Source: Acidobacteriota bacterium
Lineage (GTDB): Bacteria; Acidobacteriota; Terriglobia; UBA7540
Length of the DNA: 64,000 nucleotides
Direction: 5' to 3'
Assembly: GCA_902812415.1 (NCBI GenBank)
Contig: CADDZJ010000012.1
Span: 1-64,000, forward strand
Shown here: positions 1 through 64,000 of the stretch, one piece after another
Layout: each line of letters begins with the position of its first letter
Numbering within the stretch: the stretch's first letter is position 1
The notes under the pieces: model-generated
Databases searched by the model: none
Seen by the model: the letters and a program-made list of their open reading frames with translations, nothing else
What the model was told of the DNA's origin: nothing
Made by a program: the position numbers and the translations under genes

Positions 1-16
1 TCTTGCGAGCATTCCG

Positions 17-139
17 ATGCCCATCCGCTTGATTGCAATTGATCTGGACGGCACGCTGCTGAACAGCCAGAGCCAGATCACCCCGTCAAATCTGGAGGCT
101 GTGGCCGCCGCCGCTTTCCACGACGGTTCTCCTTTTTGA
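17..139 (+). pseudogene. Truncated HAD-family (Cof-type) phosphatase, N-terminus only
   Basis: An ATG-started frame reads MPIRLIAIDLDGTLLNSQSQ and stops after 40 codons. The DLDGT segment is HAD motif I, which carries the nucleophilic Asp and the acid/base Asp, and the following LLNSQ..ITPSNLEAV matches the opening of Cof/YidA-type sugar-phosphatases, normally about 260-280 residues long. Motifs II-IV and the cap are absent. After roughly residue 35 the sequence runs straight into an unrelated methyltransferase fragment. The junction lies near position 110-125. This is either a real rearrangement that destroyed the gene or a chimeric assembly join; the sequence alone cannot separate the two. 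The fragment cannot be an active phosphatase. Confidence 0.75.
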
Positions 140-960
140 GATTTCTTCCAACCCGATTCTACCCGAACCGGGTCAGAGAACCGTCGCTCAAACTTCAACG
201 GAATCTGGGACACCCTCTTATCAGGTTTTGTTATGACTTAGATTACAGACTTGCTGAGGAGTTCTTTTGGCATAACCCTGCAAAGCTTCCATCTCCAATA
301 GAATGGGTCAACAAACGCAAGATTAGAGCGAAAGATTCTGTCAATACTGTCTGGTGGTTCTCAAAATCTGATTGGCCGAAGGCCGACATTACTCAGGTAC
401 TGACGCCATATTCTGAGCGGATGAAGACTCTCCTGAAGGATACAAAGAAGTTCTATGCACCAAAGCTGCGGCCTTCTGGTCACGATATAAGCAAAGCGTT
501 CGATAAGGACAACGGCGGTGTAATTCCACCTAATCTCTTACAGATTCCAAACACTAGCAGCACGTCAGGGTTCATGGCACTCTGCAAGGAGCATGGCTTT
601 GAGAACCATCCTGCTCGATTTCCCGAGGCATTGCCCCGCTTCTTCATTCAATTCCTGACTACCCCCGACGACCTCGTGGTGGATATCTTTTCCGGTTCGA
701 ACACAACAGGGTGCGTGGCTGAATGCCTGAACCGGAGGTGGGTCGCCATCGAAGTCAATTGCGATTATGCGGTCGCCTCTTCGTTGCGCTTCATGGACAA
801 GTGGGAGCCGGAACGAATCCGCAAAGCAGTCGCTACCATGAACAAGGGGGGCAGCTTAGACCTGAACAAGAATGCTCCCAATCACCGTCTCGTCCTTGAG
901 GCCGAACGCAACGGACATGCATCCGCAGAAACTAGCCATCCTACATTGTTTGGCGACTAA
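136..960 (+). pseudogene. C-terminal fragment of a DNA methyltransferase (N4/N6-Mtase family)
   Basis: The frame from a TTG resembles the C-terminal half of beta-class type II DNA methyltransferases. EEFFWHNPAKLPSPIEWVN and VNTVWWFSKSDWPKA are characteristic central motifs. VVDIFSGSNTTGCVAECL near residue 190 is the S-adenosylmethionine pocket (FxGxG-like, motif I), which in this class follows the catalytic motif. The N-terminal DPPY-type catalytic motif IV is missing; the first 30 residues match nothing I know. Base composition is visibly lower in GC than the genes that follow, which fits acquired DNA. No restriction enzyme partner is visible. It is probably an inactive remnant fused to the broken HAD gene, unless the rest lies on another contig. 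Confidence 0.7.
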
Positions 961-1005
961 TATGCTCTAGTTGACGGCTGGGCGCAGTTAAATTAGGCGC
1001 GAGAG

Positions 1006-1455
1006 ATGAAGGTGTATATGAAAAGGTCCGAGGAATCTGCCTCCGCACTAATCGACGAGAAGATCAAGGAACTTGGGGACTGGCGCGGGAAGACGCTCGC
1101 GAAAGTGCGCGAGATCATCCACGAGGCAGACCCTAAAATCGTCGAAGAGTGGAAGTGGGTCAAGCCGACATCGCCGGGGACTCCCGTCTGGTCCCACGGT
1201 GGCATCGTCTGCATGGGGGAGACATACAAGAACGCCGTCAAGATGACATTTGCCAAGGGAGCTCGGTTGAAGGACCCTTCAGGTCTATTCAACTCCAGCC
1301 TCGACGGGAATGCCAGGTGCGCCATCGACATCCACGAAGGCGACAAGGTCGATGAGGCGGCCTTGAAGGATCTCATCCGCGCTGCCGTGGCGCTCAATCT
1401 CAAGAGTAAGAGCGAGCCGAAACCCCGCCGAGCGAGCAGCCAGCGGGCCGACTAG
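1006..1455 (+). CDS. DUF1801 domain protein (YdhG-like)
   Basis: A 149-residue cytosolic protein. Residues about 25-135 (LGDWRGKTLAKVREIIHEADP, EEWKWVKPTSPGTPVWSHGG, CMGETYKNAVKMTFAKGA) match the DUF1801/YdhG fold, a small alpha/beta domain related to the iron-chaperone-like YdhG family, whose biochemical role is poorly defined. Length is usual for single-domain members. The tail is basic (KSKSEPKPRRASSQR). It starts at ATG 1006 behind a weak GAGAG purine run, and no obvious partner gene is nearby. Confidence 0.8.
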   Translation: MKVYMKRSEESASALIDEKIKELGDWRGKTLAKVREIIHEADPKIVEEWKWVKPTSPGTPVWSHGGIVCMGETYKNAVKMTFAKGARLKDPSGLFNSSLDGNARCAIDIHEGDKVDEAALKDLIRAAVALNLKSKSEPKPRRASSQRAD

Positions 1456-1637
1456 CTTCATCGCAGGTCCCGGCTATATGCTTCCAAGGAAGGATTCGAT
1501 GTTTTGGATCGCCTTCTCAGCGGAACCCCATCGGCCGCATCGTTGGTGGCGAGGCGAATGAAGTTCGGCTGGCCTCGGCTCAATTCGGAGCACGCCAAGC
1601 AGTTCGGTATTGAAACGTCCCCTAATCTTCGTCAGTC

Positions 1638-2747
1638 TTATGCCAGCTTTTCGTTCGTCTGGCGCTGGGCTAGAGGTAACCGATCCGCATAACCATTCGT
1701 CCCGCGCACTTCCGCTCGCACGGTGGGCAGACTATGCGGATATCGCTCCTGAAGGAACTTGATCAAATTCTCGCGGACATAGCAGCGCAGGTCCCAGGCA
1801 GAGCCTGAATCGGGCGCGTCCATCAACGCGCGCAGTTCCACGGTGTGCTCTTTGGCGTCAGAAACCTGCAGAACGTTCACCTTGCCCACCCACTTGTCCG
1901 TTGATTTGAGAATTCGAGTCAGTTCCTGCCGCACCTCGTCCACCGGAACCGTGTAGTCCACATAGAGGTAGACGGACCCCAACAGTTCAGCGGATGTGCG
2001 GGTCCAGTTCTGGAAGGGTTGCTCGATGAAGTAAGAAAGCGGCACCACCATTCGCCGCAGATCCCAGATGCGAACCACAACGTAGGTGGTGGTGATCTCC
2101 TCAATCCAGCCCCACTCGCCGCTCACAATCACCGCATCATCAATCCGGAACGGCTGAGTCAGCGCGATCTGAATTCCCGCAATCCAGTTTCCCAGCGTGG
2201 ACTTCATGGAAAAGCCGACAATGAGTCCCGCCAATCCGGCGGAAGCCAGAACGCTGGCGCCGATCGAGCGGACGTTCGGGATGGTCAGCAGCATGATGGC
2301 GATCGTCACAAGGATCACCACGGCCGTCAGGATGCGGCGAAGCACCTGAACCTGGGTCTGGATTCTCCGGGCGGCGAGATTGTCGCGCACGTCAATCCGG
2401 TAGCGGGCGTCCAGAATGTCGGCGACGACTTCGATTGCCAGAATGACAACCCATGCGATTGCTGCGATCAATCCGAGGCCGACCACATGCTCAACAGCAT
2501 TCCTGATCACCATCGCGAGCGGAACCAGCGGCACCGCGACCAGAAGCGCCAGAAGCGGAAAAATCCACTTGGCGGGCCTTCGGCCATGCCGCACGATCGA
2601 GGCCTCGATGACGCGCTCCGGTTTCTGTACGAGGCGCGCAAGAATGGAAAAGACGATGTAATGCACAACCCGCGCCGCAATCATCACCGCGATCAGAACG
2701 CCGACGGATAACAGCAGATTCTGCCAATGAGTCAGAATGTAATTCAT
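1638..2747 (-). CDS. Small-conductance mechanosensitive channel (MscS family)
   Basis: An inner-membrane pore that would open under membrane tension to release solutes during osmotic downshock. Four to five hydrophobic helices occupy about residues 8-30, 60-105 and 130-190. The Gly/Ala-rich pore helix SVLASAGLAGLIVGFSMKS is followed by the beta domain signature GNWIAGIQIALTQPFRIDDAV, then the C-terminal vestibule domain. Length of 369 residues suits the YnaI/MscS group. A perfect anti-Shine-Dalgarno match, GGAGGTGAT, precedes the start. I chose ATG 2747 (GGAGG ends 10 bases upstream), but GTG 2753 six bases earlier is also possible. The gene diverges from the helicase gene at 2875. Confidence 0.9.
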   Translation of the reverse strand: MNYILTHWQNLLLSVGVLIAVMIAARVVHYIVFSILARLVQKPERVIEASIVRHGRRPAKWIFPLLALLVAVPLVPLAMVIRNAVEHVVGLGLIAAIAWVVILAIEVVADILDARYRIDVRDNLAARRIQTQVQVLRRILTAVVILVTIAIMLLTIPNVRSIGASVLASAGLAGLIVGFSMKSTLGNWIAGIQIALTQPFRIDDAVIVSGEWGWIEEITTTYVVVRIWDLRRMVVPLSYFIEQPFQNWTRTSAELLGSVYLYVDYTVPVDEVRQELTRILKSTDKWVGKVNVLQVSDAKEHTVELRALMDAPDSGSAWDLRCYVRENLIKFLQERYPHSLPTVRAEVRGTNGYADRLPLAQRQTNEKLA

Positions 2748-2874
2748 CTTCACATCACCTCCGCAGAAGCATCCTAAGGATCATTTTGAGCGTCGCGGGC
2801 GGTGGTTTTCAAGAAAATACAAGGCCGCGATTCTTGCCTTTACCGGAATCTTCGCGGAATAATGAATAAGTTTC

Positions 2875-5800
2875 ATGCTTGACCTGAACCCAGAGCAGAT
2901 CAGAGCCGTCAGATACGGCAGAGGCCCTCTGCTGATCGTTGCAGGGCCCGGCACCGGCAAAACCCGCGTCATCACCCAGCGCATCGTTCACCTGATCCAG
3001 CAAGGCGCGCCCTCTGACGAAGAAGGTCCTTTGCGCGCGGAGAATATTCTGGCGCTGACTTTCACGGAAAAGGCCGCTGAGGAAATGAAACGGCGCGTGG
3101 CCGCAGCCTTGCCCGGGCTTGAGAAGCTGCCCGCCATTTCCACGTTTCACGCCTTTTGCCTGCACGTTTTGCGCCGGCATCATGTGGACCGCCTTCTGTT
3201 GGATAAGATCGACGTCTGGATTTTCCTGCGCCGGCGAATGGCCGATCTGGGCCTGGAGTTTTACCAGAAGCTTGCAGAGCCGGGGGCGTTTTTGCACGAT
3301 CTGAACGAGTTCTTCTCCCGCTGCCAGGATGAGCTGATTGAGCCGGAAGATTTTGAACGCTATGTGGGTGAATTTGAGCGGCAATTCCTTGCCCGGCATC
3401 CGCACCTGACTGATCTTCAAAGGACATCGGATTCCCCATCCGGCGCCGCTCCTTCTAGAAAAGGCCTGGCTTTGCGGCTTTCTCCGGACGAGCTTCTTGA
3501 GTGGGAAGAGGTTTTGAAGAAAAAAGAGCTTGCATCCGTCTTTCGCCGCAGCCGTCAACTGATTGAAGAGGCCGGGGCCTCAAGCCTGGGCAGTCTGGTG
3601 AGCGAGACCGTAGCGCTCTGGAAGCGAAATCCGATGGCGCTCGCGGAAGCGCGCTCTCAATATCGGGCCGTGCTGGTGGACGAGTTTCAGGACACGAACT
3701 ACGCCCAGGTAGAGCTTTTAAAACTGCTGGCGCCGCCTCCTTATTTCATCACGGCCGTCGGCGATGACGACCAGGCGATCTACCGCTTCCGGGGCGCGTC
3801 TCACGGGGCTTTTGAGATGTTCACACAGGCTTTCCCCGGCCATGAAATTGTTTATCTGACCCGAAATTATCGCTCCACTCGAAGAGTGCTGCGCGTCTCG
3901 GCTGCTGTCATTGGGCGCAACGACCGTTATGCGCAAAAGCCAGCGCTCACTTCTTCCAAGGATGAAGGCGCTCCGGTCTATCTGGTAAAGTCTCACGATC
4001 CTCTCAGCGAGGCCGTCTGGATCGCTGATGAAATTGAACGATTGGCAAACCAGGGGATCCCCTTTGGAGATATCGCCGTTCTTTACCGCGCTCACAGCTA
4101 CAGGGACTCCCTGGTGGAAGAGCTGCGCCGCCGAACAATTCCCTTCGCCATTCGCGGCCTTTCGCTTCTTTCCGTAACGGTTCTGCGCGATTTGACCGCT
4201 TATCTTGAGCTGATCCACTCGCCGCATGAAAACATCAGCCTCACGCGCGCGCTGCTTGCGCCTTGCTGGCGCTTTCCGGAAGCGCTTGCCCAGGCCATTC
4301 GCCAACAGGCCGCCAAAGATCGCTGCTCGCTTTACGACGCGCTCCGGAAGGCCAGACTTCCCCACCTGGTCGGCGAGTTATCCTCAACCGGCTGGAAGGA
4401 TTTAGACAAGCTCCTCAGGGAGTTGCGGCGATTTGCAAAGCGGGCTTCGGTGACCGCAATCATGGATCGGCTTATCGAGCGGCTGGGCTGGACTTATCTC
4501 GAAGGGGAAGCGGAGCGGATCTATCTCGAAACCTTCCGCAAATTCCTGGCAGATTGGGAAGAGAAGAGCGAAACTCGAAGGCTTGCGGAGTTCATCGAGT
4601 ATTTCAAATACTTCCTCGAAGCGGGCGGCAAGATTGAGTGGCCGGAAGCCGCCCAGGCCTCGAATGCCGTGCAGATGATGACGGTCCATGCCGCAAAAGG
4701 CCTGGAATTCCCCATTGTTTTTACCATAGGCCTCTCTTCCCGCCGCTTCCCGGCGACCGAGCGCAAACCCGTCATCGAGTTTCCTGCCGCGCTCCGCAAA
4801 GGGCCGCCGCCGCCCGCCGATATTCACTTGCAGGAAGAGCGCCGCTTGTTTTTTGTCGCGCTCACGCGAGCCCAGGAGCGACTCTATATTTCAAGCATGG
4901 CGCGATCGGAAAGGCAGCAATCCCGATTTATCAACGATCTGCTCTCGGAGGCCGTTCTGACGGCTCGCGATCTCGAAACCATCGAAGCGCCCGATGCTTC
5001 TCCCGGCGGCTTGCGGAGGGACGCTCGTTTATCAACCCGCCTTTCAAGCCAAACCGTTCCGCAGCCCGCTCGAGTATTGCTCTCTGAGCAAGCGCCCGAT
5101 GCCGGCCAAAGACATTTATTTGAGGGCCTGCCTGCGAGCGACAACGGATTTCACCCGGTCCTTGAGAACTGGGTTCAAGGAAACCCTTCGATGCCGCCTG
5201 ACGAGAAGCTCCGCCTGAGCGCCACCTCTTCTGAAGACTATTTGGATTGCCCGCTGAAGTACAAATTTCAATACCTCCTGAAAATCCCCACTGCGCCTCA
5301 GGCGGCTCTGACTTTCGGGAACCTGATGCATCAGAGCGTGCGCCACTATTTTGAGTTGCGCCGCGTGGCTTTGCCCGCGTTTGAGGAAATCGAGCGGTTT
5401 TATCTTGATCACTGGCAAAGCGCGGGGTTCGATGATAGCTACCAGGAAGAAACCTATCGCAAAGCAGGACTGGAACAGCTTCGCGGCTTTGTCGAGAAGC
5501 ACAACCCTCTCGCGATTGATTGTCAGAAAATCCGGTGGGAAAAGAGCTTCCACCTTGATCTCGGCGATCTCGTTCTGGAGGGGCGGATTGATCAGATTAA
5601 CCTCGTGGATTCCGCGGGGTCGAACGCTGTGGAACTGATCGATTACAAAACCGGCCGTCCCCGCACGGAAAAGGATGCGGAGAAGAGTTTGCAGCTTTCC
5701 GTTTATGCGCTTGCGGCGCAAAGAACCCTGGGCCTTAATCCCGTCCGGCTGACTTTTTATAATCTCACCAGCAATGAAGCGGTTTCGACCGCGCGGACTC

Positions 5801-5937
5801 CGGCGGATCTCGCCGCCGCGCTTGAGAAAATCCGCGAAGTGGCCTCGGCAATCCGCGCCAATGGATTTGATCCGAAACCCGGGTTTGGTTGCCGGTGGTG
5901 CGACTACCTGCCGCTTTGCCCCGCTCATGAGGATTGA
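2875..5937 (+). CDS. UvrD/Rep-type DNA helicase fused to a PD-(D/E)XK Fe-S nuclease
   Basis: A 1020-residue superfamily 1A helicase-nuclease for double-strand break or recombination work. Q motif NPEQ (residues 5-8), Walker A GPGTGKT (24-30), Walker B VDEFQDTN (about 268-275), GDDDQAIYRFRGA (about 297-309), LTRNYRST, VHAAKGLEF (about 601-609) and FVALTRA are all present. From about residue 785 comes a RecB/AddB-type nuclease: EGRIDQI and IDYKTG supply the catalytic D..D-x-K residues. One Cys (DCPLKYKF) plus CRWCDYLPLCP at the end form the C...C-x2-C-x5-C iron-staple pattern of AddB and Cas4. The layout resembles AddA and AddB functions on one chain. No AddB/RecC partner is adjacent. Confidence 0.9.
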   Translation: MLDLNPEQIRAVRYGRGPLLIVAGPGTGKTRVITQRIVHLIQQGAPSDEEGPLRAENILALTFTEKAAEEMKRRVAAALPGLEKLPAISTFHAFCLHVLRRHHVDRLLLDKIDVWIFLRRRMADLGLEFYQKLAEPGAFLHDLNEFFSRCQDELIEPEDFERYVGEFERQFLARHPHLTDLQRTSDSPSGAAPSRKGLALRLSPDELLEWEEVLKKKELASVFRRSRQLIEEAGASSLGSLVSETVALWKRNPMALAEARSQYRAVLVDEFQDTNYAQVELLKLLAPPPYFITAVGDDDQAIYRFRGASHGAFEMFTQAFPGHEIVYLTRNYRSTRRVLRVSAAVIGRNDRYAQKPALTSSKDEGAPVYLVKSHDPLSEAVWIADEIERLANQGIPFGDIAVLYRAHSYRDSLVEELRRRTIPFAIRGLSLLSVTVLRDLTAYLELIHSPHENISLTRALLAPCWRFPEALAQAIRQQAAKDRCSLYDALRKARLPHLVGELSSTGWKDLDKLLRELRRFAKRASVTAIMDRLIERLGWTYLEGEAERIYLETFRKFLADWEEKSETRRLAEFIEYFKYFLEAGGKIEWPEAAQASNAVQMMTVHAAKGLEFPIVFTIGLSSRRFPATERKPVIEFPAALRKGPPPPADIHLQEERRLFFVALTRAQERLYISSMARSERQQSRFINDLLSEAVLTARDLETIEAPDASPGGLRRDARLSTRLSSQTVPQPARVLLSEQAPDAGQRHLFEGLPASDNGFHPVLENWVQGNPSMPPDEKLRLSATSSEDYLDCPLKYKFQYLLKIPTAPQAALTFGNLMHQSVRHYFELRRVALPAFEEIERFYLDHWQSAGFDDSYQEETYRKAGLEQLRGFVEKHNPLAIDCQKIRWEKSFHLDLGDLVLEGRIDQINLVDSAGSNAVELIDYKTGRPRTEKDAEKSLQLSVYALAAQRTLGLNPVRLTFYNLTSNEAVSTARTPADLAAALEKIREVASAIRANGFDPKPGFGCRWCDYLPLCPAHED

Positions 5938-6076
5938 TTCCAGGCGCAGAATCCATTGCGCGACGACTCTTATCGCCATAAAATCTCGTGCCGGAACCTG
6001 TAAAATGGGTGGAAGCGCGAAGCGGCGCCCTGGCTGTTTGCCAACCCTGCGCGGTTCGCACAACGGGAAGGTGAAT

Positions 6077-7465
6077 ATGAATTCATGGCTGGCGGGAATT
6101 CTAGGATTGATTGCTGGCGCGATTGTCGCGTGGTTGGTTGCGCGGGCGCGCGGGCAAGCTCAGCTTGCGGCGAGCCGAATCGAGGCTGAAGGCAAGATCA
6201 AAGGCGCGGAGAGCGCCATCAGCGAACTGCGCTCACAGCTCCAGGAAGTCCATTCGCTGCGAGAAAAATTGAAGACTGAGGAACTGGCCCGCGCCACGGC
6301 TGAAACCCGGCTCGAGCAGACGGAGGCCAATCTGGAAGACCAGCGGAAGCTGCTGGAAGACGCGCGCCGCGAACTTTCGCAAACCTTTCAGGCCCTCTCG
6401 GCCCAGGCGCTGCAAAGCAACAACGAGCAATTCATCATGCTTGCCAGAAGCACGCTTGAAACCCTCCAGGCGCATGCAAAGGGCGACCTTGAGGCGCGTC
6501 AGAAAGAAATCCAGGGGCTGGTTGCGCCGCTCAGAGAGTCTCTTGAGCGATATGAGAAGCAGATTCTGGAAATGGAGAAGTCGCGCCAGAACGCCTATGG
6601 CAGCCTTGAAGAACAACTCCGCACCCTCGCCAGCGTGAACCAGCAGTTGCAGAAGGACACCGGCACGCTCGCCAATGCGCTGCGAGGCGGGCCGCAGGTG
6701 CGCGGCCGCTGGGGTGAGATGACGCTTCGGCGGGCAGCGGAGCTGGCGGGAATGGCCGAGCGCTGCGATTTTACGGAGCAGGAAACCCTGGTGACGGAAT
6801 CCGGGCGTCTTCGCCCCGATATGATCGTCAATCTCCCCGGCGGACGCCGCATTGCCGTTGACGCCAAGGCGCCGCTTCTAGCCTTTCTGGATGCCGCCTC
6901 GGCGACAAATCAAGAAGAGCGAGGAAAACATCTCTTGCGCCACAGCCAGCTTGTGCGCGACCACATGAACCAACTTGCTTCCAAAGCCTACTGGGAACAG
7001 TTCGAGCAGAACCCCGAATTTGTTGTACTCTTCCTGCCCGGAGAATCGTTTTTCAGCGCCGCCCTGGAGCAAGACCGCGAGTTAATCGAAGACGCGATGG
7101 AAAAACGCGTCGTGCTGGCGACGCCTACCACGTTTGTGGCCCTCCTGAAAGCGGTGGCTTACGGCTGGCAGCAGGAAAGCATCGAGCGTAATGCGCGCGA
7201 GATCAGCGAACTGGGGAAACAACTTTACGAGCGCTTGCGAACGTTCATCGGGCATTTCGACGGCGTCGGCGCCGCCCTGGGCAAAGCAGTCTCCGCTTAC
7301 AATGCCGCAACAGGGTCGCTCGAAAGCCGAGTGCTCGTTCCGGCGCGAAAGTTCAGGGAGTTGGGCGCAGCCAGCGGCGATGAGCTTGCCGAAGCCGCCC
7401 CGATTGAAGCGACCCCCCGCGAACTGGCCGTCCCTGAACGAAGCGACATCGAAGGGGATTATTGA
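6077..7465 (+). CDS. rmuC: DNA recombination protein RmuC
   Basis: RmuC proteins limit DNA inversions at inverted repeats and carry a nuclease-like core; the biochemical activity is uncertain. One N-terminal membrane anchor (NSWLAGILGLIAGAIVAWLV) is followed by a long coiled coil (about residues 35-200, rich in E, Q, R and L). The conserved RmuC domain then begins at RGRWGEMTLRRAAELAGM and includes PDMIVNLPGGRRIAVDAKAP and FLPGESFFSAALE. Length of 462 is normal. ATG 6077 was chosen because it has a GGGAAG ribosome site and places the membrane anchor at the very N-terminus; the frame is open further upstream but lacks homology. It lies 139 bases behind the helicase-nuclease, perhaps a shared DNA-repair unit. 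Confidence 0.92.
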   Translation: MNSWLAGILGLIAGAIVAWLVARARGQAQLAASRIEAEGKIKGAESAISELRSQLQEVHSLREKLKTEELARATAETRLEQTEANLEDQRKLLEDARRELSQTFQALSAQALQSNNEQFIMLARSTLETLQAHAKGDLEARQKEIQGLVAPLRESLERYEKQILEMEKSRQNAYGSLEEQLRTLASVNQQLQKDTGTLANALRGGPQVRGRWGEMTLRRAAELAGMAERCDFTEQETLVTESGRLRPDMIVNLPGGRRIAVDAKAPLLAFLDAASATNQEERGKHLLRHSQLVRDHMNQLASKAYWEQFEQNPEFVVLFLPGESFFSAALEQDRELIEDAMEKRVVLATPTTFVALLKAVAYGWQQESIERNAREISELGKQLYERLRTFIGHFDGVGAALGKAVSAYNAATGSLESRVLVPARKFRELGAASGDELAEAAPIEATPRELAVPERSDIEGDY

Positions 7466-7559
7466 ACCTAAAATGCGCCGACGGCCCGAAGCTGCCGCCT
7501 GTGATCCTTCAGAATGACGAGACGGTTAAATCTTTAGCAAGTTGTTCAAAGGGGAACTT

Positions 7560-8363
7560 ATGCATCGACGAAAATTTTTGGCATCTTCACTGGCTGCATC
7601 GGCTTCCGCGGCTGTCGCGCCGACGCAAGCTTTGACTGGCGAAGAAGACCGTAATTCCGGCAGAGAATATTACCTGCTCCGGCGCTATGGCTTGCGCTCG
7701 GGGCCGCCAGTGAAGCTGGCCAATCAATTCTTTCGCGATGCTTTCATCCCGGCGGCAAATCGCCTGGGAATAACCCCGGTCGGAGTCTTCAATCTGGTTC
7801 TGGGCCCTCAGACGCCGGCTCTTTATGCGCTGCTGCCCAGCGCGTCCCTCACCTTGCTGGCCAATCTCGACGCGCATCTTGAATCGGACTCGGAATATCT
7901 CAAGTCCGGCGCCGACTTTTTAAACGCTCCCGCCGCCAGCCCCGCCTACGTCCGCATGGAGGGTTCGTTGATGCTGGCGTTTAAAGGCCGGCCCAGGCTG
8001 CAACTGCCGCCCACGACAGCCGCGCGGCAACCGCGCACGTTCGAGCTTCGCACCTATGAAAGCCCCAGCGAGCGCGATCACCGAAGGAAAATTGAAATGT
8101 TCCACAGCGGCGAATTTGATATCTTCCGAAGCGCGGGCTTCTGGCCGGTGTTCTACGGCGATACTCTTGTCGGAAGCCGGATGCCGAATCTGACCTACAT
8201 GCTCGCCTTCAAGACACTCGCTGAGCGCGACAAACTGTGGGAAGCTTTTGGCTCATCACCGGAATGGAAGAATCTCACCCATTCGCCCAAGTTTGATTTC
8301 GAGGCCATCGTGACCAATGTCACCAATGTGATTCTCAGCCCGGCTTCCTACTCCCAGATCTGA
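7560..8363 (+). CDS. Secreted NIPSNAP-family protein with Tat-like signal
   Basis: The N-terminus MHRRKFLASSLAASASAAVA has the twin-arginine pattern RRKFL followed by a hydrophobic stretch, so export in folded form is likely. Two ferredoxin-like NIPSNAP repeats follow: EYYLLRRYGLRSGP (residue about 40) and RTFELRTYESPSERDHRRKIEMFHSGEFDIFRSAGFWPVFYGDT (about 155-205), with YMLAFKTLAERDKLWEAF. NIPSNAP domains are stress-responsive dimeric alpha/beta barrels of unknown reaction. ATG 7560 follows AGGGGAA; an upstream TTG at 7542 would spoil the signal peptide. This family is frequent in Acidobacteriota and Planctomycetota. Confidence 0.82.
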   Translation: MHRRKFLASSLAASASAAVAPTQALTGEEDRNSGREYYLLRRYGLRSGPPVKLANQFFRDAFIPAANRLGITPVGVFNLVLGPQTPALYALLPSASLTLLANLDAHLESDSEYLKSGADFLNAPAASPAYVRMEGSLMLAFKGRPRLQLPPTTAARQPRTFELRTYESPSERDHRRKIEMFHSGEFDIFRSAGFWPVFYGDTLVGSRMPNLTYMLAFKTLAERDKLWEAFGSSPEWKNLTHSPKFDFEAIVTNVTNVILSPASYSQI

Positions 8364-8414
8364 CAAAGCCAGCCTTTGACGCGCCCATTGTGGCCCGCGC
8401 AGGGCTTGCCCGCA

Positions 8415-9146
8415 TCATTTTTTACGAGGCGGCTGGGACGGGCGCATTTCGATGCGGCTGGCGAGCGCGTGGGGAGGAAACTTATAGAGATCAATCACCG
8501 CCTTGGCAATGTCTTCGCCCGTGAGCTTCCAGGTTTCCCGCTCCCGCGCGCCCGGCGCGGCGCCAAAATCGGTGGCTACGCTTCCGGGCATAATGTAACT
8601 TACGCGAATGCCATCGTAGCGGATTTCCTGCATCATCGCCTCACTGAAGCCATTCAGCCCGAATTTGGAGGCGTTGTAGGCGCTGCCGCCGGGAAACGCG
8701 TTGACTCCAGCCAGGCTCGAAATGTTGAAGATATACCCTCCGCCGCGTTTCCGCATGAACGGGATAGCTTCGTGGCAGCAATAGAAAACGCCCGAGAGGT
8801 TGGTTTCGATTACCGTGTCCCATTCCTCAGGAGTAAGTTGATCGATGGGTTTGAAGATTCCCAATCCGGCGTTGTTCACCAGAATGTCCAGCCCTCCGAA
8901 GCGCTCTGCGGCAGCATGGATCAACTTGCGGCAATCTTCAGACCGGCGAACGTCTGCCGTGACGCCATCTATGCTGTTCGCGGCTTTGGCGTTCCCCAGT
9001 AACTCAAGAGCTTTCTTCACACCGGCGTTATCGCGCCCGCAGATGAAAACCTTTGCGCCTTCCTTCGCCAGCGCATCCGCGATGCTGAAACCGATTCCGC
9101 GTGTCCCACCCGTGACGACAGCGACTTTATCTTTTAAGGATTGCAT
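8415..9146 (-). CDS. Short-chain dehydrogenase/reductase (SDR family)
   Basis: A classical SDR of 243 residues with a Rossmann fold. The NAD(P)-binding TGGTRGIG is near residue 13-20, NNAG near 88, and the catalytic Ser in NISSLAG is followed by YNASK with the Tyr and Lys. The Arg in CGRD after beta-2 suggests NADP(H) preference, an inference. Closest general type is 3-oxoacyl-ACP reductase-like/clavaldehyde-type, but the substrate cannot be read from sequence. It is convergent with the NIPSNAP gene and divergent from the cupin gene. Confidence 0.9.
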   Translation of the reverse strand: MQSLKDKVAVVTGGTRGIGFSIADALAKEGAKVFICGRDNAGVKKALELLGNAKAANSIDGVTADVRRSEDCRKLIHAAAERFGGLDILVNNAGLGIFKPIDQLTPEEWDTVIETNLSGVFYCCHEAIPFMRKRGGGYIFNISSLAGVNAFPGGSAYNASKFGLNGFSEAMMQEIRYDGIRVSYIMPGSVATDFGAAPGARERETWKLTGEDIAKAVIDLYKFPPHALASRIEMRPSQPPRKK

Positions 9147-9232
9147 CTTTGACCTCCGTGAGAATATTTGTGTTCATCAGAACTCATTTATAATTTAACT
9201 GGCGTCGCCTCAAGTTGAAAGGTTGCAGATTT

Positions 9233-9499
9233 ATGGATGCAAAAGACTGGGAAAAGAAATTGAGCAGCGAAGGCTTTCATACAACCTATGTATGGCAGGA
9301 CGGGCCTAACACCTTTTATCCCGATCATACCCACTCCACGGCGACGGCGCACATCATTCTGGAAGGGGAAATGACGGTCACTTCCGAAGGCAAAACGCAG
9401 ACCTTCACCGTCGGAGATCGTTTTGACGTTCCTGCCCACACGGTTCATTCCGCCCGTATGGGGCCGCAGGGTTGCCGATATCTGATTGGAGAAAAGTAG
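9233..9499 (+). CDS. Small cupin-domain protein
   Basis: A single cupin barrel of 88 residues. Motif 1 is FYPDHTHSTATAHIILEGEMTV, with metal-binding His residues, and motif 2 is GDRFDVPAHTVHSARMGPQG. Such proteins bind a divalent metal and act as small isomerases, dioxygenases or sensors; the substrate is unknown. ATG 9233 gives a compact cupin; an in-frame TTG at 9215 would add six residues. It precedes the HDAC-like gene by 44 bases on the same strand and may be cotranscribed. Confidence 0.82.
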   Translation: MDAKDWEKKLSSEGFHTTYVWQDGPNTFYPDHTHSTATAHIILEGEMTVTSEGKTQTFTVGDRFDVPAHTVHSARMGPQGCRYLIGEK

Positions 9500-9543
9500 C
9501 AGGCGCCGGGCGCGAGCTTGATCCGACTGGCGAGGATGGCTGC

Positions 9544-10440
9544 ATGAAGCTGGTTTACACCGACCAATACGACTTGAATCTCGGCGACCACGTGTTTCCT
9601 TCGGTCAAATACAGGCTGACGAAAGAGGAGCTTGTGCGCGAGCGGGTCGTGAGCGAGGGAGATATCCTCGAACCGGAACCGGCCAGTGATGAGGATATTG
9701 CGCGCGTTCACCATTGGAACTATATCGAAAAGCTCAAGCGCGGCACGCTTTCCTATGAAGAGATCTTGCGCATGGAAGTGCCTTATTCGTCCGAATTGGT
9801 GCGGGCAGTCTGGCTGGCGGCAGGGGGCTCAATTCTGGCGGGCCGCCTGGCATTGAAGGATGGCGCAGCGGTGAATCTGAGTGGCGGGTTCCATCACGCT
9901 TTTCCTGATCATGGCGAGGGGTTCTGCGTGATTCATGATGTGGCGGTGGCTATCCGCCGGCTGCAAAAAGACGGAGCAATACGCGCCGCCATGACCGTGG
10001 ATTGCGACGTCCATCAGGGAAACGGCACAGCCTTCATTTTCCGGGATGACCCTACTGTCTTTACTTTCTCCATCCACCAGGAAAGGAATTATCCCTACCC
10101 GAAGCCGCACAGCAATCTGGATATCAACCTGGAAGATGGCGCGGATGACGAAGAATACCTTGCTGCGCTGGAGGAGGGCCTGGATGAGTCGCTCGCGCAA
10201 TTCAAGCCGGACCTTATCTTTTACGTGGCAGGAGCTGATCCCTACCGTGAAGATCAACTGGGCGGTCTGAGCCTAAGCATGGAAGGACTGATGCGACGCG
10301 ATCGCATGGTTTTTGAGAAGACGCAGGCGAAGGGTATTCCTCGGGTGGTGACCCTCGCAGGCGGTTATGCCCGGCGAGTGGAAGATACCGTGCGAATCCA
10401 TGCCAACACGGTGCGCGTGGCGAAAGAATTTGCTTCATAG
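9544..10440 (+). CDS. Histone-deacetylase-like (class IV/AcuC-type) amidohydrolase
   Basis: Zn-dependent deacetylase fold of 298 residues. GGFHHAFPDHGEGFC carries the His-His charge relay, VDCDVHQGNG supplies Asp and His zinc ligands, and AGADPYREDQLGG supplies the second Asp. LAGGYA holds the transition-state Tyr. All catalytic residues are present, so the protein should be active. Bacterial members deacetylate small amines or acyl-lysines; the natural substrate is unknown. ATG 9544 was chosen because the upstream extension of the frame overlaps the cupin gene and carries no homology. Confidence 0.88.
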   Translation: MKLVYTDQYDLNLGDHVFPSVKYRLTKEELVRERVVSEGDILEPEPASDEDIARVHHWNYIEKLKRGTLSYEEILRMEVPYSSELVRAVWLAAGGSILAGRLALKDGAAVNLSGGFHHAFPDHGEGFCVIHDVAVAIRRLQKDGAIRAAMTVDCDVHQGNGTAFIFRDDPTVFTFSIHQERNYPYPKPHSNLDINLEDGADDEEYLAALEEGLDESLAQFKPDLIFYVAGADPYREDQLGGLSLSMEGLMRRDRMVFEKTQAKGIPRVVTLAGGYARRVEDTVRIHANTVRVAKEFAS

Positions 10441-10496
10441 AAGAGAAATGCCGCAGTCCAGGTCCGATCGTCCAGCCGGCGGCGATAGTGCGCCAC

Positions 10497-11732
10497 TCAT
10501 CGCGAGCATTTTTGCTGTGCTTCCCGACGGATCACCCTTAGTTCATACATGGATTTCAGTTTGTAAACTGTTCCGCGCCATTCGATGCGACGCAGAAATG
10601 TTGCCGAAACAAAGTTGAACAACATCACCCAAGGCACCAAAGGCGCCAGTTGCCAGTAGCAGGCGCCATAATGGCGCAAGGTGTCTTTTTCCTCAGGAAA
10701 CATTTCGCGTGCCGCCACCGTACGAATGCTCCCCTTGGCCATTCCCAAAGCCAGGATCGTCAGAAGAAATGCTGCCGCAGTCACGCGCCGCCCGGCAGGA
10801 GTGCCTGGCATGAGAATCATGAACAGGCCCAGAATGAAAGTGAGAGCATAAAGAGAGTAGGAAGCAATGCCTAATTTCCAGTAGCGCGCGTTGTACACCC
10901 GCGTGATAATGATCTGGCGATTGGTCCAACGCAGGAAGTCCCTGAAACCGGCGTCATTACGGGTGATGACCAGGCAGCGCGGCTCAAAGTGGATTGCGCC
11001 ACGGGCTTTGCGGACGGCGCGCGTAATGGCGTAATCGTCGCTGACTGTGCCTTGCCAGTAAGATTCCGCCACTTTCAACCGCTCGAAATCGGCTTTACGG
11101 ATTGCCATCGAGCCGCCCCACGCAAAGTTGTGCCGGTGCTCTCCAAGCATCGTGGCAATGGATGCATCCCACGCGGCGCGCAATTTCGAAGTGAAACTGG
11201 CGTCGGGCAGATACCAGCGGAACCCGGTGCTCATGGTGACTGCGGCATCCTTCAACGGCGCAACCAGAAACCGCAACCAGTTTGAAGAGGGCCGCCCGTC
11301 GATATCCGCGAAGACCAGGATTTCCGCCTCGGGTTCCACGGCTCGCAGACCTGCAAGAAGATTATGGACCTTTTCACCGTTGGTGTCGGAATATCCCGCT
11401 ACGATAAGGCTTGCCTTGGCACACTGAGCTCGCTCGGATTCCGCATGCGCCGAAAGGATCTTCGTCAAGACGCGCCAGGCAGCGTCATCCCGCGAGGCAA
11501 CGACAAAAATCACCTGATAGGCTGGATAGTCCTGGGAGAGGAATCGCGCGGCATTCTCTTCCAGACCTGGGTCCAGCCCCTTGCAGGGAATGATGACCGC
11601 CGCTGGTGGATGGTAAAGTCCAGGCAATCGTTTCCAACTTCGGCGAATGAGATTCAGAAACTGGAATCCCTCACGCAACGACCACAGGCTCTGAAGAGTG
11701 AGAAAAATCGCCAGGATGACGAAAGCGGTCAT
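10497..11732 (-). CDS. Family 2 membrane glycosyltransferase, ceramide-glucosyltransferase-like
   Basis: 411 residues: one N-terminal membrane helix, a GT-A catalytic domain, then three C-terminal helices (about 285-390). AAVIIPCKG opens the GT2 fold, FADIDGRPSSNWL contains the metal-binding DxD, SDDYAITRAV is the acid/base DD region and RWTNRQ resembles the (Q/R)xxRW signature. The arrangement is that of ceramide glucosyltransferase and hopanoid HpnI-type enzymes, which glycosylate a lipid at the inner membrane. The acceptor is not known; no hopanoid genes are adjacent. It diverges from the TetR gene. Confidence 0.85.
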   Translation of the reverse strand: MTAFVILAIFLTLQSLWSLREGFQFLNLIRRSWKRLPGLYHPPAAVIIPCKGLDPGLEENAARFLSQDYPAYQVIFVVASRDDAAWRVLTKILSAHAESERAQCAKASLIVAGYSDTNGEKVHNLLAGLRAVEPEAEILVFADIDGRPSSNWLRFLVAPLKDAAVTMSTGFRWYLPDASFTSKLRAAWDASIATMLGEHRHNFAWGGSMAIRKADFERLKVAESYWQGTVSDDYAITRAVRKARGAIHFEPRCLVITRNDAGFRDFLRWTNRQIIITRVYNARYWKLGIASYSLYALTFILGLFMILMPGTPAGRRVTAAAFLLTILALGMAKGSIRTVAAREMFPEEKDTLRHYGACYWQLAPLVPWVMLFNFVSATFLRRIEWRGTVYKLKSMYELRVIRREAQQKCSR

Positions 11733-11931
11733 GGGATGGATTCACAGCCTAATCAGGATTTCATGTTCGCCCTTCTGCTTCGGAGGGCGCCAACGGCGAG
11801 CGGCCTGCCGAGCGCTGAATCTAGCATAGATGCTCCCTTGCTAACCTCATGGCTCGCACCCAGCCGCCGACAGATTTCAGGCTCATGCTAGAATAACCTG
11901 TCGAAACGCCTCGTAAATCCCGGGAGTCAAC

Positions 11932-12537
11932 TTGAGTCCTCGCCGCGCTGATCCAGAGCTTGCCCGCCGCCGCCGCGAAGCCCTGATTAAAGCCGGCTTC
12001 GCTGAAATTCTGGAAAAAGGGATTCAGGCCACTACGATCGACTCCGTGGTAGCCCGGGCGGAGTCGAGCAAGGGAGGGGCGCTTTACTATTTTCGGACCA
12101 AAGATGACCTGCTCTACGCCGTCCTGGAATGGCTGCTCGCCCAGTTGGATCACACCCTCGACCAGGTGGCGCAGGCTCAGCAATCGCCCCGAGTGCGGCT
12201 GGCTTCGGAGATGGAGGTGCTGTTCCACAGCACTGAAGTGAACCGCAAACTCTATGTGGTTTTGTTTGATTTTATCGCGCTGAGTTTGCGTTCGGAGCGG
12301 TTCAGGTCTCTGCTGAACGCCTTCTTTAAACGATGCCGCGAACGGGATGTCGCCATCATGAAGGAAGGGATTGAACAGCATCAGTTTCGCCCCGTAAAAC
12401 CGGAAGATGTTGCGCTCGCCATCCGCGCTCTGGTGGATGGCTATTGCCTGCACTGGCTCCTCTCAGGCTCTCAGGAAAACCTGGAAGAATATCGAGACCG
12501 GTGCCGCGCGGTCTTAGGGGCTTACCTGCTGCGGTAA
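11932..12537 (+). CDS. TetR/AcrR-family transcriptional regulator
   Basis: N-terminal helix-turn-helix (residues about 12-60: ALIKAGFAEILEKGIQATTIDSVVARAESSKGGALYYF) followed by an all-helical ligand/dimer domain. Total 201 residues, typical for the family. TTG start at 11932 with GGGAG eight bases upstream. A promoter-like pair CCGACA / TAGAAT (16-base spacer) sits just before the gene. The divergent glycosyltransferase and the downstream CPBP protease gene (22 bases away) are the likeliest targets, which is inference. Confidence 0.88.
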   Translation: MSPRRADPELARRRREALIKAGFAEILEKGIQATTIDSVVARAESSKGGALYYFRTKDDLLYAVLEWLLAQLDHTLDQVAQAQQSPRVRLASEMEVLFHSTEVNRKLYVVLFDFIALSLRSERFRSLLNAFFKRCRERDVAIMKEGIEQHQFRPVKPEDVALAIRALVDGYCLHWLLSGSQENLEEYRDRCRAVLGAYLLR

Positions 12538-12559
12538 CCTTTCCGGGCGCAGCCCTGGT

Positions 12560-13288
12560 TTGAGCGACCAAATATCAGGCATAACGACGCCCTTGCTTTC
12601 ACATGTTCTAAACCTTATCTGGATTTTGGTTTTAATCGTTGGCATCCCGATCGCATCGCACCTGACGATGCGGCAGGAGGAAATTTTTCGCCTTCCCCGG
12701 AAGTCGCTGTATCTTTCCGCAGCCGTCTCGCAGTGGCTGCTTGTCCTACTGACGGTTCTCATCGGCCTCACCGCCCCCGCAGGATGGGAGAGATTTCAGG
12801 GAATCGCGCCTTCTTCATTTCTTGCATGGACTGCGGGCTTAATCGCTATTTCTCTTGTGGGAATGGGCTTGGCGCTGCTTTCAGAAACCCAAGGCTGGTG
12901 GCCCGAAGAATCGCGTTGGGTGCTTCACTTGCTTCCGCAGACCCGGCAGGAAAAGGTGTGGTCCGTCCTGCTGCTCGCGCCGACGGCGGGTTTCTGCGAG
13001 GAGTTGATCTATCGCGGCTATCTGCTCTTTCAGCTTTCACGATACTCACACTCGGTGGATGCCGCCTGGGCTGTCTCATCGGCGGCTTTCGGCCTCGCCC
13101 ATCTCTATCAAAAACCTTCCGGGGCTCTGAGGGCAGCGGCGCTCGGAGCGTTGCTGGCGTATCCCGTGATTCGATTGGGCACGATTTACCCTTCCATGGC
13201 CACCCACTTTCTCATCGATGTCCTGGCGCTCGTCTGGCTCGGCCCGACGTCGCTCAGGCGGCAAGCCGATTCACAAAGTGGTCTATGA
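12560..13288 (+). CDS. CPBP-family intramembrane metalloprotease (Rce1/CAAX-like)
   Basis: A 242-residue polytopic membrane protein with about six to eight helices. The catalytic set of the CPBP/Abi family is visible: FCEELIYRG (EExxxR), AFGLAHLYQ (FxxxH) and a final HFLID His/Asp. These residues position a catalytic water for peptide cleavage within the membrane. The substrate is unknown. TTG start 12560, 22 bases behind the TetR regulator and on the same strand, suggesting co-expression. Confidence 0.87.
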   Translation: MSDQISGITTPLLSHVLNLIWILVLIVGIPIASHLTMRQEEIFRLPRKSLYLSAAVSQWLLVLLTVLIGLTAPAGWERFQGIAPSSFLAWTAGLIAISLVGMGLALLSETQGWWPEESRWVLHLLPQTRQEKVWSVLLLAPTAGFCEELIYRGYLLFQLSRYSHSVDAAWAVSSAAFGLAHLYQKPSGALRAAALGALLAYPVIRLGTIYPSMATHFLIDVLALVWLGPTSLRRQADSQSGL

Positions 13289-13368
13289 AATCTCGCCTCG
13301 TGTCTCAACCTTGACGGTAAATGAGGTCTCCGGTTATCTTTAATTTTGAGCCTTTGGCAGGAGGAATT

Positions 13369-13632
13369 GTGGCTAATCATCGCTCGGCTTTAAAGCGCAT
13401 CAAGCAAACTCGTGTTCGCACGGAAAGGAATCGCATACATCGCTCCCGCCTGCGCAATCAGATTAAGAAGTTGCGTACCGCGATTGATTCCCGCGACAAG
13501 GCGGCGGCGCAGGCTCTGCTGCTGCCGACTTTCGCGCTGATCGACCACTCGATTCGCAAGGGAATTCTGCATCGAAATGCAGCCGCTCGCTACAAGTCCC
13601 GCTTGAGCCTCAAACTGAAAGCCCTCGCGTAA
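13369..13632 (+). CDS. rpsT: 30S ribosomal protein S20
   Basis: An 87-residue, strongly basic protein reading VANHRSALKRIKQTRVRTERNR after the start, the invariant opening of S20, which binds 16S rRNA in the body of the small subunit. I placed the start at GTG 13369, four bases after a perfect AGGAGG, because homologues begin with M-A-N-H/I and the ATG at 13321 would add 16 unrelated residues. The gene stands alone between the CPBP protease and the convergent dapA. Confidence 0.95.
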   Translation: MANHRSALKRIKQTRVRTERNRIHRSRLRNQIKKLRTAIDSRDKAAAQALLLPTFALIDHSIRKGILHRNAAARYKSRLSLKLKALA

Positions 13633-13633
13633 T

Positions 13634-13646
13634 AGGTTGCTGAAAA
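13634..13646 (+). repeat. Short repeat AGGTTGCTGAAAA
   Basis: AGGTTGCTGAAAA directly after rpsT recurs at about 31009-31021, in both cases shortly before a TGTCAT motif. It appears to be the flank of the dispersed palindromic repeat family described at 31034 and elsewhere. Confidence 0.35.
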
Positions 13647-13683
13647 ACTCTTTGGGCATGTCATGCTGGGCCTATCGCCCCCG

Positions 13684-14583
13684 TCAGGCCCCTTTGGCTT
13701 GCAGCAACCCCCGCGACCTCAGCGCTTTCTCCAATTTGGCGCGGTTTTCCGGTCTCATGGGAACGAGGGGCAGGCGATAGATTTCCTCGATCATTCCCAT
13801 CATCGCCAGGGCTGCCTTGACCGGGATCGGGTTCGTCTCGATGAAATTCGCCTGCATCAAAGGCAGGAGCTTGGCGTTCAGCTTTCGAGCCTCGCGGTAC
13901 TTCTCCTCGAGCAGCAAGCGCACCAGCGTGGTCATCTCACCGGGAATCTCATTCGACACCACGGAAATCACGCCGACGCCGCCCAGGGACATCAGGGGAA
14001 ACGTAAAGGCGTCATCGCCCGAGAGCACCGCAAACCCGGGTTCAACAGCATGGATAACCTCCATCTGTTGAATGACGCTGCCTGAGGCTTCTTTAATGCC
14101 GACAATGTTGGAAATCTTCGAGAGCCTGGCAACCGTGACCGGTTCGATGTTGGAGGATGTCCGGCTCGGAACGTTATAAAGAATGACAGGCAGATTCGTA
14201 GATTCAGCAATAGCCTTGAAATGTTGAAAGAGACCCTCCTGGGTGGGCTTGTTGTAGTAAGGAGCCACCGAGAGAATTCCCTGCACGCCCAGGAGGCTGA
14301 CCTCTTTGGCCAATTCGCAGATGTGCTGGGTGTTGTTGCCGCCCACGCCGGCAATGATGGGGATCTTCCCGCCCACCTCTTCCACGACCACGCGGATGAT
14401 GCCCAAATATTCTTCTTTCTCAAGCGTGGGGGTTTCCCCGGTGGTCCCGCAAGGAACCAGAAAATCTATTCCTTCGCGGAGCTGAAACTGCACCAGGCGC
14501 CGCAGGGCATCCACATCAATTGTGCCGTCTTTGCTGAAAGGAGTGACCAGCGCGGTTCCGCAACCTCGAATCTCCAACGCCAT
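13684..14583 (-). CDS. dapA: 4-hydroxy-tetrahydrodipicolinate synthase
   Basis: Condenses pyruvate with aspartate semialdehyde at the entry to diaminopimelate/lysine synthesis. A 299-residue TIM barrel. GTTGETPTL binds pyruvate (Thr pair), LYNVPSRT holds the catalytic Tyr and Arg, and VGIKEASG holds the Schiff-base Lys near residue 165. Length and motifs are standard. It is the last gene of a minus-strand cluster M20 deacylase-asd-dapB-dapA, 123 bases behind dapB. Confidence 0.95.
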   Translation of the reverse strand: MALEIRGCGTALVTPFSKDGTIDVDALRRLVQFQLREGIDFLVPCGTTGETPTLEKEEYLGIIRVVVEEVGGKIPIIAGVGGNNTQHICELAKEVSLLGVQGILSVAPYYNKPTQEGLFQHFKAIAESTNLPVILYNVPSRTSSNIEPVTVARLSKISNIVGIKEASGSVIQQMEVIHAVEPGFAVLSGDDAFTFPLMSLGGVGVISVVSNEIPGEMTTLVRLLLEEKYREARKLNAKLLPLMQANFIETNPIPVKAALAMMGMIEEIYRLPLVPMRPENRAKLEKALRSRGLLQAKGA

Positions 14584-14706
14584 ATGTGCCTCCCAAAGGT
14601 TAACAGACTGTTGAGAACGCTCGAACTCACCTCAGCGTCTGCTGCCTTCTGCTTTCCGCCTTCCGCTTGCTTTCCGTCCTGCGCGATTCCCGCCTTCTGC
14701 TCTCTG
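14584..14706. other. Purine/pyrimidine-biased dapB-dapA spacer
   Basis: On the plus strand bases about 14636-14710 are nearly all pyrimidine-rich units such as CTTCTGC and CTTTCCGC repeated with variation. On the transcribed (minus) strand this gives a run of degenerate GCGGAAAGC / AGAAGGC units between dapB and dapA. I see no ORF or terminator. It could slow transcription or be a degenerate tandem repeat. Confidence 0.4.
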
Positions 14707-15417
14707 CTATTCCAGAATCTCAGCGAACTTAAACAGACCCTGCCGCCCCACCACCCGGCGCGCCGCGTATAAAGCGCCTTCGGCAAATCCCTGCCGACTA
14801 CGGGCAGTGTGTCGCAGGATCAAAGTATCAGCTTCGGAATCAAAGCCAAATTCATGGGTGCCGGGTATGTAGCCTGCGCGGACGCTCCATACCGGCACGT
14901 CGCGCGAAGCAAGGATGGGCTCGATGCGCCGCTTTAATTCCAGAGCCGTTCCCGACGGAGCATCCTTCTTGAATCGATGATGCGACTCGGTGATATACGG
15001 TTCGTAAGCGGGAAAGCCTTTGAGGTTCTCCGCCATCGCCTGCGCGACCCGATAAAACAGTTGCACGCCAATCGAGAAGTTAGCTCCATATACCAGGCCG
15101 ATTCCCGCCTGTTCAACAATCTTGCGAACCTCGTCCAGGCGATGATGCCAGCCTGTGGTTCCTACAACCATGTTGCGCTTTAGGCTGGCCACGCGACGAA
15201 TGTTTTCCACCACAGCTTCCGGCGTGGTGAAATCGATGCACACATCAATGTTCTTGAAATTTTCAGCGGTAATCCCCTGATAGTCGCTGTTGGAAATTTC
15301 ATCCAGAATTAATTCCACTTGAAGCCCGCGTTGCGGAGCAAGCGCGGCGATGGTCTTCCCCATTTTGCCATAGCCGAGCAGAGCGAGCTTTAGTTCTTTT
15401 AAGTTGGCTTCCAACAT
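14707..15417 (-). CDS. dapB: 4-hydroxy-tetrahydrodipicolinate reductase
   Basis: NAD(P)H-dependent second step of the diaminopimelate pathway. 236 residues, somewhat shorter than the E. coli enzyme. LALLGYGKMGKTIAAL near the N-terminus is the dinucleotide site, VVGTTGWH is the conserved loop, and SHHRFKKDAPSGTALELK contains the catalytic His/Lys and the substrate-binding SGTA. Lies 39 bases behind asd and 123 bases before dapA on the same strand, consistent with an operon. Confidence 0.94.
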   Translation of the reverse strand: MLEANLKELKLALLGYGKMGKTIAALAPQRGLQVELILDEISNSDYQGITAENFKNIDVCIDFTTPEAVVENIRRVASLKRNMVVGTTGWHHRLDEVRKIVEQAGIGLVYGANFSIGVQLFYRVAQAMAENLKGFPAYEPYITESHHRFKKDAPSGTALELKRRIEPILASRDVPVWSVRAGYIPGTHEFGFDSEADTLILRHTARSRQGFAEGALYAARRVVGRQGLFKFAEILE

Positions 15418-15456
15418 AACCGCCGCTACGAAGAACTACAGAAAACCGGGATACCC

Positions 15457-16506
15457 TCAGTCCAGGTATCCTTCCGCTTTCATCAATTCGGCGTTCAGCA
15501 AAGCCGCGCCCGCTGCCCCGCGAATCGTATTATGGCTCAGCGCCGTATACTTGAACTGCAACACCGGGCAAGCGCGGACACGGCCAATGACAGTGGCCAT
15601 TCCATGCTCGGTATAAACGTCGAACTTGGCTTGCGGCCGGTCTTTCTCCTCCCGCACAACAATCGGATGCGCCGGGGCTGAAGGCAGTTTTCGCTCCTGG
15701 GGAACGGAGCGATACTTTCTCCAAACTTCGATCAGCTCTTTCACCGAAGGACTTGCCTTGAGCAAGACGGAAATGGACTCTGTATGGCCGTCTTCCACCA
15801 GCACGCGATTGCAGTGGGCGCTCACGGCCAACGAAGCCGGCTCAACGCGGCCATCCACAAGCTTGCCCAGCAGTTTTTGGGTCTCGCTCTCCACTTTTTC
15901 TTCTTCATGCGAAATATAAGGAATAACATTGCCCATGATGTCCAGCGTCGGCACGCCCGGGTAGCCCGCGCCCGAAACCGCCTGCATGCTGGTCATCAGC
16001 ACTTTCTCAATTCCGAATTCTTTCTGGAGCGGCGCCAGCGACATCACCAGCCCCACCGTGGTGCAATTCGGATTTGTGGCAATCATCCCTTTCCAGCCGC
16101 GCTCGCGTCGCTGCGCGCGAAGAAGCGCCACATGCTCGGGATTCACCTCGGGAATCAACAGCGGCACATCGGGCTCCATGCGAAAGTAGGAGGAGTTCGA
16201 AACTACGACGTGGCCTGCGTGGGCAAACTCCTTTTCCACTTCGCCGGCCACTTTCGAATCGAGCGAGGCGAAGATCAGTTGCGGCGCTTTTCCGGGCTTG
16301 CATTCATGCACCTTCATGCCCTGAACTTTTTCCGGCATGGCGGTTCGCAGCCGCCAATTGCAAGCTTCGGCATAAGTTTTGCCGGCCGACTTGTCTGAAG
16401 CCGCCAGCCACGTCAGTTCAAACCACGGATGATCCTCAAGCAGGCTCACGAAGCGTTGCCCCACCATGCCCGTGGCGCCTAAAATTCCAACTTCAATTTT
16501 CTTCAT
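15457..16506 (-). CDS. asd: Aspartate-semialdehyde dehydrogenase, archaeal/fungal-type
   Basis: Reduces aspartyl phosphate to the semialdehyde that dapA uses. 349 residues. GATGMVGQRF is the NADP site, TNPNCTTVGL contains the catalytic Cys, and MQAVSGAGYPGV followed by NVIPYISHEEEKVE matches the archaeal/fungal branch rather than the E. coli-type enzyme. Catalytic residues are intact. It sits between the M20 gene and dapB with short spacers. Confidence 0.93.
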   Translation of the reverse strand: MKKIEVGILGATGMVGQRFVSLLEDHPWFELTWLAASDKSAGKTYAEACNWRLRTAMPEKVQGMKVHECKPGKAPQLIFASLDSKVAGEVEKEFAHAGHVVVSNSSYFRMEPDVPLLIPEVNPEHVALLRAQRRERGWKGMIATNPNCTTVGLVMSLAPLQKEFGIEKVLMTSMQAVSGAGYPGVPTLDIMGNVIPYISHEEEKVESETQKLLGKLVDGRVEPASLAVSAHCNRVLVEDGHTESISVLLKASPSVKELIEVWRKYRSVPQERKLPSAPAHPIVVREEKDRPQAKFDVYTEHGMATVIGRVRACPVLQFKYTALSHNTIRGAAGAALLNAELMKAEGYLD

Positions 16507-16607
16507 GAAAAAATTACTTAACCTTTCTGTTTTTATAGAGCTTGCTGTGAAAAATTACGTTGCTTCCAACGGATGCTGATTCTCGCCTCCTGTCAAGCCG
16601 CCCCTTG

Positions 16608-17636
16608 TCAGTTGCGCGTCTTGAGCAACCGCACCAGGCAGCCGTAAAGCGCCACCGCCTGCTGCAAATCCCACTTGCGAACGCGTTCGCCATCCGTGTG
16701 CGCTACATGAATTGAACCCGGCCCCAGCAGAAACGGCTGCCCCCAATTCGTGAGCGAAGGCAGATCGGTGGAATAAGCCACGACGTCGGTTTCAAAGCCG
16801 TCCAGCTTTTCCAATCTGAGCGCAGGGGTATCGCGGATGAATTCAAACTCGCACCGTCCCCGAAGCAATTCCTCGACTTGTGATTTAAGATCGGGCGCGC
16901 CCGACTGCCGGGGCACGGTGCGAAAGAGCAATTGAGCCTGCGCTTCGCCAGGGATCACATTGGCCGCGCAGCCGCCGGAAATGACGCCAATATTGAGCGT
17001 GCAAGGGCCCAGGATCTCATCGCCTGGCAGCGGCAGCTTGCGCACATCCGCCAGGATATCCAGCAGTTTCTCCACTGCCGATTCGCCCAGTTGCGGATAA
17101 GCAGAGTGCGCCATTTTGCCGCGCACGCGAAGGTCTACGCGCAATACACCCTTGGTTCCCAGAGCCAGCTTATTGCAAGTCGGCTCGCCATTAATAATAT
17201 ATTTCGAGCCTCGCGGCGTTTCATTCGCAGCGCGCGCGCCATCGCTGAGCGTTTCCTCACCCACCAGGAATAATAGTCCGAGATCGCTGACGCCCTCATC
17301 GAGCAGACTCTGGGCGGCCATTACTTCGGCGGCGGCAATGCCCTTGGCGTCGCACGAGCCGCGCCCATAAATAAACTCAGCATCCTCCCGGGCTGGAATG
17401 AACGGAGGCACAGTATCCAGATGGGTGCTGAGCACTATTTCCGGATGGCCGTGGGTGGCAAACACATTGAAACGCCCCTGAGAAACCGGAATCGCCTCAA
17501 CCTTCCATTGCCTGTCGGCGAGATAGTTGGCAAGAAATTGGGAGCAAGCTTCTTCCTCACCAGTGATCGAGGGAATATTGACCAGGTCCTGAGTTAACCG
17601 GAAAAGTTCTGAGGAGATTGCCTGCGACTGCGACAT
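16608..17636 (-). CDS. M20-family metallo-deacylase/peptidase (ArgE/DapE-like)
   Basis: 342 residues from ATG 17636. Zinc-site motifs of the ArgE/DapE/ACY1 group are present: STHLDTVPP (His, Asp), GRGSCDAKG (bridging Asp), VGEETLSDG (Glu-Glu) and HVAHTDGE (final His). The lid domain is in the middle (GTKGVLRVDLRVRGKMAHSAYP). Position at the head of asd-dapB-dapA makes N-succinyl-diaminopimelate desuccinylase (DapE) an attractive role, but ArgE or LysK function is equally compatible with the sequence. An in-frame ATG at 17759 would add 41 residues with no similarity, so I rejected it. Confidence 0.82.
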   Translation of the reverse strand: MSQSQAISSELFRLTQDLVNIPSITGEEEACSQFLANYLADRQWKVEAIPVSQGRFNVFATHGHPEIVLSTHLDTVPPFIPAREDAEFIYGRGSCDAKGIAAAEVMAAQSLLDEGVSDLGLLFLVGEETLSDGARAANETPRGSKYIINGEPTCNKLALGTKGVLRVDLRVRGKMAHSAYPQLGESAVEKLLDILADVRKLPLPGDEILGPCTLNIGVISGGCAANVIPGEAQAQLLFRTVPRQSGAPDLKSQVEELLRGRCEFEFIRDTPALRLEKLDGFETDVVAYSTDLPSLTNWGQPFLLGPGSIHVAHTDGERVRKWDLQQAVALYGCLVRLLKTRN

Positions 17637-17798
17637 AGGTTTAGAAATCCAGTTTGCCCCGCGCGAAGCATCCTTGTAAAGACAGGGAATTCCCTTCCCG
17701 GCAGGCCCCTGGCTGAAAAGCCTCCGGTGCAAGCTGAGGCCCTCAGCCGCTTCCATCAACGTTAACTTATCGAGGGGATTCGCGCAAGCGAGGTTACG

Positions 17799-19685
17799 CT
17801 AATGCGCTGCCAGCGGCTTTGAGATTTCATCCAGCAAATCGGGTTTGCCTTTCTCGCGCGCCAGGTGCGGATAGCGCTCTCCGCCGTGGTAATCAACATT
17901 GAAGGTTTCATAGTAGCCGTCATTCAGCACCAAAAGCCGCAACGGCTGGGAGCTGTTTGGGCTTTCCTTCAAAGCGTCGCGCAGGACGGCGGGCGTAAAG
18001 GCCTTGCTATTCACCGCCATCAGGCGCATGCCGGCGGAAATCCCAGCCTTATATGCAGGCGAGCCCACAATGCAGTCCTGAATATCGCCATCCTCTTTCA
18101 ACAACAGACCCACCGAGTAAACCGCATTTACCGTATGATGAACTTCGTCCTCCACCCTGAGCATTTCCGGTTCCTGATCGTTATAGATCAACTTCCATCC
18201 TGCCGCTTCAATGCCGCCCATGGGAGGCTCGGGCGAAGTGGACTCCAGCCGGGTGCGGAAAAAGTTTGTCCAGTCATAAGGAGCAATCTGGTTCAAAGCC
18301 TGGACGAGGTCCTGGAAAGTATAAGTTTTCAGTTGTGGCCCGTCGTTCGGCCCGCCGTAGAAGAGATGGCAGAAATCCTTCAGCGATTTACGGCCGCGGG
18401 TCAGGTGGCGTAGGGTGGTATTCACTTCCAGCCATAAAAGGTCGCCTTCCTCGTAATAATCCGTGGTGCGCCGCCAATTCCTCCATTCATCCGGAGAAAA
18501 ATAGAGAATCTGCGCCGCATCCGCCGTATCCTGCAAGGGGCGCCAGGTACGGCCCGGACGGCCCGGCCCCAGCATGGCGGCAATCATCGCCAAATGCTCG
18601 CGGTACTGTTGCGGCGTCAGGAGCCCTGAGCGCGTAGCCAGCAGATTGCCGAGATAATCCGTCAAGCCCTCATAAACCCAAAGCAGGTCGGTTTTCATAG
18701 GTTCTTCGTAGTAGGGTGGGCTCAAGTCCCGCGGTCGCCTGAATTTCCCATTCCAGGAGTGGACAAATTCATGCGGCAGAAGGCCAGCCATTTGCAGGCG
18801 CGGCGCGCTCTCGATCAATGAGCGCTCCGCCACGCGGCTGTCATCCGACTCATGATGCTCCAGGCCGAAGTGCGCCACGTGATCGCTGAGCGTGAGCAGA
18901 AAGTGATAGTCACGATAGTGGCGCGCGCCGAATAGCGCTCCCGTCTCAGCCACCAAGCGGGTATAGTCTTTCTGCAACTCCGGGCTGAGGTTAAGGGCCG
19001 CTTCGCTATCCGCAGCGATATCCATCTCGTGATGAATCGGCTCTCCGGGCGGGGTCACATTGACGACGCGCAGATATTGCCCGGCAATCACCGGCGAATC
19101 CACCAGGCGGTTGAGCGACACCGGCTTGAACTGAATTTCGTCGCCCGCCTGCTGCGCAATGGGCAACGCCGTGCCGAATTTCCATCCCTCCGGCAGCCGG
19201 AGCGTAGCGTCGTAAGTGATTTCCTGAGCGCGCAACCCAGCCGGGTAGAGCAGATTCTGATTCCAACTGATGACCACCAGCTTGTCGGTCGCGGAAGCCC
19301 CGGCGCTGAAACCGGAAGTGACCGCCGGTTCGATATAATCCAAATCCACGTTGAGGCTGCTCACGCCGTCAGGAATGGTGAGATGGAATGTAAACATATC
19401 CAGCAGATCGCGTCGCCAGGGGATCGACCTGCCGTTGGCTATAAACTTTAGCCCGGTCAGATTAAGAATGGGGCCATCGGGCGCATGCTCACCCGGAATC
19501 CATTTGGGATAATAAAGTGTCAACGCGCCCGCGTGAACAGGCATGACCATGTGGGTATGGATGATCTTCATGGGAGCCTGAGTGGCATCCACGTTGAGCG
19601 TGATCGTGGGGCCAGCCTGCGCTCGCAGCGCGAAAGGGCACATAAAAACAGCAGCGATCATCAGCACACGATAAAGAGGTCTCAT
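17799..19685 (-). CDS. Secreted M61-family metallopeptidase with PDZ domain
   Basis: 628 residues with a signal peptide (MRPLYRVLMIAAVFMCPFALRAQA, cleavage after ALRAQA). An N-terminal beta domain precedes the catalytic part, where LLPHEFVHSWNGKFRRP gives the HExxH zinc site and VYEGLTDYLG the third ligand Glu; these are the M61 glycyl aminopeptidase motifs. The C-terminal 110 residues (YSVGLLLKEDGDIQDCIVGSPAYKAGISAGMRLMAVNSKAF) are a PDZ domain. It likely trims peptides in the periplasm or outside. It follows no clear operon. Confidence 0.92.
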   Translation of the reverse strand: MRPLYRVLMIAAVFMCPFALRAQAGPTITLNVDATQAPMKIIHTHMVMPVHAGALTLYYPKWIPGEHAPDGPILNLTGLKFIANGRSIPWRRDLLDMFTFHLTIPDGVSSLNVDLDYIEPAVTSGFSAGASATDKLVVISWNQNLLYPAGLRAQEITYDATLRLPEGWKFGTALPIAQQAGDEIQFKPVSLNRLVDSPVIAGQYLRVVNVTPPGEPIHHEMDIAADSEAALNLSPELQKDYTRLVAETGALFGARHYRDYHFLLTLSDHVAHFGLEHHESDDSRVAERSLIESAPRLQMAGLLPHEFVHSWNGKFRRPRDLSPPYYEEPMKTDLLWVYEGLTDYLGNLLATRSGLLTPQQYREHLAMIAAMLGPGRPGRTWRPLQDTADAAQILYFSPDEWRNWRRTTDYYEEGDLLWLEVNTTLRHLTRGRKSLKDFCHLFYGGPNDGPQLKTYTFQDLVQALNQIAPYDWTNFFRTRLESTSPEPPMGGIEAAGWKLIYNDQEPEMLRVEDEVHHTVNAVYSVGLLLKEDGDIQDCIVGSPAYKAGISAGMRLMAVNSKAFTPAVLRDALKESPNSSQPLRLLVLNDGYYETFNVDYHGGERYPHLAREKGKPDLLDEISKPLAAH

Positions 19686-19859
19686 GCTTCAGCAACTCCT
19701 TGGGCAAGCGGGATCGAAAATCAATGATGGTGATACGGATGCGAGGGCCTGAACGCGAGGGCCCCTCCAGGCGCCTGCGCGCGGTATTTTTAACCCCAAA
19801 TCATACGCTCTCTCGGCCTTTGTTTACAAACTCGGAGCTCGTTGATATGCCGCTCGACA

Positions 19860-20288
19860 TCAGGGCCTCAAATAGAGGAACTCGATCCCTGGGTAAACTT
19901 TAAAATCGCTGTCAAACGCCACCAGGCGGCAGCCGCTCGCCGCGGCAAAGGCAGCCAGATACGCATCGGTCCATCTGGCGCCGCGCAAATTAAGCTGGCT
20001 GGCCCATTGCCCCAGCAATTCGTCCAGACCCGCCGGCTCGCTGAGAAAGGTAATTTGGGGCAACGCCAGCCAGGTGCGAAGCGCCCGCCAAGCCGCATTG
20101 CCGTCCAGGGCGGCGTTACCCAAAATGCGAGGGTTGGTCAGGTAGCGCAGAAGCGCGAGCGCAGTCACACGACAGAAAGCCATCTCGCTCGCGGCTTCAT
20201 CATCCCAGTAGCGCCGCGCCCGCGCGTAGTGCACATGGTCCGGCGCGCTTAGCGGGAGCCAGACACTTGCATCAAGAAGATCGCGCAT
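19860..20288 (-). CDS. vapC: VapC-type PIN-domain toxin (RNase)
   Basis: 142 residues. LLDASVWLPL contains the first acidic residue, TDAYLAAFA the third, and AFDSDFKVYPG the last, so the Mg-binding acidic cluster of PIN ribonucleases is intact; VapC toxins cut tRNA or rRNA to stop growth. The start overlaps the end of the antitoxin gene by 17 bases, the usual arrangement of translationally coupled vapBC pairs. Confidence 0.9.
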   Translation of the reverse strand: MRDLLDASVWLPLSAPDHVHYARARRYWDDEAASEMAFCRVTALALLRYLTNPRILGNAALDGNAAWRALRTWLALPQITFLSEPAGLDELLGQWASQLNLRGARWTDAYLAAFAAASGCRLVAFDSDFKVYPGIEFLYLRP

Positions 20289-20541
20289 GCTTGGCTTCGT
20301 CCTCCTCTTCTTCCAGACGCGAGAGCTCCCTGTGCGAAAGAGCCGCGATGGGCTCTCCTCGCGGTGGAATGATTACCGGCGGAGGGCCAAACCTTTTGCC
20401 AGAGATTCTCTCGTCTGTACAAGAACGGAGCCCCTGCTCGATTAGGCGCTGGATAAGCTTCCGCAGCGTCACACCGCTCAATCCAGCCCGGGCTTTGAGG
20501 GTTCGGTAGAGATCTTCAGGAATATCAATCGTAGTGCGCAT
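20272..20541 (-). CDS. vapB: VapB-type ribbon-helix-helix antitoxin
   Basis: From ATG 20541: MRTTIDIPEDLYRTLKARAGLSG, a ribbon-helix-helix DNA-binding opening. It is followed by a linker PPPVIIPPRGEPIAAL and an acidic, charged C-terminal tail (SRLEEEEDEAK) that would wrap the VapC active site. 89 residues. An upstream in-frame ATG at 20559 would add six residues. The antitoxin precedes and overlaps the toxin gene and probably represses its own promoter with it. Confidence 0.87.
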   Translation of the reverse strand: MRTTIDIPEDLYRTLKARAGLSGVTLRKLIQRLIEQGLRSCTDERISGKRFGPPPVIIPPRGEPIAALSHRELSRLEEEEDEAKHARSS

Positions 20542-20896
20542 AACAACATTTTGATGCAAAGATGCATCGATGTCAATTTAGGCATGCTGTTCATCTTGGG
20601 TTCCATCAAGTTGCGGAAAGCATTTCGGAACCGTGCCATTCCGAGCCCGAAGAATTTCGCTTTGATGGTATAAGGTGTTACGAGATTCCTCGTCGCATGC
20701 TGCGACTCGGAAGGGCAAGCGCAAGGGCTCTTCTTCAACCTGTAACCCATTGATTTTCCATAGGATTATGTGCAGCGCTGCGGCAATTAGGCACTGATGT
20801 ACAATGATGGCGATCACTGATGTTTTCGATGGCCTTGAAAAAGCATCTCCCACTCACCCATAATGGAAAGTAAATTTTCACAGAGGATCATAGCTC
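20542..20896. other. Intergenic spacer with a copy of the dispersed palindromic repeat
   Basis: 355 bases without a gene. At 20632-20718 lies a diverged copy of the window's dispersed inverted repeat: left arm GCCATTCCGAGCCCGAAGAA, right arm containing GAGATTCCTCGTCGC. A small palindrome TCGCATGCTGCGA is inside the right arm. The rest holds nothing I can identify. Confidence 0.5.
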
Positions 20897-21193
20897 ATGG
20901 CATTGTCGGGTTTATTCAGGAAACTGGACCGCGAACACTGGTTCATCTGCTACACGTGTCTTGGAGACAATAACCATGATGAGACCAAGGCCATCTTTCA
21001 CTCTCTGGCTCCCAAGGTTTTGATCCTGGGCCGGCCGTGGCAAAAATGCCCGCGATGTGGCGGCACCAACACAAAATCGTTTGCGGAGCTTAAGGCGGAA
21101 CGTCAGGACTCTGCCTTATGGGGTTTGGAGAGGACGGTCAAAAAAAATCCTCGTAGCTTATTCGAAGTATCCAACGCGCGGCAGCCCCAATAA
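20897..21193 (+). CDS. Small zinc-ribbon-like protein of unknown function
   Basis: 98 residues. Two CxxC pairs, CYTC (about 19-22) and CPRCGG (about 52-57), about 30 residues apart, look like one zinc ribbon. The region between (HDETKAIFHSLAPKVLILGRPW) and the basic C-terminus give no family match I recognise. It may be an RNA- or DNA-binding or adaptor protein; the name is descriptive only. It is 202 bases upstream of pstS on the same strand but separated by that gene's own promoter-like region. Confidence 0.6.
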   Translation: MALSGLFRKLDREHWFICYTCLGDNNHDETKAIFHSLAPKVLILGRPWQKCPRCGGTNTKSFAELKAERQDSALWGLERTVKKNPRSLFEVSNARQPQ

Positions 21194-21326
21194 GGCATTC
21201 TGGTCTAAGGACGTGGTGAGGCTGTCGAACCTTGCGCCTTGATCGGAGCTATCATTCCCGCTTTTCACTGGGAATAAAGCTTTCTCTTACCCAAACCTGA
21301 TTCATCGTAACTCAAATTCACTCCCC

Positions 21327-21364
21327 TTTAACCTGTGTGTAACAGAGCAAGCCCAGTATAGAAT
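21327..21364 (+). promoter_or_regulatory. Putative pst promoter with Pho-box-like direct repeat
   Basis: TTTAACC (21327-21333) and TGTAACA (21338-21344) form two 7-base half sites with a 4-base gap, the geometry of PhoB sites. They lie about 14 bases ahead of TAGAAT (21359-21364), a -10-like hexamer. Phosphate-starvation control of the pst operon is expected from the family; this particular site is inferred. Confidence 0.4.
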
Positions 21365-21394
21365 CTCAATCCAGCACAGGAGGACTTTGTTTCT

Positions 21395-22456
21395 GTGAAA
21401 AGCTCAATGTATAGCAGGGGGATGGTCTTAGCGGCTGTAGTTCTTGTATGTCTATCGCTGATTTCCTGTACTCATACCGCCACGAACGAGGGTGGGGCGG
21501 GCCACGTAACCCTCATCAACATTGCGGGAGCTACCTTCCCCTACCCCATTTATTCCAAGTGGTTTGATGTTTATCATCAAATGCATCCGACGATTGAGAT
21601 CAACTATCAGTCCATCGGTTCAGGCGGCGGCATTGAGCAACTCCGCGCGGGCACGGTGGACTTTGGCGCATCCGACATGCCCCTGAACGATCAACTGCTC
21701 AGCACGTTCAAAGTGAAAATTCTCCATTTTCCCACCGTGCTGGGCGCCGTCGTGCCCACTTACAATCTTCCGGGCGTGACGGAGGCGCTCAAATTCACGC
21801 CGCAGGCTCTCGCGGGAATCTTTCTGGGCAAGATTACCAGGTGGAACGACGCCGCGATCACCCAGCCAAACCCCGGAGTCAAACTGCCCAATCAGAAGAT
21901 TATCGTGGTGCACCGCTCCGACGGCAGCGGCACCACGTTTGTCTGGACGGATTATCTCTCCAAAGTCAGTCCGGATTGGAAAGCCAAAGTAGGCAGCAAC
22001 ACGGCGGTGAACTGGCCTGTGGGATTGGGCGGCAAGGGCAACGAAGGCGTCTCAGGGCTGGTTGAGCAGACGCCCTACTCGCTGGGATATGTCGAGTTGA
22101 TCTACGCCCTCCAAAACCATCTGCCTTACGGCATGGTTCGCAATTCTTCCGGCAAGTTCATCAAGGCGAGCCTCGATAGCGTCACCGCCGCGGCGGCGGG
22201 CGCCGCGGAGCAAATGGCCCATGATATTCGCATCTCGATCACCAACGCGCCGGGCGGCGACGCCTATCCTATTTGCAGTTTCACCTATCTGTTGATCCCC
22301 ACCCAAATTTCCGATACGTTGAAAAGAGACACCATCAAAGATTTCCTGCATTGGATGATGACGGACGGCCAGAAATACACGGAAGCGCTTTCTTACGCGC
22401 CGCTTCCCCAAGCTGTGGTGGACATTGAAATGAAACAGCTCGCCGAAATCCAATAG
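21395..22456 (+). CDS. pstS: Phosphate ABC transporter, substrate-binding lipoprotein
   Basis: Periplasmic phosphate binder feeding PstCA. The start is GTG 21395, 11 bases after AGGAGG. The N-terminus has a lipobox (LSLISC) so the mature protein is membrane-anchored. INIAGATFPYPIYSKWFD, INYQSIGSGGGIEQLRAGTVDFGASDMPL and HRSDGSGTTFVWTDYL are the phosphate-coordinating segments of PstS. 353 residues. First gene of pstSCAB-phoU. Confidence 0.95.
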   Translation: MKSSMYSRGMVLAAVVLVCLSLISCTHTATNEGGAGHVTLINIAGATFPYPIYSKWFDVYHQMHPTIEINYQSIGSGGGIEQLRAGTVDFGASDMPLNDQLLSTFKVKILHFPTVLGAVVPTYNLPGVTEALKFTPQALAGIFLGKITRWNDAAITQPNPGVKLPNQKIIVVHRSDGSGTTFVWTDYLSKVSPDWKAKVGSNTAVNWPVGLGGKGNEGVSGLVEQTPYSLGYVELIYALQNHLPYGMVRNSSGKFIKASLDSVTAAAAGAAEQMAHDIRISITNAPGGDAYPICSFTYLLIPTQISDTLKRDTIKDFLHWMMTDGQKYTEALSYAPLPQAVVDIEMKQLAEIQ

Positions 22457-22457
22457 C

Positions 22458-23447
22458 ATGTCAACTTTTACCGGCACCGTAACCCAGGCCGCTCGTCCGG
22501 AAGGTTTCGGGCGAGCGCGTGTCTTTTTGAAGCGGCTCCGAAGCGGCGATGAGGTCGCTCACCTGATCACCCTGATCTTCGCCCTTTTCATTTTTCTGAT
22601 CACCTGCATGCTGGTTTATGAGCTTTATATCCATTCCGCCATTCCGCGTCGTCGCTTCGGCTGGCATTTTCTGATTTCGCGCGCGTGGGATCCGGTCTTT
22701 GAACATTTTGGAGCTTTGCCTTTCATTTACGGGACTCTCGTTACTTCGGCGATCGCTCTGCTGATTGCAGTTCCGCTGGGTGTGGGCGGCGCCATCTTCC
22801 TGGCTGAATTCGCGCCCGCGCAAATTTCCGACGGCCTCACTTTCGTTGTGGAGCTTCTGGCTGCGGTTCCAAGCGTGATCTACGGATTGCTGGGCATTTT
22901 CATCGTCATCCCGCTGCTGCGCGACTCCGTCGATCCGTTCTTACAAAAGCATTTGGGGTTTCTGCCGCTCTTTCAAGGCCCCATCTACGGCGTCGGCTTT
23001 CTCGCCGCGGGGCTCGTGCTGGCTATCATGATTGTTCCCTTCATCCTGTCGATTTCGCGCGAAGTTCTGCTGGCGGTGCCGACCGAGCAGCGCGAGGCGG
23101 CGCTGGCCGTAGGCGCCACGCGCTGGGAATCAACCTGGCAAGTGGTGGTTCCTTACGCTCGCGCCGGCATTCTGGGCTCCGTCTTTCTGGCCCTGGCTCG
23201 CGCTCTCGGGGAAACGATGGCGGTCACGATGGTGATCGGGAACACTCCCCAGATCAGCGCGTCACTCTTTGCTCCCGGATATTCCATTGCGGCGGTGATC
23301 GCCAACGAATTCACCGAGGCGACCGGAGCGGCTTATCTTCAATCTCTGATCGCGCTCGGGCTGGCGCTTTTCATCCTGACCATCATTCTGAACGGCGTGG
23401 CACGGCTGCTGATTCTGGCCACCACCGGCCGGGGGACGGCGCACTGA
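22458..23447 (+). CDS. pstC: Phosphate ABC transporter permease PstC
   Basis: 329-residue inner-membrane permease with six predicted helices. The cytoplasmic coupling loop EAALAVGATRWESTWQVVVPYARAGILGS is the EAA motif that docks on PstB. The start follows the pstS stop by one base, and the stop overlaps pstA by ATGA, so translation is coupled throughout. Confidence 0.95.
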   Translation: MSTFTGTVTQAARPEGFGRARVFLKRLRSGDEVAHLITLIFALFIFLITCMLVYELYIHSAIPRRRFGWHFLISRAWDPVFEHFGALPFIYGTLVTSAIALLIAVPLGVGGAIFLAEFAPAQISDGLTFVVELLAAVPSVIYGLLGIFIVIPLLRDSVDPFLQKHLGFLPLFQGPIYGVGFLAAGLVLAIMIVPFILSISREVLLAVPTEQREAALAVGATRWESTWQVVVPYARAGILGSVFLALARALGETMAVTMVIGNTPQISASLFAPGYSIAAVIANEFTEATGAAYLQSLIALGLALFILTIILNGVARLLILATTGRGTAH

Positions 23448-24298
23448 TGCGATACCGCTCCATTTGGCGAAAGACGGTGAATGCGCTGATGCTGGGCACG
23501 ACTGGCCTCTGCGCCCTGGTGACCGTCTCCGTGCTGATTCTGATTCTGGCCTACCTCGCCGTGAAAGGCTGGCGTTACCTGAGTTGGTCATTTCTTACCC
23601 AACTCCCGAAGCCCGTCGGCGAGGCCGGGGGCGGCATGGCGAACGCCATTGTGGGCAGCGGCAAATTGCTTCTGGTGGCGGCGGTCGCAGGAGTTCCGGT
23701 CGGTCTGATGGCCGGGATTTACCTTGCGGAATTTGGCGGCAAGACGTTCTCGTTCATGGTTCGTTACACTACCGACTTGCTGAACGGCGTGCCTTCCATC
23801 GTCATGGGCATCTTTATCTACACGATTGTGGTGCTCCCCATGGGTCATTTTTCCGCGCTGGCCGGAGGCCTGGCGCTCGGCGTCATGCTGATTCCCATTG
23901 TCGTTCGGAGCACGGAGGAGTTTCTTCGCGCGGTTCCCGGAACCCTGCTTGAAGGCGCGCTGGCCCTGGGCGCCAGCAGATGGAGAGGAGTGGCTACCGT
24001 GGTCATTCCAGCGGCCTTCCGGGGCATCGCCACCGGAGTGTTGCTGAGCCTTGCGCGCGTGGCCGGCGAGACGGCCCCGCTGCTCTTCACCAGTTTCAGC
24101 AATCGTTATTGGAGTCCGGGCTGGAGCCAGCCCATCGCCTCGTTGCCGGTCATGATTTATACCTATGCGATTTCGCCTTACAAAAGCTGGCGGCAACAGG
24201 CCTGGGCGGCGGGGTTTGTGTTGCTGGCCCTCGTGCTTCTTGTTAACATTGGAGCGCATGTGATTCTTTCGCGCCGGCACTCGGTCCAGCGAGGATAA
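23447..24298 (+). CDS. pstA: Phosphate ABC transporter permease PstA
   Basis: 283-residue partner of PstC. Membrane helices are spread over the whole length, and the EAA loop reads EGALALGASRWRGVATVVIPAAFRGIATG. The pair GEAGGGMANAIVGS and YTTDLLNGVPSIVMGIF are typical of PstA. ATG overlaps the pstC stop (ATGA). Confidence 0.95.
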   Translation: MRYRSIWRKTVNALMLGTTGLCALVTVSVLILILAYLAVKGWRYLSWSFLTQLPKPVGEAGGGMANAIVGSGKLLLVAAVAGVPVGLMAGIYLAEFGGKTFSFMVRYTTDLLNGVPSIVMGIFIYTIVVLPMGHFSALAGGLALGVMLIPIVVRSTEEFLRAVPGTLLEGALALGASRWRGVATVVIPAAFRGIATGVLLSLARVAGETAPLLFTSFSNRYWSPGWSQPIASLPVMIYTYAISPYKSWRQQAWAAGFVLLALVLLVNIGAHVILSRRHSVQRG

Positions 24299-24301
24299 CG
24301 T

Positions 24302-25132
24302 ATGGGCGCAGTCACTAATCTTTCGTCGATGAGCAGCGAGGCCAACCGCGGGGAACAGCTCACCGGGCGCCTGCTGCGAAGTTTTGAACCCAAGTTTCGG
24401 GTCTCCCATCTGAACTTCTACTACGGCGCCGTCCAGGCGCTCCACGATATCTCACTCGCAATCCCGCAGAACCAGATCACGGCGCTCATCGGTCCCTCGG
24501 GTTGCGGCAAGTCCACTTTTCTGCGCACGTTGAACCGGATGAGCGAAACGATTCGCCATACGCGAGTGGAAGGCGAAATCCTGCTGGACAACGAAGACAT
24601 CTTCTCGATGGACCTCGTCACGCTGCGGCGACGCGTGGGGATGGTGTTTCAGAAACCCAATCCCTTTCCCAAGACCATTTTTGATAATGTGGCCTATGGT
24701 TTGCGCGTGAATGGCGGGCATCGCGGCGCAGCTCTGGCTGATGCGGTGGAAGCGAGTTTGCGGCGGGCCGCGCTGTGGGACGAGGTGAAGGATCAGCTTG
24801 GGAAATCCGCCCTGGCGCTCTCGGGCGGTCAGCAGCAGCGCCTGTGCATTGCGCGCGCTCTGGCGGTGAACCCTGAAGTGCTGCTTCTGGATGAGCCCTG
24901 CTCGGCGCTCGACCCCATCGCCACCGCTAAAATCGAAGATCTAATGTTCACTCTCAAGGAAAACTGCACGATCCTGATTGTGACGCACAGCATGCAGCAG
25001 GCTGCGCGCGTTTCCACCCATACCGGATTTTTCCTGCTCGGCAAGCTGATTGAGTTCAATGAAACCGACATTCTGTTCAAGAAGCCGCTGCGCAAGGAAA
25101 CGGAGGATTACATCACGGGCCGCTTCGGATAG
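24302..25132 (+). CDS. pstB: Phosphate ABC transporter ATPase PstB
   Basis: ATPase that powers PstCA. Walker [11 protein letters not shown]-loop [20 protein letters not shown], signature [15 protein letters not shown], Walker [13 protein letters not shown] and switch His in VTHSM are all present in 276 residues. The N-terminus has about 30 extra residues ahead of the usual core. Begins three bases after pstA. Confidence 0.96.
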
Positions 25133-25165
25133 TGTTTCCGCAAGTGGCTGGAGGAAGGAGTTATT

Positions 25166-25828
25166 TTGCGTCATTTTGAAGAGCGATTGGATGAACTTCG
25201 CAAGCGGCTTCTGGAGATGAGTGGGCTGGTGGAATCCGCCATCTACCGCAGCGTGCACGCGCTGGTCGAAAAGGATGAGAATCTTGCCCATCAGGTCCTC
25301 GAAAATGAGTCGCACGTGAACCAGATGGAAATTGAGATTGATGATATGGCCGTGCGCCTGTTGGCCCTTGAACAGCCCGTTGCCACCGATCTGCGCTTCA
25401 TCACCTCCGCCATCAAGATCAATAACGACCTCGAACGGATGGGCGACCTGGCGGTCAGCATTGCCGAACGAGCGCTCAACCTGATGCACGAAGCGCCGGT
25501 GAACGCGCTGGTGGATATTCCTTACATGGCGAACCTGGTGGAATCCATGGTCCGGAAATCACTGGACGCTTTTGTGAAAAAAGATTCGGACCTGGCTCGA
25601 AGCGTGCTGATCTCTGATGATGCGGTGGACGATTTGCGAAACGGAATCTACAACGAAATGGTGCGCTTCATGGAAGAAAATCCCCAAAGGATCCCGCCCG
25701 CCCTGAACCTGATCTTTGTGGCTCGCAGCCTCGAACGCATTGCGGATCACGCCACCAATATCGCCGAGGATGTTCTCTTCCTGGTGGAAGGCATCGACGT
25801 TCGCCACCACGCGGAAACGCGCACGTAG
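25166..25828 (+). CDS. phoU: Phosphate-signalling protein PhoU
   Basis: 220 residues forming two three-helix bundles with the repeated metal motif: E-x3-D-x3 near INQMEIEIDDMAVRLLALEQPVA type segments and FVARSLERIADHATNIAEDV in the second half. PhoU restrains the PhoR kinase and PstSCAB when phosphate is ample. TTG start at 25166 after GAGGAAGGAG. No phoR/phoB gene is in the window, so the kinase acts from elsewhere. Confidence 0.95.
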   Translation: MRHFEERLDELRKRLLEMSGLVESAIYRSVHALVEKDENLAHQVLENESHVNQMEIEIDDMAVRLLALEQPVATDLRFITSAIKINNDLERMGDLAVSIAERALNLMHEAPVNALVDIPYMANLVESMVRKSLDAFVKKDSDLARSVLISDDAVDDLRNGIYNEMVRFMEENPQRIPPALNLIFVARSLERIADHATNIAEDVLFLVEGIDVRHHAETRT

Positions 25829-25869
25829 CGCGCGCTTCTTGCCCCGGCCTTTCTTCCTCCCTTGAGTTT

Positions 25870-26219
25870 GGATTGCGCGCAAGCTCGCCCACCGATATTC
25901 TTCTTTTCCTGCTGTTGCCTGTCCGTTTATCAGGACGCGTTGCAGGATCACCCAGTGGCGCTCCCCGGGGTTGCAGCAGCGTGAAGCGAGCGTCTTCAAG
26001 CCAACCCGCGATGATCTCAATGGCTTCGGAAATTGTGAGCGGCCGCCGAAAAGCGCGCGGACCGGTGGAGAGCCGAAGAAAGGCCAGGATGCCCATACAG
26101 GAGAGCGCCGCCGGCTCGGGGCCTGAAAGCGTCCGTTCAAGCCAGCGCCGTGCGGCGGAGTGGTGGGGCGAATGACTGTCGCAAGCATAAAGCAGGAGGT
26201 TGGCATCGATGAAGATCAT
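25870..26219 (-). pseudogene. Broken VapC PIN-domain toxin
   Basis: The N-terminus MIFIDANLLLYACDSHSPHH and STGPRAFRRPLT are clearly VapC. At about 25973-25980 a CCCCGGGG run shifts the frame: the original reading continues one frame over as PGERHWVILQRVLINGQATAG. After that the normal C-terminal half of a PIN domain (the DAHLAAL helix and D-x-D-F motif) is gone, and the frame runs into phoU antisense. The lesion pair means no active toxin. Confidence 0.75.
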
Positions 26220-26420
26220 CGGTGGTCAGATTCATCGATGAGCTCGATCACGCCTCAGACATCGTCAAGGTTCACACCGGGCCGCAATGCCATTGTTGCG
26301 AGGCTTGACTTTGAGCGGCGGGAGAGCCTTCAATTGGGCCTGCGATTGGAAGCCGGTGCGAAGCAAGCGGTTCACCACCTGCTCGAGAAGAATTTCAGGA
26401 TTAACAGTGCAGAAGGAGAG
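26216..26420 (-). pseudogene. Broken VapB antitoxin
   Basis: Upstream of the ruined toxin and overlapping it by ATGA. The minus strand encodes LEQVVNRLLRTGFQSQAQLK..PPLKVKPRNNG in one frame and LRPGVNLDDV-stop-GVIELIDESDHR in the next. Together these spell the VapB type that ends with an LRPGLNLDNV-like toxin-binding tail. A frameshift near 26290 and an in-frame TGA follow, and the N-terminal DNA-binding strand is also missing. This shows decay of the whole module. Confidence 0.65.
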
Positions 26421-26453
26421 TCAAAAAGGGAATAAAAGAGCTCTCAGCAGGGT

Positions 26454-26903
26454 CTACTGAATGGTGGAAGAGCCTGAAGCGTCGTCTTCCTCGGCTTTCT
26501 CATCGAGCGGTTTGCGGCCGGCAAAGCCCTCGTCAATTCCGTGCCAGTATTCGATCCGGTTCTCGCCCAGTTTCCAACACAGGTACACTTCCCGGCCATC
26601 CCGGAGCGTCGGAAAATCCACCAGACCGGCGTCCAAATCCTTCACAATGCATCCCGTCTCCTGGATGCGATTCACCACTTCTTCAATCCGCGCCACCGAT
26701 TGCTCGCGCTCGCCTTTTTTGCGGATCAATTCCTGATAGGGTGGAATCGATCCACCCAGCATCATGATGCGCGCCGCCGCCGCCGCCAACTCCTGGTCCA
26801 GATTGTCGAGCGACCGCTTCTGCTCACGAGCCCTTTCCAGGGATCGTCGGATGATGGGAAGGAGTTCCTCGGCCTCCTCACGATTGAAATATTTTTCACT
26901 CAT
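26454..26903 (-). CDS. DUF2203 family protein
   Basis: 149 residues starting at ATG 26903 (MSEKYFNREEAEELLP). A helical N-terminal half is followed by the conserved DUF2203 core GLVDFPTLRDGREVYLCWKLGE and the ending IEYWHGIDEGFAGRKPL. Function is unknown for the family, which is widespread in Acidobacteriota and other soil bacteria. A further upstream in-frame ATG (26930) adds nine residues and is less likely. Downstream of moaA on the same strand. Confidence 0.85.
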   Translation of the reverse strand: MSEKYFNREEAEELLPIIRRSLERAREQKRSLDNLDQELAAAAARIMMLGGSIPPYQELIRKKGEREQSVARIEEVVNRIQETGCIVKDLDAGLVDFPTLRDGREVYLCWKLGENRIEYWHGIDEGFAGRKPLDEKAEEDDASGSSTIQ

Positions 26904-27034
26904 GGTTTTTGCAATCTCGATTCCCGGCACGGCGCTGTATGGGTGCGAGCCGCGTTTCTCTCTATGATTTTAACCCAAAGCCGCAACCGGCGACGCAGTT
27001 GAGGGCGCATCCAGCTTACCGAAGGGGCCAATTC

Positions 27035-28108
27035 TCACCCGCCGCGCGTGTGCATTTCTCGACGCGGGTCTTTGCGAAGTTCCTCAACCGGAAAGAGAAC
27101 CCCGCGCGCGTTGAGCAGCTTGCGCTCTTCCGCCCCGCGGTCTCGCCGCTCTGTCCAGGCTTGCCGGATGGTCTCCGCAATGACTTCATGGGGCGCGCCG
27201 CTTCGCAGGAGCTTCTTCAAGTCGATGCCTTGCGAGGCGTAAAGACAGAGAAACCAGACGCCGTCGGGCGTCAGACGGCTGCGATCGCAACTGCGGCAAA
27301 AGGGCTGGCTGGTGGAAGAGATAATCCCGAAGCGAACGCCATCCTGAAACTCAAACTCATCCGCCGGCGCTTTCGAGCGGATTTCTGCGCTCCCGTCTGA
27401 ATCGTCAACCACCGGACGAATCGCTCCGAACCGGCGCTTCAGCGCTTCGAGCATTTCCGCCCGCGTCATGACCTTATCCAGCGACCAGCGCGTGGCGCCT
27501 CCCACATCCATATATTCGATAAAGCGAATTTCTCCGCCGATTTGCCGCCCGAACTGAATCAGGTCCGTAAGCTCATCCTCATTGAAGCCACGCATGATGA
27601 CGGCATTGACTTTAATATTGTTAAACCCCGCCTCGCGCGCCGCCTGAATGCCGTCGAGCACAGCCGAGTGCGCGACGCTGCGCGTCAAAGTCTGAAACCG
27701 TTCCGGGCGCAATGTATCGAGGCTGACGGTGATGCGCTGCAATCCTGCGGCGCGGAGATCCTTCGCATGGCGGCGAAGCAGCACGCCGTTGGTGGTGAGA
27801 GCGAGATCCTGAATGCCTTCCTTCTGCGCCAGCAATCGGATCAAGGCGCTCAGGTCGTGGCGCAGCAGCGGCTCGCCTCCGGTCAGGCGGATTTTGTTGA
27901 CTCCCAACGCCGCAAAAATCCCCGCCAGCTCGCTGATTTCCTCAAACTTCAGGATTTCCTCTCGCTGCAGCCAGACGTACTCATCTTCCGGCATGCAATA
28001 GTGGCATCGCAGATTGCAGCGGTCCGTCACCGAGACGCGAAGGCTGCGCAACGGGCGGCCCAGGGCGTCCGCAATCGGGCGGGTGAATGATGAATCGGAA
28101 TTCGGCAT
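27035..28108 (-). CDS. moaA: GTP 3',8-cyclase MoaA
   Basis: Radical-SAM enzyme for the first step of molybdenum cofactor synthesis. CNLRCHYCMPE is the CxxxCxxC cluster for the SAM-cleaving 4Fe-4S, RLTGGEPLLRHDL binds SAM, and FCRSCDRSRLTPDGVWFLC supplies the second cluster (CxxC and a distant Cys). The chain ends in Gly-Gly, which in MoaA is essential for catalysis. 357 residues; no other moa/moe gene is in the window. Confidence 0.95.
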   Translation of the reverse strand: MPNSDSSFTRPIADALGRPLRSLRVSVTDRCNLRCHYCMPEDEYVWLQREEILKFEEISELAGIFAALGVNKIRLTGGEPLLRHDLSALIRLLAQKEGIQDLALTTNGVLLRRHAKDLRAAGLQRITVSLDTLRPERFQTLTRSVAHSAVLDGIQAAREAGFNNIKVNAVIMRGFNEDELTDLIQFGRQIGGEIRFIEYMDVGGATRWSLDKVMTRAEMLEALKRRFGAIRPVVDDSDGSAEIRSKAPADEFEFQDGVRFGIISSTSQPFCRSCDRSRLTPDGVWFLCLYASQGIDLKKLLRSGAPHEVIAETIRQAWTERRDRGAEERKLLNARGVLFPVEELRKDPRREMHTRGG

Positions 28109-28188
28109 AAATGAAGGATAAATTCATCGTAGACGATTACTCGTCTCTGGAGCAAGCAGGATCGCAGAAGACACTGCCACATCGTCCG

Positions 28189-30372
28189 CTAATGCGGGGC
28201 ATGCAGGAGCCAGATTCCGGATGACAGGATCACGCCGTTGGTATAGGCCATAAGCTTGCCATCCCGCGAGAAATCGAAGGGGTAGTTATCGCCCGAAAAT
28301 TCGATGCCGCTCCAAGGCTCGACCTTGCCGCTATCCAAGTGAACCACTTCGATCTGCTGTATTTCGTCAGGGCGAAGCGTGCGAAACGCAATCCGCTTGC
28401 CGTCCGGAAACCACACAGGCCAGCCACCGGAAGGGGTCAGCCGCCTGAGGCCTGCGCCATCAGGCCGGATGATAAAAACGCCGCCTTCATATCCACGATC
28501 AGGGCTGAAGGCGATCCACCGCCCATTGGGCGACCAGCGCGGCACGGTGGAGGGAGAATCCGTCAGGCGCTTTTCCGGCCCGCCCTCAACAGGAATCACC
28601 GCGATGCGCGCGATCTGGTTTTCAGTTCGCGCAAAGGCTAACAGGCGGCCATCCGGCGAAAGATCGCCATAAGCGGCATCTTCATTGCCGGGCGTGAGGG
28701 GTTCGGGAGGCCCGCCAAGGCGTGGAATCCGCCAGATGCGGCTGGCGCCTGGAGCCCAGGTAAAGTAAGTGATCCATTTCCCGTCCGGGCTGAAACGACC
28801 GTAAATTTGCGGGGCGTCGCCGGAAGAAAGCGGATGCGCCTTTGCGCCCGCGGTCGTTCCAACCGCCCATATCCGCCACAGACCATTATCTTCGGCACGG
28901 CTGAAGGCAATCTCCCTGCCATCGGGAGAGATAGCCGGCGCCCACAAGAAAGGCGCGTGGCTGAGGATGTTGAGCGTGACGCCGGTATCGAGCCGGCGAA
29001 TAAAGAGTTGATCTTTCCAATCACAATTGAGAAAGGCCACGTTTCCATCTCGGCTGACGCTCGGCCACTCATCGGGTTCGGGACCCTGCGTAAGATGCTC
29101 ATCCTCCCCATCTTGAATAGAATGACGCCAAAGGTCTGTGGCGCCCGCGCGGCTGGAGGAATAGATCACTCCTTTACCATCCCAGGTAAACACCGGATGA
29201 TGCTCCGAAACGCCGGATCGAGTGGATTCGAGCCGTTGAGGTGACCCACCCTGGCTTGACACAAGCCAAATCTCGCCGCTCGCTCCTCCCATGCTGCGCT
29301 CAACAGCAATCCAGCGCCCGTCTGGAGACCACGAGGGATAACGCAAAAATGGATATATGCTATCCCCAGCAATAAGGATGCGCAGGTCCCCGCCTTCAGT
29401 CGTTGCGGTGGCTAACTCCTGAGGCTCTCCTGGCCGCTCAAGAATGAAGGCCAGCCGGCTGCCATCCGGAGACCACGCCGGATAACGGGCGGCGCTGATT
29501 ACAGGAGTTATGTCTCCGCCAAGCGCCGGAGTTATGCAGATTTCAGGAAGGTTGAGCGGAGCGACAACGCGTGTGTAGGCGATTCGCTCACTATCCGGGG
29601 AGAAGACCGGCTCAGCCTCCCGCACGTTCTTTTGCAAAGTCAGCTTGAGTTTGCGCCCCCCGGCGACGCGTCGCACATAGATTTGTTTCTGCCTTTCGCC
29701 TGCATTGGCCACGTAGGCCAGCATCTTGCCATCCGGCGAAATCGCAGGGTCTGAGGGATTGTCTTCGCCCGAGATCAGGAGGGTGAGTTTCCATGGGTAT
29801 GACGGGCTGGTGTGGGAACGCCTATGGAAGACCGCGAACAAGGCCAGCGTTGCCAAAACCAAAATCCCGATTCCCAAAAACCAGGCGGTTTTACGCCTGA
29901 CGGGAACGACGACCGGTTCGATCGCGGCGGACTCAACGGCTGGTGAGGCTTGAGTCGTATTCTCAGTTTCAGAATGACCATCCCCGCTCGTCAGATGATT
30001 GGTCGCGGCGGGAATCTGCGGCGGCTCCATCAATTCGATCGAGGCGATGAAGCGGTAGCCTTGCCGGGCGCAGGTCTCAATAAACCGGGGCTTGGCGGCA
30101 GAATCGCCCAACGTCTGGCGCAGCTTTTTGATGGCCGTGTTCAAGCTGTGTTCGAAATCAACGAACGTATCTTCAGGCCACAGCCGGGCGCGCATTTCCT
30201 CTCGGGTCACAATTTCGCCGGGTCGCTCCAGAAGCAAAGTCAGCAACTGAACGGGCTGCCCCTGAAATTTCACCCTAAATCCGCGACGGCGCAACTCACC
30301 GATGCGCGGATTGAACTCAAAGACGCCGAAGCGCACGATAGCGAGCCGGTCTTTTGAACCGCCTGTGTTCAT
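28189..30372 (-). CDS. Membrane-tethered PhoB-type winged-helix sensor with TolB-like propeller
   Basis: 727 residues in three parts. Residues about 10-110 are an OmpR/PhoB winged helix (EIVTREEMRARLWPEDTFVDFEHSLNTAIKKLRQTLGD) with no receiver domain. A single membrane helix follows at about 163-185 (WFLGIGILVLATLALFAVF). The rest is a TolB/WD40-like beta-propeller whose blades repeat SPDGKxIAY-type motifs (SPDGKMLAYVAN, SPDSERIAYTR, SPDGSRLAFI, SPDGRWIAVE). The design is that of a CadC-like one-component regulator: DNA binding inside, propeller sensing outside. Such fusions are abundant in Acidobacteriota. The ligand and regulon are unknown. Confidence 0.88.
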   Translation of the reverse strand: MNTGGSKDRLAIVRFGVFEFNPRIGELRRRGFRVKFQGQPVQLLTLLLERPGEIVTREEMRARLWPEDTFVDFEHSLNTAIKKLRQTLGDSAAKPRFIETCARQGYRFIASIELMEPPQIPAATNHLTSGDGHSETENTTQASPAVESAAIEPVVVPVRRKTAWFLGIGILVLATLALFAVFHRRSHTSPSYPWKLTLLISGEDNPSDPAISPDGKMLAYVANAGERQKQIYVRRVAGGRKLKLTLQKNVREAEPVFSPDSERIAYTRVVAPLNLPEICITPALGGDITPVISAARYPAWSPDGSRLAFILERPGEPQELATATTEGGDLRILIAGDSIYPFLRYPSWSPDGRWIAVERSMGGASGEIWLVSSQGGSPQRLESTRSGVSEHHPVFTWDGKGVIYSSSRAGATDLWRHSIQDGEDEHLTQGPEPDEWPSVSRDGNVAFLNCDWKDQLFIRRLDTGVTLNILSHAPFLWAPAISPDGREIAFSRAEDNGLWRIWAVGTTAGAKAHPLSSGDAPQIYGRFSPDGKWITYFTWAPGASRIWRIPRLGGPPEPLTPGNEDAAYGDLSPDGRLLAFARTENQIARIAVIPVEGGPEKRLTDSPSTVPRWSPNGRWIAFSPDRGYEGGVFIIRPDGAGLRRLTPSGGWPVWFPDGKRIAFRTLRPDEIQQIEVVHLDSGKVEPWSGIEFSGDNYPFDFSRDGKLMAYTNGVILSSGIWLLHAPH

Positions 30373-30519
30373 TACCCTCGAAAATACCTTTCAAACGGAA
30401 CGATAACTTATCTATTCAAAATTATATCCCAGACTCAACTCTATGGAATACAAAGAGTTGGTGAATCATCTCTGAATCATCCAAAAATCATCCCTTGTGC
30501 ATTGAACGGATTCTATGAT

Positions 30520-30660
30520 TGTGTGGAAATGAGAGCGTGGAAACCGGATGGGGCCGCAACAGTAGCCCCAGTTTAAATGGAGGGGTAACCACCGTCACGC
30601 GGAAACGCTTGGGAGTGTAAAACCTGTCGAGGAAGACCTCTTCAGTCCGAAATACGGTTC
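30520..30660 (+). ncRNA. Putative cobalamin-type riboswitch, apparently orphan
   Basis: On the plus strand the ordered core elements of a B12 riboswitch can be followed. CGTGGAAACC (30535-30544) resembles the GGTG..AA..CC box. CCGCAACAGTAG resembles CCGCAACTGTAA and lies in the loop of a TGGGGC/GCCCCA stem (30548-30570). CCACCGTCACG resembles GCCACTG, GGGAGTG resembles GGGAAGG, and AGTCCGAAATACGG (30643-30656) resembles the terminal B12 box. A GAGG-AAGA-CCTC hairpin precedes the box. No plus-strand gene follows for many kilobases, so its target may have been lost. Confidence 0.5.
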
Positions 30661-31033
30661 AATGACCAGTTTCTTCCCCTCGTTGTCATCAGTTTCCGGT
30701 TTCGAAGTCTGCCTTTGTCGTCGGCCGGTGGGTTGGGTCTGGAGCGCAGCTTCAGGCAATGCGCTGCCAGGCCAGATTCAGAAGCCATCAAGCTTCGCTT
30801 GGATGAGGTAAGGTTGCCGTAATCTCAATCGAAACCCTATCCGGCGCGGCCAACGGCATTTCCCTCCCCATGTAGTCATGAGTGTGGGTGTGTAAGTTAG
30901 CCCGACTAGGCTCTCCTCCAGAGAGAACGGAGGATCGGGTGGATGATTCTCCCCCGATCCTCCTTCCTGACCCGACAAAGACTCCGTTCTGCCTTACCAA
31001 CCTTAACAGGTTGCTGAAAACGATTCTGAGCGC
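30661..31033. other. Gene-free spacer with an 11-bp perfect hairpin
   Basis: No gene is supported here. The main structure is GGAGGATCGGG (30929-30939) and its exact complement CCCGATCCTCC (30953-30963) with a 13-base loop. There is no T-run, so it is not a typical intrinsic terminator. The neighbourhood otherwise reads as non-coding. Confidence 0.45.
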
Positions 31034-31094
31034 TGTCATTCCGAGCGAAGCGAGGAATCTCACTCTGAAGCTATATCGCTTAAGAGATTCCTCA
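31034..31094. repeat. Dispersed palindromic repeat copy
   Basis: CTGTCATTCCGAGCGAAGCG leads into GAGGAATCTC (31052-31061), which pairs exactly with GAGATTCCTC (31084-31093) across 22 bases. It overlaps the stop codon of the cytochrome gene. Other copies in the window are at about 20632, 36259, 54787 and 57729. Confidence 0.7.
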
Positions 31095-31535
31095 CCGCTC
31101 TTTTTTCAGCGTTTTCAGATACGCGACCAATTGCCAAAGCTGCTGATCGGGCAATTGCGACCATGAGGGCATCCCTTTGCGGATTCTGCCATTTCGTAAG
31201 GCCCAGAATAAAACGCCGGGCGGTGCGTTTTGGATGGCGGGCGCGTGGAGATTGGCGGCATGGCTCAGCCCTCGACCGTCTGCGCCATGACATGAGGCGC
31301 AGTGTTGCTCAAAGAGCTTGTGGCCGGCAGCCGCGGCTTTTTCATCACCCGCGAACGGGTTTCGCAATGATTGCGCTGAAGCCGGCGCTTCGCTCAATCG
31401 CACCGCCGGTCCTTCTTCTTTTGACCTTCCTCCCGCCACAGCCCATGAAGCAGCAAGCAGAAGCGCTACTCCTGCGAAGGCGGCCGAGCAGGCCCATCCC
31501 TTTATCTTCCACTGGCGAAGCATCGCTGAATTCAT
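31092..31535 (-). CDS. Membrane-anchored/secreted c-type cytochrome
   Basis: 147 residues from ATG 31535. An N-terminal hydrophobic segment (GWACSAAFAGVALLLAASWAVAGG) directs export. EQHCASCHGADGRG holds the heme-attachment CxxCH, and IRKGMPSW the likely axial Met, so it is a class I mono-heme cytochrome that shuttles electrons in the periplasm. The start overlaps the upstream gene's stop by ATGA with GGAGGTGG as ribosome site, so the two are coupled. The redox partner is unknown. Confidence 0.88.
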   Translation of the reverse strand: MNSAMLRQWKIKGWACSAAFAGVALLLAASWAVAGGRSKEEGPAVRLSEAPASAQSLRNPFAGDEKAAAAGHKLFEQHCASCHGADGRGLSHAANLHAPAIQNAPPGVLFWALRNGRIRKGMPSWSQLPDQQLWQLVAYLKTLKKER

Positions 31536-32422
31536 CGGAACCACCTCCGAACGATCCGGTCGAAGCGGGGAATTTCATAAGAAACGCCAAAGCGAATGAG
31601 GAAGCGGGCACTGTTCCTGTTTAATCCGAAGGTGGGCGAGATTCGAAGGCCGATTCCGCCTGGAAGATCCCAATTGAGCAACGGCCCCAGATAATGCGCG
31701 GTTCCGCGGAACCCAAATTCGTTCCAGGTGCCCAATCCGCCGTAAATCTCGGCGCCTGCCCTGAGGTTTTCACGGCAAAAACCACAGGCTTGCGGAGAAG
31801 CCTCGAGGGCCAATGGCCGGCTCACCCCCACCGCGTAACCGAATTCCCAAGGCTTGTTGGCCAGGTTCTTTTCGCCAATAAAATTCTCGGAGAAGTTCCA
31901 GCCTCTGTAGTTGCTGGAGAGTATCAGTTTGGTTTCGATCTCGCGTTCCTTCTGGGCGCGCGCTTCATCGTTGAGTTCCGCCAGCTCGTCTACGGAATCG
32001 TGATTCACAATCTCCGCCAGCGCCTTGTCCGCTCCATTGATGTTCTCGAACTCCACATAGAGCACCGGATTGATCCAGTGTTCGTCTGCAAGCGGATGGA
32101 AACGGTTTTCCCAGCGGTAACCGGTAAAGAGTCCGCCCTGGCCGCGGGTGGTCTGCACGTCCAGATAAAATTCGGTCGTCCACCAGCCGGTAGCGCCATA
32201 CTCGAATTCTGTCCAGCCGCTGAGGAAATTGGGCGCGGTGTGTGGAAGACCCAGCACGGGGTTAAAGGACACTTCGAGGTTTCCCGGCTCCTCCATCTCA
32301 TCGTCGTAGGTGATGAAGTACGGCTTGTCAGCTTTCACGGATCGAGGAAATGCGCTCCAAACAAGGCAGGCCAGGCTGCTCACCAAGAGCAGCCGCCCCA
32401 CATAGGATCGTCTTTTTGCCAT
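31532..32422 (-). CDS. Exported outer-membrane-like beta-strand protein
   Basis: 296 residues with a signal peptide (LLLVSSLACLVWSAFPRSVKA). Alternating aromatic strands (FEYGATGWWTTEFYLDVQTTR, GLFTGYRWENRFHPL, RAGAEIYGGLGTWNEFGFRG, PTFGLNRNSARFLIRFGVSYEIPRF) ending in aromatic residues suggest a beta-barrel in the outer membrane. The family is not one I can name. Its stop overlaps the cytochrome c start, so the pair probably works together in periplasmic electron transfer or metal handling, which is inference. A Fur-family gene lies directly upstream. Confidence 0.7.
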   Translation of the reverse strand: MAKRRSYVGRLLLVSSLACLVWSAFPRSVKADKPYFITYDDEMEEPGNLEVSFNPVLGLPHTAPNFLSGWTEFEYGATGWWTTEFYLDVQTTRGQGGLFTGYRWENRFHPLADEHWINPVLYVEFENINGADKALAEIVNHDSVDELAELNDEARAQKEREIETKLILSSNYRGWNFSENFIGEKNLANKPWEFGYAVGVSRPLALEASPQACGFCRENLRAGAEIYGGLGTWNEFGFRGTAHYLGPLLNWDLPGGIGLRISPTFGLNRNSARFLIRFGVSYEIPRFDRIVRRWFR

Positions 32423-32449
32423 GGTTTTCCTTTCTCGTTGAAAGACCGT

Positions 32450-32484
32450 GGCTGACGACCCTACAATGAGGGTAGTCGTCAGCC
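32450..32484. terminator. Stem-loop between the Fur-family gene and the beta-barrel gene
   Basis: GGCTGACGAC (32450-32459) pairs exactly with GTCGTCAGCC (32475-32484) around a 15-base loop with partial inner pairing. Located after the fur-like gene in its direction of transcription. There is no T-run, so it may be a weak terminator, an attenuator or an RNA stabiliser. Confidence 0.4.
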
Positions 32485-32548
32485 TCCGGGTTGTCGATCA
32501 CTGAATCCCCACGGTTACCTCGCCCAAGGTGGGTCGTGGGGATTCGCG

Positions 32549-33055
32549 TTAATCGACGCTGCTTTTCAGTGCGTCCTTGCCCGCTTCAGAGGCTGAAGTT
32601 GCGCTGTGCGCCGCCGCAGCGCACGACGAACAATGCCCTCCAACCTCCAGACGCGCGACTTGAATCTCGAAACCGGTTTGTGCAGCGATCTCGCTTTGCA
32701 GCCGGTCAAAAGTGTCGCTGCTGAATTCCACAATGCGGCCACAGCGGCAGCATGCCAGATGAACGTGCTGGCGATCAGGCCGCACTTCGTAATAGTGCTT
32801 CTCACCGGTCAGGTGCATCAGGTCCAGCTCATCCACCAACTGGAGCTTTTTCAGAAGATCCAGCGTCCGATACACCGTCGCCCGATTGATTCGCGGATCG
32901 CGCTTACGAGCCAGTTTGAGAAGCGTCGCTGCGTCCACGTGTTGCCGAGACTGCTGAATGATCTGGATGAGCGCCCTCCGCTGAGAAGTAAGACGAAAAC
33001 CCTTCGCGACTACTTCGTCCAGCAGCAAGCGGCGTTGAGAGCACTCCGTCGGCAT
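32549..33055 (-). CDS. Fur-family metalloregulator (Fur/Zur/PerR type)
   Basis: 168 residues from ATG 33055. An N-terminal winged helix (LLLDEVVAKGFRLTSQRRALIQIIQQSRQHVDAATLLKLARKRDPRINRATVYRTLDLL) precedes the dimer domain. HVHLACCRCGRIVEF and HCSSCAA give two CxxC pairs for structural zinc, and HYYEVRPDRQHVH and the C-terminal His/Glu provide the sensor site. Which metal or peroxide it senses cannot be told from sequence. Two palindromes sit in its promoter region. The ATG at 33103 upstream would place the operators inside the gene, so I rejected it. Confidence 0.9.
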   Translation of the reverse strand: MPTECSQRRLLLDEVVAKGFRLTSQRRALIQIIQQSRQHVDAATLLKLARKRDPRINRATVYRTLDLLKKLQLVDELDLMHLTGEKHYYEVRPDRQHVHLACCRCGRIVEFSSDTFDRLQSEIAAQTGFEIQVARLEVGGHCSSCAAAAHSATSASEAGKDALKSSVD

Positions 33056-33058
33056 AAG

Positions 33059-33075
33059 TTGCGACTTAGTTGCAA
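33059..33075. promoter_or_regulatory. Operator-like palindrome 1 upstream of the Fur-family gene
   Basis: TTGCGAC-TTA-GTTGCAA, a 7-3-7 inverted repeat with one mismatch, four bases upstream of the start codon. It shares TGCGAC-N3-GTYGCA with the site at 33095. Probably an autoregulatory operator (inference). Confidence 0.5.
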
Positions 33076-33094
33076 TTAGAATCCAGCTTATTTC

Positions 33095-33111
33095 CTGCGA
33101 CAATGTCGCAG
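33095..33111. promoter_or_regulatory. Operator-like palindrome 2 upstream of the Fur-family gene
   Basis: CTGCGACA-A-TGTCGCAG is a perfect 8-1-8 inverted repeat. Its centre is 36 bases from the first site. A third small inverted repeat, CTTATT-GAA-AATAAG, follows at about 33115-33129. The spacing suggests co-operative binding by dimers of the adjacent regulator. Confidence 0.55.
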
Positions 33112-33252
33112 TAACTTATTGAAAATAAGCATTCTATACTAAGTTGTCTAGATTATTGGGAGGCGTTATCTTTGTCAAGAAATTTCTGCGGGAGCGTCCG
33201 CGGCGTCAGCCATCGACTCTCCCTTGGTCGACGCGCGGTCCAGGACTGAGGG

Positions 33253-33361
33253 GTGTCTTCCATGAATATGCTTCACCTTTTTCTGCATGCTTGCAACAGT
33301 CGCCCATACAAGGCAATTTCGTCAGTGTCTTCAATGAATATGCTTCACCTTTTTCTGCATG
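33253..33361. repeat. Direct repeat duplicating the 3' end of the VWA gene
   Basis: About 37 bases (33253-33289) recur at 33325-33361 with one mismatch and a period of 72. The second copy contains the last nine codons of the VWA gene, so the first is a tail fragment left outside the gene. This looks like a local tandem duplication that moved the gene's downstream boundary. Confidence 0.75.
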
Positions 33362-34590
33362 TAGTCCATCAGGAGATACTGGCCGAGGGTGTAGGGCGTA
33401 GTGAAGTAGGCCTTGCCGCGGCAGATTTCCGTGACTTTTTGAACGAAATTGATCAGGCCGTAATCCGAGGCCAACATGAAGGTGTTGATGAGAATTCCAT
33501 TGCGTCGGCAGCGGGCGACCTCGTGCAAAGTTTCCGAGACCACCAGAGGGTCCAAACCAAAGGCGTTTTTATAAATTTTGCCGTCATCCAAGGTCAGCGC
33601 CGAAGGTTTGCCGTCGGTGATCATAATAATCTGGCGCATGTCCTTTTTCTGGCGCGAGAGAATCCGCTGCGCAAGGCGCAGCCCCTCGCGCGTATTCGTG
33701 TAATAAGGCCCCACCTGCACGCGGGCGAGTTGACCCAGAGGAATTTCTTCCGCTGAGTCATGGAACAAGACCATGTGCAGCGTATCGCCAGGATACTGCG
33801 TGCGGATGAGATGAGTCAGCGCCAGGGCCACTTTCTTGGCCGGCGTGAAGCGGTCTTCTCCGTAAAGGATCATGCTGTGGCTGCAATCCAGCATCAGGAC
33901 CGTGGCGCACGAGCTTTGATATTCGCACTGCCGAACTTGCAAGTCGTCATAATCCAAATCCAGAGGGATTTTGAGACCCGCGCGCTGGATGGCGGAAAGC
34001 AGCGTGGCATTCACATCCAGATTCATCGTATCCCCGAATTCATACCGCCGTGTAGAGCCATGGGATTCCACTCCGGTAGCCATCTCCCGCGTATCATGAC
34101 GGCCGAAGCTTGACTTGCCCAACGAAGCCAATAAATCCTTCAGCGTCTTGAATCCCAAGAAGTCGAGCGCCTTATCGGTCACCTCAAACCGCACCTTGCC
34201 TTCCCGTCCGTCCATCCCCGTGCCGGGCTGCTGCTCACGAACCTGGCCCTGCGGAGCCTGGGGCTGCTCGATGGTGATGTAGCCCTCCTCGGCGAGCCGA
34301 TCGAGGAGCTGATTGATCATTTCATGCAACCGGGATTTTTGATACTCCTCGGAATCTTCCAGATACTCTTTCAGCAGATCTTCGGGGATCATGCCCTTGT
34401 CGTGCAAGGCTTCGAGAAGGGCCTGATGGAGTTGCTCCATCGTGCGCTCCGGGTCCATCTCATAAAAGTCGTAAAACTGGCCGTAGAAACCGCTGTCGAG
34501 CAGGAAGTCCTGGAGCAACTGAAGGAGGTCTTCGGAAGTGAGTCCCTCGAAGGGGTCGCCGATATATTGACTGTATTTAATGTATTTCAT
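33331..34590 (-). CDS. VWA-domain protein (partner of AAA+ chelatase-like ATPase)
   Basis: 419 residues. The N-terminal 150 are helical and acidic. From about residue 230 a von Willebrand A domain begins: [18 protein letters not shown] carries the MIDAS DxSxS, with TNTREGL and [10 protein letters not shown] providing the other metal-site loops. VWA proteins paired with MoxR/chelatase-type AAA+ ATPases help insert metals or remodel partner enzymes. The gene lies 29 bases downstream of that ATPase on the same strand. Confidence 0.87.
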
Positions 34591-34619
34591 CCAAGAGTCC
34601 CTGTCTGAAAGCTTGCGGC

Positions 34620-36089
<1,470 letters not shown>

Positions 36090-36720
36090 GGTTTCATTAT
36101 AGTCTCTCCCGCATCGTGGCGATACCCTTGCCTTCTCTCGGTTTCAGATCTATCACCGAAAGGAACGAGTTCGGCCGTGCTGTAACCGCTAATCAATCTG
36201 ATCCACCGCGCCAAGGATTGATGTCGCCAGGTCGCCTCTGCCCAGACCTCGCATACTCTCATTCTGACGCCGAGCGCAGCGAGGCGGGAGAATCTCTGCA
36301 TCCGCTTAAGTTCACAAAAACAGGGATTCTTCCGCCTCGCTGCGCTCGGCGTGGCCGATGCCGTGACCGCGCCTTTCTGAACTCTGGCCCACCCCGGTTC
36401 CCATCGGCCGGAACTGAATACCATTCAACCACAGCGCAAGCGGAAATGGAATTTCTGTCGTCGTTGACGCATCAGAGCGAGCAAGCGTCACCCTCAGGCA
36501 GCGTAGATCCCTCGCCTGGCCAATTCGCGTCGAGTTGTAAGTTCGTTGCCACGAACCCAAAATTCGCCAATCTCTCGAGCTGCCACATCGAGCCGACGGA
36601 CGTAATCGCGCCTGATCCGAAGTCATTGGAATGATTTGCTCCGGGCGGCAAACTCTCGATACAGTGATTCTTGTCCGCAGCGCAACGCCCTTGTGCCGGG
36701 TTCACAAGCCGGCGGTGCGC
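36090..36720. other. Gene-free spacer with a long dispersed inverted repeat
   Basis: 631 bases with no supportable gene. A long hairpin covers 36259-36352: the 21-base arm 36267-36287 (ACGCCGAGCGCAGCGAGGCG plus one G) is exactly complementary to 36332-36352, and the inner GAGAATC/GATTCTT pairs extend the stem. This is the best-preserved copy of the window's dispersed repeat. The rest is featureless apart from short ORFs without homology. Confidence 0.6.
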
Positions 36721-37125
36721 TCAGTCGCGCAGCGGGATGAGGGCTTGCAACCGGCTCTCCCGCAAAAACAACCCGAGCCAAACGAGAACTCCAAAAATGA
36801 TCGGGAAGCTGGTATTAAACAGCGGGCTGCCCGTGCGCACGTTGGCGGCGGTTGCGCCGCCAAGATGGGCCGTCAGCAAGATCGCGCCCAGAACCGAGGT
36901 GCGCGGAATCACATAAAGCGCTGTCCAGACGAGCAGACTGGCCCCTATTCCGACGATCGTGGTCTCAGGGAACCCGATTCGAGCGAAGGCGTCGATGACC
37001 TGCCGAGCTTTCAGCACCTTTGTAACGCCATCGAAAGCCATGAATAACACAACAATCCCGCTTAGGGTGCGTCCAGCCCAAAGACTGCCCTTCGAAACAG
37101 AAGGGGACTCCATGATTGAGTGCAT
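36721..37125 (-). CDS. DoxX-like small membrane protein
   Basis: 134 residues from the second ATG (37125), eight bases after AGGAGG; the ATG at 37131 is only two bases from it. Four hydrophobic helices (LSGIVVLFMAFDGVTKVL, TTIVGIGASLLVWTALYVI, SVLGAILLTAHLGGATAANV, FPIIFGVLVWLGLFL) and the pattern match DoxX/DoxX-like proteins. Their role in membrane redox balance is loosely defined. It closes the ArsR-SRPBCC-hydrolase-DoxX operon, a common cluster in soil bacteria. Confidence 0.78.
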   Translation of the reverse strand: MHSIMESPSVSKGSLWAGRTLSGIVVLFMAFDGVTKVLKARQVIDAFARIGFPETTIVGIGASLLVWTALYVIPRTSVLGAILLTAHLGGATAANVRTGSPLFNTSFPIIFGVLVWLGLFLRESRLQALIPLRD

Positions 37126-37194
37126 GAACATTGCCTCCTGGTTTCAGAGTGTTGACTCAGATGACGCGCGAACTATTCGAACTGCGGGGCCGGT

Positions 37195-37592
37195 TCAATC
37201 TTCAAAGAACACCGCCAGAACCGGCGCGAGGACTGATGCCTTGGCCAGGTGCGTTTGGCCTGCCCACGTCACCTGCCGCGCAGCGGAAAGGACGTCCGCC
37301 AGTTCTTTCATCGCCTTTTGCCACCACGCAGGACTTTTGCCGCCTCTCGGATAAGCGCCTCAATGTCTTCGATCTCACGGTCGACCGAATACGCCGCGGT
37401 ATCGGGGCTCTCGCCTCGGCCGCGGCGGTCAAAAGCGAAGACAGTGAAATGCGGGGCTAAAAGCCTAGCAATGGACCGCATCGGCCCGAACCCTCGATAA
37501 CAAAGCGCGCCGTCCACCAACACCAAAGCTTGCCCTTTGCCTGAACGATCAAACGCGATGGTTGTGCCGTCCTTTGATTGCACGGTTTCCAT
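37195..37592 (-). pseudogene. Alpha/beta hydrolase with large internal deletion
   Basis: The N-terminus (METVQSKDGTTIAFDRSGKGQALVLVDGALCYRGFGPM and FAFDRRGRGESPDT) is an ordinary alpha/beta hydrolase up to about residue 85. The reading then stops (KVLRGGKRR), while one frame over WWQKAMKELADVLSAARQVT, AGQTHLAKASVLAPVLAVFF gives the family's C-terminus with the catalytic His region. About 130-150 residues between, including the Ser nucleophile elbow and the acid, are missing and the frame is shifted. It cannot be catalytic. Confidence 0.8.
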
Positions 37593-37619
37593 AGCCGACT
37601 CCTGTCGATTCCCGAGGCC

Positions 37620-38072
37620 TTAAAGTCTGGCTAGGAACTCCATCAGCCGGTCGAGTTGCTGGTTCCAGCCCATTGAGGCGCCCCGAGTCGCATCCGACTC
37701 AAATGAATACATCTGACGCACGGTGACTTCGGTTTTATCTTCTTTCTCGGCGAACGTCACTTCAGTCCACACTCGCTGGTCCGGCGAACCGTGGATGGCG
37801 CCGTCGAAGACCAACCGCTCTGGCTCGCTGACCTCGACGTACACTCCATCGAACGGGTATTTGCTTCCATCCGGCGCTCGCATTGTGTAGCGCCAAGCGC
37901 CACCGGGTCTTACATCCATCTCGCGAATCGTCGTCGTGACTCCGCGCGGCCCCCACCACTCCGCCAATTGTTTGGGATCGATCCATGCCTTGAAGACCAG
38001 CTTGCGCGGCGCATCAGAAGTGCGGGTGAGGACCAAATTCGCCTTTGGCGGAAAGGGGGCGCCGGTCTTCAT
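37620..38072 (-). CDS. SRPBCC-domain protein (AHSA1/Aha1-like)
   Basis: 150 residues in the START-like fold. RTSDAPRKLVFKAWIDPKQLAEWWGPRGVTT opens the family, WRYTMRAPDGSKYPFDGVYVEVSEPERLVF follows, and RGASMGWNQQLDRLMEFL closes it. These proteins bind hydrophobic ligands; the ArsR-SRPBCC pair is widespread and its ligand is unknown. The start is 10 bases behind the arsR stop. Confidence 0.9.
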   Translation of the reverse strand: MKTGAPFPPKANLVLTRTSDAPRKLVFKAWIDPKQLAEWWGPRGVTTTIREMDVRPGGAWRYTMRAPDGSKYPFDGVYVEVSEPERLVFDGAIHGSPDQRVWTEVTFAEKEDKTEVTVRQMYSFESDATRGASMGWNQQLDRLMEFLARL

Positions 38073-38082
38073 GTCCCTCCGT

Positions 38083-38433
38083 CTATTGCCTGGCGGTATG
38101 TTCCCTCTCCTTCTTTTTCAGTTTGTGCAGATACTCGTCCAGACGATCGAAGCTCTCCTTCCAGAACCTTCGGTAGCGCTCAACCCAATCAGCGACCTCT
38201 TTGAGGGGACGGGCGTTAAGCTGACAGGGTCGCCACTGAGCCTCGCGGCTGCGCGCGATCAGACCCGCCCGCTCGAGCACCTTCAAGTGCTTGGAGACGG
38301 CGGGAAGGCTCATTTTGAAGGGTTCGGCAATCTCGGTGACAGAAGCTTCGCCCGAGGCCAGTCGAGCCAGAATGGCGCGCCGAGTGGGATCTGCGAGGGC
38401 TGCGAAAGTCATGCTGAGTCGATCGGCGCTCAT
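38083..38433 (-). CDS. ArsR/SmtB-family transcriptional regulator
   Basis: 116 residues from ATG 38433. Winged helix LADPTRRAILARLASGEASVTEIAEPFKMSLPAVSKHLKVLERAGLI is typical ArsR. No metal-binding ELCVCD-type Cys motif is present, so it belongs to the non-metal SRPBCC-linked group. The upstream part of the frame (to 38691) has no homology. A perfect 24-base palindrome lies one base ahead of the start. It is the first gene of a four-gene operon (SRPBCC, hydrolase remnant, DoxX). Confidence 0.9.
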   Translation of the reverse strand: MSADRLSMTFAALADPTRRAILARLASGEASVTEIAEPFKMSLPAVSKHLKVLERAGLIARSREAQWRPCQLNARPLKEVADWVERYRRFWKESFDRLDEYLHKLKKKEREHTARQ

Positions 38434-38434
38434 C

Positions 38435-38458
38435 GTATTTAACCTATAGGTTAAATAC
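38435..38458. promoter_or_regulatory. Perfect 24-bp operator for the ArsR-family regulator
   Basis: GTATTTAACCTA followed directly by its exact reverse complement, ending two bases from the arsR start codon. A perfect palindrome at this position indicates autorepression by the dimeric regulator. The AGG within it is the only Shine-Dalgarno-like element. Confidence 0.75.
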
Positions 38459-38904
38459 ACCTCAGAACGCTCTCTGTCAAGCGCTTTTTTCTGTTTTCTT
38501 CCTGCCATTCCCGGGTGGACCCGCCGTTTCAGAACCATTTGCAGGTTTGGAACTGTTGCATCCAGGCGGGCAAGGAAAAAACCAACACGGGTGTGGCCGC
38601 TTCTCTGCGCTTGCCGAAACCCACTGTGGGAAGCGGCGCGGTCGTGGAAAACCTGCGCGCAGAGCTCAAAGCGGGGTTCGAGGGCCTCCAAATGTCGCGC
38701 AGCGAATGGCGCGGCAGACTCCCCATTCGGTTCCGCAAGCCGCCCGAGAATTCGGCGGCGCGGTCAACGGGACGGTTCACGCGTGACTTGCCGAACGAAC
38801 GGACCGCGAAGAGCGCGGTCCATGTGTCAATGTATAGCGACCGCCAAAGCTTGAGCAGAGCGGTAGCTATTGAACGGTAGGAGGCAAAAATCGAAAGCGT
38901 TCGT
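38459..38904. other. Leader region between arsR and the peroxidase gene
   Basis: 446 bases between divergent genes. Open frames cross it on both strands, but none resembles a known protein. GGACCGCG (38801-38808) pairs with CGCGGTCC (38814-38821) around AAGAG. AGGAGG at 38879-38884 is 20 bases ahead of the peroxidase ATG, too far for normal initiation. Any promoter of the peroxidase-encapsulin pair should lie here. Confidence 0.4.
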
Positions 38905-39931
38905 ATGAGCATAGCCAGGGGAGAAGGCCTAACACCGGTTCCCCAGCCGGTTCTTGCGCCACTCACCACCGCAGCGATATTCCTGGTTGTTTGTGTTAAA
39001 CCGGATCGCGAGAGCTACGCAGCCGTGCGCTCGCTCTGCGCTGATCTGCCGGGAATTTTTCGCGCAGTCGATTTCCGTCGCATCGAGGGAGGACTCTCAT
39101 GCGTCGCGGGATTTGGATCGGATGCCTGGGACAAACTCTTCGGAAAGCCTCGGCCGGCTGAACTCCATCCGTTTCGTGAGATACGATCGGGGGAACGCCA
39201 TGCCGTCTCCACTCCTGCCGATGTATTGTTTCACATCCGCGCCAAACGAATGGATATGTGTTTCGAGTTGGTCGCCCAAATCATGGAGCGGATTCAAGGG
39301 GCGGTCTCTGCTGTTGACGAGACACACGGCTTCCGTTATTTCGATGATCGCGACCTGATCGGATTCGTTGACGGGACAGAAAATCCGCGTGGTGAGGCCG
39401 CGCTCGTCGCTGAAGAAGACTCCCAGTTTGCCGGCGGAAGCTACGTCATCGTTCAGAAATATCTGCACGACATGCGCGGGTGGAACGCCCTTTCAACCGA
39501 GGAGCAAGAGCGGATCATAGGGCGCAAAAAACTTTCCGACATTGAGCTGAGCGATGCGGTGAAACCGTCTTCAGCCCACAACGCTCTGACGACCCTTGTG
39601 GAGAATGGAAAAGAGGTCAAGATCCTGAGGGACAACATGCCCTTTGGCAAGGCCGGTCATGGCGAATTCGGAACCTACTTTATAGGATATAGTCGATCTC
39701 CCCGGACGATTGAACAGATGCTTGAGAACATGTTTATCGGGCGACCGCCGGGCTGTCACAGGAAGCCTATTTTTCGCGCCATCGGCGACTTTTCTTGAAA
39801 ATCTCGGTGACGAAGAACCTTCAGCAACTTCAGCCAGCCCACTGCCGCCAGAACCGGATCGGTCATCATCTTCGCCAGCGCGCGACACATCACTCGGAAT
39901 AGGATCTCTCAAAGGAGTCAGGAATGAATAA
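38905..39931 (+). pseudogene. B-type dye-decolorizing peroxidase, encapsulin cargo, with C-terminal deletion/frameshift
   Basis: Residues 1-283 are a normal DyP: GFVDGTENP holds the distal Asp, SSAHNALT the proximal heme His, ILRDNMPFG the distal Arg/Asn, and GTYFIGYSRSP the closing strand. After ..MFIGRPPG (39753) homologues have about ten residues (pattern NxDRxLDFST) before AVTG. Here these are absent and the frame changes, so the literal frame ends wrongly at 39798. The other frame continues AVTGSLFFAPSATFLENLGDEE, a Ser/Pro linker, and DTSLGIGSLKG, the encapsulin cargo-loading peptide, stopping at 39931. That stop overlaps the encapsulin ATG by eight bases. A deletion of about 29 bases explains it. 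Confidence 0.85.
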
Positions 39932-40748
39932 CCTTCACCGCGAGTTAGCGCCAATCTCGGACGCGGCATGGGCGCAGATTGAGGAGGAAACGACGCGCAC
40001 ACTCAAGCGATACCTCGCTGGTAGACGCGTTGTTGATGTTCGCTCTCCCGGCGGAATTGCGCTTCCCGGAGTTGCGACGGGCCATTTGGTGCCCATCACC
40101 CCACCGGCCAAGGGCATCATCGCAAATCAACGCGAAGTCAAAGCTCTTGTGGAGTTGACGGTGGCTTTTGAACTGTCGCGGCAAGCGATTGACGATGTAG
40201 AGCGGGGATCGGAAGATTCTGACTGACAACCTGCCAAGGACGCCGCTAAGACACTCGCATTCGCCGAGGACCGCACGATCTTCGATGGTTATCGGGGGGC
40301 GAATATTCAGGGTATTCGTGAAGCCACCAGTAATCCAAGCCATTCTTTGCCCGATGACGTCCGCGATTATCCGGACGCCGTCGCCCAGGCGTTAACCCAG
40401 TTGCGTCTTGTCGGCGTCAATGGTCCGTACTCGGTCGTGTTGGGAGCCAACGAATATACAAAGCTCGCGGAAACTCGCGATCATGGTTACCCGGTGTTGG
40501 ACCACGTCAAGCGCATCGTTGACGGCGATCCTATCTGGGCTCCCGCGATTGACGGCGCCTTCGTACTGACCACCCGTGGCGGCGATTTCGAACTCGCCAT
40601 CGGGCAGGATGCCTCCATCGGGTATCTCGGCCATACGGACACAATCGTTCGTCTTTATCTGCAGGAAACGTTCACGTTTCGGGTTTTGATGAGCGAGGCA
40701 TCCGTGGCTTTTTCGCCATCGTCAAAGCGTGTCACGCAAAACAAGTGA
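39924..40748 (+). pseudogene. Family-1 encapsulin shell protein with in-frame TGA
   Basis: A 274-codon frame encoding the HK97-fold shell that self-assembles around a peroxidase. MNNLHRELAPISDAAWAQIE, AGRRVVDV, LSRQAIDDVERGSEDSD, then TGA at 40224-40226, then QPAKDAAKTLAFAEDRTIFDGY, DHGYPVLDHVKRIVDGD, WAPAIDGAFVLTTRGGDFEL and YLQETFTFRVL without another stop. Homologues have Trp at the TGA codon (DSDW), so a single TGG to TGA change splits it into 100 and 173 residues. AAGGAG precedes the ATG by eight bases. Other genes here use TGA as stop, so recoding is unlikely. The start overlaps the cargo gene's stop. Confidence 0.88.
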
Positions 40749-40961
40749 CAATTCCACGACAGGCATGCGCGCGGGAAGTAATTCACTCCCACCGCCTTCC
40801 TGGTAGCGATTCGCCAGCGCTGGCTTGCTAAATAGGGCTTGAGGTCCGCATACCTCAAGCGGAGGGCGACGCATGCATTGCGTTTATTGCGATGTCTGCG
40901 ATCTTTGATTGGATCGCGGCCACAACATGACCCGCCAGACGCAACCTGTTTCCGCTAATGA

Positions 40962-40981
40962 ATTCCCGCTTGCGCGGGAAT
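40962..40981. terminator. Hairpin ATTCCCGC-TTGC-GCGGGAAT
   Basis: A perfect 8-bp stem with a four-base loop in the spacer between the converging encapsulin and rluB genes. Flanked by AATGA and AACAG, not by a T-run; it could stop transcription from both sides or be a REP-like unit. Confidence 0.4.
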
Positions 40982-41003
40982 AACAGTGTCCCCATGTGGG
41001 ATA

Positions 41004-41759
41004 TCAGACGGTAGGAATCAGAGGTTGCTTCGACCGCCAATTTTTCAGGCGACTGACCTCAGCGGGGGTCAGATGGCGAAATTGGCCGGGTGCAAGCCCG
41101 TCGTCGGTCAGAAAGGCGATGCGAGCGCGCTTGAGCTTCAAGACAGGACAGTGAATCCGCTCAAACATCCGCCTTACCTGATGATATCGTCCCTCGACCA
41201 GAGTAATCTCATACCAGGGTTTCTCACTTTCAGCCAGTTTCCCCAGCGGTCGAATAACGGCGGGAGCTGTCTTCCGGCCATCAAGCAGAATACCTGATTC
41301 CAATTTCCTTAGATCGTCATGAGCAGGTCTTGCCTCAAGTTTTACGTGGTAGGTTCGAGGAATCGCAGAAGCTCTCGAAAGGAGAAGATTAGCCAGATCC
41401 CCGTCGTTCGTCATCAGAATCAAACCCGACGAATGATAATCCAGCCTGCCGACCGGGTAGACTCTTTCTTTGATTCCAGATTTTTTCAAAAGGGACGCTA
41501 CCGTAAGCCGGCCTTCCGGATCGCTTACCGTTGAAACATAGCCGACGGGCTTGTTGAGAAGAATGTGAATCCGTTTCCCGGCGGGGCGTAAAACTTTCCC
41601 GCTCACAGTAATACGATCTCGCTCAGCGTCTGCCTTGGAACCAAGCTCTGTCACCGTTTGGCCATTCACTGAGACAAGCCCCTGGCGGATGAGTTCCTCC
41701 GCCCTGCGGCGCGAGGCAACCCCCGCGCGGGCAATAATTTTTTGCAAGCGTTCTTGCAT
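41004..41759 (-). CDS. rluB: 23S rRNA pseudouridine synthase, RluB family
   Basis: 251 residues from ATG 41759. The N-terminal S4 RNA-binding domain is MQERLQKIIARAGVASRRRAEELIRQGLVSVNG; the catalytic domain has GRLDYHSSGLILMTNDG with the nucleophilic Asp, and RYHQVRRMFE. Members isomerise U2605 in the peptidyl-transferase centre. The frame is open upstream to 41987 but carries no similarity. A second, truncated copy of its 5' end lies 253 bases upstream, next to scpB. Confidence 0.9.
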   Translation of the reverse strand: MQERLQKIIARAGVASRRRAEELIRQGLVSVNGQTVTELGSKADAERDRITVSGKVLRPAGKRIHILLNKPVGYVSTVSDPEGRLTVASLLKKSGIKERVYPVGRLDYHSSGLILMTNDGDLANLLLSRASAIPRTYHVKLEARPAHDDLRKLESGILLDGRKTAPAVIRPLGKLAESEKPWYEITLVEGRYHQVRRMFERIHCPVLKLKRARIAFLTDDGLAPGQFRHLTPAEVSRLKNWRSKQPLIPTV

Positions 41760-41937
41760 GATTAACAGCAGATAGCGAGGCGAGCAGAGGAACTGTTCTT
41801 TAGCTAAACGGACGAAAGCAAGGCTGCCCACCTTCGGCGGTGAATAATCTCCGAATGATATTTTTCCAAAATGCACGGAGCTGGATTTGATTGTAGCAGA
41901 CAGCAAGCTAGTGAAAAAGAAGAGCGATTCGTCTAAC

Positions 41938-42012
41938 TTACATCGCTGGCGTGGCCTTGCGGCGCGAGGCAATCCCCACGCGGGCAATGATTTTTTGTAG
42001 CCGCTCTTGCAT
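41938..42012 (-). pseudogene. Leftover duplicate of the rluB 5' end
   Basis: A 24-codon frame reads MQERLQKIIARVGIASRRKA and then TPAM-stop. It matches the first 20 residues of intact rluB (A to V, V to I and R to K differences), and the DNA of 41952-42012 aligns with 41700-41759 throughout. It starts five bases from the scpB stop, where rluB normally begins in scpA-scpB-rluB clusters. A partial duplication or insertion seems to have displaced the working gene. Confidence 0.8.
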
Positions 42013-42016
42013 CGAA

Positions 42017-42676
42017 TTATGCTTCGGGAGAATCCGATTTCGTGGCTGCAATTTCGCCAGCGGATGGCGACGACTCCTCCTCAGCGCGGGGAACTGTATT
42101 GCCTTGCTCTTCGTTCATGACTTCCAAGGAGCCCAAGGCCTGGCGCGCCAATTCCTCAAACTCCCGCAGGCTGGGCAGTTCGCTCAAGTCTCTCAGCCCG
42201 AAGTGCACCAGAAACTCGCGGGAGGTCTTATAAAGAATCGGTCGGCCCACCACATTTTTCCGCCCTGCCGTCACCACCAGCTTCTTTTCCATGAGGGTAT
42301 GCGTGACACCGCCGCAATCGACGCCGCGAATCTCCTCGATTTCCGGCAAAGTCACGGGCTGGCGATAGGCGATGACCGCCAGAGTTTCCAGGGCAGGTTT
42401 TGAGAGGCGGATGGGAGGCTTCAGGCTCTTCACGAAGCGCTGGAAGACTTCATGATGCTCGGCCTTCGATGAGAACTTGTATCCTCCAGCCACCTGCCGA
42501 ATGCAGATGCCATGCTCCGGGCGATTATATTCCTGGATCAGCGCTTCGAGCGCTGCGCGCACGCGGTCGCGGTCTTCGCTTTCGATGGCTTTGACAATGG
42601 CGTCCACCGTGACCGGCTCCGCCGCAACATAAACAATGCCTTCAACCAACGCTTTGAGGGCGTCTTCGCTCAACAT
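42017..42676 (-). CDS. scpB: Segregation and condensation protein B
   Basis: 219 residues. Tandem winged helices: LKALVEGIVYVAAEPVTVDAIVKAI, CIRQVAGGYKFSSKAEH, LSKPALETLAVIAYRQPVTLPEIEEIRGVDCGGVTHTLMEKKLVVTAGRKNVVGRPILYKTSREFLVHFGL. ScpB dimers bind ScpA and regulate the SMC condensin. The acidic C-terminal tail is not conserved. It is 120 bases behind scpA on the same strand. Confidence 0.95.
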   Translation of the reverse strand: MLSEDALKALVEGIVYVAAEPVTVDAIVKAIESEDRDRVRAALEALIQEYNRPEHGICIRQVAGGYKFSSKAEHHEVFQRFVKSLKPPIRLSKPALETLAVIAYRQPVTLPEIEEIRGVDCGGVTHTLMEKKLVVTAGRKNVVGRPILYKTSREFLVHFGLRDLSELPSLREFEELARQALGSLEVMNEEQGNTVPRAEEESSPSAGEIAATKSDSPEA

Positions 42677-42796
42677 TTCCGCTTCGACCTTATCCGGGCA
42701 CCACTGCCATTAAGATTCTTAGCTGCGCTGAAAATGGCTCGCAGCGCAGGCATCCTGCCGGCTTCGTCCAAGGCCGGCGAGACCCTAACTTTACAT

Positions 42797-43756
42797 TTAC
42801 TCCTGGCCTTCCGGCTCCAGACCCTTTGGAACGACAGACGATGCGCCCGCTCCATCCGCGGCGCCATCTTCTTCGTAAGTGGGGATGGCCTCAAAGCTGG
42901 CTTCCAACGCCTGAGGATCAATCCCGGACATAATTTCCTCAAACCGTTTGTTTCGATGGATGGTGATCGGACCGAATAACTCTCGCTGGCGCAGAAGAAT
43001 GGCATGAATTCTCACCATTTCGAGCAACGCCAGAATCAAGGCGATCAGGGCCTGCCTTGCCACAAAACCCGCCCTCAAGTCATCGAGTCGCACGGGATGG
43101 GGGCTTCTGAGAAGCTTTTCCCTTACGTATTCAATCATTGATGCTACCGTGATTTCTTCGCGCTCCAGGCGAAGCGGCGGCCGCTTTTTAGCGCGCTCGA
43201 TCACTTCGCGGAAGGCTGCGACCAGATCAAAAACGGAAACAGCCAGCCCGGGCTCATCCTCCGCCTCAAAAAACTCGCCGAGTCCCGGCTGCGACCACGC
43301 TGCCTCTTCCACAATGCGCTTCGATTGCAGCATCTGAGCGGCATTTTTGAATTGCTCGTGCTCCAGCAGCCGGTGGACCAAGTCCCGGCGCGGATCTTCC
43401 TGTTCCTCAGGCGCGGCGGCGGGATCAGGAGGAAGCAGCATGCGCGACTTGATATAAATCAGCGTCGCAGCCATAAAGATGAACTCCCCGGCCACATCAA
43501 TATTCATCTCGTTCAGCGCGCGGAGATATTCCAGATACTGATGAGTGATCCTGGCGATGGGGATATCGTAAATGTTGATCTTCTGCTTGCGGATCAGGTC
43601 AAGCAGCAAGTCCAGTGGGCCTTCGTAAATCCTGAGTTTGAGCAGCGGAGTGGCTTGGTCTGCCGCGATCACAATCTGCTCTTCAGATTCTGACGCGGGT
43701 TCTGGGCGGCTGGCATCCGGCGCGGCGGCTGGCGGAAACTGAGGGTCATCAAACAT
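42797..43756 (-). CDS. scpA: Segregation and condensation protein A
   Basis: 319 residues from ATG 43756 (MFDDPQFPP). Kleisin subunit: LLKLRIYEGPLDLLLDLIRKQKINIYDIPIARITHQYLEYL and FIFMAATLIYIKSRMLLPPDP bind the SMC neck; the C-terminal winged helix closes the ring. The N-terminal 45 residues are low-complexity. Located between trpS and scpB as in many Acidobacteriota. Confidence 0.94.
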   Translation of the reverse strand: MFDDPQFPPAAAPDASRPEPASESEEQIVIAADQATPLLKLRIYEGPLDLLLDLIRKQKINIYDIPIARITHQYLEYLRALNEMNIDVAGEFIFMAATLIYIKSRMLLPPDPAAAPEEQEDPRRDLVHRLLEHEQFKNAAQMLQSKRIVEEAAWSQPGLGEFFEAEDEPGLAVSVFDLVAAFREVIERAKKRPPLRLEREEITVASMIEYVREKLLRSPHPVRLDDLRAGFVARQALIALILALLEMVRIHAILLRQRELFGPITIHRNKRFEEIMSGIDPQALEASFEAIPTYEEDGAADGAGASSVVPKGLEPEGQE

Positions 43757-43928
43757 GGAACACTCAAAAACCCACGAGACACAACCACTTCCCATTATTG
43801 AGGGATATAAATGGCAGTGACAACGCGGGCTGTAACGGCGCTGTCCTCAGCGCCGCAAAACACCGGTGAGAGCCTCTTCTGAGCAGAGCGCAAGAACAAC
43901 CGGCGCTATAGAAAATGCGCCACTACAG

Positions 43929-44966
43929 TCAGTCTTTTCCGACTTCCGATAACTCTCCTTGGGCCGGAATCAAATTCATCGCAGACCGCACTTCCCTCAT
44001 TGTCTCCTGCGCCACGCTTCGAGCCTTTTGAGTCCCTTCCTCCAGAACATCCCACACGTACTTGGGGTCCTGTTCGATCGTCTTGCGCCTTTCCTGAACA
44101 GGAGCCAGAAACCGATTCAGGTGCTGGGCCATCAACTTTTTGCACTCCACGCAACCGATTTCAGCCGTGCGGCACTCCCGGTTGACGCGCTCGATGACTT
44201 CCGGCGGCGAGAAAACCTTATGATGGTCAAAAACCGGACACTTATCAGGATCGCCGGGGTCTGTGCGCCGCTTGCGCGCCGGGTCCGTCATCATGCTCAG
44301 GACTTTCTTATTCACTTCTTCAGGCGGATCGCAGAGCAGAATGGAATTTTCATAGCTTTTTGACATCCGCCTGCCATCGGTGCCGCGAAGACGTGGCACA
44401 GGCGTGAGAAGCGCTTGCGGCTCCGGGAAAACCGGCTCGTAAAAATGATTGAATCGCCTCGCAATTTCGCGCGTCAGTTCCACGTGAGGCACCTGATCTT
44501 CGCCCACGGGCACGTACGCCGCTTTGTACATGAGAATGTCCGCCGCCTGCAAAACAGGATAGCCGAGAAATCCGTAGGTGTGTAAATCTCGCCCCTGGAG
44601 GTTCTCGATCTGTTCCTTGTAGGTCGGTACGCGTTCAAGCCAACCCAGTGGCGTGATCATTGAAAAGAGTAGGTGAAGTTCTGCGTGTTCTGGCAATTGC
44701 GACTGGACGAAAAATATGGCCTTCTTGGGGTCTAACCCCGCCGCAACCCAGTCCGTCACCATCTCCCGAATGTTGTCTTGGATCTCTGACGTATCGGCGT
44801 AATGAGTCGTCAGGGCGTGCCAGTCAGCCACGAAATAATAACTTTCGTACTGCTCCTGAAGTTTGATCCAATTTTGCAGCGCTCCGACCCAGTGCCCCAG
44901 GTGCAGGCGGCCCGTGGGTCGCATGCCACTCAGGATTCGAGGTCGGCTATGAGTGTTTTCAGGCAT
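43929..44966 (-). CDS. trpS: Tryptophanyl-tRNA synthetase
   Basis: 345 residues, class I synthetase. RPTGRLHLGHWVGAL contains the HIGH-type signature and GRRMSKSYENSI the KMSKS loop; GEDQVPHVELTREIA is the conserved Trp-site region. It activates tryptophan and charges tRNA-Trp. Followed downstream by scpA-scpB-rluB; no T-box or attenuator is visible upstream. Confidence 0.96.
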   Translation of the reverse strand: MPENTHSRPRILSGMRPTGRLHLGHWVGALQNWIKLQEQYESYYFVADWHALTTHYADTSEIQDNIREMVTDWVAAGLDPKKAIFFVQSQLPEHAELHLLFSMITPLGWLERVPTYKEQIENLQGRDLHTYGFLGYPVLQAADILMYKAAYVPVGEDQVPHVELTREIARRFNHFYEPVFPEPQALLTPVPRLRGTDGRRMSKSYENSILLCDPPEEVNKKVLSMMTDPARKRRTDPGDPDKCPVFDHHKVFSPPEVIERVNRECRTAEIGCVECKKLMAQHLNRFLAPVQERRKTIEQDPKYVWDVLEEGTQKARSVAQETMREVRSAMNLIPAQGELSEVGKD

Positions 44967-45135
44967 GAATGACCTATGGATTGAAAAGCCTTAGAAGGTG
45001 CCCCGGGCGATATCGCCGCCATAGGCTTTCTATTCACGTTTCAGAATAGCACAAGCCTAAACAGAGGCGCGAGAAAGCGATGTACACACCTTCGAAGCTT
45101 ATCTGACGGGATCACATAAGCTGCTGAAACTTCCG

Positions 45136-45897
45136 CTAGCCTGGGAATTGAATGCCTGCTTGTTTGATGTATTCTTCCACCATGCGCAAATCTTCAGCCG
45201 TATCGACCCCTATGGTGTCTTTCAGAGTCTCACACACCGCGATGGGAATGTTGTGTTCCAGGAAGCGCAATTGCTCAAGTTTTTCGGTTTGTTCCAACGG
45301 CCCGGGAGCCAGTTTTCTGAATTTTTCCAAGGCTCCCACCGTGTAAGCATAAATGCCTAAGTGTTTATAATGCACTGCGGCGGGTAAACTGCCCTGGACG
45401 TAAGGAATGGGATGGCGCGAAAAGTAGAGCGCCCGCCCCTTGACGTCTGTCACAACCTTGACCTTATTGGGATCGTTCGCATCTGCCGAGTTTAACGGTA
45501 CTTTCAGTGTGGTGACTTCTGCCTCAACCGACTCGGAAAAGGGGCGCAACAGCAGCTTGATATGTTCCACGTCAACCAGCGGCTCATCGCCCTGAATATT
45601 CACATAGATATCACCTTGTTCTTGCTCGCGAGTCTGCCGGGTTATCACCTCCAGGATGCGAGCAGTTCCAGAACGATGCGCGGGCGAGGTCATCATGACA
45701 GGAATGTGTAGCGTGCGACACCATTCCAGTACCTCGTCAGAATCCGTTGCCACCAGCAGATCAGAAAATTCACTTGCAAGGCGGGCACGCGCATAGACCC
45801 AGGCAATCATGGGGTGCCCGCAGATAGGAAGCAAAGGCTTACGCGGCAATCGTGAGGATTCAAGACGGGCTGGGATTATCCCTACAATTTTCGCCAT
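45136..45897 (-). CDS. kdsB: 3-deoxy-manno-octulosonate cytidylyltransferase
   Basis: 253 residues from ATG 45897. Activates Kdo with CTP for lipopolysaccharide, so the cell has a Gram-negative envelope. IIPARLESSRLPRKPLLPICGHPMI is the nucleotide site, VATDSDEV, NIQGDEPLV and SRHPIPYV are the metal- and sugar-binding segments. Start chosen to fit the conserved N-terminus. Divergent from dnaA. Confidence 0.95.
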   Translation of the reverse strand: MAKIVGIIPARLESSRLPRKPLLPICGHPMIAWVYARARLASEFSDLLVATDSDEVLEWCRTLHIPVMMTSPAHRSGTARILEVITRQTREQEQGDIYVNIQGDEPLVDVEHIKLLLRPFSESVEAEVTTLKVPLNSADANDPNKVKVVTDVKGRALYFSRHPIPYVQGSLPAAVHYKHLGIYAYTVGALEKFRKLAPGPLEQTEKLEQLRFLEHNIPIAVCETLKDTIGVDTAEDLRMVEEYIKQAGIQFPG

Positions 45898-46009
45898 AGG
45901 GCCTTCTTTAGATGTTGGCGTTGGTTTGCTATGCACATATCCCGTCAACGACATCCAGAACTGCTATCTGAAATAATCAACTCTGACTAGCCCGCGAGCT
46001 TAACTTTGG

Positions 46010-46038
46010 TTGGATTCTGCAGTCCACCGTGCTATACT
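46010..46038 (+). promoter_or_regulatory. Predicted sigma-70-type promoter of dnaA
   Basis: TTGGAT (46010-46015), a 17-base spacer and TATACT (46033-46038), 134 bases before the dnaA start used here. Match is by eye only. The intervening leader is AT-rich, which fits an origin-proximal region. Confidence 0.45.
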
Positions 46039-46172
46039 ACTTTTTTGATTCGAGCTCGCATTCCCAATCTTTGTGGGTCATCCTTACTTTTATTAACGTA
46101 TTGCAAATAAATGGCTTAGCAAAGACCTATCGCTCCTATATTCTAAGGAGCAAGGTGGGCTGAGAGAGGGAA

Positions 46173-47561
46173 TTGTGCTTCTCGAAGGAGCCTGAACCCT
46201 CAACCTCAGCCGAGGACTTAGCCCCCGGTCGAATCCCCATGAATGCCTGGCAAGAGATCCTCAGCTATCTGAAAACCAAGGTTAACACACAAAGCTATCA
46301 GACATGGCTGCGGCCCACACGGTTCAGTCATGTTTCAAAAGATAGTATCGTAGTTCGCGTACCTAACCGGGAATTCCAGGACTGGATTCAGGAAAAATAT
46401 GGATCGCTAATCCATGATGCCATAGAGGAACTTAAGCTCGAATATCGAGAAGTGGCATATACTTTCGAGGGTGGGGGGGAGAAGAAACCCGCCGCTGACA
46501 ATGAGCCAAAAGTAATACAAGGTAAGTTGGATTTTGATTCCACAGCTCATCAACTCGACGCTCGCTATACATTTGATACTTTTGTGGTAGGCTCCTGCAA
46601 TCAATTTGCTCACGCGGCCGCGCGCGCGGTAGCTCAAGCACCCTCAGAAATGTACAATCCACTCTTTCTCTACGGCGGCGTCGGATTGGGCAAGACACAT
46701 CTCATGCAAGCCGTCGGACATTCGATCAAGAGTCGATGGAAGGAAATGCGATTGGCGTATGTGTCCTCTGAGACGTTCACCAACGAGGTCATTAATTCCC
46801 TGCGCTACGACCGCATGATTTCATTCCGCGAAAAGTATCGTAATGTGGATGTGCTCCTGATGGACGATATCGAGTTTATTGCAGGTAAGGAGCGCACTCA
46901 GGAGGAATTCTTTCACACCTTCAATGCCTTACACCAGGCGCGCAAACAGGTTGTGATTTCCAGCGATTGTCCCCCCAAAGAAATTCCTGCTTTGGAGGAG
47001 AGATTGCGGTCCCGCTTTGCCTGGGGGCTCACGGCTGATCTTCAGCCGCCCGACTTGGAGACGAAAATGGCTATCCTAGCTAAGAAAGCCGAGGCCCTCA
47101 AAGTAAACCTGCCTCCGGACGTGGCCGAATTCATCGCCTCCAAGATCAGGTCGAGCATCCGGGATCTGGAGGGTGCCCTGACGCGCCTGCTGGCGTACTC
47201 TTCGCTGACCGGAGACGAACTCTCTCTTGCGACAGCCGAACACGTTCTGAAGAATATCGTCGATCTGGATGAGCATCGGGTCTCCATCGAAAACATTCAA
47301 AGACTTGTCTGCAAGGAATTTGGTCTGAGCCTTGCCCAACTGAAGTCAAAGAACAACAGTAAGAAGATCGCCTATCCTCGCCAGATCGCCATGTATCTTG
47401 CCAAACAATTGACGCCCACTTCTCTTCCTCAAATCGGAAGAGAGTTTGGTGGAAAACATCACACAACAGTTCTACACTCGATTAACAAGATTGAGGATTT
47501 GCGCAAGACTGATCGAGAATTGCACAGACTTATCAACAAGTTGAGTGATGGTTTGAGTTAG
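46173..47561 (+). CDS. dnaA: Chromosomal replication initiator DnaA
   Basis: Binds origin boxes and loads the helicase. Domain I WQEILSYLKTKVNTQSYQTWLRPTRF, AAA+ Walker A FLYGGVGLGKTHLM, Walker B LLMDDIEFIAGKE, sensor II RSSIRDLEGALTRL and domain IV SLPQIGREFGGKHHTTVLHSINKI are complete. The TTG start at 46173 has AGAGAGGG just upstream; the conserved N-terminus begins at an internal ATG, 46239, which lacks a ribosome site, so either start may be used. 462 or 440 residues. Confidence 0.95.
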   Translation: MCFSKEPEPSTSAEDLAPGRIPMNAWQEILSYLKTKVNTQSYQTWLRPTRFSHVSKDSIVVRVPNREFQDWIQEKYGSLIHDAIEELKLEYREVAYTFEGGGEKKPAADNEPKVIQGKLDFDSTAHQLDARYTFDTFVVGSCNQFAHAAARAVAQAPSEMYNPLFLYGGVGLGKTHLMQAVGHSIKSRWKEMRLAYVSSETFTNEVINSLRYDRMISFREKYRNVDVLLMDDIEFIAGKERTQEEFFHTFNALHQARKQVVISSDCPPKEIPALEERLRSRFAWGLTADLQPPDLETKMAILAKKAEALKVNLPPDVAEFIASKIRSSIRDLEGALTRLLAYSSLTGDELSLATAEHVLKNIVDLDEHRVSIENIQRLVCKEFGLSLAQLKSKNNSKKIAYPRQIAMYLAKQLTPTSLPQIGREFGGKHHTTVLHSINKIEDLRKTDRELHRLINKLSDGLS

Positions 47562-47758
47562 ACTTAGCCTGTTTTGTGCGAAATTGACCTTTGGAAAAAT
47601 TTGTGAGTTATCCGCGAAGGGAAGTTTTACACAAGGATTCACAGATCTTGTCGGATTGTCCACAGCAGTTAATCGGCGCAACTCCTGTCCACTCAAAAAG
47701 GTTCTATGTTTTCCACAAGTCCACAAGCCCTTCTACTACGATACTTATACAGGTGTAG
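47562..47758. other. Candidate chromosomal origin (oriC) between dnaA and dnaN
   Basis: 197 bases with DnaA-box-like nonamers. TTTTACACA (47625-47633) and TTTTCCACA (47709-47717) fit TTWTNCACA. TTGTCCACA (47656-47664) is one off, as is the weaker TTATCCGCG (47608-47616), and AAGTCCACA follows at 47717. An AT-rich stretch (47581-47610) could unwind. Location next to dnaA supports an origin, but no duplex-unwinding test or skew calculation was possible here. Confidence 0.55.
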
Positions 47759-48880
47759 ATGAATATGGAATTTACCGCCCGAAAGTCTGAGCTTCTAAAA
47801 GAACTGGATCTGGCCCAGGGAGTAGCTGAGAAAAAGACCACCATTCCGATCTTGTCTAACATTCTTCTGGAGGCCACGGATTCTGAGTTGCGGTTGAGTG
47901 CAACCGATCTGGAGTTGGCCTTGCGATGCGGTTGCCCTGCGCGCGTGAAAAAGACGGGCGCATCGACCGTCCCGGGCAAGAGGCTTCTGGAAGTGGTCCG
48001 GTCTCTGCCCGATGCGGAAATTAAATTTAAGGTGCTGGAAAATCACTTCATTCAGGTGACCTGTGAACGCTCGTCGTTCAAGCTGGCAGGAATGGCGAAG
48101 GATAATTTCCCTGCTCTTCCTGAAGCTCCCCGCGAGTTGGCGATTATTCCAGCGGGAGTTTTGACCTTGATGATTCAGAGGACAGGTTTCGCCATTTCGA
48201 GTGAAGAGTCTCGTTATACCCTGAACGGCGCGCTGCTGCTTTTGAAGCCTGATCGGATCCTTATGGTGGCGACCGATGGTCACCGGCTCGCGCAAGTGGA
48301 GCGTGAAGTTCAGGTGGAAGGTCTGGATAACGAGTTGCGCGTCTTGATTCCCAAGAGAGCCATGGGAGAGCTTTATCGACTTTTATCTCAGGGAGGGGAT
48401 CAGTCGCCTATTCGTTTCTCAAAGGACGAAAGCCATCTTTTCTTCTCTGTCGGTCATCGCATCCTTATTTCGCGGGTGTTGACGGGGCAGTTTCCGAATT
48501 ATGAAGCGGTGATTCCTCGTGAGAATCATCGTGTGATGGAGGCTAAAAAAGAACAGATTGCGGAAGCGATCCGCCGGGTTGCGCTTCTGGCTGATGAGCG
48601 CTCGCGGGCTATTCGGCTTCAGTTGGCCAAAGGACGATTGGAGATCTTCTCGTCCAGTGGAGAGTACGGCGAAGCGCACGAAGTTTTGGACGTGAGCTAT
48701 GACAGTGAGGATATGCAAATCGGGTTCAATTATCAGTATCTGCTGGATTTCCTGGGAGTAGTTGGAGAGAGCGAAAATGTTCGAATGGAATTAAAGGATG
48801 AGCAAAGCGCTGGCCAGCTTCGTCCGGCAGAGGATGATGCGTGTCGCTATCGCTACGTAGTGATGCCCATGCGCGTTTAG
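47759..48880 (+). CDS. dnaN: DNA polymerase III beta sliding clamp
   Basis: 373 residues, a ring dimer that tethers polymerase III. MEFTARKSELLKELDLAQGVAEKKTTIPILSNILLEA, GVLTLMIQRTGFAISSEESRYTLNG, VATDGHRLA and the terminal YRYVVMPMRV (ending in the conserved MPMR) identify it. ATG 47759 or 47765 (MEFTA, the more usual opening) could be used. Follows the candidate oriC and precedes gyrB. Confidence 0.96.
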   Translation: MNMEFTARKSELLKELDLAQGVAEKKTTIPILSNILLEATDSELRLSATDLELALRCGCPARVKKTGASTVPGKRLLEVVRSLPDAEIKFKVLENHFIQVTCERSSFKLAGMAKDNFPALPEAPRELAIIPAGVLTLMIQRTGFAISSEESRYTLNGALLLLKPDRILMVATDGHRLAQVEREVQVEGLDNELRVLIPKRAMGELYRLLSQGGDQSPIRFSKDESHLFFSVGHRILISRVLTGQFPNYEAVIPRENHRVMEAKKEQIAEAIRRVALLADERSRAIRLQLAKGRLEIFSSSGEYGEAHEVLDVSYDSEDMQIGFNYQYLLDFLGVVGESENVRMELKDEQSAGQLRPAEDDACRYRYVVMPMRV

Positions 48881-48917
48881 CAGGTAGATTGTCAGAATGG
48901 ACCATTATTGAAGGTAG

Positions 48918-51353
<2,436 letters not shown>

Positions 51354-51362
51354 AAGAACTGG

Positions 51363-51387
51363 CCCTCTCCTACCTTGGTGGAGAGGG
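51363..51387. terminator. Stem-loop after gyrB
   Basis: CCCTCTCC (51363-51370) pairs exactly with GGAGAGGG (51380-51387). Situated 10 bases after the gyrB stop, without a T-run. The same CCCTCTCC..GGAGAGGG unit occurs in the inverted repeats around the DUF559 gene near 59.6 and 60.1 kb. Confidence 0.5.
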
Positions 51388-51475
51388 AGAAACTGCGAAG
51401 TGTGGATGAGGGATATACGGCTTGTCGGTTGGAAGGGAAACCCGTTAGGAATCCAAGCGTGAGCCTGCGAACTCC

Positions 51476-51709
51476 TTATTTCTTCCTTGAAGTCTCCGTT
51501 GTTTTCGACGCGATCCAACCCAGGATTCCGAATGCTGGCACGACGTAGGGAAAAATCCCGTACAAGGTGTCGCTGGCCGAATGGGAATGGCGGTCAATGG
51601 TAGTGAACACCTGCACGCAAAAGGCAAGGGTCAGTAAGAAACAGAACCATCCTTGCCAGGAAATTGGCTGGTAGACCCAACCCCATTCTTTGAACCAAGC
51701 TTTCTTCAT
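51476..51709 (-). CDS. Small two-helix membrane protein of unknown function
   Basis: 77 residues from ATG 51709 preceded by GAGAGG. MKKAWFKEWGWVYQPISWQGW leads to two membrane segments (FCFLLTLAFCVQVF, LYGIFPYVVPAFGILGWIA) and a basic C-terminus. I recognise no family. Expressed, if at all, as a single gene between uppS and gyrB. Confidence 0.6.
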   Translation of the reverse strand: MKKAWFKEWGWVYQPISWQGWFCFLLTLAFCVQVFTTIDRHSHSASDTLYGIFPYVVPAFGILGWIASKTTETSRKK

Positions 51710-51763
51710 AACGCCTCTCCTCAATGATCCCTCTCAATGGGTTCAGACAACAGGCCAGCTTAC

Positions 51764-52543
51764 TTAGATCGCTATCTTGAGGCTGGATATTGCCGGCATA
51801 ACGTTCTCGGACTCCATATCCGTCGCGGGAAGGCGGCCATAACGGCGCTCGCGGGAACGAAACTCGCGGAGGGCTGCTTCAAGGTCTGCGGCGTTGAAAT
51901 CCGGCCAGAGTTTCGGGCTGAAGAGCAGTTCAGCGTAGGCGCTCTCCCACAACAGAAAGTCGCTCAGCCGATATTCGCCTCCGGTGCGGATAAGCAGATC
52001 GATTTCCTGGTCGTCTGGACTCGAATGGCAGACTTCCGCCAGCAGACGCGAGAATTCCTCTCTTGTTTGTGATGGAGATTGATGGAAGCGCCGCGCTGCT
52101 TCGATGAGGGCGCTCTGGGATGAATAATCAATTGCAATTCGAAGATGCAGCCGCGCGCCGCAGCAAGTCGCCATTTCGGATTCCTCAATGACCCGCAAAA
52201 GCGAGCCTGGCAAGCGATCCCTGCGCCCCATCGCTGAAAAATAAACGCCCTGGCTCAGCCACCTTGCGCGCTCCGATCGAAAGAAATTCTCAAAAAGATC
52301 CATCAGCCCGAACACTTCTGCTGTCGGCCGCCCCCAGTTGTTTTCGGAAAAAGCAAAGAGCGTCAAGGTGCGAATGGGCAGCAAAAGAGCAGCGTCCACG
52401 ATCTCCCGGATGGTTTGCGCTCCCGCGCGGTGCCCTTCCTGGCGAGGCAGGTCTCGCAAAGTCGCCCAGCGCCCGCTGCCGTCCATAATGATGGCAATGT
52501 GGAATCGGTCTTTCTCAGAAATTCTACTCGTCTCAGAATGCAT
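51764..52543 (-). CDS. Polyprenyl diphosphate synthase (UppS-like cis-prenyltransferase)
   Basis: 259 residues from ATG 52543, after AGAGGAGC. HIAIIMDGSGRWATLRDLPRQEGHRAGA is the active-site P-loop with the catalytic Asp; the usual DGNGRWA is DGSGRWA here. LFAFSENNWGRP, and RTGGEYRLSDFLLWESAYAELLF bind substrate. It builds the lipid carrier for cell-wall or lipopolysaccharide sugars. The N to S change occurs in some secondary paralogues, so this may not be the main undecaprenyl synthase. A TACTTTG-type operator overlaps its likely -10. Confidence 0.85.
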   Translation of the reverse strand: MHSETSRISEKDRFHIAIIMDGSGRWATLRDLPRQEGHRAGAQTIREIVDAALLLPIRTLTLFAFSENNWGRPTAEVFGLMDLFENFFRSERARWLSQGVYFSAMGRRDRLPGSLLRVIEESEMATCCGARLHLRIAIDYSSQSALIEAARRFHQSPSQTREEFSRLLAEVCHSSPDDQEIDLLIRTGGEYRLSDFLLWESAYAELLFSPKLWPDFNAADLEAALREFRSRERRYGRLPATDMESENVMPAISSLKIAI

Positions 52544-52607
52544 AAGAAAGTGCTCCTCTTGGATAAACCCTGATCGTCGCGGAGTGGATTGACTCACAAT
52601 CAACAAG

Positions 52608-52626
52608 TACTTTGCATTATAAAGAA
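52608..52626. promoter_or_regulatory. Operator-like inverted repeat upstream of uppS
   Basis: TACTTTG-CATTA-TAAAGAA, 7-5-7 with two mismatches to the palindrome at 53686-53704. On the minus strand a perfect -10 TATAAT (52616-52621) falls inside it, the position of a repressor site. Confidence 0.5.
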
Positions 52627-52646
52627 CAAAGCCAAAATTTTTTCAG

Positions 52647-53039
52647 CTAGTGAACACGCGCCGCTCGGATCAATTCTTCCATCTGATCCAGGTATCGCTC
52701 GAGCGCGCGACGGCCTAATGAAGTAAGTCGGTATTCGGTTTTCGGCATTCTTCCCTCAAAGGACTTGCTGCACGAGATGTACTCCGCGGTTTCCAGCTTG
52801 CGCGCATGCACGCTCAGATTTCCATCGGAAGTTTTCAGAATCCGCTTGAGATCTTTGAAGCTCAGTGATTCGTTGACGGCTAGCGCGCTGACAATTCCCA
52901 GCCGGGTTTGCTCGTGAATCAGGCGGTCCAGTTCCACACGCCTGATTGGAACGGGCCGCCGAAAGAATCGAATCGCGAGAGCCTTTTGGGGTTCTCTCTC
53001 GCTGCGTAATTTGTGAATGCGTTCTTCGCTTCTAGCCAC
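52647..53039 (-). CDS. Winged-helix transcriptional regulator
   Basis: 130 residues, GTG 53039. RLGIVSALAVNESLSFKDLKRILKTSDGNLSVHARKLETAEYISCSKSFEGRMPKTEYRLTSLGRRALERYL is a MarR/PadR-like winged helix of the single-domain type (HTH_34). AGGAGG precedes the start. Translation is coupled to the upstream membrane protein gene (start inside its last codons). It is the likely binder of the TACTTTG palindromes on both sides, an inference. Confidence 0.82.
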   Translation of the reverse strand: MARSEERIHKLRSEREPQKALAIRFFRRPVPIRRVELDRLIHEQTRLGIVSALAVNESLSFKDLKRILKTSDGNLSVHARKLETAEYISCSKSFEGRMPKTEYRLTSLGRRALERYLDQMEELIRAARVH

Positions 53040-53646
53040 CGTACCTCCTTGCAATGATGATCCCAAAAAGAATGTGAAGCCCTCCGAATCCGGCGCCCAA
53101 CAGCCAGTTCTCCCACGAAGAGGGACAAAAAAGCGCCGCCGCGCCATCGGCCATAAAACATAAGCCCATCACCGGCACCACTCTCACGGAAAATGCTCCC
53201 GCCGTGACCACGCCGACGCCGTAGGTTAAAAGCCAGAGTCCCGGCATGACGTGGAACAGCCCTTCGTGGTCGAGTGCCAGGGTCAGCAGCCCACCGGCAA
53301 CAATGGGTGGAAGCAGGTTGAGGGCGAACTTGCGTCCCGCGCCGCTCAGAAGAGGCAAGTCGGCTGCTCTGGCTTTTCGCATTGCCGCCCAGCCCCCGAT
53401 CAGAAAGGCCAATACCCCCTCGAGGATCCAGACCACCAGCCATGCCCGGGACGAGGGTTGTCGCGCCGCGACCCATGCCGCGCCCAGGGCAGTGATCCCC
53501 ATCGCAAGGCCTCCCCATCCGGGAACAGCCGTGAAGGAGGTTGAGCGTTCAATGGTTTCGCGGATGAAGCGCAGATTTTCGAGCGCGTGCTGGCGCACCG
53601 CCGGAACTTGTCGAAATTGCGAATGACGATGGGGTCCTCGAAGCAT
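53032..53646 (-). CDS. Hypothetical membrane protein coupled to the winged-helix regulator
   Basis: 204 residues with about six hydrophobic segments ([104 protein letters not shown]). The function is unknown; such proteins commonly pair with the adjacent regulator in Acidobacteriota. The predicted transcript would begin only a couple of bases before the ATG, so a start at GTG 53598 inside the frame should be kept in mind. Confidence 0.7.
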
Positions 53647-53654
53647 TGCCGCCC

Positions 53655-53705
53655 ATCATAGGGGATTGGCACTATATCTGTCAAGTACTTTGTATGGCAA
53701 AGTAC
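53655..53705 (-). promoter_or_regulatory. Promoter and palindromic operator of the membrane protein/regulator pair
   Basis: Read on the minus strand: -35 TTGACA (53684-53679), 18-base spacer, -10 TATGAT (53660-53655). Immediately upstream of the -35 is GTACTTTG-TATGG-CAAAGTAC (53685-53705), a perfect 8-5-8 inverted repeat. The 7-base core recurs upstream of uppS. Confidence 0.65.
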
Positions 53706-53766
53706 AAATACCAAACCGACAGGCCCTTGCAACACGCACCCAGCGCGGCTGAATGGGATGGGCTGA

Positions 53767-54696
53767 CTACGGCTCAGGGATGCCCAGATCCTTGCTTCCC
53801 AATGGCGAGATCTTGATCTCCGGCGCGAAACGCTCCAGTAAATCCAGGGCAATACGCGCTCTCCGCACGCGTTCCCGCGCCATCAACGTAGCGGTAGGCT
53901 CAATGTGGACGCCGGAGGGATAGATATCGGGAGCGTTGCGCAGTCCGAATTTGAGATACATCGGCGCGGCCACAGAAACCAGTTGGGGCATCTCGTAGTA
54001 GCGGACGAAGCCGCCAAAACTGTCCGGGACTTCGATATACATATCGATGGGGATTTTTACAGCCTGGCGAATAGCGCCGATCTGCGCAGGGCTGAGATCC
54101 GTGGGAATATTCAAGGTTGAGACGCCGGCATCTTCAAAAATCTTCGCGGTAGCAGGGTTGGCGGCAGGCAGCGTGACCGAACTTTTGATCACCAGGTTTT
54201 TCGGCAACTCTCCTTTCTTCTTCATTTCGTTGAGCGCCCAGATCAGGCCTAGATCGGCAGGCAGAATGCTGCGAATGCCCAGATCACATGCCCACCGCAC
54301 GTCCTCGATGGCATAAACCAACTGGTCTGCGCCGCGATGTTGAAGGCCGATCACTTTCCCGGCGCTGGTCAGCGTCTGCGCGCCGGTTTCAAAGGAAGCG
54401 CGCGGTCCTACAAAAAGACATACCTCCACCTTGTTGTCGCGGCCAATGCGGGCCATCTCCGCAATTTCGCCTTTGGGCAACAGAAGAACTCCGCTGCCCT
54501 GGCTGACGCGGTGGACGGGAACCTTCAGCTCCTTTGCCAGCGCGAGAACTTCGAGGAAAACGCGAGGGCCTTCAACACTGGGAATCTCAATGCGGAATTG
54601 GCCGCCATCCGGAAATCGCCGGCTGCTCGGCTTGAGTTCGTGATTATCCTGAGTAGGGAGATTGAGCTTACGCAAAAAATCCCGGGTCTTTTTCAT
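53767..54696 (-). CDS. U32-family peptidase-like TIM-barrel protein
   Basis: About 309 residues. EIPSVEGPRVFLEVLALAKELKVPVHRVSQGSGVLLLPKGEIAEMARIG, IEDVRWACDLGIRSILPADLGLIWALNEMKKKGELP, NIPTDLSPAQIGAIRQAVKIPIDMYIEVPDSFGGFVRYYEMPQLV and KFGLRNAPDIYPSGVH resemble proteins catalogued as U32-like peptidases. No proteolytic activity is implied by visible residues, and its real role is open. ATG 54696 is followed by KKTRDFLRKL. It lies downstream of the aldehyde dehydrogenase on the same strand. Confidence 0.6.
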   Translation of the reverse strand: MKKTRDFLRKLNLPTQDNHELKPSSRRFPDGGQFRIEIPSVEGPRVFLEVLALAKELKVPVHRVSQGSGVLLLPKGEIAEMARIGRDNKVEVCLFVGPRASFETGAQTLTSAGKVIGLQHRGADQLVYAIEDVRWACDLGIRSILPADLGLIWALNEMKKKGELPKNLVIKSSVTLPAANPATAKIFEDAGVSTLNIPTDLSPAQIGAIRQAVKIPIDMYIEVPDSFGGFVRYYEMPQLVSVAAPMYLKFGLRNAPDIYPSGVHIEPTATLMARERVRRARIALDLLERFAPEIKISPLGSKDLGIPEP

Positions 54697-54786
54697 CATG
54701 GAAACTCCTCAAAAAGATGGCATGGTCATAGCGACGATCACAATTTGTACGTAAAACCGGACGCTGCGGCGGTGTACCCACAACCT

Positions 54787-54885
54787 GTCACCCTGAGCGC
54801 AGCGAAGAGTCTCTGCATTCTCGCCAGTGAAATACGGGGATTCTGCGCTATCGCTCAGTCTGACATGTCGTTTTGCGACACCCCG
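54787..54885. repeat. Dispersed palindromic repeat copy
   Basis: Left arm CTGTCACCCTGAGCGCAGCG.. with AGAGTCTCTGC; right arm GGGGATTCTGCGCTATCGCTCAG..GACATG, which reverse-complements to the same consensus. Lies between the U32-like and aldehyde dehydrogenase genes. Confidence 0.65.
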
Positions 54886-54993
54886 AAGGATGAAAATTAC
54901 GCCGAGACTGGCAGGTGTTTGGGTTGCGTGCCGAAATATCGGCGTATTTTTCAGATCAGAATGACAGACAAGTGAGCGCCGCGCCGCACGTTC

Positions 54994-56451
54994 TTATTGC
55001 GTATATTTGAGGTAAACCGTGCGTGTTTCGGTATAAAAATCAAGAGCCAGAGGGCCTTGCTCGCGCATCCCGAAACTGGACTCCTTAGTCCCGCCAAAAG
55101 GCAATTGGTATTCAACTCCAGCAGTCGGCAGATTCACGGTGATGAGGCCCGCTTCGATTCCCTGAACAAACTGATGAACGCGAGTGAGGTCGCGCGAGAC
55201 GATGGAAGCGGAAAGACCGAAAGGAATCCCGTTGGCAAGCTTCATTGCTTCGTCAAAATTTTCGGCTCGCATCAGCGCCAATACCGGACCGAAGACTTCC
55301 TCCTGGGCAATGCGCATTTGAGGCGTGACCTCATCGAAGATTGTCGGCTCGACAAAGTAGCCATGCTCATACGTGCCGCCTGTCAAACGCTTGCCGCCGC
55401 AGAGCAGCTTTGCGCCCTCTTTTTTCGCAATTTCAATGTACTTGAGATCGGTTTCAAGTTGGTTCGCATCCACGGCGGGGCCCATCTGGACTCCCGATTC
55501 AAGCCCGTTGCCCACTTTCAGCTTCCGCGTTTTTTCCAGAAGCTTTTCAACCAGCGACTCATAAATGGCTTTCTCGATAATGGCCCGGCTGCATGCGGTG
55601 CATTTCTGACCGGTTGAGAAAAACGCGCCATTCACCAGAATATCCGCCGCGTAATCCAGGTCTGCATCCTTGAGCACGATAGTCGGGTTTTTGCCGCCCA
55701 TTTCCATCTGGATGCGAATTTTTCGCGCCGCCACTTTTTGATAAAGCTGATTTCCCACCGCGCAGGATCCGGTGAAGGAGATGGCGCGGACGGCAGCGTG
55801 CTCAACCAACGCGTTCCCCACAGTTCCTCCACTGCCAGTCACATAATTCAGCACTCCAGCCGGAAGGCCCGCGTGATGCAAGGCCTCGATCAGGCGGTAA
55901 GCGCTGAGCGGAGCCAGGGAGGCAGGTTTAATGACAACTGTGTTTCCGGCAACAAGCGCGGGAGCGATTTTCCATGCCGGAATTGCGCTTGGAAAATTCC
56001 AGGGAGTGATGAGGGCCACCACGCCTAAAGGCTTGCGGAGGGTATAGCAAAAGACATTTTCGCGCTCGGAAGGAATTTGATAGCTGAACGCTCGGGCACC
56101 TTCTCCGCCGAAGTAGCGGAAAATATTGATGGCGCGCTTCACTTCGCCTTTGGCTTCCGGAAGTGTTTTCCCTTCTTCCCGCGTCATTTCCTCGCCGAGT
56201 TGCTGCAAGCGGCTTTCCAGGAGCTCCGCCGCCTTGAAAAGGAACTCGCCCCGCAGCGGCGCGGGCTTGGCCGCCCAGGCTGGTTGAGCCTTGGCCGCCG
56301 CCTCACAAGCCGACTGAATATCCTCGGGTCCCGAAGCCTGAAACAGGCCGACAGTCTCCCGGGTGTCCGCCGGATTGACGTTGGGAAAAGTCTGCTTGCA
56401 TTTGGATTCCACCCACTGGCCGTCGATGTAGTTTTGAAAGACTTGAGACAT
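54994..56451 (-). CDS. NAD(P)-dependent aldehyde dehydrogenase (semialdehyde-type)
   Basis: 485 residues. ALITPWNFPSAIPAWKIAPAL binds the coenzyme, FTGSCAVGNQLYQ and EMGGKNPTIV contain the catalytic Glu, and STGQKCTACSRAI contains the catalytic Cys. Sequence is closest in look to alpha-ketoglutaric semialdehyde dehydrogenases; the exact substrate is not readable. All catalytic residues are intact. Upstream of the U32-like gene on the same strand, separated by a repeat. Confidence 0.9.
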   Translation of the reverse strand: MSQVFQNYIDGQWVESKCKQTFPNVNPADTRETVGLFQASGPEDIQSACEAAAKAQPAWAAKPAPLRGEFLFKAAELLESRLQQLGEEMTREEGKTLPEAKGEVKRAINIFRYFGGEGARAFSYQIPSERENVFCYTLRKPLGVVALITPWNFPSAIPAWKIAPALVAGNTVVIKPASLAPLSAYRLIEALHHAGLPAGVLNYVTGSGGTVGNALVEHAAVRAISFTGSCAVGNQLYQKVAARKIRIQMEMGGKNPTIVLKDADLDYAADILVNGAFFSTGQKCTACSRAIIEKAIYESLVEKLLEKTRKLKVGNGLESGVQMGPAVDANQLETDLKYIEIAKKEGAKLLCGGKRLTGGTYEHGYFVEPTIFDEVTPQMRIAQEEVFGPVLALMRAENFDEAMKLANGIPFGLSASIVSRDLTRVHQFVQGIEAGLITVNLPTAGVEYQLPFGGTKESSFGMREQGPLALDFYTETRTVYLKYTQ

Positions 56452-56718
56452 TGGAACTCCTTACAAAAAGGGCAAAGAGGCTAACGAGCGATCGCGGTGA
56501 TTCTTTGGAGGCGCTGATCCTTCAGCGCGCTCAAAGTAGGTAGCCATTATGATGACCCGCCGAAGCTGGTGTCAAGCCAGAGAATGCCTCGATGTGTGTA
56601 GCGTCGTCATGAAGCTATGATCGGCTTTGCAGGATCAAGTTGAAAAACCCGGTTCTATGAAGATAAGATGATGCCTTTTGGCTGGAAGGACTAACAATCT
56701 GTAGGAGGAATCACTTTC

Positions 56719-57615
56719 ATGGGTCTTGATCTTTCAGAATCAAACCTCGGATATCGGCGCTATTTTTGTGCGCTGGGCCTCGTGGGAACGCTTCTTGCGC
56801 TGGCGCTTTCCGCGCAGGCCAAAGACTATGCAACCGTAACCTTCAAGCCGGCTCATCTGGGCGGCATGGAAGTGAATTTCAATATCATCCTTCCGCAAGA
56901 CTACGATTCCGGATCACGCCGTTACCCCGTGCTTTATCTGCTGCACGGCTATACCGGTCATTATTCCGACTGGGTTACGAAAACCGGCCTTACGGATTAC
57001 GCCCAACATTATGAAGAGATCATCGTGATGCCTGAGGGCGAGAACGGCTGGTATGTGGATAACTATGCCGACCCAAAACTCGGCTGGCAGAGCTACATCA
57101 TCGACGATTTGATTCCTTACGTAGACCGCCACTATCGTACCGTGGCCTCGCGCAACGGGCGGGCCATCGCAGGGCTTTCCATGGGAGGTTACGGCGCCAT
57201 GCTCCTGGGCTTGAAATATCATCAGATGTTCGCCGCCGCCGCGAGCCTGAGCGGAGCTTTGGCTTCCGCGGAGCCTGCATTTGAAGACGTCTTGCCTCCG
57301 AATAGCCCGATAAGAAAAACCCTCGAGGAAGACTTCGGCCCGCTGACAAATCCCAAGCGGTGGGAGAACGATCTATTTGAGCTGATTGGGGAAATCCCAG
57401 TTTCCGAGATGCCGCAGCTCTATTTGTCGGTCGGCTCCTCCGATCCCTTGCTCAATGAAAACCGAAACTTCGTGAGGATTCTGGCACTGTTAAAGATTCC
57501 CTATCGCTACTGTGAAGTCCCCGGCAAGCACGAATGGCCGGTTTGGGACAGGCAAATTCAGAGGGTGCTGGCGCTTCAGGCGCCGGTGATTGGCGCGGAG
57601 CCGGAAAAGCAGTGA
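56719..57615 (+). CDS. Secreted esterase of the S-formylglutathione hydrolase/antigen 85-like fold
   Basis: 298 residues. A signal sequence (RYFCALGLVGTLLALALSAQAKD) is followed by VLYLLHGYTGHYSDWVTKTGL (oxyanion loop) and AGLSMGGYGAMLLGLKY, the nucleophile elbow GxSxGG. GSSDPLLNENRNF and GKHEWPVWDRQI supply the Asp and His. It likely hydrolyses carbohydrate or lipid esters outside the cytoplasm. ATG 56719 has AGGAGG 11 bases upstream. Divergent from the aldehyde dehydrogenase. Confidence 0.87.
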   Translation: MGLDLSESNLGYRRYFCALGLVGTLLALALSAQAKDYATVTFKPAHLGGMEVNFNIILPQDYDSGSRRYPVLYLLHGYTGHYSDWVTKTGLTDYAQHYEEIIVMPEGENGWYVDNYADPKLGWQSYIIDDLIPYVDRHYRTVASRNGRAIAGLSMGGYGAMLLGLKYHQMFAAAASLSGALASAEPAFEDVLPPNSPIRKTLEEDFGPLTNPKRWENDLFELIGEIPVSEMPQLYLSVGSSDPLLNENRNFVRILALLKIPYRYCEVPGKHEWPVWDRQIQRVLALQAPVIGAEPEKQ

Positions 57616-57728
57616 CCAGTTCTAAGTGCTGAGTTATGAGTTATAGCCGGGTCTGGTGTAAGCCAATTTTCATGCGCTGAACTCAGGTGTGCTCATAACT
57701 CGTCAGAAGGTGTGAAAATATCGAATCT

Positions 57729-57810
57729 GTCATGCTGAACGCAGTGAAGCATCCCGGTATTGTACGGAAAAGAAAATGCGGGATCCTTCGCTATCGCTCA
57801 AGATGACAAC
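57729..57810. repeat. Dispersed palindromic repeat copy
   Basis: Left CTGTCATGCTGAACGCAGTG with AAGCATCCC; right GCGGGATCCTTCGCTATCGC with TCAAGATGACA. Located between the esterase and htpX. Confidence 0.65.
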
Positions 57811-57851
57811 CGCCCCCAATTTTTTCACACCTTCTCACTCATCACTTCTTC

Positions 57852-58703
57852 TCAGTAGTTCCCGCTCAAAAGCCGCTCAATGCGTTTCTGAATGGGTGGA
57901 TGGGTGGAAAAGAGACTGGAAAAAAGTTGGCCGCTGGTGAGTGGCTGGGCGCAGTAGAGATGCGCCGTTGCGGGCGACACTTGCATCGGCAGGCGCTTGG
58001 ACCACTGATCGATTTTTTCAAGCGCTCGCGCAAGGCCCTGTGGATTGCCTGTGATGTGCGCGCCGGTTGAGTCTGCCTGATATTCGCGGGAGCGGGAGAT
58101 GGCGAGCTGAATCAGGGTGGCGGCCAGAGGCGCCACGATCATCATCGCCAGGGCGGAAAATACCCCGCCGCGCTCATCGTCGCGCCCGCCGCCAAATCCG
58201 CCGAACATCTCCGCCCACATCACCATGTTAGCGATGTAAGTAATCGCGCCTGCCAGGGTCGCCACCACCGCGCTGATCAAAATATCGCGGTTGCGCACGT
58301 GCCCCAGTTCGTGCGCCAGCACGCCTTCAATCTCTTCGTCGTTGCACAATTGCAGGATGCCCTGCGTCACCGCCACAGAGGCGTGCTCGGGATTGCGTCC
58401 GGTGGCGAAAGCGTTGGGGGAATCCGTGGGAATGAGATAGATTTTAGGCACAGGAATGTTGGCCTTGGCCGCTAGGCGCTCGACAATCTGATAGATGCGC
58501 GGGTTCTCGTCGCGCGAGATCGGCGCCGCGCCGCTTGAAGCGATGGCGATCTTGTCCGAGAAGAAGTAGCTGCCCAGGTTCATCACCGCCGCAAAAACAA
58601 GGGCGATCGTCAACCCCTGCCGCCCGCCCCAGAGGTCGCCGATCGCGAGCAACACGCCCGTCAGGCAGGCCAGCAAGATGGTTGTCTTGAAATTGTTCCA
58701 CAT
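57852..58703 (-). CDS. htpX: Heat-shock membrane protease HtpX
   Basis: 283 residues. Four membrane helices flank the zinc site AHELGHVRNRD (HExxH), with the third ligand Glu in SRSREYQADSTGA. It degrades misfolded inner-membrane proteins together with FtsH. Length is as in E. coli. Convergent with the esterase, and upstream (minus) of the VapC gene. Confidence 0.95.
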   Translation of the reverse strand: MWNNFKTTILLACLTGVLLAIGDLWGGRQGLTIALVFAAVMNLGSYFFSDKIAIASSGAAPISRDENPRIYQIVERLAAKANIPVPKIYLIPTDSPNAFATGRNPEHASVAVTQGILQLCNDEEIEGVLAHELGHVRNRDILISAVVATLAGAITYIANMVMWAEMFGGFGGGRDDERGGVFSALAMMIVAPLAATLIQLAISRSREYQADSTGAHITGNPQGLARALEKIDQWSKRLPMQVSPATAHLYCAQPLTSGQLFSSLFSTHPPIQKRIERLLSGNY

Positions 58704-58762
58704 GATCCTTCGTTCCTTAGCTCCTCGCCTCGGTGGTTAGATGCAAGCAGCGTGTTGCGAGT

Positions 58763-59200
58763 TCAAGCGCCGGTTTCCCAATCCGTCAGCAGCCGGACCG
58801 CGGCCATCGAGGGGCGGAGTGCCCGAAACAACTTCTCATCCCCGGTCAAGAGCTCGCTTCGCTCCTGCATGGCCAGTGTCGCATACAGGCAGTCATAGAC
58901 TGGGTGCTTGAGGGAGAGCAAAAAGCTTAGCGCTTCTTCAAGCAACGGTGCGCTGGTCGGGACCAGGGGCAGCTTCAGAGCTGCAAAGCGGACGAGCAAC
59001 CGTTTCGCGTCGTCGGCACCAATGATGCGCTGCGCCGCGGTCTTCCAGAGGAGGTTCGCGATCTCCACATGAAGCAGAACAGGCGCCAACAGGGCCACGA
59101 CACCGTGATTCCATGCTGAAAGAACGGCCTCCGCCTTATCACTATCCGGCTCGGGGAGCAGCCACTTTGCGGCGACACTTGCATCAACCACCAGCCTCAT
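58763..59200 (-). CDS. VapC/FitB-type PIN-domain toxin
   Basis: 145 residues. VVDASVAAKWLLPE, LHVEIANLLWK, YDCLYATLA and LLTGDEKLF keep all acidic residues of the PIN ribonuclease site. It should therefore be toxic if expressed without a partner. The ATG overlaps the end of the antitoxin remnant (ATGA). Confidence 0.87.
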   Translation of the reverse strand: MRLVVDASVAAKWLLPEPDSDKAEAVLSAWNHGVVALLAPVLLHVEIANLLWKTAAQRIIGADDAKRLLVRFAALKLPLVPTSAPLLEEALSFLLSLKHPVYDCLYATLAMQERSELLTGDEKLFRALRPSMAAVRLLTDWETGA

Positions 59201-59450
59201 CGGCTGTCCCTGTCCTCCCGGATCAGTTGAACGCTATCCGTCTGTACCAAGTATTTTCTAGCGATCTCTGCCCGAAGGCGGTTAATCGCAGCGATAGCCC
59301 AGCTTCTCCGCCGGCGCTGCCGGAGCAGCTCCACGCGGTCCCGTATTGCTGCAAGGATTTCCGAATTCAGGCTTCGCCGGTCCCCTCCGCCTCGCGTCGA
59401 AGCGTGGAGTAAAGCTCGTCTGGGATGTTTCGAACCGTAGTATTTGCCAT
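59197..59450 (-). pseudogene. Frameshifted FitA/VapB-type antitoxin
   Basis: ATG 59450 reads MANTTVRNIPDELYSTLRRE, the FitA-type ribbon-helix-helix opening, then meets a stop at GEA. The downstream frame gives RRSLNSEILAAIRDRVELL and RLRAEIARKYLVQTDSVQLIREDRDS, the rest of the antitoxin. A single-base loss near 59388 (GGAGGGGACC) is the simplest explanation. In the same strand a GTG at 59454 opens the second frame, so a chimeric protein could still be made. The overlap with vapC is intact. Confidence 0.75.
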
Positions 59451-59643
59451 GCACGTGACTCTAAAACGATGACATCACAATGATATCATCCGGCGTCGTG
59501 GCCTGCAATCGCGCGATTGAAGCCTTTGTTCGCAAGCGCTGCTAAGCGAGCAGGGTACTGAGTCGAGCCCGCGCTATGAGCCGTCATTGTCTCGCCCCTC
59601 CGGGGCTGGCGGCTCTATTGCCTATAGCCAATACGATTTCCAG

Positions 59644-59691
59644 CCCTCTCCTGGGGGAGAGGGTGGACCGCGTAGCGGGACGGGTGAGGGG
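59644..59691. repeat. Left inverted repeat of the DUF559 unit
   Basis: CCCTCTCC-TGGG-GGAGAGGG, then GACCGCGTAGCGGGAC and GGGTGAGGGG. The reverse complement of the right repeat (60052-60099) matches it along most of its length. Confidence 0.7.
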
Positions 59692-59702
59692 CCGGTTGAC
59701 CG

Positions 59703-60080
59703 CTATAACGCCAGCGAAGCTGCCCTAATCTCGCTAAGGAAGCCCTCTGGGTCTTCGAGGACCTGCCCGTTTGTACGGAGCACTCGAATTCCCTTACCTC
59801 GCAAGTACGAGTCCTTAGCACTGTCCTTCTTCATTTGGCTGGGTTGCGAGTGCGCACTTCCATCAAGCTCGACCGCTAGGCGGTGCTCGAAACAGTAGAA
59901 ATCTACCACGTATCTTCCGATGGCGTGCTGACGACGAAACTTAAGTCCGGTGCCGCGCTTGCGCAGAAGCCACCACGCGGCCCTCTCCGCCGGGGTTTCG
60001 CTACGCCGCAGCTCCCGCACCTTGCGGGTTGGAATTTCTGCACTCAAATAACCCCTCACCCGCCCGGCCAAGCCGGGCAC
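59703..60080 (-). CDS. DUF559 endonuclease-like protein
   Basis: Up to 125 residues. ETPAERAAWWLLRKRGTGLKFRRQHAIGRYVVDFYCFEHRLAVELDGSAHS is the DUF559/Vsr-like nuclease core: R..Q..G.Y..DF.....L..E.DG, followed by RVLRTN. GTG 60080 lies within the right repeat, so the start may instead be TTG 60047. The gene sits exactly between two inverted repeats, suggesting a small mobile or domesticated unit. The natural DNA substrate is unknown. Confidence 0.75.
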   Translation of the reverse strand: MPGLAGRVRGYLSAEIPTRKVRELRRSETPAERAAWWLLRKRGTGLKFRRQHAIGRYVVDFYCFEHRLAVELDGSAHSQPSQMKKDSAKDSYLRGKGIRVLRTNGQVLEDPEGFLSEIRAASLAL

Positions 60081-60099
60081 CCTCTCCCAAGGGAGAGGG
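60052..60099. repeat. Right inverted repeat of the DUF559 unit
   Basis: CCCCTCACCCG-CCCGGCCAAGCCGGGC-ACCCTCTCCC with GGGAGAGGG. Mirror image of 59644-59691. Confidence 0.7.
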
Positions 60100-60156
60100 T
60101 TGGTCAGAATTCGCCCTCAAAGCCGCTTCTAGCCCGACACGCCCAAACCAGCCCAA

Positions 60157-60423
60157 TCAGGCGGATGAGGCTCTCGCTTTCCCCTTGGCCGTCAGCTCGT
60201 GCAGACCTCGCTGCACTTTTCGCAAGAACCCTTCCTGGCAGAGGTTCGCAATATAACTCCGCACGGCGTGCTCATAGGCGGGCCTACCCCCGTAGGCCGT
60301 GGGTGCGAGATGTGACGCACCCAGATGAACAAATTGTCCGATCCGTTCGTAAACCTCGCGGTTCGACGTCCTGCCGCCATTTTCCAGATATGACTTTAAG
60401 GTAGCGTCTTCCCAAATCCTCAT
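60157..60423 (-). CDS. Small winged-helix-like protein of unknown function
   Basis: 88 residues from ATG 60423, after AAAGGGGGA. TSNREVYERIGQFVHLGASHLAP and HAVRSYIANLCQEGFLRKVQRGLHELTAKGKA look like a winged helix that reads out a restriction- or modification-type substrate (Mrr N-terminal-like), but this is only a resemblance. It is next to the DUF559 unit and downstream of clpB. Confidence 0.45.
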   Translation of the reverse strand: MRIWEDATLKSYLENGGRTSNREVYERIGQFVHLGASHLAPTAYGGRPAYEHAVRSYIANLCQEGFLRKVQRGLHELTAKGKARASSA

Positions 60424-60547
60424 CTGCGTTTTCCCCCTTTCGACGGCCGTAACGTATGCGACGGTGCGGCTGGCATACAGGCAGGTTTCCTCACATCCGT
60501 CAAACCAAATGGAAACCAGCACCATATGACAGGCCGCAAGTCCATAA

Positions 60548-63193
60548 CTACCGCCGCGCGGCTCTTACCGCTTCTTTCTCAAATACCATCTCGCCTTTCT
60601 TCAGGTCTGCATCGACCGTGATCGACTCGCCGGGCATCACTTCGCCGTCGAGCATCTTCATGGCCAGCGGGTCCTGGATCATGCGCTGGATCGCGCGCTT
60701 GAGCGGACGCGCGCCAAACTGCGGATCGTAGCCCTCGCGGAAGAGTAGTTCACGCGCCTTATCGCTAAGCTCAATGTGAATTTTGCGGTCTTCCAGCATC
60801 CCGCGCAAGTGGTTCAACTGCAAGTCAATGATCTTTTCGATTTCCATCTTGCCGAGCGGATTGAAGATCACGATTTCGTCAATGCGGTTCAAAAACTCGG
60901 GCCGGAAGTGAGCCAGCAGTTCCTGATGAATGCGCTGTTTGACTTCCTCGGAAATTTTTCCGGCTCCGGAATCCAGTTTTCCACTGCGGCCCGCCTCTTC
61001 ATGGATGAAGTGCGAGGCGATGTTGGAGGTCATAATAATGACCGTGTTCTTGAAGTCCACCGTCCGGCCTTTGCCGTCCGTCAGGCGGCCATCGTCGAGA
61101 ATCTGGAGAAAGATGTTGAAGACGTCTGGGTGCGCCTTTTCGATTTCATCAAACAGGAGCACGGAATAGGGCCGTCGGCGGACCGGTTCGGTCAACTGGC
61201 CGCCTTCTTCATAGCCCACGTAGCCCGGCGGCGCGCCGATCAGCCGGGCCACAGCGTGCTTTTCCATGTACTCGGACATATCAATGCGCAGCATGGCGCG
61301 CTCGTCGTCAAACAGGAATTCGGCCAGCGCGCGGGCCAATTCCGTCTTCCCCACGCCGGTCGGTCCCAGAAACAGGAACGAGCCGATGGGCCGTTTCGGG
61401 TCCGAAAGTCCCGCCCGGCTACGGCGCACGGCGTTCGCTACTGTCCGCAAAGCGTCGTCCTGACCCACCACGCGCAAGCGCAGGCGGTCTTCCATCTTCA
61501 CCAGCTTGGCCATTTCGCCTTCGAGCATTTTGGAAACCGGGATTCCCGTCCATTTCGAGACCACGCGGGCAATATCTTCTTCGTCCACTTCTTCTTTCAA
61601 CATGCGGCCCGTTTCCTGCATTCCCTCTAACTTGGTGTTTGCTTCCGCCAATTGCTTCTCAAGCGACACGAGCTTCCCATAGCGGATTTCCGCCGCCTTG
61701 TTCAGGTCGCCTTCGCGGGTAGCGCGCTGTTCGTCGAGTTTGGCCTGCTCAATCTCACTCTTAAGCTGGCGAATCCTGGCAATGGCCTCTTTTTCGGCTT
61801 TCCAGCGGAGTTTCAACTGGTCGGCTTTCTCGCGCAGGCCGGAAATTTCAGGCTCGATCTTCTGAAGACGTTCGCGCGAAGCCGGGTCTTCTTCTTTTTT
61901 CAGAGCCTGGCGCTCGATCTCAAGTTGCGTCAGTCGCCGCTCAATCTGATCGATTTCCGTGGGCATGGAGTCAATCTCGATCCGCAAGCTGGAAGCCGCC
62001 TCGTCGATCAGGTCGATGGCCTTGTCAGGGAGGAAGCGGTCAGTGATGTAGCGGTTCGAGAGCACGGCTGCCGCCACAATCGCCGAATCCTTGATGCGGA
62101 CGCCGTGATGGACTTCGTAGCGTTCCTTCAGGCCGCGCAGGATGGCGATGGTATCTTCCACAGAAGGCTGGCCTACGTAGACAGGCTGGAAGCGCCGTTC
62201 GAGCGCCGCGTCCTTTTCAATATGCTTCTTGTATTCGTTCAGCGTGGTCGCGCCAATGCAGCGCAACTCGCCGCGGGCGAGGGCCGGCTTCAGCATATTG
62301 GAAGCGTCCATCGCGCCTTCCGCCGCTCCGGCGCCCACCAGTGTGTGCAATTCGTCGATGAACAGAATCATCTGCCCGCTCGATTCTTCAATCTCTTTCA
62401 ATACGGCCTTCAGGCGGTCTTCAAATTCGCCGCGGTACTTCGCGCCCGCCACCATGGCGCCCAAGTCGAGCTGGATGATGCGCTTCGACTTGAGCGTCTC
62501 GGGAACGTCGCCGGCCACAATGCGCTGTGCAATGCCTTCAACAATGGCTGTTTTGCCCACGCCCGGCTCTCCGATCAGAACCGGATTGTTCTTGGTGCGG
62601 CGCGAAAGCACCTGAATGACGCGCCGGATTTCGTCGTCACGGCCAATCACCGGATCAAGTTTGCCGCGCCGGGCAAGTTCCGTCAGGTCGCGCGCAAAAC
62701 GCTCCAGTGCCTGAAATTTGCTTTCCGGATCTTGGTCCGTAACCCGCTGCGTGCCGCGCACGGCCACCAGGGCCTTCAGGATCGCGTCATGGTTGACGCC
62801 CAATTTGGCGAGAATGCGCCCGGCCGGATTGGTGGTCTTGCGCGTGAGCGCCAGAAGCAGATGCTCAGTCGAAACATACTCGTCCTTGAATTGTTCGGTT
62901 TCCTGAGAAGCTTCGTCAAGGATTTGCTTGAGGGCGGGTGAAATGTATACGTCTGCAACGCCGCCCACTTTGGGAAGCGCCCCAATGGCCTTCTCCGCTT
63001 CCGCAGATACGATTGCGGGACTTACGCCGAGCCGCGCCAGAATGGCAGGCACAATGCCTTCCTGCTGCTGGACGAGTGCTAAAAGCAGATGCACAGGCTC
63101 CAGTTGCTGATTCCCGTGCCGGCTGGCGATTTCCTGAGTCGCTTGCAACGCTTCCTGCGCCTTTACCGTAAATTTGTCAAATCGTGTTGCCAT
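60548..63193 (-). CDS. clpB: ATP-dependent disaggregase ClpB
   Basis: 881 residues. The N-terminal Clp repeat domain ([21 protein letters not shown]) precedes AAA-1 with [18 protein letters not shown]. The long coiled-coil M domain (about 400-530, [20 protein letters not shown]) is followed by AAA-2 with [16 protein letters not shown]. With DnaK it solubilises aggregated protein. The lack of an IGF/L loop marks ClpB rather than ClpA/X. It is 256 bases from hsp20, both on the minus strand, likely a heat-shock pair. Confidence 0.96.
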
Positions 63194-63449
63194 AAATCAC
63201 TCCTTGGGCAGGTGACCGTTCCCCGTGGTTCACCCCCCATTATCCTCTTCCTCTGCGCTTCCCCAAACCTCTATGCAAGAAAAAGCCGCGTCCACCCCTC
63301 GGTACGGCATTTCGTTGTTTGGTGACATTTAGAACGCTGGCTCTATCCCCGAGGGGCGTCACTCTCGTCAGAAATGACCATACTTTCCGGGCTCTGACGC
63401 GGCTACTTTCCTGCTCCCTTACCTGCTCCTTAAGCCAAGTGTGCAGGCA

Positions 63450-63926
63450 TTACTTCTTAGCGGCTGCGGCCTGGGCGCCTTCAGTGACATTGATCTTGAT
63501 TGTCTTTGGCTTCGCCTCTTCGCGCTTGGCCATGGTGAGCGTCAGCACGCCATCCTTGTACTCAGCCTTCACGTCTTCCGTATTAACGGAATTGGGCAGG
63601 GTAAAGGTGCGAGTGAAGGTTCCATAGGCTCGCTCGATGCGATGGTAGTTCTCTTCCTTCACCTCGCTCTCGTGCTTGCGTTCCCCTTTAAGGTAGAGCG
63701 TTCCGTTTTCAACGCGGAGCTCCACGTCTTTGGGATCAATGCCCGGTAATTCGGCTTTCAATACCAAGTCATGGTCCGTTTCGTAAATATCCACGGGCGG
63801 AGCCCACGCCCTGGTGGGGAGCTGCTCGCCCCCAAAGAAGTTTGAAAACGCCTCGTTAAATAGACGGTTAAATCGATCCTGCGTGGCCACAAGATCACGG
63901 AATGGTTCCCATCTTACGATCGCCAT
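63450..63926 (-). CDS. Small heat-shock protein (Hsp20 family)
   Basis: 158 residues. The alpha-crystallin domain is at about 45-140 (PPVDIYETDHDLVLKAELPGI, VENGTLYLKGERK, ERAYGTFTRTFTLPNSV, AEYKDGVLTLTMAK). It holds unfolding proteins for ClpB/DnaK. ATG 63926 has GGAGG nine bases upstream. The tail is Ala/Lys-rich without the usual IxI motif. Confidence 0.93.
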   Translation of the reverse strand: MAIVRWEPFRDLVATQDRFNRLFNEAFSNFFGGEQLPTRAWAPPVDIYETDHDLVLKAELPGIDPKDVELRVENGTLYLKGERKHESEVKEENYHRIERAYGTFTRTFTLPNSVNTEDVKAEYKDGVLTLTMAKREEAKPKTIKINVTEGAQAAAAKK

Positions 63927-63959
63927 TGATATTTACCTCCTTCAATCAGATGATGTTTT

Positions 63960-63984
63960 CTGCATCCAAGTTTAATAGATGCAG
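63960..63984. promoter_or_regulatory. Inverted repeat upstream of hsp20
   Basis: CTGCATC and its complement GATGCAG, separated by 11 bases, about 34 bases ahead of the hsp20 start. Could be an operator or an RNA stem in the leader. No CIRCE or HAIR consensus is seen. Confidence 0.35.
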
Positions 63985-64000
63985 CTAATATAATCTTAGT

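Follow-up and report, generated by a model that had tools for sequence, protein, structure and literature searches.

A Damaged Peroxidase-Encapsulin Operon

The window, by which we mean the whole 64-kb stretch of Terriglobia (Acidobacteriota) DNA analyzed here, encodes a dye-decolorizing peroxidase (DyP) directly upstream of a family-1 encapsulin, and the cargo and shell genes overlap by 8 bases (39924-39931). In family-1 systems, a peptide at the C-terminus of DyP docks inside the assembling encapsulin shell to give a peroxidase nanocompartment. A preliminary description of the locus, made from the sequence alone, had named this gene pair with its overlap and the cargo-loading peptide DTSLGIGSLKG at the end of the DyP, and had considered both genes to be damaged, each in a different way. 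The coordinates, the profile matches (Pfam, NCBIfam) and the lesions described below bear this out. Both deletions in the DyP gene and the stop codon in the encapsulin gene were located by base-by-base alignment to the nearest intact locus (L029; JASHON010000176, Terriglobia bacterium JOPF024), which belongs to the same family but another genus.

The DyP frame (+ strand) opens with the ATG at 38905 and ends at 39798 after 297 codons. The match to Pfam Dyp_perox_N is complete (5e-31) and that to Dyp_perox_C covers positions 1-139 of 166 (9e-48), both far beyond chance, and the protein is ~87% identical to the L029 DyP. Its last 14 residues, however, are an out-of-frame tail without homology. 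The cause is a 32-bp deletion at 39747-39753, where a single GCCGGGC remains; two copies flank the missing segment in L029, and this is the pattern that slipped-strand deletion leaves. Downstream of the junction, the last conserved DyP segment and the cargo-loading peptide SLGIGSLKG are thrown out of frame. The remainder, including the linker and SLGIGSLKG near its end, is found at 39754-39931 (+) in another frame than the 38905 open reading frame (ORF), matches the L029 C-terminus at 83% identity over 60 aa, and ends in DTSLGIGSLKGVRNE. The cargo thus encodes its targeting peptide but does not carry it in frame. Motifs of the SL.IGSL[KR] type occur in 62 of 69 relatives, the other seven having close variants. 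Programmed frameshifting is ruled out since the deletion takes away coding sequence and not the frame alone. We also found a lesion that the preliminary description did not include, a 12-bp in-frame deletion at 39394-39405 (+), where alignment to L029 reveals a tandem near-repeat contracted by one unit. The four residues absent here are present in other relatives besides L029. The segments GFVDGTENP, SSAHNA, and ILRDN, which we take to carry the heme pocket, are retained in the truncated DyP.

The encapsulin gene starts with the ATG at 39924 and is interrupted at codon 101 by a TGA (40224-40226). The 5′ part (39924-40226, +) encodes 100 aa matching NCBIfam encap_f1 over 1-97 of 261 positions and Pfam Linocin_M18 over 1-100 of 253. 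Behind the stop, homology picks up again in the same frame (40227-40748, +; encap_f1 140-261/261, Linocin_M18 143-253/253). Read through the TGA, the gene matches Linocin_M18 with an E-value of 5.7e-91 and is ~81% identical to the L029 encapsulin at the protein level. Homology to the HK97-fold shell family is therefore complete, but the open frame ends at residue 100. Comparison with relatives, which the preliminary description had proposed, showed that codon 101 is TGG in 79 of 80 of them and CGG in one, and that L029 is intact at both the 32-bp deletion and the stop. We rejected an altered genetic code because TGA terminates 24 of the 54 long ORFs in the window and is their commonest stop. 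No tRNA genes were found in the 64 kb. The base that follows the premature TGA is a C (40224-40229). UGA-C is a leaky stop context, and full-length shell protein could conceivably arise in trace amounts.

Remains of a Formate Dehydrogenase Gene

In L029, the DyP gene is immediately preceded by a formate dehydrogenase (FDH) gene, and the three-gene order FDH-DyP-encapsulin is intact. The window has no intact FDH upstream of DyP; two overlapping scraps of its C-terminal coding sequence, together spanning ~38695-38777, take its place, a feature absent from the preliminary description. The forward scrap (38739-38777, +; AAREFGGAVNGTV) is a 39-bp stretch with 85% identity to the L029 FDH, lying in the same place and orientation as that gene. 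Its match has a local E-value of 6e-8 and a score of 48, against 32 for the best shuffle, and a search of 61 genomes recovered it a second time. The inverted scrap (38695-38748, -; RLAEPNGESAAPFAAR), identified by blastn and tblastn against the L029 FDH, corresponds to the adjacent FDH segment and matches it over 54 bp at 78% identity (blastn against all collected loci, E=1.5e-5); 45 bp are 80% identical to the FDH of another locus, L028. The evidence for the relic comes from two relatives, L029 and L028, and from matches of 39 and 54 bp. From these alignments, the window appears to hold the remains of a three-gene FDH-DyP-encapsulin set in which FDH, the most eroded gene of the set, was almost erased by a deletion and a small inversion. 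The L028 gene (295-2655, -) is a second acidobacterial FDH of this type, 86% identical to that of L029 and located near a DyP-encapsulin pair in the opposite orientation.

No second encapsulin, no second encapsulin-type DyP, and no close copy of FDH were found in the host genome (a 4.84 Mb draft in 261 contigs, 96% complete), where the only FDH homologue is a distant one with 29% identity. The other Pfam-matching ORFs of the window, including dnaA, dnaN, gyrB, dapA, dapB, and a ClpB-type ATPase gene, are full-length, so the damage is local. There are two exceptions, the methylase ORF that lies at the contig edge and, at 37308-37592, a hydrolase stub. The stub (- strand, 94 aa, Abhydrolase_6 13-62/217) is possibly another decayed alpha/beta hydrolase gene beside the island. 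The dnaA-dnaN-gyrB cluster (46164-51350) marks a probable origin region ~5 kb from the decayed operon. A perfect 24-bp palindrome, GTATTTAACCTATAGGTTAAATAC (38435-38458), lies upstream of a cassette encoding an ArsR-type regulator, AHSA1, and DoxX (- strand, 36721-38600) and is predicted to be an operator.

Relation to Known Encapsulin Systems

Family-1 DyP encapsulin operons are a described type (Andreas and Giessen, 2021; PMC8346489). The window shares with them the position of the DyP cargo gene immediately before a shell gene of HK97 type, the C-terminal SLGIGSLKG, and matches to encap_f1 and Linocin_M18. It departs from them in that the shell is stopped at codon 101 and the DyP is frameshifted ahead of the peptide. 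An FDH gene also stands before the DyP-encapsulin pair in enterobacteria such as Klebsiella, where the operons are carried on mobile elements (PMC10960027; for Escherichia coli and Salmonella, PMC12140327). The acidobacterial loci resemble these transposon-associated operons in their patchy distribution and, in L029, in the FDH immediately upstream of DyP, a likeness in gene order. Unlike the Enterobacteriaceae operons, the window retains only a relic of FDH, belongs to an acidobacterial host, and has no recognized RpoH-like gene downstream.

Probable Origin and Inactivation of the Operon

The encapsulin of the window groups with that of L029 (support 0.97) and weakly with Acidobacteriaceae sequences, and is separate from the remaining encapsulins of its family. 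Searches of three congeners detected neither DyP nor encapsulin (G001 is 77% and G003 89% complete), and in the third, G002, the site beside rluB is occupied by other genes. One encapsulin match in G001 was spurious, being below the family cut-off and on the opposite strand to a 115-aa HPT-domain-like ORF. The grouping and the absence from three congeners are as expected of an accessory island, and they fit an operon that was gained laterally and then lost. The genomic surroundings of the operon differ between the window and L029.

We consider it very probable that at this locus a copy of a horizontally mobile FDH-DyP-family-1-encapsulin operon has recently been inactivated. Selection for the system would have been lost before the lesions arose. 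FDH may have been cut to a scrap by a deletion with a small inversion; slipped-strand deletion between 7-bp repeats would have removed 32 bp from DyP, frameshifting the last conserved segment and the docking peptide; and a nonsense change in a Trp codon that is almost invariant stops the shell protein after 100 of ~274 residues, leaving products that presumably no longer function. Four distinct types of damage within ~2 kb, with the rest of the 64 kb sound apart from the exceptions above, argue for local decay.

The preliminary description had suggested that the system was recently discarded, and substitution patterns are compatible with this: conserved columns are changed at 3 of 117 positions in the encapsulin and 2 of 103 in the DyP, numbers that intact copies also reach. 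That conserved sites carry no excess of substitutions points either to a recent loss or to an artefact. Pairwise dN/dS (NG86; masking two codons around the stop leaves the conclusion unaffected) gave no clear sign of relaxed selection, with a value of 0.185 for the encapsulin against L029; the median of intact pairs is 0.09, and 22% of them reach 0.185.

An error of sequencing or assembly, the alternative given in the preliminary description, or a consensus of several strains concealing an intact operon in the organism, would also explain the preserved conserved sites, and a draft of 261 contigs gives room for such errors. The lesions in this short stretch are not, however, of one type of error: 32 bp are missing from exactly between two 7-bp repeats, a near-repeat has contracted by 12 bp, a sense codon has become a stop, and FDH is eroded. 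No comparable damage occurs elsewhere in the 64 kb save in the neighboring hydrolase stub. We regard an artefact or strain mixture as unlikely; the decay of the operon is in all likelihood real, and is a fairly ordinary case of gene decay in a known type of organelle.

The pieces might also still work, if near-cognate reading of the UGA as Trp yielded some shell and the truncated DyP served as a free peroxidase. Apart from one UGA, followed by C, the encapsulin frame is uninterrupted, the expected heme-pocket segments are kept, and relatives with shell-less DyPs exist. Those free DyPs, however, retain the whole C-terminal domain through PSATFLE, whereas the window DyP stops short (Dyp_perox_C 139/166); read-through can repair neither the DyP frameshift nor the displaced docking peptide, and TGA is an ordinary stop here. 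This makes continued function highly improbable. A different order of events would have the DyP being released from its shell, with the cargo kept and the shell lost first, and the enzyme broken only later. The DyP of another genome, G222, falls in the same clade as those of the window and L029 (support 0.996), lacks peptide and shell, and is otherwise whole, as a release would leave it. In the window, however, the larger lesion sits in the DyP, the peptide coding sequence is still there out of frame, and no evidence orders the DyP and shell lesions, so we give release before decay little chance.

Repeated Decay and Possible Cargo Release in Terriglobia

The preliminary description had called the loss of a whole nanocompartment in this way unusual, and this did not hold. 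Encapsulins occur in ~58 of 399 genomes of the class (63 matches, less those that are weak or phage-like), and at least four further encapsulin/DyP loci are decayed. In G119, the shell has a one-base frameshift behind an intact DyP; in G182, an internal deletion runs from DyP into the shell and is joined by a further frameshift; in G091 and G122, 98% identical to each other, approximately the last 100 codons alone are left; and G148 has a frameshifted DyP scrap and no shell. These resemble the window in having frameshifts and partial deletions in the same two genes, but the lesions are others and the genomes belong to other families. Since the lesions differ, the decays were separate events. 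The decayed encapsulin or DyP loci noted in the class are L127, L128, L129, L130, and L215, with a frameshift, 5′ deletion, internal deletion, or DyP scrap.

Seven genomes have an encapsulin-type DyP and no encapsulin match. None of these seven DyPs extends as far as a targeting peptide, and that of G293 is itself broken. In a FastTree phylogeny with an outgroup, the shell-less DyPs form three lineages nested in the encapsulated DyPs: a five-genome clade (support 0.99, within a clade of 0.96), G222 in the clade described above, and G008 with Rhizobium sequences (0.996). In the G222 DyP, homology stops at the linker and unrelated sequence follows. Several of the shell-less genomes are 73-85% complete; the DNA beside DyP is present in them and lacks a shell gene. 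As judged from this tree, cargo DyP appears to have been released at least three times independently inside the encapsulated clade.

We see about an even chance that in Terriglobia the nanocompartment was laterally gained and repeatedly dismantled by two routes: total decay of the operon (the window, G119, G182, G091/G122, and probably G148) or release of the cargo, with the enzyme domain kept and the peptide and shell lost (G222, G008, and the five-genome clade). On this view, packing would be a conditional addition, easily discarded, to a peroxidase able to serve unpackaged. Searches of literature outside subscription journals returned nothing on point for encapsulin pseudogenes or acidobacterial encapsulins. 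Within that literature we found no paper describing a shell lost repeatedly, whether the peroxidase was lost as well or kept, though one may exist elsewhere.

The reason for enclosing DyP in a shell is a matter of debate. Close relatives that have one cargo in packed, unpacked, and dead form allow the advantage of packing to be tested by comparing them, as with L029, whose DyP is packed, and G222, whose DyP is free; both DyPs share a clade with that of the window. The broken copy in the window says no more than that this lineage has stopped using the system; the repeated loss of the shell, with and without the peroxidase, is a by-product of the analysis more interesting than the decay itself.

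Some matches were set aside. The broken DyP of locus L074 adjoins an N gap and was not counted; the broken or truncated DyPs of L047, L059, and L066 are from draft peat genomes and were not relied on; and weak DyP matches in G309 and G170, with no or distant similarity to the DyP type of the window, were dropped. The shell-less DyP loci are L173 (G008), L218 (G222), L219-L222, and L202.
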